From Labia minor (taxonomy: Eukaryota; Arthropoda; Insecta; Dermaptera; Spongiphoridae), in the NCBI GenBank assembly GCA_963082975.1, contig OY720346.1, positions 75,198,767 to 75,262,766 on the forward strand: 64,000 bases of DNA, written 5' to 3'. The translations under genes and the position numbers were made by a program. The notes below the pieces were generated by a model. The model saw only the letters and a program-made list of their open reading frames with translations. It was not told the origin of the DNA and did not search any database. Positions 1 to 64,000 of the stretch are shown in pieces (within the stretch, counting starts at the first letter, position 1; each line of letters opens with the position of its first letter).

Positions 1-20
1 TAATGCTTCTTTTGAAAAAT

Positions 21-45
21 AATAATAATAATAATAATAATAATA
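21..45. repeat. (AAT)n microsatellite upstream of PEBP
   Basis: About eight AAT units lie in the 5' flank of the PEBP gene. They are open in frame and would encode poly-Asn if translated, but are more likely 5' UTR or intergenic. Confidence 0.8.
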
Positions 46-149
46 TAAAAACACTTCGTTTATATTTTATTTTTAATTTTATATTCATTGATAATAAATC
101 TTTAATAACGTTTTATCAACAAAAGATTTATTTGAAAATAAATCAATTA

Positions 150-689
150 ATGGATAAATCTGAAGTTGTACCTGATGTTTTAGATAAATTACCAGGATTA
201 ATTCTACAAGTGAAATATGGAGGGGCTGATGTGAAAGAAGGGAATGAATTGACCCCCACCCAAGTGAAATCACCTCCGAAATTGTCTTGGAATGGAGATG
301 CCTCACAATATTACACGCTTTGTATGACGGACCCGGATGCTCCTAGTCGTAAAAATCCAAAACAACGGGAATGGCATCATTGGCTGGTCGTGAATATCCC
401 CGGGGAGAGTATCGACAAGGGGGATGTGCTCTCTCAATATGTGGGCGCAGGTCCCCCCAAAGGGACTGGACTACATCGATACATTCTTGTGGTATACAAG
501 CAGCCCAATGGAAAACAAGAGTTTGCAAATGTCAAGAAAATTAACAATCGAACTGGAACTGGAAGAGGGAAATTCTCGATTCGATCATTTGCCAAGAGTC
601 ATGCTCTTGGAGAACCAATCGCTATTAATATGTTCCAAGCACAATGGGATGCTTATGTTCCCAAATTATATGAACAACTTAAAGGATAA
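150..689 (+). CDS. PEBP/RKIP-like phosphatidylethanolamine-binding protein
   Basis: This intronless frame encodes 179 residues, close to the usual 175-190 for animal PEBP1/RKIP proteins, and lacks a signal peptide, so it is probably cytosolic. The ligand-pocket signature is intact: DPDAPSR at residues 61-67, WHHW at 75-78, then GPPKGTGLHRY at 101-111. The C-terminal helix (about 160-179) is present. PEBPs bind phospholipid head groups or small anionic ligands, and some inhibit Raf/MEK signalling; the exact role here is inference. The frame stays open upstream to position 3, but that part is AAT-repeat and low-complexity sequence, so I chose the ATG at 150, where homology begins. The missing introns may be native or reflect a retrocopy; no poly(A) tract or target duplication was seen. 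Confidence 0.93.
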   Translation: MDKSEVVPDVLDKLPGLILQVKYGGADVKEGNELTPTQVKSPPKLSWNGDASQYYTLCMTDPDAPSRKNPKQREWHHWLVVNIPGESIDKGDVLSQYVGAGPPKGTGLHRYILVVYKQPNGKQEFANVKKINNRTGTGRGKFSIRSFAKSHALGEPIAINMFQAQWDAYVPKLYEQLKG

Positions 690-748
690 TTAAAAATAAT
701 TAAAATTGTATAATTCAATCGAAATCAAGCTCAATTATTTATCGTATC

Positions 749-980
749 TTATCTTATCTTATTATACTAGAAAAAATTTATTATATATGTATATATATTT
801 GTACTTTTGAAATATTAAAACGCCCGAAGGATTTTTATAAAATTCCCACCATAGATAATATTTATAAAGAAAAATCTATCTGTATTGGTTTCAGCCTCGG
901 GAAAATCATCTTTATTAGTTTTTTCTTAATTTAAAAGAGGAATTTTAATAATAATAAAAAAAAAAAATGGCGCCGCTGAA
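749..980 (-). repeat. Family C repeat fragment
   Basis: This is the minus-strand version of a repeat also at 1228-1645, 24470-24705, 40815-41603 and 47458-47832. Shared landmarks are the stretches around CAGCCTCGGGAAAATCAT and TAGTTTTTTCTTAATTTAAA, an (AT)n block, and the end TTATTATACTAG. Only the distal part is present here. Confidence 0.75.
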
Positions 981-1227
981 TACACGCATTTATATTCTTA
1001 TATTTTTTGTTCCTAATATAGAATGGTTTAAATTCTGTATTAATTAATACTTACATATACTACCTAATAGAATAATAAAAGAATTAAAATATAATTGAAT
1101 TATCAACATTTTAGTGTTTTTCGTTTTACACGGTTTTAACATTGAAAATTTAAGATTTCGATTTACACTGTTTTGTTCGGAACCAATCTTCTGTGTAAAA
1201 CGGGGGACAGGTGTATATATATATATA

Positions 1228-1645
1228 TATATCTTATCTTATTATACTAGCAAAAATTGTATATATATGTATTTTTGAAATATTAAACCACTCTAAGGAT
1301 TTTTTTTGAAATTCACAACATAGATAATATTTATAAAGAAAAATCGATCTGTATTGGTTTCAGCCTCGGAAAAATCATATTTATTAGTTTTTTCTTAATT
1401 TAAAATAGGAATTTTAATAATAATAAAATAAAAAAAATGGCGCCGCCCAACGCTGGACAGCGCTTCCTTAAATATAAAATATTTTAAATAAAATAAAATT
1501 AAGAATATTTATTTTAATAATATTTTGAAATGAAATTACGAAATATACATTATGTTATATCCACAGGCCATACTTTTCTGTCTTTCAGTGCATTAATACG
1601 TACGTTTAAGGGGTGTCTGTTTTATGATTATTTTTTTTAAATTTA
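1228..1645 (-). repeat. Family C repeat, longer copy
   Basis: This copy, in reverse orientation, runs from the TTATTATACTAG end through the CCGAGG module to the far end with CATTAATACGTACGTTTAAG. With the fragment at 749-980 it forms a direct repeat of the distal module, like the tandem array at 41030-41600. It carries no coding sequence. Confidence 0.75.
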
Positions 1646-1980
1646 TTATGTTCTTTTAAATTATTTGAAATTGTTTCCTATATTTTGTCGTTTATTTATT
1701 TTAAATAATAATTTTAATCTGAAATATTCATAGTTCATAAGGAATAATTTTTTTAAAGTACCGAATGACGGCTCGATGTGCCAGGTAATTATAATTATTA
1801 TATAAATGCAAACACATTATTAATAATAAAAATATTTATTTATTTTTAAGTTTTATTGACGATTAGCATGTCTTGGTATTTATTATAATTTTAAATTTTA
1901 AATTTTAAAACTAAATCATCAACTTGAATTGAAAATGTTTAGCGGTTGGTCAATATATCAACATAACATATGATATATAG

Positions 1981-2763
1981 CAGAGATGGCTAACCTTTTT
2001 TAAATAATCTTTTTGAAGTAACTAACATGCAATAAAATTGTCATGATTTTTTTTTCTCCATCAACTGTACCCCTTTTAGTTTGAATATATAATCGAAAAT
2101 TTTTGTATATCTAATAATTATCCTGTAGAAAAGTGTTATAATTTTAAATAATAAACTTTATACCAAAAAAAAAAAAAAATAAAATGATTATTAAAAAGTT
2201 TTGGAATTTATTTGTGGTAAAAATATATCTTTCCTAAAAATTGTAAAGCTTTGTTAAGTTTAATAAAAAATTTTAAAAAAATTAATTTTTCTTTTTTTTT
2301 TAATAAATATATTAAAATAAGAGCATATAAGAATATTCTGGTAATATTTCTTCGCCCCAATCAATTTTGAGTTTATAACTTAACAATTTCCCAAACAGAC
2401 AGAAAACGACTGACATGAAAAATACAAGTCTTATTTGGGTTCTTCAGGTCATGAAGAGAAATAGTTGAAAATTTTTTTAAATCCTGTACAATGCGATTTA
2501 TAATTTATCATGAATATTTTTATACTGAGAGGGAATTCAAGCGATATTTCAGTAATAAAATATACAATTTGCTGGTTTAATTTTTACTAAGATAGATAAA
2601 TAAATATTCAGTACTTCCAATTTCATAAATTGTAATTTTAATGTGTATTATTCAATTTTAATTTCATTGCTATTGAAAAAAGTTATAATTATTAAAAAAA
2701 TAATTTTGTCTTTATGCGTGCCATGAAATTTTTTAAACGTGCCACTTAGGTTCGCCATCGCTG
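1981..2763. mobile_element. Non-autonomous or decayed hAT element
   Basis: The termini are CAGAGATGGCTAACC on the left and GGTTCGCCATCGCTG on the right, an imperfect hAT-type inverted repeat. The flanking 8-mers ATATATAG (1973-1980) and GTATATAG (2764-2771) match at 7 of 8 positions, as expected for an old hAT target duplication. The interior is AT-rich. One short minus-strand open stretch near 2395-2460 could be transposase debris, but I cannot identify it. Confidence 0.75.
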
Positions 2764-2946
2764 GTATATAGAGATAGATGAAATTGTATACGATCCTTTA
2801 TATATTTAATTATGAAATTTTAATATAAAGGATGAAAATATTACTAGAATTGAATATGTATAATTGCTAGTTTGTTTTCAATTTATTTAATATAAATTAT
2901 ACAAGTATTAATAAATTGTAATATTGTAATATATGTAGTAGTTAAG

Positions 2947-3228
2947 ACGCCACAGGGTGAGAGGTTAGCATCGCTGACTCACATTCTCGTGGTCCCGGGT
3001 TCAAGTCCCGGGCCTGGCAAGGGAATTTCTCTAGCTGGGGTCTATGGGACGGAGTCAACCCAGCCTCCGGGATCAAAATTGGGAAAGCTACTTGATAGCG
3101 CCTCCGATCAAGAAAATCAAGGTAAAGGTTGATAGGACCCGTCTACTGATCATAGGACACCTAATTGATATAATCAACTTGATAGGCGTTGTCCTTGCGT
3201 AGGACGTACAATAGTCAGAGTTTTTTTT
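2947..3228 (+). mobile_element. tRNA-derived SINE, copy 1
   Basis: The head carries a T-arm-like B box (GGTTCAAGTCC) and an A-box-like motif. The body is shared with the copies at 7580, 54957 and 60966. The 15-bp sequence TATGTAGTAGTTAAG flanks it perfectly (2932-2946 and 3229-3243), showing target-primed insertion. The right end is GTCAGAG followed by a run of T, not poly(A). Confidence 0.93.
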
Positions 3229-3243
3229 TATGTAGTAGTTAAG

Positions 3244-3858
3244 TAATAGAATATTATTATATAGGTAAGTAAATTGTTCTACAAAGCTCTATATTTTATA
3301 TCATACTAAAAATAATAAATATTTTCTATAAAAGAATATCATATACACGTAAAAAAAAAAAAAAAAAATGAAAAGTCAATGTTACAAGGTGAAACTTGAT
3401 ATGAAAGGCGAAGGAAAAATATAAATAAGAATGAATGTGGAATTAAGATTATAAATCAATGATGAAGTCAAACATGAGAACATGAGAACATTTGACTGGA
3501 CCATGAACTCATTAGAGAGACATGTTAACTTCTTAAATTATTTTTTAGAAATTTTATTAATTAATTAATTTATTTTTGATGTATTTTATTTTATAATTGA
3601 ATAATTTGAAATGATTTCATTAATTATATAATAATATTAGAAATTGTTTTAAATCTTATTATTATTTAAATCAGTAGAGGGAGGGTGAATGTGGAATTTG
3701 CCTGATTTAAGGTTTAAAATTATTAAATTATTTATATTAATAATGAAATCAAAAAATGTGTGTCTAAAAAAAATAAAAAAAAATAGCAATTTCAAGTATT
3801 GTATCAATGATGTAAGAGTATTTCAATTATCAAATAGTTAATAGAATGTATTTATTAC
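3244..3858. other. AT-rich gene-free stretch
   Basis: This holds a poly(A) run near 3350 and simple AT-rich sequence. I looked on the minus strand for the next exon of the GK5-like gene and found none. Confidence 0.6.
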
Positions 3859-3952
3859 CTTTGATTGCGGTTTTCAAAACGTGAAGGACACATTTCCAAA
3901 GTTCATCCGGATTAATTTCAACGTATCCAGGTTTAGGATGTAAAATTTCAAC
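3859..3952 (-). CDS. GK5-like kinase, coding exon 2 (partial gene)
   Basis: Read on the minus strand, the exon starts after a TTTCAAG acceptor (AG at 3954-3953) and encodes 31 residues including HPKPGYVEINPDELW. This fits the segment after the first phosphate-binding motif in glycerol kinase 5-like FGGY kinases (pattern hP..GWVEIDP..LW). It ends AAAG at a GTAATA donor, a phase-1 junction. It joins the exon at 6672-6574 in phase 0 across a 2.6 kb intron, giving a continuous 64-residue N-terminus that aligns without a gap to my recollection of animal GK5. No downstream exon was found between here and the left edge, so the gene either runs past position 1 or is broken. Confidence 0.8.
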
Positions 3953-4219
3953 CTTGAAATATATATATATATATATAATAGATAAAGATATATATATAGA
4001 TAGTGTACTAATAAAAAAAATATATATATATACCTATAGATATTGTTATTGTTATATAGATATTGAAAAGATATCTTTTTAATATTAATCATATCAAATA
4101 AATATTTAAATATTTAATTTTTTTTCTGACTTCCCAACACATACCAAAGGCATACCTAAAAAGGGGATATTGCAGAGTGAAGTGACAAAACCAATTTCAG
4201 AATCTTTTGTTTATAGTTA

Positions 4220-4555
4220 ACTAGACACAAAACCAAAGTCACATGTAAACACGAAAATCACAAATACACAATAACCAAAAACAAAAGTCACAAAAGTCAA
4301 AATCATTCCAAATCAGATCGGTACCAGAAAAACATTGGCAATCTCCGAAAGTCGGACAACTGGCGAACACACTACACACCTTGCCATAAGGGAAACTTTA
4401 AGATTCCTCATACTTTTTGTTGGAAACCACATCCGTAAGCAGAAAAGCTTGTGGCGTTATCCACCTTGCTGTTCGTGATTTGGAATGATTTTGATTTTTG
4501 TAATTTTTGTGTTTACATATGACTTTGTGGTTTTGTGCCTAGTTTTGTAGCAAAC
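4220..4555. mobile_element. MITE-like inverted-repeat element
   Basis: The left arm (from ACTAGACACAAAACC) and right arm (GGTTTTGTGCCTAGTTTTG) are inverted copies. The similarity extends inward through CATGTAAACAC/GTGTTTACATATG and CATTCCAAATC/GATTTGGAATG. Non-coding; superfamily not assigned. Confidence 0.65.
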
Positions 4556-4564
4556 TTAGTTTGT

Positions 4565-5165
4565 CGTTAATTAAGATCATTGCATTGTGACTCAAAAGAT
4601 GAAATGTCAGATAAATACCTTAGGGCCCACAAAAATCTATTCTGCACGCTTTTCAATATTTTTGTTGTATATAATATCAGGATCCCTCAGTAATATTTTA
4701 TATGGGCACACCTTAGTGATTTCTATAGAAGTAGACAAGTCTCCACATTATTCAAGAATCTATATATACATCTAATCAATCCACCACCGCGGTAAGTAAG
4801 AAGTAGAGGTAGTCGAGTCAACGTGTCAAAAAAAAGAGTTTGGTATCAAGAAGTACTCCTAAATCAAATCTTTCATATCATATCCTCGTATAATAAATGA
4901 ATTTTATATTTTATATCTATAACGAGTCCAACAAATGTACGTTATATAATATGTTTTATTTAAATTCAAAGGAAGACCATTCTCCATCGACCAATTTTCA
5001 AACTTCTCCAATTGAGTTTTGCAGTAAAGTATAGTCCTCTCGACACTCAACAGACTGGTAGATTTTTCACATCATCGGCAAATAACAACATCTGACACTT
5101 AATTATATCATTAATAAAAATTAAAAAGAGCATTGGACCTAATTTTAATCTTTGGGATACGCCTG
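4565..5165 (-). mobile_element. Decayed non-LTR retrotransposon RT fragment
   Basis: On the minus strand the segment near 5165-5055 reads, with small breaks, as a reverse-transcriptase palm: LGPMLFLIFINDI followed by LLFADDVK, the FADD catalytic motif. Further along it reads LEKFENWSMENGLPLNLNK and DLGVLLDTKLFF, typical of RT thumb or connection regions of Jockey/CR1-type LINEs. After a frameshift comes RFLWALRYLSDISSF. Stops and frame changes show it is dead, and a MITE at 5177 cuts off its upstream part. Confidence 0.75.
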
Positions 5166-5176
5166 ATGTTATTTTG

Positions 5177-5677
5177 GGTAATTGTGTTTAGTCTTAACAA
5201 TGTATCATGATAAGACTTTACTAGTGGATTCCTTTTTTGATTCAAAACAAACTGCCCTTAAGAAGTATGTGGCGGTCGCTTCTAGTTTACGAGATAAAAA
5301 TTATTAAAGTTTGAATATACACTAGTTATGAATGAGCAGCCATTTAATAATGTTTTATTGACTAATTCACTAATTATTTACTTATTCCTAAAGAAAATTA
5401 TTTAATTAATTAATTAATTTTTTAATCTTCTTATATCCAAAACGAACTTACAAAAAAAACAGAAAATTAATGAAGCCCTCTGGTGGCCAAATAATAAAAC
5501 ATGTTATCTAAATAGAATATCAATGAATTGATATGCAAACTTTAATAATTTTCATCTCGTAAACAAGAAGCGACCGCCACATACTTCTTAAGGAAAGCTT
5601 GTTTCGAATCATCAAAGGAATTCACTGGTAAAGTTTTATCCAAATCCATGATACATCGGTTAGACTAAACAATTACC
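5177..5677. mobile_element. Long-terminal-inverted-repeat MITE, copy 1
   Basis: The ends GGTAATTGTGTTTAGTC and GACTAAACAATTACC begin inverted repeats of well over 100 bp each. Both arms contain the GTATCATG, AAACTTTACTAG/CTGGTAAAGTTTTAT and GCGACCGCCACATACTTCTTAA segments. It is non-coding. A second copy is at 31016-31530 and a terminal fragment near 36462-36483. Confidence 0.85.
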
Positions 5678-5689
5678 TTATATTGATTA

Positions 5690-6560
5690 ATATTATATAT
5701 AAATTTATAGTTTAAATTGCTTTATTTTCATATTTATGAAGATTTTATTACATCAAAAGAGGGAGAGAAGAAGATGTGGTTTTTAATCATGACATAGATA
5801 TTATATTTATATACATATTATATGATATAGGTATATAAATAGCTGCTACCTATTGAGATCAAAAATTAATTGATTACCATTTCAATGAGATAAATAAGAT
5901 AAGTGATGGTTTGATTTAATATTTGATTGTGACAGTTTTTATATATTCTATTGCTTATTATTAATTGATATTAAAATATCAATTGAACTAAATGATATAT
6001 CTATAATTTCTAGGTTATTACGTATACATAATGATAAAAACTATTTCAATTATCTACTGTAATTATTATAATTAAAAATAATAATATTTAAAAAAAACTA
6101 TTTAAATTTAAATTAAATACTAAAAAGATTTATTTCAATAAAATTTCAGGAAAATTATTATAAAAGATAAATTGAAATAATTTTTATATAAATTAAATAA
6201 ATTTTATGTAAATTAAGTTTTTATCTAGATATAAATTTTATCTAGTAGTAAATTAATATAGGTACTACATGTGATATGTTTAAAAGGAAAATTAAAAAAA
6301 AATTATTTGATAAGAGAAAAAATAATATATGAAAAATTGAATCAACATAAATCAAAGTGTATAATGGATTTTAAATGTGTAACTTGACTGGGAATAAACT
6401 TAATCTGATGAGTATATATAGTTCATCTTTTTCTATAAAATTATAAATTTTGTTAAAATTTATTAAAAATCGAATGCTTCATTTTTACTTATAAAAAGGA
6501 ATGAAAAATAATATAATTTATTTATTAGTAATTTTAAATTGTTTTTTTTTTTAATGAAAG
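5690..6560. other. AT-rich intron sequence, nothing recognised
   Basis: This lies within the inferred 2.6 kb intron of the GK5-like gene. No open frame, RNA gene or repeat family was recognised. Confidence 0.5.
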
Positions 6561-6573
6561 AAAATTTTTATAC

Positions 6574-6672
6574 CGAATCTTGTGCCGAAGCTATAATCCT
6601 GGCAGTGGAATCAATCACTTGACATCTAATAGTTGTCGTACCCACATCAAGAGCAACTACATATCCACCCAT
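6574..6672 (-). CDS. GK5-like FGGY carbohydrate kinase, N-terminal coding exon
   Basis: The minus-strand exon encodes 33 residues beginning MGGYVVALDVGTTTIRC. DVGTTxxR is the FGGY/ASKHA phosphate-1 motif that binds ATP at the kinase N-terminus. It ends ...AQDS at a GTATAA donor in phase 0, matching the exon at 3952. The family phosphorylates glycerol or related polyols; the GK5 branch assignment rests on the sequence following this motif in exon 2. The ATG is preceded directly by a strong acceptor (TTTTTATTTTGCAG), suggesting a non-coding or short first exon further right. A family A transposable element begins only 19 bases from the ATG (at 6691), so part of the acceptor region abuts the insertion. 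Confidence 0.85.
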
Positions 6673-6690
6673 CTGCAAAATAAAAAAAAA

Positions 6691-7328
6691 TTAGCTGGAG
6701 TGTCTCCACTCGACTATCTCGCAATTTGAATTGGATTAAATAACATAATATATTATATTTAAATTAAATTTAATTAATTATAAATTATAAATAATAAATA
6801 ATAAATATTAAACCAGCGCATGTTTGGCTTTTTGTTGATGGCACCACGTCACGTGTTGACGCGTGAGATTTTCAGTGTTAAAAAATTAATTCTGGTAATT
6901 TCAGAGAATCAATCAAGCTGAAATTCTATATATAGCAGTTTTATATAATTATTAATCATGTGAAAAATTATCAAACATATATCTTTATTTTTACGGTCAC
7001 TTTAGAGGAAAAAAAATCAAAACGTTGTAGGTAATGACCCTCTTCCGGTTGAGCTACATTTCTCAAAAGTTGATAGAAAACTATGAATTTTGAATAATGT
7101 CCATGTACCAAATTTCATCATTCTAGCTCAAACCGTTTTTGCGTAATCTTGCCTACATACATACACACACACATACACACATACACACACACATACACAC
7201 ACACACACAGACATTTTTCTCAACCTTAGTGAAAATGATTCAGGAACCTTCAAAACGTATAAAAACATCAAAATCTCAACATCGAAAATTTTCATGATCG
7301 CAATACTATCTCTGGCGAGATAGTAAAA
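6691..7328 (-). mobile_element. Family A Helentron-like element, copy 1
   Basis: Left end TTAGCTGGAGTGTCTCCAC contains a hairpin (TGGAG tgt CTCCA) followed by the subterminal repeat ACTATCTCGC. The right end is the palindrome CTATCTCTGGCGAGATAG carrying its reverse complement. A (CA)n microsatellite lies near 7156-7210. Strand is given with the hairpin end as 3'. Confidence 0.85.
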
Positions 7329-7336
7329 ACATAATA

Positions 7337-8085
7337 AAGGAGCCATCATTGGGGTAGCGAGCTTAACTCGCGCCCAGAGCACAATCCCATTTTAGCGCCC
7401 ACCACACATTCGATAATTATATAATATTATATGTAATAAATACTCTCAAATTAATAAATAAATAAAGTAAAAAATAAATAAATAAAGTCATAGGCTCAAG
7501 CTAGGTTTTAAATCTGAGACAAAAAATGTAGTTGGGAAAACAAGAATAGATTTTGAAATGTATATGATCATCAATAGAAGGCGCCACAGGGTGAGAGGTT
7601 AGCGTAGCTGGCTCATATTGTCGTGGTCCCGGGTTAAAATCCCGGAACTGGCAAGGGAATTTCTCTAGCTGGGGTTTATGGGACGGAGTCCACCCAGCCC
7701 AGATCAACATTAGGAAAGCTACTTGATAGCGCCTCCGATCAAGAAAATCAAGGTAAAGGTTGATAGGACCCGATCTACTGATCATAGGAAACCTAATTGA
7801 TATAACCGACTTGATAGTTGTACTTGAGTAGGACGTACAAAAGTCAAAGGGTTTTTTATATGTTCACCTATAATTACTTCAAAAGATACCTATTATTTTT
7901 TGTTTTTACCTTTTTATAAAGAAATATTTTAAAAAAACTGGCACTAAATTGAAAATATATTTTCCAGTAATTATTTATAATAAAAATAAAAATTATCCAC
8001 CAATTTTTTTTTTTTGATTGCGAACTATTTGGCGCCCCTTAGTTAGTAGCGCCCGGGTCCCCCTGCCTTTATGCTTCTTAAAGCA
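7337..8085. repeat. GCGCCC-rich repeat split by a SINE
   Basis: GC-richer segments at 7340-7400 (GCGCCCAGAGC, TTAGCGCCCACC) and 8030-8080 (TTGGCGCCCC, TAGCGCCCGGG) look like two halves of one repeat or hAT-type MITE interrupted by SINE copy 2 and AT-rich sequence. The boundaries are uncertain. Confidence 0.4.
7580..7857 (+). mobile_element. tRNA-derived SINE, copy 2
   Basis: This carries the A box TAGCGTAGCTGG, a perfect match to TRGCNNAGYNGG. The B-box region is mutated (GGTTAAAATCC). The body is colinear with copy 1, and the right end is GTCAAAGGGTTTTTT. The possible target repeats TATATGATCATC and TATATGTTCACC are imperfect, so this copy looks older. Confidence 0.85.
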
Positions 8086-8701
8086 TCTCACCCTGTTTAC
8101 ATCTAATATTACATCATTTTATTTCTATTAAATATAGAAAAAAATTTTAATGCTACATATATATATTATATAATACAAAGATTAGTATTTATAAAAAAAA
8201 TTTGTTTATTTTTTCTTCCTTAAAATATTTCCATTGCCATTCAAACTGAAGGTCAATAATTAACTTTTGATTTTTTTTATCTTAATTACTTAGTTATATG
8301 TACTAAAAAGTAGGTATAGTAATCTATGTTTTATACATAATAAAACAAAGATATACATATTTATAAAATACAAATAAATCTAGACCGAAATATAAATACA
8401 TAATAAATGTTATTATTTTGTTTATCACGAGGAATAAATTTATAATAATTTAAAAGATGAAAATGAATTTGAATTTCATAAAATATATAGAATGCAACCC
8501 TTAAGGGAAGTGGTTGGAAGATTATTGATATTTATGGTGAGAGAAATTATTTCAAATATATAATTAGGTACTTAATTATTATTTAATATTTAGATATTGT
8601 GTACATAAATGTATAATTATTTTTCTAGCTTCCGGTTGAATTAAATAAATTTAATCAATAATAATGAAAAAAAGAAATTAAAAATTTTAATAAGATTTTC
8701 G

Positions 8702-9263
8702 ATTTTACTATCTCGCCAGAGATAGTATTGCGATCACGGAAATTTTCGATGTCGAGATTTCGATGTTTTTATAAGTTTTGAAGGTCCCAGAGTCATTTTC
8801 ACTAAGGTTGAGAAAAATGTCTGTGTGTATGTAGACAAGATTACGCAAAAACGGTTTGAGCTAGAATAATGAAATTTGGTACACAGGCATTATTCAAATT
8901 TTGTAGTTTTCTATCAACTTTTGAGAAATGTAGCTCATCCGGAAGAGGGTCATTAACTACATCGTTTTGATTTTTTTTCCTCTAAAGTGACCATAAAAAT
9001 AAAGATGTATGTTTGATAGTTTTTCACATGATTAAAATTTGTATAAAACTGCTATAGATAGAATACTGCAAATCACGCGCCAACACGTGACGTGGTTCCA
9101 TCAACAAAGAGCCACACATGCGCTCGTTTAATAAATATTAAATATTTATTGATTTTAATTTATAATTTATAATTAATTAAATTTAACCTAAATATAATAT
9201 ATTACATTATTTAATACAATTCATTGCGGGATAGTCGAGTGGAGACACTCCAGCTAATTTTAT
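8702..9263 (+). mobile_element. Family A Helentron-like element, copy 2
   Basis: It runs from TTTTACTATCTCGCCAGAG to GCGGGATAGTCGAGTGGAG and the CACTCC hairpin arm. This is the orientation in which the terminal hairpin is at the 3' end. It lacks the (CA)n expansion. Confidence 0.85.
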
Positions 9264-9558
9264 TTGAATTTAATATTAATTTGAATTTTGAGTTGTGAGC
9301 GCATCGATGCAAATTGAGGATCCCACTCATAACAGCAAATTACAAGTCTATTAAGTTCAATTCAATTTCATTAACAGTAAATTTTCTTATTTGTTAGATG
9401 AATAAATGAATGGATCTACACCATCTAGAAGACCCCTAAAATAGTTGAGATTATCCTAGGGTAGGGAGAAAAAAAAGAGAAAGAGAGAGAGAAAGTAGTA
9501 AAACCGGTATGGAAAATTAAAAGAGGACTAAAATGAAGAAACTAATCCCACGACTCGA

Positions 9559-9609
<51 letters not shown>

Positions 9610-9838
9610 AGAAAACAAAATAAGCCACTTGTAGAGAAAGAATAAAACAATCGAATTTAAATTTTTTAAAGATTTAAATTTAAATTCCTTAAAGAATTCT
9701 TAAAAAAAAAAAATTTTGTTTTTAAGATTATTTTCATCGTCTAGGCCTCTAGACAAAGACAATCGTTTCCTGCACCGAAGGGGAATAGTAGGACACCTAC
9801 GAAAATAATGATACCACAATGAGTTAACAAATTCAAAA
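9264..9838. other. Gene-free stretch with (TA)n microsatellite
   Basis: This contains a purine-rich AGAGAG tract near 9468-9495 and an uninterrupted (TA)n of about 45 bp at 9560-9605. No gene was seen. Confidence 0.6.
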
Positions 9839-10428
9839 AATCTGGAGTGTCTCCACTAGGCTATCTCGAATTTTGAATTGGATTAATTATCATATATTAT
9901 ATTTAAATTAAAATTAATTAATTAAATTATAAATTAAAATTAATTAATAACAGTTATTAAACCAGCCCGTGTTTGGCTCTTTATTGATGGCACCACGTCA
10001 CGTGCTGACGCGTGATTGGCAGTTAACGGGTTAAAATTTTTTAAAAATTAATTCCTGTACTTTCAGTGATTCAATCATGCTGAAATTCTATGTATAGTAG
10101 TTTTATACAATTTCTAATCATGTAAAAAACTATCAAACATATATCTTTATTTTTACGGTCAGTTTAGTGGAAAAAAATGAAAACGTGGTAGGTAATGGTT
10201 CTCATCCGAATGAGCTACTTTTCTCAAAAGTTGATAGAAAACTACAATTTTTGAATAATGCCTGCGTACCAAATTTCATTATTCTAGCTCAAACTCTTTT
10301 TGCGTAATCTTGTCTACATACATACAGGCTAGTGAAAAAGACTCAGGGACCTCCAAAACGTATAAAAACATCAAAATCTCGACATCGAAAATTTTTGTGA
10401 TTGCAATATTTTCTCTGTAGTAAAAATG
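9839..10428 (-). mobile_element. Family A Helentron-like element, copy 3
   Basis: It starts TCTGGAGTGTCTCCACTAGG. The core is intact (CACGTCACGTGCTGACGCGTG), but the terminal palindrome is reduced to TTCTCTGTAGTAAAAA, so the subterminal repeat is lost. It is a degraded copy. Confidence 0.8.
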
Positions 10429-10944
10429 ATTAACCTATTATTCTATGGTGTTCAAAAAAGTATAGCAGATCCAACAAAAACCTATGGTAATGAATAAGAA
10501 GTATCTCCTTTCACAAATATGTGCACCATATTCTTATATATGATATATAATATGTAAGTATTTAGTATTTTGATTTTCAAAAATAAAATTTTTTAATTTA
10601 TGTATTCATATTTCAATCGGTGTGATTCATTTGTCCATTGAAATCCTTTTGCATTACTATTAATTTAATATGATTATATAATAAAATATTTTTATCGTAA
10701 TATAAATATAATTGCAAGTAAAATAAGAAACTATATTTTTATTTACTTTAATTAGTTTATATTATAAATTATAATAAATTAAGAAAATAGCAAAACATTT
10801 TAATGCCGGTATTGAATTTAAAGTTATTTTTTGTTTTTTATTTTTCTTTTATTCTCCCTCTCACATCTCTTTTTTTTGATTTTCTCAATTACCTTATGAA
10901 TACTTTTTTGAAAATTTTGTCTCTCTCTCTCATTTAGATATATA

Positions 10945-11277
10945 GGGCAAAGCATCAGTCGTTGGCCCCCTTAAGCATTGCAGAACAATCTGTGTCAAAT
11001 TAGGTTTGCAGAACAATAGCATTTTGATGAATAAAAAAAAAATCATTTTCTCATGACATATTTTCAATAAGCACTTTAAAAAACAAATCCTGAAAAATAC
11101 AGTTATTGGCCCCCTATTATATTTATTGGCCTAGGTATTCTATAGTGATTATACAACCATACGATTACATAACCATAGTTAATAGCGCAATTTATAAAAT
11201 AAAAATCTCTTATTATTTGTGTTTTAGTGATAGGGGGTCAATGACTGCCTCGGGGCCAACGTCTGTATCCTTTACCC
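10945..11277. mobile_element. MITE with GGGYAAAG termini
   Basis: The ends GGGCAAAGCATCAGTCGTTG and the complement of CAACGTCTGTATCCTTTACCC are an inverted pair followed by GGCCCC. TATA lies on both sides, possibly the target duplication. The interior repeats the TTGGCCCCC motif and is non-coding. Confidence 0.65.
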
Positions 11278-11719
11278 TATATATATGTATATATATATTA
11301 TTTTGCAAAAAACATGGTTTTTTGATTGATTCTTGGATATTGTCAAAATAAAAAATAAAATAAGTATTAAAATAAATTTTCATTCAAATATAAATGTTTC
11401 TTAATATATTAATATTAATTAATTAATGTAAGTATTGAATGTAATGTTTAATTATTATTATTAAATGAAAATAATATAATATTAAATTTATACTAATTTC
11501 TATAAAAAAAAATGAAATAAAAAATTTAAAAATATAGATATTATATTATTATTACAATTTCTTGTTATATATTAATTGTAAATATGTAAATTGTATATTA
11601 TTGTAAAATGAATATTACTTATTATTAGTAAAAATTTATAATTTTTTTATTTTCTATTACTTATATATTGTAATGAGTATTACTTACTGGAAGAGAAGTT
11701 TGTGAAGGTAAATAAATAT

Positions 11720-11750
<31 letters not shown>

Positions 11751-11803
11751 CTATAAGGAGACCAGTAGTCACATGGAGATCAAATAATAATTTGGTTATA
11801 TGT

Positions 11804-11985
11804 TACTATGGCCCATGCCTGAAGCCAACTGCCTGAAACAGCTGTCAAGTGCACGTCGTCGACGACGCCGTCATTCATTTGGCAACAGCGCAAAGTACTA
11901 TTCGATCGACTACATTGGAGGGAGATACTTTACTAGTCTGATCACAACTGGCGCCACTCTCCTACATTTTTCTGACCGGTTCTTT
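11804..11985. promoter_or_regulatory. CpG-rich island-like segment
   Basis: Against an AT-rich background this segment is GC- and CpG-rich. It contains the perfect 14-bp palindrome CGTCGTCGACGACG (11854-11867), an E-box CAGCTG, and TGGCAACA, similar to a core-promoter element of insect housekeeping genes. A 66-codon plus-strand frame crosses it but has no recognisable product. It could be a TATA-less promoter or first exon, for example of the minus-strand GK5-like gene, whose ATG exon is preceded by an acceptor. This is inference. Confidence 0.35.
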
Positions 11986-12094
11986 CTAAATCAAAAATGA
12001 AATGAAATACCTTTATTATTAAAAAAAAAAAAAAATTAACATGTAAGAATATTAAATTATTAAAGCTTTGGTGCCTGTTTTTATTTACATAAAA

Positions 12095-12310
12095 CAAAAA
12101 AATACACAACGTTTCGATTGCTACTTCTACAATCGAAACGTTGTGTATTTTTTGAATAAATTTACAATAAAAAATATCAATATGAGGTTTTATTTACATA
12201 AAACATAAATAAATACAAAAAATACACAACGTTTGGATTCCAGAAGTAGCAATCGAAACGTTGTGTATTTTTTTGAATAAATTTACAATAAAAAATATCA
12301 ATATGTGGTT
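12095..12310. repeat. Tandem hairpin repeat, possible Penelope-like fragment
   Basis: Two direct units about 120 bp apart each fold into a long hairpin. The first has perfect 22-bp arms (12099-12120 and 12130-12151) around a 9-nt loop. Each right arm reads AATCGAAACGTTGTGTATTT, then GAATAAATTTACAATAAA. The CGAAACGTTG block next to a hairpin resembles the terminal repeats of Penelope-like elements, but no RT or endonuclease is present. The family call is tentative. Confidence 0.5.
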
Positions 12311-14237
12311 TTATTTACAAAATTCCCTTATAACTGTAAGAATATATTTAAAAAAAAAATAAAAAAATGAAAAATTGTAGAATTTAGTTATTTGAGGAAG
12401 AAAAGGATAAAATTTTGTTACGATTTATTTACATTGTATAAAATATTCTCTTATGCGTTTAGTATAATTATTTATTATTTTTTCATTAATTTATTCTGAG
12501 AGGCAAAGGTATTTAATCTTTCTAGTTATCATTTTCTTTTAAAATAATCTGTAGTTTGTCTGAATTAATAATATGTAAATTATATTTATGGAAATTTTAA
12601 AAAACTTGATTTTAAAAATTATTTTTACTATCTGTTAATTAGAATAATTTAATTTAATAAAATAAATGTATAATTAAATGATTATTAATAAGAAATTAAA
12701 AAAAAATATTTTATTATCTAATTAGGAAATTTTTAAAATGTAATTAAAATAAATTAAAACAATAAAATTAAATATTATTAAAATATTAAAATAAAAATTA
12801 AAGAATTGAAATGACAAGTATTATTTAAAATTTTAATGAGATTAAAATAATAGTATTTATACCAAAATATTGCAAAATCATAAGACCAAATATTAATTAA
12901 CTAATTAATGAATTTTTTTATAAATATATGTAGGAATATCCTATCCTACCTTAGACAGTATCAATATGATAGATATTTAATTTGTATTAAAAATGAGAAG
13001 AAAAAAATGTAAAATTTTAAGAATATAATTCTGTCAGATATTGATTGAAACTTGATAGATGAAAGGAACATTTTTATTAGAGTATAAATAAATATTTATT
13101 ATTATTATTTTTTCCAAATAAATATTTTCAAAAGAAATAAATAATAAATAAAGAACTGTTAAATGAATGTTTTCAGTAGTAATAAATAAGTTATATATAT
13201 ATTGTATTGTTTATTGTAACATTGGAACAATACATGGCGTGTCTCATTGTCAGTTCTTTTTTTTACAAATGTAATAATGAAACAAAAGATTGACATTCAA
13301 TCAAGAGAACAATTTAATAAAAATAGTAAAATTTCTAAAAAAACAAAAAAACAAAAACAAAAACAAAATAATAATAATAATAATAATTGTGTTTTTGTTT
13401 TACTTTAAAGGGTTGTTGACAATATTGGCAATTGCTAATATTTACCTTAGAAATAAAAAAAATGATTCATTTCACTTGAGATTGCAGATATACCATCTTA
13501 TTTCATAGAAAAAGTTATTTCTTATTGATTTAAGAAAATGTAATACATACTTTATCAAATGATTCTGCAAAATAAATAAAATAAAATTAATAATAATCTT
13601 TCATATTGAATGTAATAAAATATTTATTTTAGTTATCAGTAACGGCAAAGTAAAATTTAATACCAACAAATAGAGAAAAATTCTTCAAAGAAAAATGTAT
13701 TTAAATAACTTAATTTTAATTAAATAAATGCCATTTTTCATTGTATTAAATCAGTTTCATTATTAAGAAAGAAAAAGCAAGTGACAAAGAATATTATATT
13801 AAAAGTTAAGAGGACTTGCTTTGAATTTAAATTGAAAGCAAAGAATAAATAAATTGGCTAGTTAATTCTAAAAACAAATTCACAAATAATATATATATTA
13901 ATAATAATGAATATTTAATTTAATAATTAAGAATTAATTAATTAAAGATTTTTTGAACGAAATAAATCTTGTAAAAAAATGGATTTAATAGAAACAATTT
14001 AAGAACAATTATAAGAATATAACATATAATAAATTAATTAATAACAATTAATAAATAAATAATAATTATATTATAAATTAAAAATAATAATAGTATAATG
14101 ATAATAATAATCTTATATTAAATTTAATATGTAATGTTTATTTGTCAATATTTTTTTTATATTTGTTTTCTTTAAATTTCTTTGTGTACGCCTAAATATA
14201 TGCAACCAGAACAAAAATTTAAAAATTCAAATAAAAA
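12311..14237. other. AT-rich gene-free stretch
   Basis: Low-complexity AT-rich sequence with short homopolymer and (AAT)n tracts. No gene or named repeat was recognised. Confidence 0.5.
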
Positions 14238-14827
14238 CGTCTCGACTGTCTCCACTAATTTGAATTGAATTAATTAAAACATATATTATATTTAAATTTA
14301 ATTTAATTAATTAAATTATAAATTAAAATTAATTAATAACATTTATTAAACCAGCCCGTGTTTGGCTCTTTATTGATGGCACCACGTCACCACGGCAGTC
14401 AACGGGTTAAAAAATTTAAAAAATTAATTCCGGTACTTTCAGCGATCCAATCAAGCTGAAATTCTATCTATAGCAGTTTTATACAAATTTTGTATGTGAA
14501 AAACTATCAAACATATATCTTTATTTTTACGGCCAGTTTAAAGGAATAAACAAATGAAAACGTAGTAGGTAATGGTCCTCTTCTGAAGGATCTACATTTC
14601 TCAAAAGTTGATAGTAAATACAAATTTTGAACAATGCCCGTGTACCAAATTTCATTATTCTAGCTCAAACCATTTTTGCGTAATCTTGTCTACATACCCA
14701 CAGACATTTTTCTCAACCTTAGTGAAAATGACTCTGGGCCCTTTAAAACGTATAAAAACATCAAAATATCGACATCGAAAATTTTCATGATCGCAATACT
14801 AAATATCTCTGGCGAGATAGTAAAAAT
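14238..14827 (-). mobile_element. Family A Helentron-like element, copy 4
   Basis: The left end is degraded (CTCGACTGTCTCCACTAATTTG) and lacks ACTATCTCGC. The right end is good (TCTCTGGCGAGATAGTAAAAA). There is a deletion around the CACGTG block. Confidence 0.8.
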
Positions 14828-15400
14828 GTATTTAAATAAATAAATATTTACTTATTCATAATTGGTTTTTAAATTTGTATAATTAAAATAATAGATTATC
14901 TTATTAAGTTTATTGTATAAAATGAAAAATTTAATAAAATAAATAATTATATATTATTATTTATAAATTGCTGAATAACCAAATGAGATTATTTTTTATC
15001 TCTGTCATTTATTTTTACCTTTTAATACAAAATATTAGTACGAATATATATTGAAAATACATTTTAATATGAAGATTTAATATATTTTATATGAAAAATA
15101 TAAATTTATCCAATTATAAATAAATAATTAATAAAAAATAATACATTATTTTGAAGAGTGAAGATTTAATTTTTCCCTTGTTAATTATTTTATAAAATAA
15201 AAATATAAAGATATTTTCCTTCATCTAAATAAGATTACACATGTTTTTTTCTTTTATTATGTAAGATAGTATGGAAACGTAAGATTGGTAAAAAATTTCA
15301 AGAGATAAGAATTAATTATTCCAACTCCCTCTAATATGAAGTATGTATGAGCTCACGTGTACTAATTCATATATTTGTTTTTGTTTTTGTTCATCTACAT

Positions 15401-15580
15401 TAGTGATTCCCAACCTGGGCGATCGACAACTTCAAGGGGGCGATTTTTCGACTTTACGATTTTGGGGGGGAGGGGTGATAGTATTTTTAGGGGGCGAAAT
15501 CATTTTCAACTCTTAAAAAAAAGTAAGACGATTTATTTTTCGAACAGGCTTATTCCGCTTTTCTCAATATGTTTCTAAAA
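15401..15580. mobile_element. Truncated hAT MITE (CCCAACCTGGGCGATC family)
   Basis: The left end TAGTGATTCCCAACCTGGG and the GGGGGCGA-rich body match the fuller copy at 37722-38060 (reverse) and the fragment at 51790. It is cut at TTTCTAAAA, where family B copy 1 begins. Confidence 0.7.
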
Positions 15581-16211
15581 TAAGTTGACCTGACGCCAGA
15601 TCCGAACCGACCGACGGTTTGAAGTAAATTAATTGCCAGTTACAGAAACAATTTCAAATAATTTTAATATATCTATTAATGTAATAAAAAACAGATATGG
15701 ATACATAAATAATAAATATAAACATTTTTCATTTTATTTTATTTATAATATATATGCAAGACCAGGCTATGACGTCATGAATGGCTGGATTACGTCATAT
15801 AATTTTAAATCAAGAAAAAACTAATAAATATGATTTTCCCGAGAATAAAACCAATACAAAGTGCATGATTCGTGGTGATATATAAAAAAATCTCCTTTGG
15901 TGTGAAAATAACCCTTCCCTTCCTATCGTCGATCGCTAATACTACCACTTCTGGTTTCCGGATTTGCACCAAAAGTTGATCAATTCATCCCACTGATGCA
16001 TTAAGTAAATATACCAAATTTCATCAAAATCGGTTGAGCCGTTCAGGCTGTACACATCTATATGGACGGACAGACGGACGGACGGACAGACATCATGCTA
16101 AAAATACTTTTTTCTGTTAAAAAAATGCATGATTCGTCGAGATATGTAAAAATCTCCACATGTGAAATTTGGTGTGAAAACAATACCTCCCTTACTATCG
16201 TCGGTCGGTAA
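15581..16211 (-). mobile_element. Family B Helentron-like element, copy 1
   Basis: The left end TAAGTTGACCTGACGCCAG is followed by CCGACCGACGG. The right end is TATCGTCGGTCGGTAAA, so CGACCGAC/GTCGGTCG are subterminal inverted repeats. The interior has CCAAATTTCATCAAAATC, CCGTTCAGGC, and the tetramer run GGACGGACAGACGGACGGAC. Strand is given with the hairpin end as 3'. Confidence 0.8.
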
Positions 16212-16319
16212 ATATGTAATATAAATGGTAAACAAAATAATAAGCAAAATGTTTAAAGGTTTTAAAAATTTATATTTAAACATTAAATATAATAAATCTT
16301 ATTATAAATTTAATTCTTA

Positions 16320-16467
16320 ATGATAAATTTAATATTTTTTTCTTTTTTTGTAGTCCAGATCGCCAGGTCAGTTCACGCAGATTCAAAGTCCACCCTTTTC
16401 CATTACACATATGAGACCAACTCTTCTTTTTCTTAGATTGTCCCCTGCAATATCCACCCATATTCAA
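16320..16467. other. Candidate exon of unknown gene, strand ambiguous
   Basis: A GC-richer island of about 130 bp. On the plus strand it follows a strong acceptor-like TTTCTTTTTTTGTAG at 16342-16356. On the minus strand a 63-codon frame beginning MNMGGYCRGQ covers it. Neither translation is recognised. Plausible as a small exon or repeat fragment; function unknown. Confidence 0.25.
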
Positions 16468-16469
16468 AA

Positions 16470-17452
16470 AAATTATTACATTATGTAAATATATATATTA
16501 TTATATATTAATTTTATTAATATATTGATTATATGAGATCTATACAGAGATCTATTTTATATTTCATAAACCTCCATGAATAGGTACTTTTAGTACATCT
16601 CATTACATCAATTAGATTTATAATTTAATGAACGTTAGTAAAATCTCAAAATCATTCTTGCAAATAAACATGAATTAGTTAAATGTAATGTTAGATTTGA
16701 CATTCATCTTTCAGTTATTCTCAAGAGAAGTAGCAAATGCTGACACATTGTTTTTTTTATTTATTAAAGGAGACCTTAATGATCGTCTCATCGTCTCCTA
16801 CACTTATAAGTAATAATTATCTTAATAAAAAGAAAAAAAAACAGAGCATGAGTAAATAATTTCTATGATTAAAAATATATTAAATATTTCATTTTCTATG
16901 TATTATTAAATATATATACATAAATGTAGGTATATAAGATTATTATAGAATTTTTTTTAATTAATTATAATAATTATATCTAATTTAATTAGTAAGATGA
17001 CAAAAGTGGAACAGGGAGAGGGAATATGCATATTACAAAAGATAATATAATTTAATAATACATATTTCAATATATATAGCAGTTATAAATCTAAAATAAT
17101 TCAATAACCTGTGTCATCTATGAATAATTTTTATTAATTTTATATAAAGACAAGTGAGATATTCAATTCACAAATGAAATCATGAAAGAATTTGACCAAC
17201 TGACATTAATTTTAATTTTGATAAAATTTGTCAAGTCATTTAAATTAAATTTTGAATGAATCTCTTCAAACAAACAAAATTAAAGTGATAAATAAAATCC
17301 ATCAGAGGATTAAGATTATATTTTTGATTCTAATATAATTGAATGATAATTTAACATAGAAAATTTTTTTTTCTTATGTAAATTTAAATTAATATTAATA
17401 TTATAAATTTATAAAGACAAAATAAATTAAGAATATACAAATTTATTATTCT
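16470..17452. other. AT-rich gene-free stretch
   Basis: Nothing coding or repetitive was recognised. Confidence 0.5.
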
Positions 17453-17730
17453 TTTTACTATCTCGCCAGAGATAGTATTGCGATCACGAAAATTTTCGAT
17501 GTCGAGATTTTGTTGTTTTTATACGTTTTGAAGGTCCCTGAGACATTTTCATTAAGGTTGAGAAAAATGCCTTTGTGTATGTGTATGTATGTTGACAAGA
17601 TTACGCAAAAACTGTTTGAGCTAGAATCATGAAATTTGGTACTCGGGCATTATTTAAAATTCGTAGTTTTCTATCAACTTTTAAGAAATGTAGCTCATCT
17701 GGTACCACGTTTTGATTTTTTTCCTATAAA
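17453..17730 (+). mobile_element. Family A element, copy 5a (5' half)
   Basis: It begins TTTTTACTATCTCGCCAGAG and runs to the CACGTTTTGATTTTTTTCC block, where a hAT MITE fragment interrupts it. Confidence 0.8.
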
Positions 17731-17732
17731 CC

Positions 17733-17936
17733 ATAGGTTCCCAAACTTATTTTTGTCGTAGACCCCTTGCCATATTTTTCAGTTTTGGGTAGACCCCCTA
17801 TCAAAAATGTTTCAAAAGCCATGTCGGAAAAACGATTTACCTTTTTTTTAGAGACATATTCAAAAAATCCATGTCGGCACAATCCCCGTGGACCCCCATT
17901 TTCATTTCATGAACCCCCAAATTTGTTATTCGCTTT
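17733..17936. mobile_element. hAT MITE fragment (CATAGGTTCCCAAA family)
   Basis: It starts CATAGGTTCCCAAACTTATT and carries the GTAGACCCC and GTGGACCCCCATTTTCATTTC blocks, a reverse-oriented relative of the complete copy at 36705-37037. The right end is missing. Confidence 0.75.
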
Positions 17937-18632
17937 CGATGTCGAGATTTTGATGTTTTTATACGTTTTGAAGGTCCATGAGTATTTTTCACTAAGGTTG
18001 AGAAAAATGCCTGTATGTATGTAGACAACATTACTCAAAAACGGTTTCAGCTAGAATCATGAAATTTGGTATACGGGCATTATTCAAAATTCGTGGTTTT
18101 CTATCAACTTTTGAGAAATGTAGCTCAACTGGAAGAGGGTCATTACCTACAACGTTTTGGTTTTTTTTCCACTAAAGTGATCGTAAAAATAAAGATCTAT
18201 GTTTGATAATTTTTCACATGATTAAAAATTGTATAAAACTGCTCTAAATAGAATTTCAGCTTGATTAAAACGCTGAAAGTACCAGAATTAATTTTTTAAC
18301 ACTGCAAAGCTCACGCGCCAGCACGTGACGTGTTTTCATCAACAATGAGCCAAACACTGGTTTAATAAATATTATTTGTATAATTTTAATTTTTAATTTA
18401 ATTCTATATTACTAGCAAATAAGTCACATCAATTTTTCTAAATTTTTAATATAATTGAGTTATTATTCTTATATACTTACATATTCAATTTATTTTGAAA
18501 TTAGAATAAAAAAAAATATTTATTGATTTTAATTTATAATTTAATTAATTAAATTTAATTCAAATATAATTGTTATAATTGTTATTCAAATTCAAATTGC
18601 GAGATAGTTGAGTGGAGACACTCCAGCTTATT
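17937..18632 (+). mobile_element. Family A element, copy 5b
   Basis: It begins inside the element at TTCGATGTCGAGATTTTGATG and ends with GCGAGATAGTTGAGTGGAG plus the CACTCCAGC hairpin arm. It overlaps 5a in content, so it is a second copy rather than the rest of 5a. Confidence 0.8.
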
Positions 18633-18836
18633 TTAATTGTTAGTAAGAAAGGAATTGAATATTAAATTGTATATCTATATAATAAGAAAATATTTCCGGA
18701 TTTTTAATAATAATAAATAACAATAACTTTCTATTAAAAGTCTAAAAGTTAGAAAGAAGTGAAAAAATTGAAGAATTCTAGTTTTTAACACGAATTAAAT
18801 TTGTGTTTTTATAAAAATAAATACACTTTTGATATA

Positions 18837-19354
18837 CGAGGACAGGTCAATAAGTCCGCTACTTTTTGAATGAAACACAGGGTTTTGGATAAAAATATTT
18901 TATTTTTCAACGTAGTCTCCTTTGAGCTCTAGACACTTCGTCCAAAGTTTCTCCAATTTTTTTACTCCTTCTAAAAATAAGATTTGTCGAGGACATCAAA
19001 TTATGTTTTTGTTCGTGAGATGATTTCATCATTGGAGTCAAATCTCTTTCCGATCTACCATTTCTTCAGGTTTGGATGCAAAAAATAGTCACTCGGGACT
19101 AAATCCAGAGAATAGGGCGGAAGAGGGAGCAATTCGTATCCCAATTCATAGATTTTCATGGAAATTCACTTTTTTCCATTTTTTTCTTTAATCACGAGAT
19201 AGTCTGGTATTAATGAATGTCAAACAAAAACTAAAAGACCCAGCTGGTTCAAATTTCGTCAGGAGCCAGCTGATAATTGCCTGCTGACAGGGGGCAGTGT
19301 TTCTATTTCATTTTATGAGAATGGAAATTCAAAGTACTTATTGACCAACCCTTG
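18837..19354 (-). mobile_element. Mariner remnant, GGTCAATAAGT termini
   Basis: The ends are CGAGGACAGGTCAATAAGTC and the complement of ACTTATTGACCAACCCTTG, with TA on both sides. On the minus strand the interior reads ELLPLPPYSLDLVPSDYFL, the mariner block containing the third catalytic Asp. The rest of the transposase is deleted or frameshifted. Confidence 0.85.
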
Positions 19355-19356
19355 TA

Positions 19357-20277
19357 TATTGAAATATCTCTAATATTTAACATAAGAGTAGAAACAAACA
19401 TTATAATATTTATTTTAAAACCAATAATTTTTATAGAAAATTAATCAGTACTAATTAATAAAATTAGGATTTTCCATTAAAATACTAAAAAAAATAAATA
19501 AATTAAAAAATAAAATAAAATTAATCAAAATAGTATAATATAATATATCTTTTTTATCAATTTATTATTTCTTCTCTCCCTACCCCCTCCTATTCACAAA
19601 TAAATTTTAAATATTAAAGTTATATTAAGTTATACGTTTTTCTTATTATTCTAAGATTATTCCTTATATATACTATAAAATAAAATAAAAATACTTGTAT
19701 TAATTACATTTAGTTTATTTAAATAAAACTATTTACAGTATATATATGTTGAATATACATAAAAAGTGAATGTAAACTTGAAATATACTTCTTAGTGTCC
19801 TTGACATAAAAGCAAACCATCAAAGAGAATCTGAAATGGTTGCATTTTTATTAAATCAGGAAATGGGTGATAAAAAATGAAGGAAATTCATTTTATTCTT
19901 ATATCGGTTTTATTTATTGAATAAAATGATTGATTATTATTGATTTTGGTATTTAAAAGAATGAAAAATATATTAAAAATAATAAAACTATATTATAACA
20001 CAAATATCATAATATATATATATAAAGGGTGGTACATTATTATCCATCTATTATGTCTAATCTAAAAATTAAAAAATAAAATGTTTGCCTGAATATCCAT
20101 TCAATGTTTTTATTGCAATGAACAGGATAGAAACATAAGGTGAAGCATGGAATAATAATATCCGATCCCAGAATGGTTCTTAACAGAGACCAACAAATGA
20201 ATGGAAAATTTTCGAAGGAAATCATCTTTTCTAATTAGTTTGATTTCAAACTTGATGGTTATATCATTAAATAGAAT
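19357..20277. other. AT-rich gene-free stretch
   Basis: No recognised genes. Short minus-strand frames near 20040-20310 have no family features. Confidence 0.5.
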
Positions 20278-20776
20278 AAGCTGGAGTTTCTCCACACGAT
20301 TATCTCGCAAATTTGAATTGGATTAAATAACATAATATATTATATTTAAATTAAATTTAATTAATTATTAATTATAAATTAAAATTAATGAAAAATCTTT
20401 ATTAAACCAGTGCATGTTTGGTTCTTTGTTGATGGCACCACGTCACGTGTTGGCGCGTGATTTGCAGTGTTAAAAAATTAATTCCGGTACTTTCAGCGAT
20501 GCAATCAAGCTGAAATTCTATATATAGGAGTTTTATACGATTTTTAATCATGTGAAAACATATATCTTTATTTTTACGGTCAGTTTAAAGGAAAAAACAA
20601 ATGAAAACGTAGAAGGTATTGATTTACATTTCTCAAAAGTTGATAGAAAATATGAATTTTGAGTAATGCCCGTGTACCAAATTTCATTATTCTAGCTAAA
20701 CCGTTTTTGGGTAATCTTGTCTACATACACACATACATACACATTTTTCTCAAACTTAGTGAAAATGACTTGATGA
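20278..20776 (-). mobile_element. Family A element, copy 6 (right end lost)
   Basis: It starts AAGCTGGAGTTTCTCCACACG. It ends abruptly in CTTAGTGAAAATGACTT, where a 45-bp hAT MITE scrap (GCGAACAGGCTTTTTCCGC) follows. Confidence 0.8.
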
Positions 20777-20821
20777 TTTTGCGAACAGGCTTTTTCCGCT
20801 TTTGTCAATATGATTCTAAAA

Positions 20822-21412
20822 AAAATTAGCTGGAGTGTCTCCACTTGACTATCTCACAATTTAAATTGGATTAAATAACATAATATTTTATATCTAAATT
20901 AAATTAAATTAATTAAATTATAAATTTAAATTAATAAATGATATTTATTCAACCAGGGCATGTTTGGTTCTTTGTTGATGGCACCACGTCACGTGTTGGT
21001 GCGTGAGATTTGCAGTGTTTCAGCGATTCAATCAAGCTGAAATTCTATATACAGCAGTTTTATACAATTTTTAATCATGTGAAAAACTACCAAACATATA
21101 CCTTTATTTTTACGGTCACTTTAGAGGAAAAAATAAATGAAAACGTGGTAGGTTATGACCCTCTTCCGGATGAGCTACATTTCTCAAAAGTTGATAGAAA
21201 ACTACGAATTTTTTATAATACCCATATACCAAATTTCATTAATCTAGCTCAAACCGTTTTCGCGTAATCTTATCTACATTCACACACAGACAGACATTTT
21301 TCTCAACCTCTTAGTGAAAATGATTCATGAACCTTCAAAACGTATAAAAACATCAAAATCTCGACATCGAAAATTTTCGTGATCGCAAACTATCTCTGGC
21401 GAGATAGTAAAA
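20822..21412 (-). mobile_element. Family A element, copy 7
   Basis: Both ends are present: TTAGCTGGAGTGTCTCCACT on the left and CTCTGGCGAGATAGTAAAAA on the right. It is almost head-to-tail with copy 6. Confidence 0.85.
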
Positions 21413-21745
21413 AGTAGAAGTAGAATTTATGAAACGGAGTATCCAAAAAGATTCCATTTATTGACTATTTGAACAATAATATTTTGGGCTGACTGGTTCA
21501 TTCTTCTTTGAAAATGTGACTGATTACTGTGAGATGATAATCAACTTCTTCTGGCCTGGATCTTGCAAACATCTGGTTTTAGCGAAATGGTACAGCACAA
21601 GGAGGTAAGGAATGGTTTATCTATGCCAATATAACAACGGGATTTGAAGAGTAATTTATGAAATGAGAAGTTATTTTGTTTCATATTTAACTTCAATGTC
21701 TATTCATTATATAGCAATAAAAAAATTTGGCACACTATATATATT

Positions 21746-22613
21746 CGAGGTCTACTCAAAAGAAAAGGTGAATTTTGAATTATCGCGGGCTGTGTCCATT
21801 TGATTATCGCAAAATTTTTTTTGTTATGTTGGTATACATATGTTACTCATATGTTGACATTATCAGCCATTTTTTATTAGTAGTTTGTTTTTGAAAACTG
21901 GAAAAGTTAGTCACGTTTTTGCGTGTTCTTCGATTTATTACTTAAAAAAAATGTATCAAAGAATCTGTATTAAATTTTGCGTTAAAAATGAAATAAAGTG
22001 CTTCAACGCACTTAAAATTTTGACGATGGCATTCGGCGAATCTACTTTGTCTCAAAAAAATGTTTAGAAGTGGAATCAAATGTGAAGGTAAGTGGTAAAA
22101 AAGTGCGAAAAAAACACGCCAAGTTCGATCAAATATGAAGGTTTGGCTCACTGTTTTCTTCGATTACAATAGCGAAGTGCTTCATAAATTCTTGACAACA
22201 GGTCGTACTCTTAATAAGGAATACCTTGTAGTACAAGGTTATGCAACGTTTGAGTGACGGCTCGGAATTGTGGAAAAACAAATCATGGATTCTGCATCAC
22301 GACAATGCGCCATCCACCGTATTCACCAGATTTGGCTAAGTGCGACTTTATCCTATTCCCAAAACTGAAGAGAACAAAGAGAGGAAAGCGTTTTGCCACA
22401 ATGGATGAGATAAAGTCGGAATCGAAGAACAAACTGATTGCCATACCAAAAAGCGCATTGCAGAAGTGCTTCAACAATTGGAAGAAGCACTGGCATAAGT
22501 GCATTATATCTGAAATCTGGAATTACTTTGAAGGAGACAAAATGGATATGGATGAATAAATAAATAATTTACGAAATAATTCAAAATTCAACTTTTCTTT
22601 TGAACAAACCTCG
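21746..22613 (+). mobile_element. Mariner pseudogene, CGAGGT termini
   Basis: Inverted ends CGAGGTCTACTCAAAAGAAA and CGAGGTTTGTTCAAAAGAAA are followed by GAATTTTGAATTAT. Mariner transposase pieces are readable in several frames: RICIKFCVKNEIKC (N-terminal helix-turn-helix), VFFDYN (second catalytic region), HPPYSPDLAKCDF (third catalytic Asp block), and a C-terminus ending in DMDE with a stop at 22557-22559. Frameshifts and internal loss make it a dead copy; full mariners are about 1.3 kb. Confidence 0.9.
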
Positions 22614-22859
22614 TATAATATACTTTTCCAAAATCTAGGGGGGTTGTTGTTTTAATGAAAAAAAAAAGTTTAAAAATTAGATATGTATATATATATATTT
22701 ATAGTATTTGAATAGTAATTGTATATCAATTAGCAGAAATGTATTTAATCTGAAGCCATTTGAGTAGATATTTATTTAGAGAAAGATGTAATGGAAATTT
22801 AATTTAAAGTCAATATTATTGTTTAAATTTAAAATGATAATATTTATTATATTTTATAG

Positions 22860-22877
22860 TTAGTCAATATATACCTT

Positions 22878-22908
<31 letters not shown>

Positions 22909-22935
22909 CGGAGAGAGAGAGTGAGAGAGAAAGAG
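22860..22935. repeat. Compound microsatellite (CA)n(TA)n(GA)n
   Basis: An uninterrupted CACACA, TATATA, GAGAGA sequence. Confidence 0.85.
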
Positions 22936-22984
22936 TTCTTTAAATAGGTAAAGAGGTGTTGATTAATAAAAATGAAAAAGAAAC

Positions 22985-23175
22985 ATTTAAACAAGTGGTA
23001 GGTGGGGGACACAACGAATGTTTGCATCCTGGTGGGGGGCTACTCGTCGTTGGCTATGTTCTTCGCCTTGAATTACGTTAGGTTAGTTGCAGAGAGGAGC
23101 TTGACAGACTGCAACCTCTGGGCAGAACATACCACAACATATAGTCACTCACATACCAGGTAAAATTACAAGTAT
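22985..23175. other. GC-richer segment of unknown nature
   Basis: About 180 bp with G-runs and non-AT-biased composition (for example CTACTCGTCGTTGGC), ending CCAG before GTAAAATT, a donor-like context. Short open frames exist on both strands but none is recognised. It could be an exon, a non-coding RNA or a repeat scrap. Confidence 0.25.
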
Positions 23176-23350
23176 AACTACTCCTATCTATAAAAACACA
23201 AAATAAATGATATTTTATTAAAACTAATCATAATTGGTTTATTTGTTTTTTTTTCTAGTTTAAACCTTTAATTTAATTTGAATTGTAAATATTATTTTCA
23301 GATATTTAATGTGGTGATGGTTGATCGATTTCGAGTTATTCCAGTACATA

Positions 23351-23798
23351 CGAGGGTGGGGTGAAAAGTTTCCGGCCTGAACAAGAAAAACGATGTTTTT
23401 AAATTTTTTTTTTTGCTATATTTTTCAAAACTGATACATGTCTCATAACGGTGTTCTAGTTAATTTAATTAATTAATTAATTTGATTTAATTGAATTTAA
23501 GTCTCATCAACAGTTATGAATTGACGCAAAAATTCGTTTGGTTTACGCCTACAGCGCCAAATTGTCGGTAGAAATGGTTTTTCGAAGCAGTTTTTGGTCT
23601 AACGTTAGCAAACGCGGCACCCACGTTGCACACAGCTTTCCATGTTCAAATGGTTGGGCAAAATATTTCGCACACGTTCTGCTGAAATCGTACAGGTCTC
23701 AGCTATCTTGAATGTTGAAAAATAAAGCAAAAAAAAAAAAAAAAATTTTAAAACATCAGGTTTCTTGGTCAGGCCTTAAACTTTTCACCCCACCCTCC
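23351..23798. mobile_element. Internally deleted mariner-like element
   Basis: Ends CGAGGGTGGGGTGAAAAGTT and GGAGGGTGGGGTGAAAAGTT (complement), with TA flanks. The interior (23520-23720) keeps minus-strand transposase scraps but no frame. It is a different lineage from the other mariners here. Confidence 0.8.
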
Positions 23799-24469
23799 TA
23801 TATAATATATATTTTTTATTTAAATAAATAGTGTTTGGTATTTTCTATTGAAACTATAGTTTCCATAATAGGAATTAATCTATTTTTATTTTCTTCAAAT
23901 ATATAAATGATTTCAAATTTTATAAAAATGTATAAAATTTTATAAAATAAATAATTACTACTGGTGTTGTGTTGTTTTTGCATGCCAACGTATACCAACC
24001 AGTATTATTTTATAGTAAAAGTAATACATCGAAAATAGGATTTTTTTCAGTATTTATGGGGCAAAGAAAGATATGGTCACAGGGGAATGTCGAGGAATTG
24101 CATGACCTCTCTGCATCTCCAGACATAGTGTTTTAAAATCGAAAAAATGGGCATGACATAAACGTAAAAGAGATAGAAAAGAGGTAGAATAGAAGTTTGA
24201 TGGGTGTAGCTTAGGATAAGGGACAATCGGAGAAATTTGGATGCAGGAGCCAAGAAATTTCGAGGTTCGTAGAGCTTCAGGGATAAAAAGATAGATAAAC
24301 TTTAAATCAAAATATTCATTATTTTTTATAATAATTAATAGTACCTGGTTCACCGAGCCGGTGCTCGGTCATTAAAAAAAATTATTCCTTATTATCGGGT
24401 TTGGGGCTGGTAATATTAATACAAAGTTCACTGAGTCGCCGTTTCAATAATTAAAAAGAATATAAATTA

Positions 24470-24705
24470 AAAATAATATTGTCATAAAACATTCAGTCCT
24501 TGAACATACGTATTAATGTACTGAAAGACAGAAAAGTATGCCCTGTAGATATAACATATATATATATATATTCCGTAATTTAATTTTGTTTGATTCTGAC
24601 GTAGTTACTGGCGTCATTTAAATTTCCTTTTTTAAATTAAGAAAAAACTAATAAAGATGATATTTCCCGAGATTTAAACCTATACAGAACGATTTTTCTT
24701 TATAA
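24470..24705 (+). repeat. Family C repeat fragment
   Basis: It carries CGTATTAATG, ACAGAAAAGTATG, GACGTAGTTACTGGCGTCAT and GAAAAAACTAATAAAGATGA in the order seen at 47458. It stops at TTTTTCTTTATAA, where family A copy 8 begins. Confidence 0.75.
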
Positions 24706-24796
24706 TAAGCTGGAGTGTATCCACTCGACTATCTCGCAATTTGAATTGGATTAAACAAGATATATATTATATTTAAATTAATTAATTATAAATTAT
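24706..24796 (-). mobile_element. Family A element, copy 8, left piece
   Basis: The left end AAGCTGGAGTGTATCCACTC plus GACTATCTCGC is interrupted after AATTATAAATTAT by the LINE at 24797. The rest resumes at 29841. Confidence 0.9.
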
Positions 24797-25396
24797 CATT
24801 CAGTGAGTAGCTCTCGAATAGATTGGATGTGTTAAATCGGATTCCTGCTCCCGAAGTGGATTTGTGGGACCTTCTAGCTTTTTTTTGTTTCAAGTCTGCC
24901 AATTTTGGTGAGATCTGATTCACTACGCATGTATATATGTATATTTACTTAAATTAAACAAACTGAATTGTCAAATTTTGACAATTTTGTTGTGTTTTTA
25001 TAAAAATTTTATATAATTTTATGTATTTTTTCTATAATTTTCTTGCTAAATAATAGGATTGTTAGTTAAATACTTTCTTATTTTAGATTTTTATCCTTAA
25101 ATCGCCTTATCCAAAATCCTAGTTAAAGATTTTATTTATTTTTAATTTTAAATTATCTTTAATTTTTCCAAGGCTTTATCTCCTAAGGTCAGTCACACCA
25201 AAGAGCCAGGGCTGTGTGAAGAAAATTTATCCTCTCACCTCCCCCCATATCCTTCCCTTGTACACACCTTTTATAAATATAAATGTATATATTTGTATAT
25301 TTTTATTTTTGTTTTTTTTTTTACAATAAGTAAATAGTTAATTAAATAGATTATAGAAATAATTATTGTTTCTATTTTATTATAATATGAGTCGGC

Positions 25397-26890
25397 ATGA
25401 ACTTGGATAAGGAGTCAATAAACCCTTTCCAAGGGACAAAATTACAGAGAACCCCGCCGCTCAAATCTCAAATGGAAGATGTGTGTAAGAAGGATGTAAA
25501 TAGGGAAATCACTGAAAATTCAAATAATGAATTAGAAACATTATCTGAAAATGAAATCTTAAAAAATGAAAATAGTCATTTAAAAGAGGTGATAAAAAAC
25601 CTCACCAAAGATCTTCAAGAAATAAAAAGCAAGATCTTAGGAAATCCTTGCCCTGAAATTACATCTGATAAACAGGAAGTAGACACTAAATTGCAAAATT
25701 TGAAAACTTCCGACAATGCAATTGTATATCTCACGGACGAAGAGGAATTGGAAAATGAAATAGGATGGTCAACGGTAAATAGACATGGGAATAAAAAAAG
25801 GAAAACTTTTTATTCTCCTGAAAATTTACAAAATAAAGAGGACAATTTTGAAAAATCTAATAATAGAAATGCTAAACAGCAAACTACTGAATCATATTGG
25901 TTAAACAATCCAAACGTAAAAACAGCAAATCGTTTTGAAAATCTTCAGGTTGAAACTATAAATAAAAAAACAACTGGAAAAGCAGTAAAACCTCCTCCGA
26001 TCTTTGTAGCGGGAGTTGAAAATATCCAACCGCTAATGAATCTATTAAATAAAATGGGACCAAATTGTTTTAATATAAAATGTTTGAAGGAAAATGAGGT
26101 TAAGATCCAACCATATGAACCTCACATTTATACATCAATTGTTAAAGAGTTAGAATCTAAAAACACTCAATTCCATACATATCAGTTAAAGAAAGATAGG
26201 CCTTTTAAAGTTGTATTAAGGAACATGCATCATTCAATGCCTGCCGAAGATATTAAAGAGGCACTACTAAATCATGGACATGATGTAATAAATTTACACA
26301 ATATAAAAAATAAAAATAAAAACCCTCTACCTTTATTCTTCATAGACCTTAAACCTAAACCTAATAATAAAGAAATATACAATATTAAAAATATCCTTAA
26401 TACAATTGTCACATTTGAGCCACCATATCCTAAAAGAGAAATTCCTCAATGTTTTAATTGTCAACTTTTTGGCCACACAAAAAATTTTTGTGCAAGAAAA
26501 CCCAAATGTGTGAAATGTGCTATGGCACATTTAACAAAAGACTGCAAAATTAAGGATAACAATACAACTCCTTTATGTGCTAACTGCGGCGAAAACCATC
26601 CAGCAAGTTATAAAGGATGTACAATATATCAAGAGTTAAAAAATAAACAGTTTCCACCTTTGAGGATAAAGGTATCTCAACAACCAAAAGAGAAAATATC
26701 CCCCAATTCCAAAAATGAGACCATTGAGAGTGTTCCACCAGTACAAAATGCATGGACTAAAGAGAAACCTACACCAATAAATGTTCAAGAATCAAATTTA
26801 CATAAACTTGAAGATTTTATGCTTAAAATGATGGTTAAAATGGACAAAATGTTAGATATTCTAACAGTTCTTGTAACTAAAATGGCATAA
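25397..26890 (+). CDS. LINE ORF1: gag-like RNA-binding protein
   Basis: 497 residues. The N-terminal third is charged and has a coiled-coil-like Leu/Glu/Lys segment (about 45-80). The middle (about 270-345) resembles the pre-zinc-knuckle domain of Jockey ORF1 proteins (FKVVLRNMHHSMPAEDIKEA). Three zinc knuckles follow: CFNCQLFGHTKNFC at 352-365, CVKCAMAHLTKDC, and CANCGENHPASYKGC. Such proteins package the element RNA into RNP particles. The stop codon overlaps the ORF2 start as TAATG at 26888-26892, suggesting stop-restart translation of ORF2. Confidence 0.94.
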   Translation: MNLDKESINPFQGTKLQRTPPLKSQMEDVCKKDVNREITENSNNELETLSENEILKNENSHLKEVIKNLTKDLQEIKSKILGNPCPEITSDKQEVDTKLQNLKTSDNAIVYLTDEEELENEIGWSTVNRHGNKKRKTFYSPENLQNKEDNFEKSNNRNAKQQTTESYWLNNPNVKTANRFENLQVETINKKTTGKAVKPPPIFVAGVENIQPLMNLLNKMGPNCFNIKCLKENEVKIQPYEPHIYTSIVKELESKNTQFHTYQLKKDRPFKVVLRNMHHSMPAEDIKEALLNHGHDVINLHNIKNKNKNPLPLFFIDLKPKPNNKEIYNIKNILNTIVTFEPPYPKREIPQCFNCQLFGHTKNFCARKPKCVKCAMAHLTKDCKIKDNNTTPLCANCGENHPASYKGCTIYQELKNKQFPPLRIKVSQQPKEKISPNSKNETIESVPPVQNAWTKEKPTPINVQESNLHKLEDFMLKMMVKMDKMLDILTVLVTKMA

Positions 26891-29574
26891 TGGATAGAAA
26901 AACACTTAAAATTGTAATATGGAATGCAAATGGTTTATTTAATCATTTACTCGAAATCAAAAAATTTCTTATAATTAACAACATTGATATTATGCTCATA
27001 AGTGAAACACATTTAACTAATAGAAGCTACATTAAAATACCCCAATACAATATATATGACACTAAGCATCCGGATGGAAAAGCTAGAGGAGGAACTGCTA
27101 TTATAATTAAAAAAAATATTCAACACCATCAATTAAATAGCTATTCGGAAAAGCATCTTCAAGCAACAACAATTGAAATTGATGAATGGCTAGGGAAACT
27201 TTCACTATCTGCAGTTTACTGCCCGCCGGGTACTAAAATTGAGTGTGAACATTTTAAACAGTTTTTTAATACCTTGGGCCACAAATTCATCTCAGGTGGA
27301 GATTTCAACGCTAAGCACACCCATTGGGGCTCAAGATTGACAACACCTAGAGGGAGGCAACTTTACCAAGCTATTCAAGAAAGAAATCTGAATGAAATTT
27401 CAACTCGTCAACCAACCTACTGGCCTTCAGATCCAAAAAAAACCCCTGATCTATTAGATTTTTGTATTTTTAAAGGTATTTCTCTTGATTGCTTAAATAT
27501 TGAATCTAGTTTGGATTTATCATCTGATCACTCTCCTATAATTTTAACTGTATCAACCCAATTAGATAAAAGAGTAAAAAATGTTCCCCTTTTCAATAGA
27601 TATACAAATTGGAACCACTATAGAAATTTAATAACAAAAAATATAAACCTCAATATTTGTATAAAAGACAAACATGATATTGAGGATAATATAAACAACT
27701 TAACAAAAATAATTCAAAAAGCTTCTCTGCAATCTACCCCCATAGCAAATATTAAAAATCAAAAAAACCTTTGTTCTCAATTAATTAAGGACAAAATAGA
27801 TGAAAAACGCAAAGCTAGACAGAGATGGCAAAAGACAAGGTCCCCTACGGATAAAAAAACTCTAAATAAATGTATAAAAAATTTAAAAAAAATATTAAAA
27901 ATTGAAAAAGAAAAAGGTATTCAGAAATACTTAAGTAACCTTAGTCCAGGGGAAGAAAGCAATTACTCTTTGTGGAAGGCAACTAAGACCTTAAAAAGAC
28001 CCCAAACCCAAATTCCACCAATAAAAACTTCTAAGGGATGGGCTAGAGGTGAGAAAGAAAAAGTAGATACTTTTGCTAAGCACTTATTTAATGTGTTCAA
28101 TGAACCCCCTGAAAATGAAAATAAATACAAGTGTGATGAAATCATCATAAAAACTAGTAAATTACATAAGGACCCCCATAGATTTAAAAAAATCAAACTT
28201 GAGCAGGTTCTTGACGAAATTAAAAATATAAAAGATAAAAAATCTCCTGGATATGATCTGATTTCAGGCAAATTATTAAAAGAACTTCCCAAAATAGCCT
28301 TTATTTTTATTGCAAATATTTATAATGCTATAATTAAATTAAATTACTTTCCAACATTATGGAAAGTAGCTCAAATTATAATGATACCAAAACCAGGTAA
28401 AAATCCAAATGAATTAACATCATATAGGCCTATTAGTCTTCTTCCAATTTTGGGAAAGATCTTGGAAAAAATTTTATTCCGAGAATTAAAGCCTTACTTA
28501 ACAAATATAATTCCTGAATATCAATTCGGCTTTCGTCAAGAACACTCTACTATCGAACAGGTGCATAGGGTAGTTAAAAAAATTAAAGATGCATTTGAAA
28601 GTAAATCTTACTGTGGAATAGTATATCTTGATATAACACAGGCTTTTGATAAAATTTGGCACACAGGGTTAATTTATAAAATTAAAAACTATTTACCAGA
28701 CACATTTTATCAATTATTAAAGTCTTATCTATCGAATAGACACTTTTTTGTTAAATATGGGTGTTCTTCCTCCAACTTAATGCAAATTAGAGCAGGAGTC
28801 CCTCAGGGTAGTATTCTAGGGCCAGCCCTTTTCCTATTATATATGATAGACATGCCTCTCTCTCCTTATAATGACATAGCAACTTTCGCTGATGATACTG
28901 CAATCATTTCAACAAATGTAAATCATAATGTCGTATCTGAAAGACTTCAAACTCATCTCGATATGTTATATCTTTGGTTTAAAAGATGGCGGCTAAAGAT
29001 AAATGCAACCAAATCTATATTTGTCACCTACACCTTAAATAGGCAAACATGCCCACCAATATACATGAATAAATCTATCATTCCGCAAAAAGATGAGGCA
29101 AAATACCTAGGAATCCATCTAGATAGGCGCTTGACTTGGAAAAAACATATTTCAGCTAGAATTGTCCACTCAAGGGAAGAGTATAGAAAACTATATTGGC
29201 TTTTGGGGAGACATTCTAGCCTAGGATTAGAAAGCAAAGTTCTTCTATACAAATCCATAATCAAACCAAAACTGATGTATGGGATCCAACTCTGGGGATC
29301 AGCCTCAAAAACTAACATAAAAAAAATTGAAAGTTTTCAAAACAAAACACTTAAAAATCTTGTAAGAGCCCCGTGGTATGTTCCAATTAGATTCATACAA
29401 AGGGACTTAGAAATTAAAAACTTAAATGATGAAATAAACATCCTAAGTGAAAAGTATATTAAAAAAATGGAAAACCATCCAAATGTGTTAGTTAAAAAAT
29501 TACTAGTTAGGGATGATACAATCAAGAGATTAAAAAGATATGATATATTGGATCTCGTTAATAGAAAATTTTGA
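26890..29574 (+). CDS. LINE ORF2: AP-like endonuclease and reverse transcriptase
   Basis: 894 residues. The N-terminal endonuclease (about 5-230) keeps its active-site blocks: WNANGL, SETHL, GGDFNAKHTHWGS, and SSDHSP at the C-terminal His/Asp motif. The reverse transcriptase (about 470-760) has SYRPISLLPILGKILEKI, YQFGFRQEHST, DITQAFDKIW, GVPQGSILGPALFLLY and the catalytic TFADDTA at 665-671. No RNase H domain follows, consistent with many Jockey-clade elements. No internal stop or frameshift was seen. The protein nicks target DNA and reverse-transcribes the element RNA there. The ATG shares its A with the ORF1 stop. Confidence 0.95.
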   Translation: MDRKTLKIVIWNANGLFNHLLEIKKFLIINNIDIMLISETHLTNRSYIKIPQYNIYDTKHPDGKARGGTAIIIKKNIQHHQLNSYSEKHLQATTIEIDEWLGKLSLSAVYCPPGTKIECEHFKQFFNTLGHKFISGGDFNAKHTHWGSRLTTPRGRQLYQAIQERNLNEISTRQPTYWPSDPKKTPDLLDFCIFKGISLDCLNIESSLDLSSDHSPIILTVSTQLDKRVKNVPLFNRYTNWNHYRNLITKNINLNICIKDKHDIEDNINNLTKIIQKASLQSTPIANIKNQKNLCSQLIKDKIDEKRKARQRWQKTRSPTDKKTLNKCIKNLKKILKIEKEKGIQKYLSNLSPGEESNYSLWKATKTLKRPQTQIPPIKTSKGWARGEKEKVDTFAKHLFNVFNEPPENENKYKCDEIIIKTSKLHKDPHRFKKIKLEQVLDEIKNIKDKKSPGYDLISGKLLKELPKIAFIFIANIYNAIIKLNYFPTLWKVAQIIMIPKPGKNPNELTSYRPISLLPILGKILEKILFRELKPYLTNIIPEYQFGFRQEHSTIEQVHRVVKKIKDAFESKSYCGIVYLDITQAFDKIWHTGLIYKIKNYLPDTFYQLLKSYLSNRHFFVKYGCSSSNLMQIRAGVPQGSILGPALFLLYMIDMPLSPYNDIATFADDTAIISTNVNHNVVSERLQTHLDMLYLWFKRWRLKINATKSIFVTYTLNRQTCPPIYMNKSIIPQKDEAKYLGIHLDRRLTWKKHISARIVHSREEYRKLYWLLGRHSSLGLESKVLLYKSIIKPKLMYGIQLWGSASKTNIKKIESFQNKTLKNLVRAPWYVPIRFIQRDLEIKNLNDEINILSEKYIKKMENHPNVLVKKLLVRDDTIKRLKRYDILDLVNRKF

Positions 29575-29806
29575 CATTCATGTGTGACAAAGTGAAGTGC
29601 GTGTTTATGAAATGTTCGGGATGAGTGTGTGTGTTTAGTGTATAATATTTAAAACTAATATGTGTGTGTCAAGTGCAAATATGTTGCTTGGCATGATATT
29701 GTATTGCCAATGATATGTATGTATTGTTTGTATTTCATTTTTTATAAAAATTACTTATTGCCTATATTAAAATGGGCAGATTGTATATTTTCTGAAATAA
29801 TATATA

Positions 29807-29837
<31 letters not shown>

Positions 29838-29840
29838 TAT

Positions 29841-30016
29841 AAATCAAAATCAATCACCACGCTGGCTCGTGATTTGCAGTGTTAAAAAATTAATTCCGAT
29901 ACTTTCAGCGATTCAATCAAGCTGAAATTCTATATATAGTAGTTTTATACAATTTTTAATCATGAGAAAAATTATCAAACTTATATCGTTCTTTTTACCG
30001 TCACTTTAGAGGAAAT
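29841..30016 (-). mobile_element. Family A element, copy 8, right piece
   Basis: It continues the element at 24706 after the LINE: GCTGGCTCGTGATTTGCAGTG, GCTGAAATTCTATATATAG, then CACTTTAGAGGAAA, where it is truncated. The usual right-end palindrome is absent. Confidence 0.85.
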
Positions 30017-31015
30017 ATATATAATATAATAATATTTATCTGAATTAAATTATTAAACAGAAGAGTTAATAAAAGAAGTAAAAGATGAAAAGTATTATAT
30101 TTAATACTAAAATAATTTTTTTAAATATCTATGTAATAAAAAAAATAATTATTATAATAAAAAATTATTAATTTACTCATTGTAAATAAAAGTTTCACTT
30201 CTGATTGAAATTCAATTTATATTTGGAAAATTCATTTTGTATGCAAAGAAAATATGTATAAAATAAACCCTAATACCTATCAACAAATAAATATGCTTTC
30301 AAATAGCCACCGATTAAATAAAAAAAATTCTATCCATCCATTTATGGATAATTTTGAATAGTATTACTAGCATATAGGTCACTAAAATTCATCTTTAATA
30401 AAAAAATAAATAAAGAATTTTATAAATACATTGACCTCTTTATTTAAATTGCATTTAATTTGTATTATTTTCAAATTTTTCATATACTCGTAAATTGATC
30501 TATTGTAAATTTGTTTTTCACATCTCATTTTATGAATAAAAAAAAAATTACTTTAATAACTATTATTATTGTTATTATTATTATTCTGGATATAACAAAT
30601 AATAAAATTCCAAACGAATTCTAAAAAAAAATCTGTTGTAACTGGAAAATTAATAAATTATTTAATTACATGAACTTTAATTAACTTTATAAAAAAGTAT
30701 TGTTTATATTAATCTTTTATTAAAAATAATATTATTCTATGCTCAATTTTCTAAAAGTTGACATCAATAATTCTATGAAAAAATCAATGATGATTATCAA
30801 ATCACAATAAGAAAGGAGTTTAGAATTTTAATTAAGATGACTAATATCAGAAAAATGCATATAAAATCTAAAACTAATTTTATATTTTCCAAATACATAT
30901 ACCTTTGTATTGAATAAATACCGTGTAGGTATATAAATAAATAAAACTAACTTTTATTATTTTCTTTTTTTATAATTGAAATATAATAAGTATATATGAG
31001 TAAATAAAAAATATG
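30017..31015. other. AT-rich gene-free stretch
   Basis: No genes or recognised repeats. Confidence 0.5.
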
Positions 31016-31530
31016 GGTAATTGTTTAGTCTAACCCAGCGGTCGCCAAACTTTTTGACACCACGGACCAGTTAATTCATAATTTAAATCCCGCGGACCAC
31101 TAATATAATTTTTTAAGTGTTAAATATATTTATAAATAAAAATTGTAATCAAAGAACACATAAAATGTACCTAGTTAATAAAATGAAACTATTATCACGT
31201 ATTGTTATGAATTGAATCATGTTTTAATGCATCTTAAAACATAACTTAACATGATGAGTAAGTATATTCCACATTTTCCTGCGGACCAGCGAAATTTTCT
31301 CGCGGACCACTAGTGGTCCACGGACCACCACTTTGGCAACCTCTGGTCTAACCGATGTATCATGGATTTGGATAAAATCTTACCAGTGGAATCCTTTTTT
31401 AATTCCAAACAAACTTTACTTAAGCATTATGTGGTGGACACTTCTAGTTTACGAGATAAAAATTATAAAAGAATCTACTGATAAAGTTTTATCAAAATCC
31501 ATCATACATAGGTTAGACTAAATAATTACC
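31016..31530. mobile_element. Long-TIR MITE, copy 2, host of a hAT MITE
   Basis: The ends GGTAATTGTTTAGTC and GACTAAATAATTACC match copy 1 at 5177. Its left arm (GTCTAACC) is split by the hAT MITE at 31036-31345; the arm resumes as GTCTAACCGATGTATCATGG. The remaining body is much shorter than copy 1. Confidence 0.85.
31036..31345. mobile_element. hAT MITE with 8-bp target duplication
   Basis: Terminal repeats CAGCGGTCGCCAAACTTTTT and CTTTGGCAACCTCTG (right). GTCTAACC is duplicated exactly at 31028-31035 and 31346-31353. The interior repeats GCGGACCA motifs and is non-coding. Confidence 0.93.
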
Positions 31531-31790
31531 TAAAAAAGTATTAATGTATCAATAATAATGAAGAAAAATTGGCATTAAAAAAAAAGATATTGAAATCTAT
31601 AGTCTCATCTTTTAAACAAATTCAAAAAGTTTGGATGTAGTGAGTTAAAAAATATAAAATGTAGACTTCCAGAATCATTGAGTTATATATACATTTAAAT
31701 AAAGTCTTCTAAAGTTTTTGACTTTGTGTTTGAAAGGTGACATTCAGCTTACATTTTTTTCTCAAGAAATAAGTAACGTGATACATTTTT

Positions 31791-32410
31791 TCACCGACCG
31801 ACGATAGTAAGGGAGGTATTGTTTTCACACCAAATTTTACATGTGGAGATTTTTACATATCTCCACAAATCATGCATTTTCTTAACAGAAAAAGTATTTT
31901 TAACATCATGTCTGTCCGTCTGTCCGTCCGTCAATTGTGTGTCCGTATTGACGTGTACAGCTCAAACGGCTCAACAAATTTTGATAAAATTTGCTATATT
32001 TACTTAATGCATCAGTATGATGAATTGATTAACTTTTTGTATATATCCGGAAACCGGAAGTGGTAGTATTACCGATCGACTATAGGAAGGGAAGGGTTAT
32101 TTTCACACCAAATTTCACATGAGGAGATTTTTTTACATATCTCTACGAATCATACCCTTGTATTAGTTTTATCCTCGGGAAAAATCATCTTCATTAGTTT
32201 TTTCTTAATTTAAAATTAACACCCAGCCCTTCATGACGTTACAGCCAGCGCCTCCTTATATATTATAAATAAAATAAAATTAAAAATATTTATGTCATAT
32301 CCATATCTCTTGTTTATTGCATTTAAATTATTTGAAATTGTTTCTGTAGCTGAAAATTAATTTATTTCAAACCGTCGGTCGGTTCAGTGCCTGGCCACAG
32401 GTCAACTTAT
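31791..32410 (+). mobile_element. Family B Helentron-like element, copy 2
   Basis: It runs ACCGACCGACGATAGTAAGG ... AAACCGTCGGTCGGTTC, then the hairpin TGCCTGGCCACAGGTCAA. This is the inferred 5' to 3' orientation. The interior has the TGTCCGTCTGTCCGTCCGTC run. Confidence 0.8.
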
Positions 32411-32485
32411 TTATTTAAAAAATGGTATAAACACTAGAAAAACGTGATGAAAAATTAGTAAAGTGTTGCTTAATTTCATTCTAGA

Positions 32486-32695
32486 AATTTTGATACCAAA
32501 TGTGCACCTCGCTCTGAATGGTCTGTTACTGAAAAACTCGAAAGAATTTGTATTATTGCAAGCAATCAAGAAATAGCAAAAGTGCATGTCAGTTTAGAAT
32601 CTTTTGAAAAGAGCAGACTACAAAAAGAAGCTCATTGTTTTCGCATCACAGGAATTAACATCATAAAATTTAATAAATCGTACTGCTTACATTAG
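32486..32695 (+). other. Open coding-like stretch of unknown identity
   Basis: After an acceptor-like TTTCATTCTAG, 69 codons stay open to a TAG. Composition looks protein-like and not AT-biased (for example SEWSVTEKLERICIIASN). No start codon leads it and I do not recognise the family. It may be an exon remnant or part of a transposon. It is bounded by family B copy 2 and a hAT MITE. Confidence 0.3.
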
Positions 32696-32811
32696 TGAAA
32701 TACTGATGAACAATTTCAAAGGCTAATAACCCTCAAGAACTAATAATAAATTGATAGAAATTGGTTGATAAGCTTTGAAACATCGTCATCCCTATCACTC
32801 AGGCCTTACAC

Positions 32812-33021
32812 CACTGATTCTTAACCACTGTGCCGCGAGATTACGAGGATCTTAAACTTTTTTTCTATTTTTTTCAATTTGGTTCTAAAAAAAAGGTAAA
32901 CCGTTTTTGGGACCAGTTTTTTTCAATATGGTAAACTTTTATACTTATGTTTTTCTTTGTTCTTTCTTTTTTTAAACCGTTAAAAGTGTGCCGCGGTAAA
33001 AAAAATGGTTGAGAATCACTG
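32812..33021. mobile_element. hAT MITE, GTGCCGCGG family, copy 1
   Basis: Ends CACTGATTCTTAACCACTG and ATGGTTGAGAATCACTG. Flanking 8-mers CCTTACAC (32804-32811) and CCTTACAT (33022-33029) differ at one base. The related copy at 37053 is better preserved. Confidence 0.88.
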
Positions 33022-33029
33022 CCTTACAT

Positions 33030-33967
33030 CATCTGAATACCATTTAAATATTTTAGTCTCTATAATAATTTAACATTGAATATTTTATTAAACTTATTAT
33101 AATATGTATATATATATATATAATATAAATATATAGATTATAATAAAAATATTTATGATATACTATACCATTATTTTCTTTAAAATTTATTTATATAAAA
33201 CTTGAATGTATAAGTTTCTAAATTTATCCTATTATTATATATTATTATTCAATATTCGGCTCTTATATTATTTTTCTTCACGGTCGACCAGTTTGTAAAT
33301 TATTCTTACAAATTTAATCACAAAATCTGATTAATTATATTTTTGCTTTAATTTTTTTTTTATCCGTTGAAGAACTAGTCTGAAAAATTCAATTTAAAAT
33401 CAAATCAATCTATTAATACAATTTCATATAATAATTAAATATTATTCTATTTTTATTCTATTTTAAATACCAGCTTTATTTATTGTCAATATTTCTATAT
33501 ATATTATATATAAAAATATTAACTATATGTATATATTCTCTATGTATTTATATATATATAAAAATTAAATTTGTATATTTAATTTATTATCTATCCATTA
33601 TATCAACATGTACTATTTAATAAGATTTCATAAATAAAAAAATAGTTTACTAAATTCTAGGATAAGCAGTTTTTTCTCTCAATTTTTTTTTTAAATGATT
33701 TCTAAAAATAAATAAATAAATAATGAATCTTTATACTCCATTAGATCAATTTATTATAAAAATATTTTATAAAGTATATTTTAGAGGGGTGTTATTGTAT
33801 ATTATATATATAGGTAGAGGGGGAGAGAGAGCGATGACTCATTACTAAATCTATTAAATTATTGATAATGATATTTTAAAATGGAAAATGAAGGTCGCTA
33901 TTAGCTCAGATTGAAAATGTGAATATTAATTCGTAAATTAATAATAAAACTATTAATTAAATAAATA
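33030..33967. other. AT-rich gene-free stretch
   Basis: Simple AT sequence; nothing recognised. Confidence 0.5.
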
Positions 33968-34570
33968 AGTTGGAGTGTCTCCACTTGACTATCTTGAAAT
34001 TTGAATTGGATTAAATAACATAATATATTATATTTAAATTAAATTTCATTAATTATAAATTATAAATTAAAATTAATAAATAATATTTATTAAACCAGCG
34101 CATGTTTGGCTTATTGTTGATGGCACCACGTCACGTGTTGGCGCGTGAAATTTGCAGTGTTAAAAAATTAATTCCGATATTTTTAGCGATTCAATCAAGC
34201 TGAAATTCTATATATAGCAGTTTTATACAATTTTTAATCATGTGAAAAATTATCAAACATATATCTTTATTTTTACGGTCAATTTAGAGGAAAAAAAATC
34301 AAAACGTTGTAATGACTATCTTCAGGTTGAGCTAGATTTCTCAAAAGTTGATAGAATACTACGAATTTCGAATAATGCCCATGTACCAAATTTCATGATT
34401 CTAGCTCAAACCGTTTTTGCGTAATCTTGTCTACATATATATACACACAGAGACATTTTTCTCAACCTTAGTGAAAATGATTCAGGAACCTTCAAAACGT
34501 ATAAAAACATCAAAATCTCGAAATCGAAAATTTTCGTGATCGCAATACTATCTCTGGCGAGATAGTAAAA
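33968..34570 (-). mobile_element. Family A element, copy 9
   Basis: It runs GTTGGAGTGTCTCCACTTG to CTCTGGCGAGATAGTAAAAA. Family B copy 3 follows without a spacer. Confidence 0.85.
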
Positions 34571-35204
34571 ATAAGTTGACCTGTGGCCAGGTCCGAACCG
34601 ACCGACGATTTGAAATAAATTAATTTCCAACTATAGAAAGAATTTCAAATAATTTAAATGTATCTATTAATGCAATTAAAAACAGATATGGATATAACAT
34701 AAATATTTTTAATTTTATTTTATTTATAATATATATGTAAGACCAAGCTGTGACGCCATGAATGGCTGGATGACGTCATATATTTTTAAATTAAGAAAAA
34801 ACTAATAAAGATGATTTTTCTCGAGAATAAAACCACCACAAAGTGCATGATTCGTGGTGATATGTAAAAAATCTCCTTATGTGAAATTTGGTGCGAAAAT
34901 AACCCTTCCCTTCCTATCGTCGATCGCTAATACTACCACTTCCGGTTTCCGGATTTGCACCAACAGTTGATCAATTCATCCCACTGATGCATTAAGTAAA
35001 TATACCAAATTTCATCAAAATCCGTTCAGCCGTTCAGGCTGTACACATCTATACCGACGGACAGACGGACGGACGGACAGATATCATGCTAGAAATACTT
35101 TTTTCTGTTAAGAAAATGCATGATTCGTGGAGATATGTAAAAATCTCCACATGTGAAATTTGGTGTGAAAACAATACCTCCCTTACTATCATCGGTCGGT
35201 AATT
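34571..35204 (-). mobile_element. Family B Helentron-like element, copy 3
   Basis: This is the clearest copy. The left end has hairpin GACCTG tgg CCAGGTC, then CCGACCGACGATTTG. The right end reads TATCATCGGTCGGTAATTA. It contains CCAAATTTCATCAAAATCC and the GACGGACAGACGGACGGACG run. Confidence 0.85.
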
Positions 35205-35748
35205 AATCACTTATTCTTCAAATAAATCGTCATAAAATATTAAAAATATAAAAACAACCAATCTATTGAAAGTTTATTACGTTGATATCCGTTTTATGTT
35301 CAATTTTATTAAATTGTTAAATTATTTAGATTTAGAAGATCAAGAATAATAGAATATAATGGTAACATTTGATCACAAATATTTCAGAAAATTTTTATAA
35401 TATGATACTTAATTAAAATATTAATTTTTGCAAAAAATATAAAATAGAATTTAATTGAGGATGCTAAATAATTTAATTAATTTAATTATTTATGAGATTA
35501 ATTTTCTTCTTTATTAAAAACCAAATAAAAAGTAAAATTTAGAATGTAAATAAAAAAAAAATATAGTAGACTAAAATAAAAATTAAAACAAAATTATAGT
35601 CTTTAATAAGAAAAATTAGATCAGCCAAATATCAAGTTCATATATTTTCTAAAATATATTAAAAAAAATTGAGTTTTCAGGCATTGAGTGAATTGTAAGA
35701 AGAGCCAGATAATCCTGTGCCAAGAGCCGCGGTCTACCGACCCCTGGC
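35205..35748. other. AT-rich stretch with a hAT-like scrap
   Basis: Mostly AT-rich. Near 35700-35750 GAGCCGCGGTCTACCGACCC looks like a single end of another hAT-type MITE. Confidence 0.4.
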
Positions 35749-36099
35749 CTAGACAAAAGCCATTTGGCTAAAACTTTGTTATGGCAATAACTTTAAAGTA
35801 GCCAATTATGAAATTATTCAAAATATTTTTTCTTTATTGTATATTTATCTAATTTCAGCTTGCCATAACTTCAGTTGTTAATTTGTAAATAATTGTAACC
35901 AACAATTCACTGTGAATGACAAAGATGAATTTTATTTTCATTGAAATGAAAAATATAAATCCACAATTGTAAAAAACCATAGAATTCTGACAAAATAGAA
36001 GAAATTATAATGCTTTTAAAACAGTGTCAAACAAAAATGACCTAAGAAAGGTCTTCAGCCGATAAATACTATTTTAGCCAAATGGCTTTTATCTAGGAA
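35749..36099. mobile_element. MITE with AAAAGCCATTTGGC inverted repeats
   Basis: Left CTAGACAAAAGCCATTTGGC and right GCCAAATGGCTTTTATCTAG form inverted ends of about 24 bp with one mismatch. The interior is non-coding. Partly similar sequence follows at 36155-36195. Superfamily not assigned. Confidence 0.7.
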
Positions 36100-36704
36100 A
36101 ATACTATTTTCCTAATCAATGAATGAAATTGAAATTAAATAATAGTTGAATCTATTTGGCCGGGCAAATGCTATTTTCCTAAAATTGCCATTTGCATACG
36201 ATATATACATTATAAATATCCAACCATTCAACCATCTACTAATAAACTCGCACAATTAATTTTTTATTTTTAAATTGTATATTTTTATGAGAGCGCCTAT
36301 AAATATGCAACCTTTACCAAATATAGATATAATAATTTAAATAATAAAATTAATTAGGTAAACATTTAAAGTACATACTAATAAAATAAAAAATCGATAA
36401 AATATATTTTTTAATGAAATTAAATACTCATAATAATAAATAATTTCAATAAATCGGGACTAACCAATGTGTCATGGATATTATTATTATCTCTACTATG
36501 GCATATTCAAAAGGAGGGGATGGGGTACAAATTGAAACGATCAAAGAGCCAACACAAAAAGAATATTCTATTTTTTATGTTAATTATTATTTAAGTTAAA
36601 GTAAATAGAAAGGAAAAAGTTTATTTGTGGTATGAAATTTCAAAGGAAAAAAATTATAATTACCCATCTTATCTAGAAAAAGTTAGAACATCTAGAATCT
36701 AGAC

Positions 36705-37037
36705 CATAGGTTCCCAAAGTGGTCTATATGTGGGGCTATTTTAACCTCCAGGGGTCCACGGCAGCGAATAACAAATTTGGGGGTCCATGAAATGAAAATG
36801 GGGGTCTACGAGGGTCTATGGAGGTCCGCGGGGCCCACATGTTTTCTATGTCTCTAAAAAAAGGTAAATCGTTTTTCTGACATGGCTTTTGACACATTTT
36901 TTGATTTTTTTCCAATATGTCACTTAAAAAAAAAAAGGAAATTCGTTTATAAAAAATCAAAATCAATTTAGGGGGTCTACCTAAAACCGAAAAACATGCC
37001 AAGGGGTCCACGACAAAAATAAGTTTGGGAACCTATG
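36705..37037. mobile_element. hAT MITE, CATAGGTTCCCAAA family, complete
   Basis: Perfect terminal repeats CATAGGTTCCCAAA/TTTGGGAACCTATG, flanked by exact ATCTAGAC duplications (36697-36704 and 37038-37045). The interior carries GGGGGTCCA/GGGGTCCACG repeats and no coding capacity. Confidence 0.95.
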
Positions 37038-37052
37038 ATCTAGACTCTAGAC

Positions 37053-37275
37053 CAGTGATTCTCAACCACTGTGCCGCGGCACTTTTGTGTGCCGCAAGAT
37101 TATCAAAATGTGCCGCCAAATTTTCCAAATGTAAAGAGGCTCTTAAACATTTGCGATTTTTTTTCAATTTTTTCATAATGGGATCAGACTTTGACACTTA
37201 TCTTTTTCTTTGTGTGGCGCCAAATTTTTAAACCGTTAAAAGTGTGCCGCGGTAAAAAAAGGTTGAGAATCACTG
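37053..37275. mobile_element. hAT MITE, GTGCCGCGG family, copy 2
   Basis: Terminal repeats CAGTGATTCTCAACC/GGTTGAGAATCACTG. Exact CTCTAGAC duplications lie at 37045-37052 and 37276-37283. The left duplication shares base 37045 with that of the neighbouring MITE. Confidence 0.95.
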
Positions 37276-37721
37276 CTCTAGACTATAGTCTCATTGTCTT
37301 GAAAATAGTATTGTAACATTTCTCAAATAGATAAATCACTATTCTATATGATTTTATCTATTATTTATTATCTGATTACAATAAATTGTGTATTAAATGT
37401 TGATTTTTCGAATGCAATTAATATTTTGAATTAAAATAAATTTCAAGTGAAAATCATCATCATCATCATCATTTATTTTCTATGAATTGAGCAATATATT
37501 ACCCCAACTCAATTCTGTTTGCTTAAATTATCATTTGTATGCCTTGCTACACTCGTTCAAATTCCTCCTTGGAATCTTTATTAAACATAATCCATATCCG
37601 TTTCATTATTTATTTTATTGTATTGTTTTTTTTTTCTTCACGTTGAAATCTAAAAAAAGAATTTTCTAATTGAAAATGAAAAGATGCAACAAATTCACAG
37701 AATGAAGTTTAATGTTTACAT

Positions 37722-38060
37722 TAGCGTTTCTCAACCAAACGTCCACTTCGTAAGGCCGGCTTCATAATTCGCCCCCTATAAATTTTAACAGATAAAAATT
37801 GCATCCCTAATATAAGGTAGGTACACTTGGTGATACTTATTGAAAAATCCAGTTTCAGAACCTGATCGCAAAATCATCTTACTTTTTTTTTAGAACCATA
37901 TTGAAAAAAATTTGAAAAAAGCGGAAATGTTTAAAAGCCTGATCGCAAAATCATCTTACCTTTTTTTAGAGTTGAAAATGATTTCGCCCCCCAAAAATAA
38001 CTTATCGCCCCCCCAAAAGCGTAGGTATAGTCAAATGATCGCCCAGGTTGAGAATCACTA
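37722..38060. mobile_element. hAT MITE, CCCAGGTTGAGAATC family
   Basis: Ends TAGCGTTTCTCAACC and GGTTGAGAATCACTA. The body has TTCGCCCCC, GATCGCAAAATCATCTTAC (twice) and CGATCATTTGACTA-type blocks. No clear 8-bp duplication, so it is probably older. Confidence 0.8.
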
Positions 38061-38835
38061 GTTATAGGTACTGATTATAGGTATGTGGACGAATGTAAAT
38101 GGCCCGACATTTTTAAATGGAATAGTCAAGTTTCGCTGAAACCATTTTTCACTCAATAATAATAAAAATAATATATTAAATATTAATTTTATATGAATGA
38201 AGAAAAAAAATTATTAATAAGAATTTTCACGAAATGTTCACCAAAACAATAAATAAAAGGGTAGGTATCAAAAAATTTATAAATTTTGAATTATTTTAAA
38301 AAGGGATAAAAACATTCAATTTATTTATATAAATTATATATATATATTATAGCTAATAACAAAAAAATAATAAATCCATTTTTTAAATATATTAATATTG
38401 TGTCATGTATCAAAATTTCAATTCATATGTATAATAAAAATTTACTTCATTATTATTATTAATAGTGATTTAAACATATGATATAAAAAAATAAAAAACT
38501 AATTTTCAAAATAAGTAAATATATATATGACAAGTTGTTTAAATAAACTAATTTGGTGATCAAAATTAAAATATTTTTAAATATAAAATAAGAACTGGTT
38601 TGATAAATAAATTTTATATAATCATATAATAAGATGACCTTTTTGATTAAATATTAATTCTTTTAAAATATTATTTAATATTCATTCAGAAATTGCAAAT
38701 TATGGCACTAATCAGTAAACTTAATCGACATTTCCTGCGGGTGTTCATTTCATTCTTGAATATTAATTTAATATTTTAAAATAAATACATTTACACAAAA
38801 TGTAGGTATGTATTCATATATTAAAAAAATGAGCT
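38061..38835. other. AT-rich gene-free stretch
   Basis: Nothing recognised. Confidence 0.5.
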
Positions 38836-39325
38836 ATATTCAGGCACAGAACCGACCGATGAATTAAAAATCAATTAATTTCCAAACAACATTATATATA
38901 TAATATATATATATATATGTATATTTATATATAAAGTATATAAAAAAAAATTTTAAAACTTAAATTATCTAAATTATATTATCTTGGTTATTATTTTTAG
39001 TTTAATTAGTCAATTATTAATTACTACTATATTTTAAGTGAAATATTTTCCGACAATGAATATAAAATTAATACATTTTAAACTACCACTTCCGGTTTGC
39101 GTATATACACCAAAAGTTAAAGAATTCATGCTACTGATGCATTAATTAAATTATACCAAATTTTATCAAAATCCGTTGAGCCGTTCGAGCTATACACGTC
39201 TCTACGGACACCAAATGGACAGATGGACAGACATCATGTTAAAAATACTTTTTTCTGTTAACAAAATGCATGATGTGGAAATATGTAAAATTTGGTTTTA
39301 AAACAATACTTTTCCTTTTCGGTAA
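38836..39325 (-). mobile_element. Family B element, copy 4 (degraded)
   Basis: CAGAACCGACCGATGAATT on the left. ACCACTTCCGGTTTGCG, CCAAATTTTATCAAAATCCG and CAGACATCATGTTAAAAATA are inside. The right end is reduced to TTTTCGGTAAAAA. Confidence 0.7.
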
Positions 39326-40147
39326 AAAGAATAAAAGGTGTTTTATTTAGAAAAAGAATGAACCAATAAAATTAAATAATATAATTGACAAAATATTATT
39401 ATTATTTATTTATATTATTATTTGGTTTTAAAAATAAAATAGTTAGTCGTGTAACCTTGTGATAGATGATGTATGCTGCATTGCAAAAATAGCCAAAGGA
39501 AGAGAAAAGAAACGCAGCAAAATATAAAAAGAAAAAGAGATAAGATCCTCCTTTGGCAATGAACTTGAACATTTAAAGATGCAAAGGAAAATTATCTACC
39601 ATGTCAATTATTTTAATAAGCAAAATGTTTTTTTTTTCTTGAGAATAACAAAGACTTTCAAAGGCTTTCATATTCATAGATCTTAGATAAGTTGTTTAAT
39701 AAATAAATCTTTAATTATAAATGTAGATATCATAAAATACAAGAAAATTAATATTCAATTTCAATAGATCTTAGATAAAAAAAATAATAATAATATTTTA
39801 TATTTATAATAAATTTTTCAAAGGTTATTGTTTTTCCTCAATAAATTATTTCTAGAAATAATGAAAAAATAATGGAAGATTTCCAATGGGAAGTAAAATT
39901 AATCTAATAATAGCATATAAAATTATAATGAGTTGATTTTCTTATTTATCACATTTTCTCATAAAATAATAATCATAACTGTTTAATGTTAAGTATCTGA
40001 TTCACCGAGACGCGACTCGGTACTTTAAAAAAGTTATTCCTTATGAACTATGAATATTTAAGATTAAGATTATTTTTTAAAATAAATAAACGACAAAATA
40101 TATGAAACAATTTCAAATAATTTAAAAGAACATAAATTGAAAAAAAA

Positions 40148-40611
40148 TTAGCTGGAGTGTCTCCACTCGACTATCTCGCAATTTGAATTGGATTAAATAA
40201 CATAATATATTATATTTAAATTAAATTTAATTAATTATAAATTATAAATAATAAATAATAAATATTAAACCAGCGCATGTTTGGCTTTTTGTTGATGGCA
40301 CCACGTCACGTGTTGGCGCGTGAGATTTGCAGTGTTAAAAAATTAATTCTGGTAATTTCAGCGATTCAATCAAGCTGAAATTCTAGATATAGCAGTTTTA
40401 TACAATTATTAATCATGTGAAAAATTATCAAACATATATCTTTATTTTTACGGTCACTTTAGAGGAAAAAAAATCAAAACGTTGTAGGTAATGACCCTCT
40501 TCCGGTTGAGCTACATTTCTCAAAAGTTGATAGAAAACTATGAATTTTGAATAATGTCCATGTGCCAAATTTCATCATTCTAGCTCAAACCGTTTTTGCG
40601 TAATCTTGCCT

Positions 40612-40695
<84 letters not shown>

Positions 40696-40816
40696 AGACA
40701 TTTTTCTCAACCTTAGTGAAAATGATTCAGGAACCTTCAAAACGTATAAAAACATCAAAATCTCAACATCGAAAATTTTCGTGATCGCAATACTATCTCT
40801 GGCGAGATAGTAAAAA
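40148..40816 (-). mobile_element. Family A element, copy 10 with long (CA)n
   Basis: Complete ends. An uninterrupted (CA)n of about 70 bp lies at 40616-40690 at the position where other copies carry a few CA/CATA units. Nearly identical in sequence to copy 1 at 6691. Confidence 0.9.
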
Positions 40817-41603
40817 TCATAAAACATACACCCCTTAAACGTACGTATTAATGGATTGAAAGACCGAAAAGTATGGCCTGTGAATATAACATAATATATA
40901 TTTCGTAATTTGATTACAAAATATTATTAAAATAAATATTTTGTAATTCTATTTTATTTAAATTTATAGTATTTTGTATTTAAGGCAGCGCTGTCTAACG
41001 TAGTTGCTGACGTCAATTAAATTGCCTATTTTAAATTAAGAAAAAACTATTAAAGATGATTTTTCCAGAGGCTGAAATTAATACTGATCGATTTTTCTTT
41101 ATAAATATTATCTATGGTGTGAATTTCCAAAAAATCATTCGAGCGGTTAATATTTCAAAAATACAAATATATAGATATAAATATAGAAATTTTGCTAGTA
41201 TAATTTTGTTATTAAAATTCCTATTTTAAATTAAGAAATAACTAACAAAGATGATTTTTCCCGAGGTTGAAACTAATACAGATCGATTTTCTATATAAAT
41301 ATTCTTTGGTGTGAATTTCCAAAAAATCCTTCGAGCGGTTTAATATTTCAAAAATACAAATATATATATATATATAGATAGAAATTTTGTTAGCATAATT
41401 TTATTATTAAAATTCCTAATTCAAATTAAGAAATAACTAACAAAGATGATTTTTCCCGAGGCTGAAACTAATACAGATTGATTTTTCTTTATAAATATTA
41501 TCTATGGTGTTAATTTCAATAAAATCCTTATAGAGGTTTAATATTTAAAAAATCCAAATATATATGTATATATGTATATATACAATTTTTGCTACTATAA
41601 AAA
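40815..41603 (+). repeat. Family C repeat with tandem distal modules
   Basis: It starts CATAAAACATACACCCCTTA directly after copy 10. The distal module (AGATGATTTTTCCCGAGG ... TTTTGCTAGTATAATTTT) occurs three times with a period of about 195 bp (near 41050, 41250 and 41445). The array ends about 130 bp upstream of the first CSP exon. Confidence 0.8.
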
Positions 41604-41734
41604 TATAAGATAAGATATTAGATAAAAAATTAAAACAAGAAAAAAAGAAAAAAAACAAGTAAAATATGAATATCTAAAGAATAATGAATTAAATCAATTA
41701 ATTTTAATTTTTTCTTTTTGTCTTTTACTTTAGA

Positions 41735-43173
41735 ATGCTTTTGTGTTGGGCATTGGGAATTTTCATTGTCAGTGTGATACAACAAACGGATGCAGCCGAT
41801 TCACCATCCCCCAGTGATTATGCTTCTAAATATGCCTGGATTGATTTTGAAACTTTGACCAGTTCACCCCGATTTCTCACTGGCTATATCAAATGTCTTT
41901 TAAGAAAAGGTCCTTGTTCACCCGAAGGACGAATATTAAGACGTAAGTATATATAAACGATTATTCTCCTCTTTTAATGATACATAAAAAAATTCAACAT
42001 GTATTATATTATATTAATATTAAGTAAATTTTTCAAGGCCATACCTTTAACCTGTCTACTGGAAAAAAATAGAGTAGAACTCAGAAATAAATTTTAATTT
42101 TCCTGTTCAAATCTTTGGAAAATCCAGCCATTCTAAATATAAATTATATCTAGTATGTATGCACCACCAGGTGTTTAAATATGTGAAAGGAATAAAATTA
42201 AAATATAAATAAATAAATCAAACAAGAACTAAAAGCAATTACTAGTATCTCTCTCATTTAGAAGTATAATATGTATATTTATATTCTTATATAATATATA
42301 TATATTCTTATATATATATATCAGATGTAGAAGTATGAAACCGGAATTTCCCTATAGATGGTGCTCGCTATCAGTTTAAAGACCGTAAGATCGCTTCTGT
42401 AGCGCCATCTTCTCCCTCTAACACCTGACGAAGTTTGTCAACACACAATAACCTAAGCGGTATATTTTTCTATTACCTCAAACTTATGCCTACGAATCAT
42501 GATTTGCAGACAGCATTGGTTTTCTTCTATCATTTAAAGAAAACTGCTGCAGAACCGCATAGAATGCTTGTCGAAGCTTACGGTGAACATGCTCTTGGCA
42601 AAACTCAATGCTTTGAGTGGTTTAAAAAATTTAAAAGTGGTGATTTTGACGTGAAAAACGAGAAGGTTGGGAAACCACCAAAAAAACGTATAAAAAGTGT
42701 AAAATATATTATGAGCTACTAAAACCTGGCGAAACCGTTAACACTGATCGCTACCAACAACAAATGATCGATTTGAATCGAGCAATACGTGTACAACAAC
42801 CGGAATATGCAAAAAGGCAACATAAAGTCATTTTGCTTCATGATCAGGTCAGGGATACGATCGAGCAGATAATTTGGGAAGTACTAGCGCATGCAGCTTC
42901 TACTCTACGTCTGATTACCATCTATTCTCATCATTGGGACACGCAAACGCCGAACAACACTTCGATTTGTATGAAAATGTACGAAAATGGCTCGACAACT
43001 GGTTCTCTTCAAAGGAAGAATTGTTATTTTGGCGTGCCGAAGAGATTGAAAAAATGTATAAATTCCAATGGATACTATTTTGAATAAATTATTTTTTATA
43101 ATTTTCAAATAATAGAAGTGCAATTTTTACAAAAAAATTCCGGTTTCATATTTCTACACCTGGTATATACACC

Positions 43174-43204
<31 letters not shown>

Positions 43205-46200
43205 CTTTTTGATTCTGAATTTCCATTGTGATTGTGGACCAATAAACATAATAATACGAATACATCCTAACATATTTATAAATTTTATATATGTATCTTA
43301 TTAAAATTATATTTTAAAAAAATAGTAAACACTTAATAAATTATTAAAAAATAATAAATTAATTTCCTTCAATAACATAAAAAAAAAAAAAAATTAATAT
43401 CAGGCATTAATTAAAATGAACTATTAAATATAAATTTCTAATTAATAATATATAAATAATACTTAATAATAATTACATAAATATGTAAAATTAAAAGAAT
43501 TAATTAATTAATATATTATATTAATAAATGCAAAGATCTCTTTTTAGAAAATTCAACTAAAAAAATCTGGAGTGTCTCCACTCGACTATCTCGCAAATTT
43601 GAATTGGATTAAATAACATATATTAATTTAAATTAAATTAAATTAATTAAATTATAAATTAAAATTAATAAATAATATTTATTAAACCAGCGCATGTTTA
43701 CCTCTTGGTTGATGGCACCACGTCACGTGGTGGCGCGTGATATTTGTAGTGTTAAAAAATTAATTTTGGTACTTTCATTCAATCAAGCTGAAATTTTATA
43801 TATAGCAGTTTTATACAATTATTAATCATGTAAAAAATTATCAAACATATATCTTTATTTTTACGGTCACTTTAGAATAAAAAAAATCAAAACGTTGTAG
43901 GTAATGACACTCTTCCGGTTGAGCTACATTTCTCAAAAGTTGATAGAAATCTATGAATTTTGAATAATGCCCATGTACCAAATTTCATGATTCTAGCTCA
44001 AACCGTTTTTGCTTAATCTTGGGTACATATATACACTCTGGCGAGATAGTAATAAATTTTCTTGAAAATATATTTGTATATATACTTATTTAATATTATA
44101 TATATTCATTAATTTTCACATCACCTCATATATATATATATATATAACACATCGTTCAATAAGTCCCGAGACTAACAACGAAAACAAAATTTTCTTGCAA
44201 AAATCATTTTTATTCATCAATATAATCTCCTTTTAGAGTGATACAATCTTTCCAATGCCTTTCCAACATTTCAATATCATGTTTATAAAAGGATTTATCC
44301 TTTGCTTGAAAATAGGCTTCAATATCGACAATGACCTCTTCATTCAAGCCAAATTTTTTTCCCTGGAGCATTTTTTTGATATCAGCAAAGAGCCAGTAGT
44401 CGCTGGGGGCTAAATCTGGCGAATACGGGGTATGGGGAAGCAAATAAAAGTCCAATTCGTTCAATTTTGCCATTGTCTTCATGGACTTGTGGCATGGTGC
44501 ATTGTCTCATCGCGGCACCCATCATGTAGAGGAAACGTGGCCACTTTGGTACTCTTACCACCATCTCTGGGTTAGTCTCGGGACTTATTGAACGATGTGT
44601 TATATAAATATGAATATATTTTTTTTTAAATAAATTTGTAATAGAAATAGGAATTTATTCATTTCACAATATAAAAATGAATTGTTCGAGAAAATTGCTA
44701 ATATCATTGAACAAGAATAATTATTTTTATTGTGTTGATTTTGTTGTTTTCCACGACACAGATGACCATAAAATAAACTCTGGTTCGTGTCTCGTCCGTT
44801 TTTCTTTATTTATCTTCCTTGTTGATATCCTTGAAATAAGCTATTTACTTATTTTTCTGTCCTTTAACTTGTTTTTTTCCTTTCTTTCAATGTTTGTTAT
44901 TGGCCAAATAAGTAGAACGATTCGATTCTTGACCTCGTCGCATTTAACAGATGAATTACTTACTATCCTTTTATATTATATTATATATTTCAAAGGCTTT
45001 CTAATTTTTGTTTATTTTTTTTTATATATTTTCCCTCAAAAAATTATATATCCTATTGATATTAATTCTATTTTATTGTAATTTCTAGGTTTGTTACCCG
45101 AAGTGATAGCTACTGATTGTGCTCGGTGTTCTCCCGAACAAATTGTACTCACAAGACGCTTAGTGAAATATATTCATGACAATCGACCTGAAGAATATAG
45201 ATTATTACAAAATCTTTATGATCCAAAGGTACAATATTTATACTTTTGCTTTGGATTGAGTTCTTCACTATTTTATCTGAGATATCTAAAATTATAATAA
45301 TAATAAATATAAATAAAAAAATTTATAAAATAACGTTTTTCTCATAGACTAAAAAGAATAAAATAATTTTTCTATAAGCATGTTAAAGTTTATGGATGAA
45401 TTGTTTCATATTCAACGAAAAACGTTGGGCGCATTTTATTTTATTTATTTATATAAAAATTAAGTCAAATTTTTGTAATAATCACAATTTGATTAAACTC
45501 ATAAACTGGCAAATTTTTTTATTATGCAATAAAATTGATAGATTAAGAGCTAAGAAATTAATCTTTAATATACTTATATAAAAGTATGTAACAAATTTTA
45601 AAAGAATTATTATTTTCTTAAATTTACATATTATCAATCATATTAGAAGAAATAGTGTTACTTGTTACTGAAGTGTTTTAGTGTGGTATGTAAGTATATA
45701 TATAAATTATACCGCTATAAAGAAATTTAATTGCATATAAATAAAATAAAAAACAAATTAATTTATTATGTTATTTAAAAATTCATCTTTTAATGTTATA
45801 AATTATTTTCCAATTGAAAACCAACTCAATATTTAACTATTAGATGGCGTTAATGAAAATTTAAATATTAAAGCAATTAATCGCTAATTACATTACAATC
45901 AATTGATTATAATTTAATTATATTTCTTCCATATCTTCTAAGTAATTTATGAATTCTATTAAAAATATTTTCATTAAGAATGAAATTTGAAAAAAAGGTA
46001 TTTCAAATACCTAGATAATATATATATATAATAATATTAAATAATTAAAAAAAAATAATAACAATGATGCAAAATTTATATTTTTGTATCATTTTATATT
46101 TTATTTTATAAGTATTATATACTTACTTATAAAATATATATAATGTAAATGAATATAAATAGTTTGAATCATTTTATAAATTAAAAATTAAAATTAATTT

Positions 46201-46863
46201 TTATTTTAAATGAATTAAATAAATAAATAATGTTGATATTTTTTTTAGGCAATCCATCAAGAACATTTCATTGCGTTTATTGAGGGGCGCTCTCAAGGAA
46301 CTGCTGCACCAATTGCAAGTTTTTCACCCACCAACCCCCCGGAATTAATAGAAACACCCTCAACGAGATCACCATCTCCGCCATTAACTCGACCAACAAC
46401 AACAGAAGCTCCAATAACTCGTCCACCAAGTCGACCACCACCCCCCACTCCTTTGACAAGACCAACTCGACCTCCTTTTACAAAACCTCCCCCACCTCCT
46501 CTTACTCGACCCGCAACCCTTCCAACACCTCGACCCTCTCCACCACCTCCACCTACACTTCCTACACCCCGAACTCCACCGCCAACACAATCACCCCCAA
46601 TCGTGAACCCACCACAAATCAACCTCCAACCCGACTATAACGTCCCACAGGACAGCACCCTGACGGGGAGTGTCTTCGTTCGTGCAACAAGCAATGCACA
46701 GGCCAATGCCAATCGTCTTGAGCCCTCAGCCAATCCACCAATCTCAAGCACCATTCTACCACCATTTTTTGTTAAATTTGAATCACCTTTATTAAATATT
46801 TTCTCTGAATTAAAATTAGGTGTTCGCCAAGCGGCAGCAAATTTACAAGTCAAGCTTGGATAA
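41735..46863 (+). CDS. Chemosensory protein (CSP/OS-D) with long proline-rich tail
   Basis: Three exons join in frame: 41735-41942, 45089-45228 and 46249-46863 (320 residues). Residues 1-20 are a signal peptide. The CSP four-cysteine pattern is exact: C54-X6-C61-X18-C80-X2-C83. The first intron splits the Arg codon after position 1, the position conserved in the CSP family. Exon 3 encodes a long extension: proline-rich (about 137-245, with repeated PLTRP/TRPP motifs), then a C-terminus with FFVKFESPLLNIF. Typical CSPs have 100-130 residues and carry hydrophobic ligands in extracellular fluid or cuticle. An acceptor-like TTTACTTTAG lies just before the ATG, so an upstream exon and alternative start are possible. 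Intron 1 holds two mariners and a family A element. Confidence 0.9.
42321..43163 (+). mobile_element. Internally deleted mariner in CSP intron
   Basis: Ends TCAGATGTAGAAGTATGAAA and CCAGGTGTAGAAATATGAAA (complement), both continuing CCGGAATTT, with TA on each side. The N-terminal frame (42486 onward) contains AYGEHALGKTQCFEWFKKF, a mariner helix-turn-helix. It then jumps to ELLKPGETVN and ILLHDQ, so the first catalytic Asp region is deleted. The C-terminal part is frameshifted. Confidence 0.9.
43564..44053 (-). mobile_element. Family A element, copy 11 (in CSP intron 1)
   Basis: TCTGGAGTGTCTCCACTCG to CTCTGGCGAGATAGTAATAA. An internal deletion removes the segment between TACATATATACA and the terminal palindrome. 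Confidence 0.85.
44147..44600 (-). mobile_element. Short mariner derivative in CSP intron 1
   Basis: Nearly identical inverted ends ACACATCGTTCAATAAGTCC, TA target on both sides. The minus strand keeps a clean C-terminal transposase frame (44482-44210) with LPHTPYSPDLAPSDYWLF and ending GDYIDE. The N-terminal two-thirds is deleted. The element looks relatively young from its end identity. Confidence 0.92.
46277..46622. repeat. Proline-codon-rich low-complexity DNA in exon 3
   Basis: CCA/CCT/ACT/CGA-rich coding DNA of the CSP tail, far more GC-rich than its surroundings. The minus-strand open frames over it (Gly/Trp/Arg-rich) are shadows. Confidence 0.8.
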
Positions 46864-47109
46864 ATCAGAAAGGGAACAAAAGAATACATACAAACAAACA
46901 TCATCAACATCAAATGACTTCAAATTATTATATCGAAAGGTGCTAAACAATTTCCGGAAACTATTTTTCGGTTGTTCTAAGCCATAATATAAAGTGAAAA
47001 CAATGGCTTACTTGCATTTTAAGTGTGAATGGATTTTGTTAACATAATTCATTTCTTCAAATATATTACTTAAACAAGAATAGATTTTTTTCCCATGTGC
47101 CAAATTTAA

Positions 47110-47115
47110 AATAAA
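47110..47115 (+). terminator. Candidate poly(A) signal of the long CSP gene
   Basis: AATAAA about 250 nt after the stop codon. Other A/T-rich hexamers occur nearby, so the true site is uncertain. Confidence 0.4.
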
Positions 47116-47457
47116 TTAATCATTTGAATAATAATATAAACATAGTATGAAACATTTTTATAATAGATTTTTGAAAAAAATTATTAATTTCTTTTAAATA
47201 GGAATTGTATAAAAAAAAGAAAAGAAAAATAAAGAAATAAATAAAAAATAATGTAGAATGGAATAAAAATAATTTAGAATTTTATCTAAGAGCATGAATT
47301 AATTTTATAAATATAAAATATTATCTTTTATCAATTTCTAAAAAAATGATTCCTTATAAACTATGAATATTTAAGATTAAGATTATTATTTAAAATAAAT
47401 AAACGACAAAACATATGAAACAATTTTAAATAATTACAAAGAACATAAATTTAAAAA

Positions 47458-47832
47458 AAATAGTTATAAAACATACAGCCCTTAAACGTACGTATTAATG
47501 CACTGAAAAACAGAAAAGTATGGTCTGTGGATATAACATAATATATATTCCATATATTCATTTTATTTATATTTATAATATTTTGTATTTAAGGAAGCGT
47601 TGTCTGACGTAGTTGCTGACGTCATTTAAATTTCCTATTTTAAATTTCTAAAAAACTAATAAATAGGATTTTTCCCGAGGCTGAAACCAATACAGATCGA
47701 TTTTTCTGTATACAATCTATGGTGTGAATTTCAAAAAAATCCTTCGAGTGGTTTAATATATTTAAAAAATACAAATATATATATATATACAATTTTTGCT
47801 AGTATAATAAGATAAGATAAGATATAAATTAA
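47458..47832 (+). repeat. Family C repeat, intact single copy
   Basis: It runs from ATAAAACATACAGCCCTTAA to TTTTTGCTAGTATAATAAG. The TTGCTGACGTCATTTAAATT and TTTTTCCCGAGGCTGAAACC modules are shared with the other C copies. Confidence 0.8.
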
Positions 47833-48582
47833 AGATTTTTATTTTGTTGATTATATATCAATTTTTTAATAACATTAGATAAACAATTTATTTGTTCAAA
47901 ATTATCATATAAAAAAATTATTACTAGATTTTTTTATTCAACCTTCTTTATATAGGCACAATGTTTACTTTTTTTTCAATATGAAATAATTTTAATATAA
48001 TAAAAATTGATTATTTCACGAAACGTAAAAAGATAATAATTATATTATACAATTAAGAAATGAAATGTTATTCAATAGAAATCAATATTCACTCTTTTTT
48101 GTGAATTATCTATTCTTTAATTTATCATTAATATTTTTATTAAACTCACTCCAATGTCTATAATTATAATTATTATTATAAAAATCATAATATTTTATTT
48201 ATTATTATCATTATTATTTTATTATTATACTTATATAATATAAATTTATTTGTATAAAAAATTAATTTTAAAAATTAATAAAATATTATTATTCATTTTG
48301 AAATTAAAAATAAAATATTTTCTTTTTATATATATACCTACATATAGGTATTTACATGTATAATGAAGCAATAATAAAATTGTAAATAGATCAATGAATA
48401 AATATATTTATATATAAATTATTGTTAAATTATTATTTATCTGCAAATGCAGAGACAAAAAAAAATCTTTTTTTAGATAATGTATCGGTGAGTGAATGGA
48501 TCAAATTGTTTGAAATTAATTTCTATTCTATAATAATTCAATGATATACATATCAATCAGGAAGTAATAAGCTACATTTAAA

Positions 48583-49070
48583 AATGAGCAGGGGCCAGTC
48601 ACAGAACCGACAGGCGATTTGAAATAAATTAATTTCCAAACAACATTATATATATAAAGTATCAAAAAAACATTTTAAAACTTAAATTAAAATGACTATA
48701 TTATATTATCGTGGTTTTTAGTTTTAGTTTAATTATATACTCAATTATTAATTACCACTATATTTTAAGTGAAAAATTTCCGACAATGAATATAAAATAA
48801 ATACTTTATAAACTACCACTTCTGGTTGCCAGATATACACCAAAAGTTGAGGAATTCATGCTACTGATGCATTAAGTAAATATACCAAAATTTATCAAAA
48901 TCCGTTGAGCCGTTCAAGCTGTACAGATCTATATGGACGGACAGACAGACGGACAGACATCATGTTAAAAATACTTTTTTCTGTTAAAAAAGTGCATGAT
49001 TCGTGGAGATATGTAAAAAATTTCCTCATGTGAAATTGGGTGTGAAAACAATACCTTCCTTTAGGTCGGT
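48583..49070 (-). mobile_element. Family B element, copy 5 (degraded)
   Basis: AGAACCGACAGGCGATTTG on the left, GGACAGACAGACGGACAGAC inside, and TTTAGGTCGGTAAAAA on the right. The closest relative is copy 4. Confidence 0.75.
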
Positions 49071-49680
49071 AAAAATAAACTTTGATAATATTAGATCAAA
49101 TATATGAATTTTATTAAATAAATATTTAAATTATTTTTAATTTATCTTATTAATTCTACATATTTTTAGAAAATATAACGTTAATAAATCAAAATTAAAA
49201 ATAATCAATTTTGAGTTAATAATAACTTATAATACTTACTGCATATTATTTTAAATGTAGATTGAATTTAATAAAGAAAATTGTTGTATTTGGAGTTAGA
49301 TTTTCTATTTATATCATAATATTATTAAGCGACTGACATATATTCATTGGTATAGTCAATATTTTCTTAACAGATGGGACAAGTCTAGATGATGTTTATG
49401 AATCGAATTGAGATAATACTAAGAGTGAATGAACTTGGATGGTTAATCAAATTTATTTTTAGATTCAATTAAATATCGATAGATCCATAGAATAGAGACG
49501 TAATAATTATTATATTTTTCATTTTTTTTTTATAAATTTTAAAATGAAATATGAAATAATAATATAATAAAAAATAGATAAGTAAGTAAATGTGATAATA
49601 TTAAAAAAAAACAGACAATAATTTGGTAATTCTTAACAAAACGGGAAGCTTCAGGGATTTGGATGAAACTCGAAGCACAG

Positions 49681-49741
49681 GCAGGCAGGCAGGCCAGGAG
49701 GGAGGGAGGGTGGGCGGGTGGGAGGTGAGGTGAGGTGGCGA
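49681..49741 (+). other. G-rich quadruplex-capable tract
   Basis: It contains at least five GGG runs separated by one base (49698-49723), preceded by GCAGGCAGGCAGGC. This stands out in an AT-rich genome. The minus-strand frame over it (Pro/Cys/Ala-rich) has no recognisable domain. An ATGGCGGC sequence 25 bp downstream could belong to a promoter or first exon; this is speculative. Confidence 0.55.
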
Positions 49742-51789
49742 AGGGGTTCAACATGGCGGCAAATGTTATCAATCTGTCAAAATTCAATAATTAATATTTA
49801 ATCAACGAAGCACCGTAAAATTATATAATAGTAGTGAAAATGAATCTACGTTTCACGATGAAACTATTCGTATAGGTTTTATCTGTTGTTATGAGGCAAG
49901 ATTTTTGTTGAACTGTAAAAATAAACCAATATTAAAATTAATTAAAAATTTCCATTTAATGATACAAAAAATCAATTTTATTTAGATTATGGTCAATCGA
50001 TTGGTCTTGGTCACAATTTATAAGATTTAGTCAAAAATTTTAATAAAATGAAAAACATTGATTTGATTGGTTTTTCAAATTCTCCAAAGAGTACTATAAA
50101 TATGAGTTCCAAGTTTTTACTAATATGAAGCGTAGGAGAGGCACATAAGACATGTCTCACTCGTGAATATACGGGGTTTTGCTAGTCGGAGAATTGGCGT
50201 AATCTGGATATATTTGAATTAACCCCCCGAATATATAGGAGACTAAAAAGTTTCCTATAGAGACAAGATTTCAATTTTTTTTTCTTTTTAATGAAGCTAT
50301 GCTAGGTATTCTCCTTCATCCAAATAAATTTGATTTTTTGAATGATCAGGGGAGGGGGGGGGGAGAGTAAGAGTAAGGGAATGGATGGAAAGGCGTCAAT
50401 AGGTAAAGGACATGATTCCTCCAGGTAGAAGAGGGATTTAGAAGAAATCATGAGCTCACGTGAGGGCAGGGACGCCAATCCCTGAAATAGAATTCTTTTC
50501 TACTGGGTTTATAGAAAAGAATCTACTCGCTACCCGGGATATTATTTTTAAATTTATTAAAAAATAATTTTAGATCATAATCATCCTATATGTTATTACA
50601 CCCTTTATATACCATATATTTATATATTTTTCTTATCCCGATAATTTATATACTTTTTATCCAAGGGCTTCCCTTTCTCAAAACACCGTTTAGTCATAGA
50701 CCCAAATTTCGCCTCTACCTCCCCCTCCTCTCATATCCATTCCAAAATGAAGTATTTATTTTAATTGAAGTTATAAATTTAAATGAAAAATAACAACCCT
50801 TCCATTTACAATTTTTTTTTATTAATATTATTATAATAATTAAAACTAACATATCTTTCATATATCATATATTTTAGAACATATATAAATATATTATTGA
50901 TTTAACCTTTCTATATTTTAGTATTTGACTATATAGTTAATAATATATAATTTTTTCCTTACCTACTTTATTACAAACATATTATATATTTTAATTTTTT
51001 TATTCGTTGATCAAAAATAATATATATATATAAAATATTTATTTATTACATAATAAATATTATTATATAAGATAAATATATAAAAAAATAAATTTCAATT
51101 GAAATAAAACGATTGTGTCAAGATTCAACATTTCAATTCATTCTGTTTCGCTCAAGAGAAAGTGTTTCATAGCCAATGTAAGGTGTTTTTCTCTTTCTAG
51201 TAGTGTGAAAGTGTAATTTGTGACCAAAAGTAGAGGTTTGCAATTTAAATTGGCGATATAATGCTTCTTTAATTATCTTCTAAAATTTTAAAATTATTAT
51301 CCATAGTCGACCGCAGACTATATTTTATTCAAAAAGTAGCCCCTAAAAGCTAAAAGTTTGGCCACACCTGCTATATATAAATCTATTACATAGATTTATA
51401 ATGATTTAAAAAAGATCAAGTAACAACTATAGATTTTTTCATATCTTGAATCAACATGCAATGAGAATATAAGTAAATATTATTCAAAAAATATAGTAAT
51501 AAAGATAATTTTCTTTCACAATGATGAACATTAATTAAATAATGAACAACGAGGAAAATTCTATCAAGGATAGGAAGTAATAAAATTAATCATTGACAAT
51601 TTATGTACATATCTATAACCTCTTAGTTATATGAGAAATCAATAAAAAATTTTAATTATGTCTTATATTATTATTTCTAATCATGAGATCTAGAATAATA
51701 ATAAAATTTTTCTAAGCACCGATTGGAATTATTTTTTTTTTCATCTTTAAAGATTAACTAAAAACAAATTAAAATCCATGGTTTACTTT
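49742..51789. other. Gene-free stretch
   Basis: Contains a G-run near 50349-50363 and otherwise AT-rich sequence. No gene or repeat family was identified. Confidence 0.5.
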
Positions 51790-52457
51790 AGTAATTCCCA
51801 ACCTGGGCGATCGACATCTTAAAGGGGGCGATTATTTGACTATACGATTTTTTTTTTTTTTTTTGGGGGGGGGGGGGCGAAATCATTTTTCACTCTAAAA
51901 AAATCTGAAGTGTTTCCACTCGACTATCTCTCAAATTTGAATTGGATTAATTAACATATATTAATTTAAATTAAATTATATTAATTAAATTATAAATTAA
52001 AATTAATAAATAATATTTATTAAACCAGCGCATGTTTGGCTCTTGGTTGATGGCACCACATCACGTGTTGGCGCGTGAGATTTGCAGTCTTAAAAAATTA
52101 ATTTCAGCGATTCAATAAAGCTAAAATTCTATATATAGCATTTTTATACAATTATTAATCATGTGAAAAATTATCAAACATATATCTTTATTTTTACAGT
52201 CACTTTAGAAGAAGAAAAACGTTGTAGGTAATGACCCTCTTCCGGTTGAGCTACATTTCTCAAAAGTTGATAGAAAACTATGAATTTTGAATAATGCCCA
52301 TGTACCAAATTTCATGGTTCTAGCTCAAACCGTTTTTGCGTAATCTTGTCTACATATATATACACACAGAGACATTTTTCTCAACCTTAGTGAAAATGAT
52401 TCAGGAAAATTTATAGGGGGGGGGGGCGAATTACGAAGCCGGCCGTACGAAGTGGAA
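51790..52457. mobile_element. hAT MITE interrupted by a family A element
   Basis: The left part TAGTAATTCCCAACCTGGG ... GGCGAAATCATTTTTCACTC and the right part GGGCGAATTACGAAGCCGGC ... CGAAGTGGA correspond to the two sides of the MITE at 37722-38060. Between them lies family A copy 12. The right terminus is eroded. A T17-G12 homopolymer junction lies at about 51849-51878. Confidence 0.75.
51900..52407 (-). mobile_element. Family A element, copy 12 (nested)
   Basis: TCTGAAGTGTTTCCACTCG on the left; the core is intact to CTTAGTGAAAATGATTCAGG, then truncated before the terminal palindrome. Confidence 0.8.
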
Positions 52458-54142
52458 ATACAAATGGAAATATTCTAATTTTTGATATTAATATTATTTT
52501 TTATCATAAAAGAGAATTTATTAAACATAATAAACATAAAAAGAAACCTATCAAAATTATTCATATGATAATAAGTTCATTTTTTTAAACTTGTGTTTTG
52601 TTCTTATTAAATATTGAAGAAAAAAATAAAAAAAAAATATTACGACGATTTGAATAAAGTTATTAATTTTATATTTAAACATTGTGTTGTTTTGTAAGTA
52701 TTTGAAACAAAATTTCCTATAAATTATTATTATTAATTAATATTAATTAATAAAAACAAAATGATATAATAACATATCTACTATATGAAAATATTTATAA
52801 ACGAAAGTCGCTATCCATAAACCGGCTCATAAAATAACCTAGGTTAATTTTTCTGTAGGCATTTCTTTTCATGAAATTTTTCTAATGGTTCATAAGTGTA
52901 CCACATTTAGATAAAGAATTGCCAGTTGTTTCAAATAGGCTGATAGGAAAGTATGATTTTAACTCCTTTTTCTTCTAATTTACTAATTTTAATCAAGGAA
53001 ACGTTTCAACTAGATTTTAATGGTAATTGAATTTACACAAGCAATATTTTTAAGTTTGATAAATTGTCCATATTCACAATATAACTTTACTTGACGTAAA
53101 ATGAGACTGGATCATTCCATTCGATGTCGTGGTTGTGAAAAAATGAACCACTTTATGTGTACGCATTTTAATAACTACTGAGTTTGGAAGCAAACAAATT
53201 AAAAAGAAACGACAGAAAAAAAGTTAATGAGAATTATCTAGTTTAATAACATTCAAAGAGTAACAATTCCCAATTTAATTAAATAATTAATTAATAATAT
53301 GCTATTAAGTATAAATTCATATCAAAACGACAAGGTCAGTTCTTCAGTTCTCATTTGTCCCTTAGAGTGGGAAGGAACTACCCCGTAAAATATAGGAAAC
53401 CAGACTTTTATTTTTCAAATATCTCATTAACGTTAAATTTTTATTACTTCTGTATAATAAAAAACAAAATATAATGTATCTATATATTTATATATTACAA
53501 TATCCATGGGTTTTATATCAATTTTCTTTAAGCTGCCCAACTATAACAACCTTCTCCTATTAGTTAAATCGATTTTAATTTTATTTACATTATACAATTC
53601 TAAATCTTCTTTATCATTTTTCATTAAATATTTAGATTTATTTTACTAAAGAATTTTAAAAATTTATCACAATTATTTTTTAACGTTATTTTTCCAAGTT
53701 AAAAATATCTAAAATTTTAGTAAATAGAAAATGAAAATGAAGAGATTTACCTTGTTTTGAATAGTAAATGAATATCAAAGACAGAAAGAAAGAACTTGTA
53801 AAAAAAAAACTTGATAATATTTATTCAATTGAATAATTTATAAAATTATTTTCTTCTCATTGAAGCTACATTGAAAATTAATTATAATGTAATTTATATT
53901 TTTCTAAAGATTATAGATTAATAATCTGCCTTTCAAATAAATGACTCTACTCCTTCAACCTCTTACATCCCCGCTCCTCATGCAACCAATATTTATAAAA
54001 ATTAAAATATACACAATCAATCTATAAAAATCAATATAAAAAACTCGCTTTTTAACAAAAAAAAAAAAATATGTATAAATGAATAAATAAATAAAATATA
54101 AATAAAATCATATCAACCTAATGTAACCCCAATTCAGGCTCC
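52458..54142. other. AT-rich gene-free stretch
   Basis: Nothing coding recognised. Confidence 0.5.
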
Positions 54143-54238
54143 GTGACAGCTACCCTTGAATTGTGTACGTCTCTCCCCTTGGAGTTGGCAATGGCCCGGT
54201 TGTCCGTTTCCCCTTTCCTTCCTCTAAGATTTGCTACC

Positions 54239-54246
54239 TATAAATA
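54239..54246 (+). promoter_or_regulatory. TATA box of the short CSP gene
   Basis: TATAAATA lies about 80 nt upstream of the ATG, in a locally GC-richer segment. A start near 54271 (TCACTT) would be at the usual spacing of about 30 nt. Confidence 0.65.
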
Positions 54247-54319
54247 CACGGCATTTGATTTTCTCGATAGTCACTTGAATCGAATCCTATTTCGAGGAAA
54301 AAATATAATTATTTACAAC

Positions 54320-56729
54320 ATGCACTCCTTCATTCTGGTAAGTAACTACTACTATATAAACATTTTGCCACCTTCAATCCTTATATTTTTTTGTTTTAAT
54401 TAATTAATTTAAATTAATTTATATACCACGGATAATAAATAAATATACTAAAATAAATAATAATAATAAAATAAATTAAGTTGAGTATAATTTAAGTTGA
54501 ATTACAGACACATATCTTTTTTAATTAACTTCTTTATAATATAATTAAACAAATTAATTAATTAATAATATATTATTAATTTTATTTATTATGATAGTAA
54601 TAAATGTATTATAAATTTTATTATTATTATTTTTATTTTTGTTAAAGTTAGTATTAAAAAATATTTTTTCTTTAGTTTATATGTTTCATTTATTAATTGA
54701 TATTTTAAATATGTTTATGTAGCTTTTGGGGGCTGTGGTGATGGTAACTTGTATTTTGGCCGCCCCCAGTGATCACTACCCCACCACCCACGACAATATC
54801 AACGTTGATGAAATGTTGGCAAATCCTCGAACCGTACAACATTTTATTGACTGTTTAATGGAAAAAGGAAATTGTTCACCTCCAGCCAGAGACTTGAAAA
54901 GTAATTTAATTTATTTTTTTCTATTTTTAAAAATTCACTTATTATAATCAATTGAAGGCGCCACAGGGTGAGAGGTTCACATTCTCGTGGTCCCGGGTTC
55001 AAGTCCCGGGCCTTGCAAGGGAATTTCTCTAGCTGGGGTATATGGGAAGGAGTCAACCCAATCTCCGGGATCAAAATTGGTAAGCTACTTGATAAAAAGT
55101 AGCGCCTCCGATCAAGAAAATCAAGGTAGAAGTTGAAAGGACCCGTTCTACTAGGACAGCTCATTGATATAACCGATTTGATAGGCGTTGTCAGAGACAA
55201 AGTCAGAGGTTATAATCAATTGAAATTTTTTACATTATTTATTTTCATACTAATCTTTAAATCAAAATATATATTTAATTATATAGGTATTCTGTTTTTC
55301 TATTAATTTAATTTCTTTCTCAAATAAATTTTTATAGCAGTTTGGGGGTTGATGTAACAATCATAGAGATAAAGAGCATTATTTTGCCGCTGAAATATAA
55401 AGTGGAGCGACCAGAAATATAGCCGGTCAAAACGGGACAAATCCCGTATTTTTGATATAGAAAACGAGACAAATTTTTTTTTTTTCAATATACCATTTTT
55501 GTATAAATTTATTATAAAAATAAGCAAAAATATAATTAAATAACAATATCACTTAACAATAGGGACAGATATATAGGTGTAAAAACAATATATAAAAAGA
55601 AAATATTAATATGATAAATACGATCAAATATATGCTTTATTGCAAAATATAAGATTAATAGCAATAATACTAGCAGAATATATAGATAATAAATAACTTA
55701 TTTACATATATGAAATATGTATTGTAAATAAGAAATTGCAAGTAAGACTATAGAAACAAAAAATACCATAACTCTAAATGTAAAATGATTATAGAAAACT
55801 ATAATTTTATTTAATATTCGAGGTACTTTTGAAATATTTTGAAAAAATTGTTCGCATGTCAAATTACAATTTTGTCCAACAATTAAAACTAAATTGAAAA
55901 TCATTCAAATTATGCGAAAACGGGACAAATTGATATATTTCAAGAAAACGGCGGCACGGTTAAAACTAACTTATAAAACGGGGAACCGGGGTAAATTACC
56001 TCTAATGGGGTAAAAATGAAACTTTTGTGAGTTAACAGTAAATATTTTTAATTTGCTATTTTATAAACCTGTTAGTATTTTTACAAATTAAATTTTTAGT
56101 TATTGTTTTCTTTTCGAAATTATCTTGGGGGCTATAATAGGAAAGATGCTAAAAGGAGGCGATTTCGTTTTTTATTTATTTTTTTTTTGCTCTTCACCAT
56201 GGGGTAATTTCAATTTACACAAAAATATTTTGGGGTAATGATTAAAAAAATTCCCCGACCGCTGGACTAGGATAAAGACATTTCAGATTTAGTACAAGAA
56301 ATATTCACAAAACAAGGGATAAAAATATATAGAAACACTAACGTAAAAACTCTTATTAAAAGTAAAGTAGTGATGAAAGCAAAGAATTAGTAAGGGTAAT
56401 TATTTCGGTAGAAATTCAAGCAAATATTGATAATATAGGTTTGAGTATAAAAAAGTTAAATTAACTTCAATTTGTTTTAAATTATATTAAATTTGATTTT
56501 TTTCAATTATTCTTCTATTTATTTGTTTTGTTTATTTTCAGAAATCCTTCCTGATGCCTTGGCAACCACCTGTGCCAAATGTAACGACAAACAAAAAACC
56601 AACATTCGCAAAATTGCCAATCATTTGATTAGCAAACGACCTGATGATTGGAAACAACTTCAACAGAAATACGATCCCAAAGGCCAATATGTAGCTAATT
56701 TTGAAAAATTCCTTAAAGGTGCTGCTTAA
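54320..56729 (+). CDS. Chemosensory protein (CSP/OS-D), classical short form
   Basis: Three exons, 54320-54337, 54723-54900 and 56542-56729, encode 127 residues. The first exon gives only MHSFIL, then CTG|GTAAGT. Exon 2 completes a signal peptide ending near LAAPSDHY. The four-cysteine pattern is exact (C50-X6-C57-X18-C76-X2-C79), with the family NVDEML block before it and KYDPKGQY near the C-terminus. The second intron splits the Lys codon after its first base, the conserved CSP position. CSPs are small secreted alpha-helical carriers of hydrophobic ligands found in sensilla, cuticle and other tissues; the ligand cannot be told from sequence. It lies 7.5 kb downstream of the long CSP on the same strand. 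Its second intron carries a SINE and a hAT MITE. Confidence 0.95.
54957..55210 (+). mobile_element. tRNA-derived SINE, copy 3 (in CSP intron)
   Basis: Exact 15-bp duplication TTATAATCAATTGAA at 54942-54956 and 55211-55225. Contains GGTTCAAGTCC. The A box is partly deleted (GAGAGGTTCACATTCTCG), and small deletions occur near the 3' end. It sits on the sense strand of the CSP transcript. Confidence 0.95.
55979..56264. mobile_element. hAT MITE, GGGGTAAATTACC family, copy 1
   Basis: Begins GGGGAACCGGGGTAAATTAC (terminal bases lost) and ends CCCCGACCGCTG. It is colinear with the reverse-oriented copy at 62781-63072. Lies in the second CSP intron; the preceding 55418-55978 holds another repeat scrap with paired CGGGACAAAT motifs. 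Confidence 0.75.
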
Positions 56730-56875
56730 ATTCTTCACCATCACACTCAAACATACACACACATATATATTCTATGATCTCTCTATTTAATAATTCATAT
56801 GCATATATGCCCTTCTTTTCTATTTATATCGCCTACCAAAATACATTGATTTATTTATTTTACTAAATATTTATC

Positions 56876-56881
56876 AATAAA
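56876..56881 (+). terminator. Poly(A) signal of the short CSP gene
   Basis: AATAAA about 150 nt after the stop, followed by a T/G-rich stretch (CTTTTGTTTTTATT). Confidence 0.7.
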
Positions 56882-58433
56882 ATATATTCTTTCAATTTAC
56901 CTTTTGTTTTTATTTTTATTTATGTATAAATATTTGATTCCTTGAATGAATGATTAAACTTTTTAGAAAAAATTAAGATCCAGTTATATAGGTATTATAT
57001 AGGATATACCTCTGTCTACATTATTATTCTCTTGTTCTACAACCTTCAATCCTTTTTTTATTTGTACTAATACACAAATTAATTTTCAAAATTAAAGAGA
57101 AAACAAATTTTTTTAATGTGTATCTAAAATTATGAATAGAATTATTATCTCAATATAAAACAAAATCATCTACAATTTTTATAACTTTTGTTGAAGGTTA
57201 ATAATATAGATAGAATAATTGACAATTATTTACTTATTTTTGAATATTAGTATAAGACAATAAATATAGATTATAGATATAAACTTGTATAAACAATACC
57301 TACAAAAATCCTCTTAGTGTTGACTTTTACAAAATGAAAATGTTTTAGAATTATTATATATTAAATTTTAAATTGATTTTTTTAACTTTTATTCATTTAT
57401 CTCAACTTTTAAAAAAATAACAACAAATAGTATATCGTTTGGATCAAAGATGGCGCACACAGACCATCTATGATGGAGCATTACTATTTCAAAAATTGGA
57501 ATAACTTTGAAGTGACCCGAAATTTAAAAACAGTCTTAAAATATGATTTTCACATCATGCGCATCCACATGTTCATTTAGAATTAAATTTTAACGTTTTA
57601 AATTTAATAAGAATTTTATTAAATAAATCATTTAAAGAAAATAAATAATAATATTAAATAATGACGAATATTTATTAATTTACATACATTAGAAAAAATA
57701 AAATAAATTTATGTATAATAAAATAAAAAATTGATATATTTGTGATTGTATATTTTTTAATTGTTCACAAATTAAATTTGAAGTATAATAATATTTTCTT
57801 TAAAATAATTCTAGTTGGATACGCCCCAAATAAAATAATATTATCAGCAATGAATATTAATTAATTTATAATTTAGATGGTTTGTTATTTTTAATCCATT
57901 TATCGAATTATAAAAGGTATAACTTAATAAATGTTTAAACAAATATTTTGTTTCAATTTTTTTTTAAGAAAAACATATTAGAGATCTCTCTACACTTTAT
58001 TTAATTAAAATAATTTAAATTTTACATTCCTAACTTATTAATTTTACTCTTTGGATTTTTATTCTTTCGAACAAATTGTAAATAAATTTTATTTTAGAAA
58101 ACAACTACAAATTAAATATTATAATATAAATTATAAAATCATAATCTATTGATATAATCGAATATACCTAAATATCTTGTTTTCTCTTATTTATAGAAAC
58201 ATCTGAAAAATAGAAATTATTTTGAAATTTTAAAAGGTAAATTTTAGATACACACGCTTAATATTTATGTTCTACATGACTAATTAAAATAAAAAATAAC
58301 AACGATATGATAATTTCATATGAATTTTTTACTTGTTATATTATATTTATATAATTTTTCTTGATATTTTTATCCTATAATGAGCATTAGGAGTAATAAT
58401 ATTAAAATTAATATTAATATTAATATTTTTTAG
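56882..58433. other. AT-rich intergenic stretch
   Basis: Between the CSP and the sperm-tail gene. No other gene recognised; the promoter of the next gene was not identified. Confidence 0.5.
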
Positions 58434-61400
58434 ATGGAGTGGGTTAGAGAAGATAAGATAGTAAATACTAATATAAAAAGTGCAGCTGGTGATTCACCAG
58501 CAAAAGTTGCAGCTCAAATACAAAACTTTGCAAAATCGACACAAAGGACGAGTAGTAAATGTTCATTTGGACATCGAAATACAATGACGTTCATAGAGAA
58601 AGAGAAACATTCTAAACCTGGATTTCATTATAATATCCCTTCCACTTGTACACGTTTTGGAATTAACATTGGCCCTAGTTATTCATTTGGAACAAAATTT
58701 CCTGGTAAGTTTTGCCCAAATAGAATTAAAAAAACCTCTAATTTCTTTTAAAAAAATAATAAAACTGTATTCAACTTGTATATAAATTTTAAAAATTCAA
58801 CATGTGTGTGTATTATTAATAATATTAATATGATGAAGAACTACAATCAGTTACAAGTTTTGAAGGCCCCTGAGTCACTTTCACTAAGGTTGAGAGGTTG
58901 TCTGTGTGTATGTGTGTATGTATAATATGTAGACAAGATTACGGTTTGACCTAGAATAATGAAATTTGGTATACGTGCATTATTCAAAATTCGTTCTTTT
59001 CGATCAACTTTTGAGAAAAGTAGCTCTTTCGGAAGATTACCTACAATGTTTTGATTTTTTTTCCTCTAAAGTGACCGTAAAGATAAAGATATAGGTTTGA
59101 TAGTTTTTCACATGATTAAAAATTGTATAAAACTGCTATATATAGAATTTCAGCTTGATTGAATCGCTCTTTTCACATGATTAAAAATTGTATAAAACTG
59201 CTATATATAGAATTTCAGCTTGATTGAATCGCTCTAAGTACCGGAATAAATTTTTTAACACAATTGCCAATCACTCGCCAGCACGTGACGTGGTGTTATC
59301 AACAAAAAACCAAACACGTGCTGGTTTAATAAATATTATTTATTAATTTTAAAATTTATAATTTAATTTAAATAAAATATATGTTATAATTATTCCAATT
59401 CAAATTTGCGAGATAGTCGAGTGGAGACACTCCAGATTTTTAAAGTTATTTCTTGGCTTTACGCCACTCTATCCCCTGTCTTTCATTAATTTGCCTTTAT
59501 AACTGTTTTTCTCATCTATTAAATTATCATGGATCAGCACCGGGGCGACAAATTTTGAGGAGCGCCGATATAAATATAAAATATTTTTTTACATTCATTA
59601 TTTTTGTATAATTTTTAACTTTTGCCTTTTTTTACTTTTTTTTATTTGTATATTCTTGTATGAAAGGGTGCCAAATTTAGTTTTGCCTGAAGCGCTCAAA
59701 ACGCTAGAACTGGCCCTGATCTGCATGAAAATTGAGTGAAGTGAAGATCACATTTTTACCTATGAAGAAAAAAAATAATTAAAATAAGTCTGTTTCTTAT
59801 GAACAAAGTATTCACAACTAAAATTCTATGTTTTATTAATGGTATCAAAAAACTTGAATCAGATGTAATACTAGTAAAGATAACAAATGATTTATATCAT
59901 TCCTAAAAATTAATTGGCACATCACATTCGGAATAAAATAGAGCCCAGACAATCAATCTTTTAAAAAGAGTTCATTCAAATTTTAAACCTTTTATTATTA
60001 TTATTTATTATTATTATTATTAATATGTATTAAAAAATATTCATAATTTATAAAACATTTGAAAAAAAATAAACTTGTTTAATTATAAAATTTAATTTAT
60101 TTAATTTGATTTGTTTCAGGTACGTTTGATCGATATTTAAGAGATCGTATTGATGATCAAAAACCATTACCAGATCAAAATGAAAAGATTAAATTTATTA
60201 AAAAAAAAACTAAACGTGGCCCAGTTCTATTAGGTCGCAGTTGGAATACAATATTACCTCCAAACACGAATCCTGGACCAGGCTCCTATAATATCCCCTC
60301 CACATTTGGCCAGGGACCTTCCATTAAATATAAACAACCCTCGAGGTGAGCAAATCGAAAATTGATTAATCCTATTTCGTTTTCTGATTAGTATTGTATA
60401 TAAAACAAAATGAAATAAAATTTTTGCATTGAAATTTTGAGAAATTTAGAGCAGGATATTCAAAACCGATCCAAGGACGAATTCCCTGGGCCAGGACATT
60501 ACGATGTTACACCCGTGGGGGTGATAAAAAAGGTCGCCCCGGCTTACGGACTCCGAGGAAGATTTAAACAACCTAAAAATACAATGGACGATATTCCTGC
60601 ACCTAATAGATATGCAGTGAGAACCAGATTTTTAATTTTTTAATAAATTATACGTGTTTTTATTAATAATAATTTTTTTGTTTTTTATCCTTTTTGAGAT
60701 TGAGTTTTGTAAATACGATTATGTAGCAATAAAAATATTTATTTTTGAAATTAAAGTAATTTTAAAAAAAATCAGATCTAATGAATTGAATTTTGTTTCT
60801 GACTAAAATTAAATTTAAAAAATTCAGTTTTTTAATTAAATTCCATAAATTAACATTATTTATGATCGAGGAAAGGGAACGGAGATTAATAATCGATGAA
60901 TAATATGGAAAAAAGTTTAAATAATAGAAAAAAATTCATTCATTCATATATTAGTAAATTAATTAAGGCGCCACAGGGTGGGAGGTAGCATAGCTGGCTC
61001 ACATTTTCAAGATCCCAGGTTCAAGTCCCGGGCATGGCAAAGGAATTTCTCTAGCTGGGGTCTATAGGACGGAGTCAACCCAGCCTCAAAATTGGGAAGC
61101 GAGTGGATAAAGAAAATCAAGGTAAATGTTGATAGGAACCGTTTTCCTGATCATATGACACCTCATTAATATTAGCGACTTGATAGACATTGTCCTTGCG
61201 TAGGACGTAGAAAAGTCAGAGGTATTAGTAAATTAATTATAAATTAGTTAAGAAAATTAAATAATAAATAAATATTTTAATTGCAATTTGGTATCAACTA
61301 TTGTTAATTATAATATTATTATTATTTTATATAATTACAAAGTTGTTTGTAATTGTTCAACAATTTCAGATTTCTAATTGTACAATAACAAGAATGAAAT

Positions 61401-61492
61401 CATCCCCTAATTTTAGTTTTGGGATGCGCCATAATCCAAAAACTTTAGGTATGCTCTGCCCGGAAGATAAAGCGTGGAGTTTGCATCCATGA
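58434..61492 (+). CDS. Sperm-tail PG-rich repeat protein (ODF3/CIMAP-like)
   Basis: Four exons join in frame: 58434-58704, 60120-60345, 60442-60616 and 61370-61492 (264 residues, similar to about 250 in ODF3/SHIPPO1). STPGR-type motifs recur: KPGFHYNIPS (61-70), NPGPGSYNIPS (141-151), FPGPGHYDVTP (180-190) and IPAPNRYA (217-224), with glycine/phenylalanine segments such as SPNFSFGMRHNP between. Proteins of this family associate with the outer or luminal surface of flagellar and ciliary microtubules, chiefly in sperm tails. Junction phases (1, 2, 0) are consistent. The exon 3 acceptor, TTTTGAG at 60441, is chosen by frame; the nearby TTTAG would shift it. Intron 1 contains a family A element and intron 3 a SINE. 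Confidence 0.88.
58852..59440 (+). mobile_element. Family A element, copy 13, with internal duplication
   Basis: Starts inside the element (AGTTTTGAAGGCCCCTGAG) and ends GCGAGATAGTCGAGTGGAG plus CACTCCAG. A 65-bp segment is duplicated in tandem (59105-59169 and 59170-59234). Lies in intron 1 of the sperm-tail gene. Confidence 0.85.
60966..61222 (+). mobile_element. tRNA-derived SINE, copy 4 (in sperm-tail gene intron)
   Basis: Perfect 17-bp duplication TATTAGTAAATTAATTA at 60949-60965 and 61223-61239. It has TAGCATAGCTGG (A box) and GGTTCAAGTCC (B box). Internal deletions occur near 61085-61100. No A or T tail remains. Confidence 0.95.
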
Positions 61493-61635
61493 AAAGAAAA
61501 GAAATACTCGTACGCGCTCCTTTCAATATCACAATAACATGATGAAAAAAAATAGACATGAATACATTGATCAAAAATAGAAACTATTTCGATAAAAACG
61601 TGGAAAAAATATTGATTTTTAATAATTATATAATT

Positions 61636-61641
61636 AATAAA
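61636..61641 (+). terminator. Candidate poly(A) signal of the sperm-tail gene
   Basis: AATAAA about 145 nt after the stop; alternative A-rich hexamers are nearby. Confidence 0.4.
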
Positions 61642-61997
61642 AATAATAATAATAATAAATATCTGAAGTATTTTTTTCTTCTCATTGATCCTTTGGGAAT
61701 CCCAATACAACAGAGAGTCTGTGCATAGAAATATTCAGCGAAGAGATACAAGTAAACCCAAACTGACATATTTCTAAACAAATTTAACCAAGTGGTCGAT
61801 CTTTTGGGTAAACATTGAATAAGATCGATTTTAGTGATATTTACTATAAATTTGTCATTTATGTTGCAATTCTTTTTTAACTTTGCAATACTCCTTTTTA
61901 ACCAACATGAAAATTTTACAAAAGTAGTAAGTTTAGTAAAAAAAAAAATAAAGTCCTTTTTGTCAATTTAAATAATTTATTTTACTTGTTAAAATTG

Positions 61998-63384
61998 CTT
62001 CCTCTGTCCGAAAATATGGTATACATTTTTTTAAAAACGTAGGATTAAGGAATGTAATTAATATTTCCAGTTTTTCTCTTTTATAGATATATAAGTACTA
62101 GTTGAACATCTGAAACAACAAATGACACTGCAATAGCTCATCCGTATCAAAAATAATTGACAAATAAAAAACAATGAATTGTATTAAAATTTTAATTAAT
62201 CACATGTGATTGCAAAATGACAAATGTTAATGAAAATTGTGATCAAGTGTGTAGAAGTTTGTAATCGAAACAATTGTCACTTGATGAGCATAATGGTATT
62301 CTGCTAAAAGTGTTACAGTATAAGAAAGACGATGCTATTAATAACTTTGCTGCCAATTTTGAGGTTAGCTATTTAACTGTTACCAAAATTTAGCATGTAG
62401 TTAAGCAGCAGTATAGTGAAGGCCAATTATCTACAGATGTTTCATCAAAAAAGAAGAAATGGGGAAGAAAGCGTAAGGATTATTCAGAAAAATTGACAAA
62501 ATTTAAAAATTTTCCTTTAAATCGTCGTGGAACGATTCGTAGTTTGTCTGTTGCTGTTAGTATCCCAAAGTCAACACTTTTTGATGTTTTAAAACGAGGT
62601 ACTACGTTTAAACGCATGTTAATATATCTAACAGACCAAAATAAGGTTGTTAGATTAGCGTTTTGCTTGTCCAAGGTTAAACCAGATAGATATTCCCAAA
62701 ATATGTACAATTACCTCCACATTGTAGAAAAATTATTTTATTTAACACAATCAAAACGTTCATAATACCTTATTCTAGATCAGCGGTCGTGGAACTTTTT
62801 TAATCATTACCCCAAAATATTTTGGAGTAAGTTGATATTACCCTATGGTGAAGAGCAAAAAATAAACAACGAAATCGCCTCTTTTTAGCATTTTTCCTAT
62901 TATAGCCCCCCATGATGATTTTGAAAAGAAAATAATTGGTAAAAATACTAACAGGTTTATAAAATAGCAAATTAAAAATATATACTTTTTACTCACAAAA
63001 GTTTCATTTTTAACCTCAAAAATTTCATTTTCACCCCATTTGGGGTAATTTACCCCGGTTCCCCGACCGTTGCGCTAGAGGAAGAACTCCATAGAAGCTG
63101 TAAAAGCAAACGTTTCATTACAAAAGTGATGTTCATGGCAGCTGTAGCTTACGATCCATGTAAAAAAACATTTTTTGGTTGAAAAATTGGTCTCTGGCCT
63201 TAAAGGAGTTTCAAGACTCAAGAGAATAAAAATAACGAAAAATATCGAGTCAAATTCAGCAAAGGAATGCAACAAAATGATCCTGGAAAAATAAATATTA
63301 TTTAAGTAGTATTAATTTTTACTTTATTATAATAAATTATTTTATAAAAATAAAAAATAATTTAGCAATACTTCCTATTCACCA
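61998..63384 (+). mobile_element. Plant-type (DD39D-like) mariner pseudogene
   Basis: The left end is CTTCCTCTGTCCGAAAATAT. Transposase remnants follow in order. A helix-turn-helix-like NNFAANFEVSYLTV lies near 62340. From 62493, RRGTIRSLSVAVSIPKSTLF leads to MYNYLHIVEKLFYLT. After a nested hAT MITE, DEEELHRSCKSKRFITKVMF continues to AAVAYD. These blocks match my knowledge of plant Soymar-like mariners (RRTTIRSL, HIDEKWFYLT, TCKSKRFI.KVMF) rather than usual insect mariners. The first catalytic Asp is replaced by Val (HIVEKLF), and stops and frameshifts follow, so it is dead. The right boundary is uncertain. Confidence 0.8.
62781..63072. mobile_element. hAT MITE, GGGGTAAATTACC family, copy 2 (nested)
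   Basis: Ends CAGCGGTCGTGGAAC and GGTTCCCCGACCGTTG. It sits inside the plant-type mariner between CTAGAT and CTAGAG, a degenerate target duplication. The transposase reading continues across it. Interior blocks ATTACCCCAAAATATTTTGG and ATAGCCCCC match the copy at 55979. Confidence 0.85.
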
Positions 63385-63417
63385 GATTGTGCTCCATCAG
63401 ATTATAGGTATATAATA

Positions 63418-63619
63418 CTCTCTGTCCGAAATTATGGTATACATTTTTTAAATTTAGTATTTAAATTCTAATTTTTATTTTATTATTATAAATTATTAAA
63501 AAAACCATAAAAAATAATTTAGCGATATTATAGTAGGCGTATCATGTACGTTTGTATAGGTAGGGCTGTTAAATCATCATAATAATGTGTATGTATATCA
63601 TATTTTCGGACAGAGGGAG
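63418..63619. mobile_element. Stowaway-like MITE
   Basis: 202 bp with inverted ends CTCTCTGTCCGAAATTATGG and CTCCCTCTGTCCGAAAATAT (complement), flanked by TA on both sides (63416-63417 and 63620-63621). The ends match the left terminus of the adjacent plant-type mariner. AT-rich, non-coding interior. Confidence 0.85.
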
Positions 63620-63889
63620 TAATAATTATAATATTATATGGAAGAATATTACATATATGTTAAGAATATTTTCTCCAAAATTCAAAAGTATAAATAAGTA
63701 AATATAACTTATAATTATATAAATGTATAACATCTATTAAATATTTCTATCAATATTAATAAAAGATAGATTTACTTTCTATCTTCCCAATTATTCAAAT
63801 CTAAATCATGATTTTAAATGTAAATTGGAGAAGTGAAGAAAGAATTTTAAGAAGATATAATTAAATTGAATCGTATACTATTTATTTAT

Positions 63890-63986
63890 GTAACTTACAG
63901 AAGCATTTATCTTTATCAGTGAAAAGAATACGTGTAAATTTACCAAAACAGGCGGCCACTAATAAAAGATACATGTTCATTGATTA
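63890..63986 (-). other. Candidate first exon of a secreted protein
   Basis: On the minus strand an ATG near 63977 opens MNMYLLLVAACFG, signal-peptide-like, and reaches a donor TTTTG|GTAAAT near 63940. The plus strand has an alternative 33-codon frame after TAACTTACAG. Cut by the window edge; identity unknown. Confidence 0.25.
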
Positions 63987-64000
63987 TATCATATCAAGCA

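Follow-up and report, generated by a model that had tools for sequence, protein, structure and literature searches.

We take an N-terminal helix-turn-helix domain (DUF7769) and a GRKR motif to be features of the DD39D/GT (PlantMar) mariners, and DUF7769 is presumably tied to plant mariners. The target of DD34D mariners is TA. A small number of GT elements in animals was reportedly noted by Wang et al. in 2021. The plant family has been named PlantMar and is described as limited to plants and a few oomycetes (PMC7325037). GT was likewise placed in plants in another report, which lists it among the families with horizontal transfer (PMC9777934). The plant Stowaway elements have the consensus terminus CTCCCTCCRT and a TA target (PMC1925063). 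One insect carrier of a DD39D/GT element has been reported, the bee Lepidotrigona ventralis hoosana, in which an incomplete element of 2381 bp begins with CTCCC and is present in three copies, none of them intact (PMC8472432).

In this study, we analysed a stretch of 64,000 nucleotides of the insect Labia minor (the window, C4:75198767-75262766) together with the whole assembly of 604 Mb in 71 contigs. Judged from sequence, positions 61998-63370 of the window are likely what remains of a mariner of the DD39D type (Guest/GT, PlantMar) that resides in an insect genome. The ends, the TA flanks, the shared deletion, the spread of copies, the DUF7769 match and the catalytic spacing in relatives were observed directly. 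A sequence-only reading of the window had proposed that the insect carries a mariner of plant type (DD39D-like), and this was supported. The stretch 61998-63622 matched a plant-type probe, written by hand and not a real plant sequence, at 47.0 bits. Among 200 exact dinucleotide shuffles of the same stretch, 124 gave any match and the best reached 21.9 bits; an earlier, cruder set of 200 shuffles gave 108 with any match and a best score of 23.9 bits. The element resembles PlantMar (Soymar/Osmar-type) elements and Stowaway MITEs in its CTCCCTC ends, TA target, spacing of 39 in related relics and MITE derivatives (PMC7325037, PMC1925063), whereas its host is an insect and not a plant or oomycete; the plant side of this comparison was made through the hand-written probes. 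It shares with the bee element the CTCCC start, the incomplete transposase, the lack of an intact copy and the insect host (PMC8472432). Compared by description only, the bee has three copies of a 2381-bp element, whereas here 29 copies of a deletion derivative were examined and further subgroups are present. The find is thus a further example of a kind already reported in a bee, not a new kind. The suggestion of an under-recognised animal lineage is weakened, since that lineage already bears the name DD39D/Guest and has been recorded in that one bee species (PMC8472432).

We then determined the anatomy of the window copy by comparison with 28 other copies of its family, designated family A. 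The copy (61998-63370, + strand) is degenerate, non-autonomous and truncated at its 3' end. The start at 61998 was as first read; the end was moved to about 63370, with 62781-63077 being a separate insertion and 63371-63417 a scrap of another mariner. The 5' terminal inverted repeat CTTCCTCTGTCCGAAAATATGGTATACAT occupies 61998-62026 (+ strand). Its terminus, beginning at 61998, is Stowaway-like as had been claimed, but reads CTTCCTCTGTCCGAAAATATGG, one mismatch away from the CTCCC form that had been quoted. The 5' flank of this copy is TG, whereas TA is found in most relatives. A first helix-turn-helix region resembling DUF7769 follows at 62265-62393 (+ strand); DUF7769 scored 16.8 bits in the read-through of 62265-62765, under the Pfam cut-off of 27. 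The adjoining transposase block (62394-62765, + strand) contains the GRKR motif (KKKKWGRKRKDYSEKL, 62463-62474, + strand), a second stretch, RRGTIRSLSVAVSIPKSTLF, that looks by eye like a helix-turn-helix, and the first-Asp block.

The three peptides named in the sequence-only reading were all present and in order, with RRGTIRSLSVAVSIPKSTLF and LHIVEKLFYLT in the frame 62394-62765 and HRSCKSKRFITKVMF in the frame 62976-63182. At the first catalytic Asp site (62724-62726, + strand) the codon is GTA (Val), whereas relatives such as L020 have the Asp within HIDEKWFY. The block 3' of this site (EEELHRSCKSKRFITKVMFMAAVA...KIGLWP...; 63078-63290, + strand) is frameshifted. It leads into the junction region of the shared deletion (63285-63305, + strand), where the frame runs out into 3' non-coding sequence and the second and third Asp are missing. 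The loss of the third Asp had been recognised before; the second Asp is gone as well, and the first has become Val. The copy is damaged by stops, frameshifts, the Asp-to-Val change and an insertion. A PDB sequence search gave one match, with an E value of 0.089, which is not meaningful. An AlphaFold model of the read-through had a mean pLDDT of 39.6 and was set aside.

The insertion at 62781-63077 is putatively hAT-like, an assignment made by its ends; a repeat search of it found no long inverted ends. A genome DNA search found at least 17 other near-complete copies of it, 85-92% identical. The insertion is absent from six mariner copies (L010, L011, L014, L015, L022 and L025), which are uninterrupted at this site. 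On the other side of the 63371-63417 scrap lies a short, TA-flanked MITE related to family A (63418-63619, + strand), in which the 5' end is fused to some 165 bases from the 3' end. The terminus in its CTCCCTCTGTCCGAAAATAT form is found here on the - strand, ending at 63619. In the L014-based family A consensus, the 3' end has a second end motif, CATATTTTCGGACA, whose start lies 36 bases inward of the outer motif, whereas a single end motif is present in the window MITE.

Next, the copies in the genome were examined. A genome DNA search returned at least 73 matching pieces, with the best 40 of 1055 candidates scored. We examined 29 family A copies, including that of the window, on C1, C2, C4, C5, C6 and C9; C4:80835796 is a further possible family A place outside these 29. 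For 28 copies aligned to L014, K2P distances from the majority consensus averaged 0.074 (range 0.048-0.102); this choice of reference biases the figure towards shared columns. The 22-base end motif CTCCCTCTGTCCGAAAATATGG was found with up to two mismatches at 59 places genome-wide, some of which are ends of the sister family B, and the backwards control gave none. TA adjoined 16 of the 21 recognised 5' ends and 14 of the 18 recognised 3' ends at family A loci. Family A thus has the short inverted ends beginning with CTCCC and the TA target of DD39D/GT (PlantMar) elements. Separately, the end CTCCATCTGTCCGAAAATATGG occurs six times within 78 kb at C10:68628277-68705918, always on the - strand and with no listed partner, which may reflect local duplication of a larger segment.

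The reading frame of the relatives is lost after ...ESITAKECKKMILEKLI. Across this deletion point, 20 of the 29 copies align in one piece (with 16 or more bases on the coding side, and 20 or more on the other). A stricter test with 40 and 30 bases was passed by 17 of the 29, losing L010, L011, L024 and L051 and gaining L023. Eight copies failed both tests: L022 crosses by 14 bases, and L013, L015, L018, L019, L027, L047 and L050 reach one side at most and are uninformative on the deletion. Both the second and the third Asp are lost through the shared deletion. No family A copy with either residue was listed among the best 150 of 1135 candidates or in a second search in which 52 of 52 candidates were scored. 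All 29 copies are broken deletion derivatives, and none is a complete 2-6 kb element whose transposase is intact; this absence is a matter of decay, not of kind.

We also considered a longer form of the element, since L011, L022 and L051 have about 580 extra bases near the deletion point and L024 about 800. This was ruled out: comparison with other loci showed the extra stretches to be common interspersed repeats of two kinds, and in these four copies they gave no match to the catalytic probe. The two repeats differ, being about 580 and 650 bases long, and each recurs in many of the loci examined; they share one insertion base, before ATGATC. They lie at about 2065-2650 in L011, 1970-2543 in L051 and 302-954 in L024, as if this base in three mariner copies were a preferred target.

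The simplest reading of one deletion common to so many copies is that a single derivative was multiplied by a transposase from elsewhere. Family A therefore probably spread as a deletion derivative mobilised in trans. The full-length, autonomous parent would have encoded a transposase in which a GRKR linker accompanied two helix-turn-helix domains and a catalytic core of the D,D39,D type. This transposase would have bound the CTCCCTCTGTCC ends, excised the element and reinserted it at a TA site. A single derivative with an internal deletion may then have kept the coding part for DNA binding and the first Asp, lost the second and third Asp, and spread in trans; the shorter MITEs may have arisen in the same way. 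Later, the reading frame, first Asp and 3' end of the window copy would have been lost, and the hAT-like insertion gained.

Family A carries DUF7769, the GRKR motif and the HIDEKWFY first-Asp block. In copy L016, DUF7769 scored 31.5 bits against the cut-off of 27, and the N-terminal piece of this copy matched DUF7769 and not HTH_48. Among the genome places listed at E <= 0.01, DUF7769 was over the cut-off in six of seven. Two of these six belong to a second family, family B, with CTCCCTCTGTCCGGAAATATGG and close variants as its ends. Family B (L044, C6:56503136-56505004; L045, C2:45892360-45892900) is TA-flanked and DD39D-type, with the DUF7769 DNA-binding part standing right before the end, and about a dozen further N-terminal places were seen. 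Literature searches on DUF7769, on Stowaway in insects and on DLGFF with mariner found no paper.

In the earlier reading, the spacing between the second and third Asp was held to be beyond measurement because the third Asp was lost. That is so for family A, but the spacing could be measured in related relics. Two relic groups with plant-type catalytic blocks were found, R1 (L068, L071, L073) and R2 (L069, L070, L072), using a second-to-third-Asp probe partly written by hand. With the third-Asp positions picked by motifs that we chose, the spacing was 39 in three of the five measurable relics (L071, L069 and L072). L068 gave 40, and L070, with a gap of seven residues, gave 32. The second-Asp region is missing from L073, which falls outside these five; among the five, only L071 keeps both Asp letters. 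The spacing of 37 (DD37D/maT) or 41 (DD41D/VS) was seen in none of the five. A CTCCCTCTGT-type end lies no more than about 0.9 kb from each of the three R2 loci; this pattern was found at 21 places genome-wide (10 of them window-type ends) and at 5 in the control. The R2 members are 68-70% alike in DNA. The N-terminus of family B was shown at no R1 locus. The link of family A to these DD39D relics rests on the ends, the general sequence type and co-residence.

These groups bear on how the family came to be in an insect. In a recent horizontal transfer, one plant element would have entered the insect and then spread, as might be expected from family A copies lying only about 7% from their consensus and from the restriction of the family to plants and oomycetes in PMC7325037. 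The further groups with other ends or sequence (family B, R1 and R2) speak instead for several arrivals or long residence, and the DD39D family has already been reported in a bee (PMC8472432). Since there are several subgroups with unequal decay, a single recent arrival is argued against, and we regard it as unlikely. Three scans of viral and prokaryote collections confirmed no relative of the family. The several subgroups favour long residence over a single recent plant jump. We tentatively suggest that insects may hold a long-lived DD39D branch of their own, with several subgroups and Stowaway-type MITEs spreading independently of plants; the plant family could then derive from an arthropod lineage or have exchanged with it more than once. 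If the classification as a resident DD39D mariner holds, it contradicts the published limit to plants and oomycetes (PMC7325037), and the short list of animal records grows. With several DD39D-type subgroups in one chromosome-scale assembly, this insect also offers datable material on the direction and frequency of kingdom crossings.

We further considered whether the element is an ordinary animal mariner (DD34D, DD37D or DD41D) with no more than a resemblance to the plant type. A scrap with the third-Asp motif YSPDCAPSDYR, DD34D-type by motif, adjoins the element at 63371-63417 (+ strand), and family A has lost both of the residues between which its spacing would be counted. The open reading frame table suggested this motif as the missing catalytic end of the element. 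This was ruled out, because a genome search found the 30-base core of the scrap with up to three mismatches at 13 places including that of the window, against none in the control. One of the 12 other places, 18 kb away, has HDNARPHV before the scrap and a short window-like MITE after it, and a read of 3 kb there contained no family A element. The spacing in that relic, which is itself damaged with a stop inside, was 28. The scrap is therefore not the element's own end, since the same 30 bases occur elsewhere, once without the element.

The domains and catalytic blocks also set the two types apart. DD34D mariners, such as the resident L067, belong to the same superfamily but have a spacing of 34, a third block reading APSDFHLF, and the domains Transposase_1 (PF01359) and HTH_48 (PF17906), both matched by L067. 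Neither of these domains, nor any other Pfam family, was matched by two family A peptides that span the region of the first Asp. The spacing was 34 in all six resident DD34D mariners examined, and the third blocks of the relics read SPDMNILDL or PDQNVLDLGFF, not APSDYHLF. R1 and R2 were split from the resident DD34D set with support of 100 and 0.985 in two trees, both short, unrooted and built without plant references. These results make it very improbable that the element is an ordinary animal mariner.

Plant contamination of the assembly, a prospect raised in the sequence-only reading and suggested by the plant-like look of the protein, can be dismissed because the 29 copies are scattered over six chromosome-scale contigs, each 60-126 Mb long. 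In addition, other repeats found elsewhere in this genome interlock with the window copy, and the odorant-receptor family PF02949, in keeping with an insect host, has six matches at E <= 1e-10 in the assembly and none in 14 control genomes.

Other repeats were observed in the window. Two adjacent long open frames at 25391-29574 form a non-LTR retrotransposon with open frames; one encodes 499 aa and carries PRE_C2HC, and the other encodes 897 aa and carries domains of an endonuclease and a reverse transcriptase. A tandem array at 41016-41572 has 2.8 copies of a 195-base unit with 88% matches, and a 65-base unit is present in two perfect tandem copies at 59105-59235.
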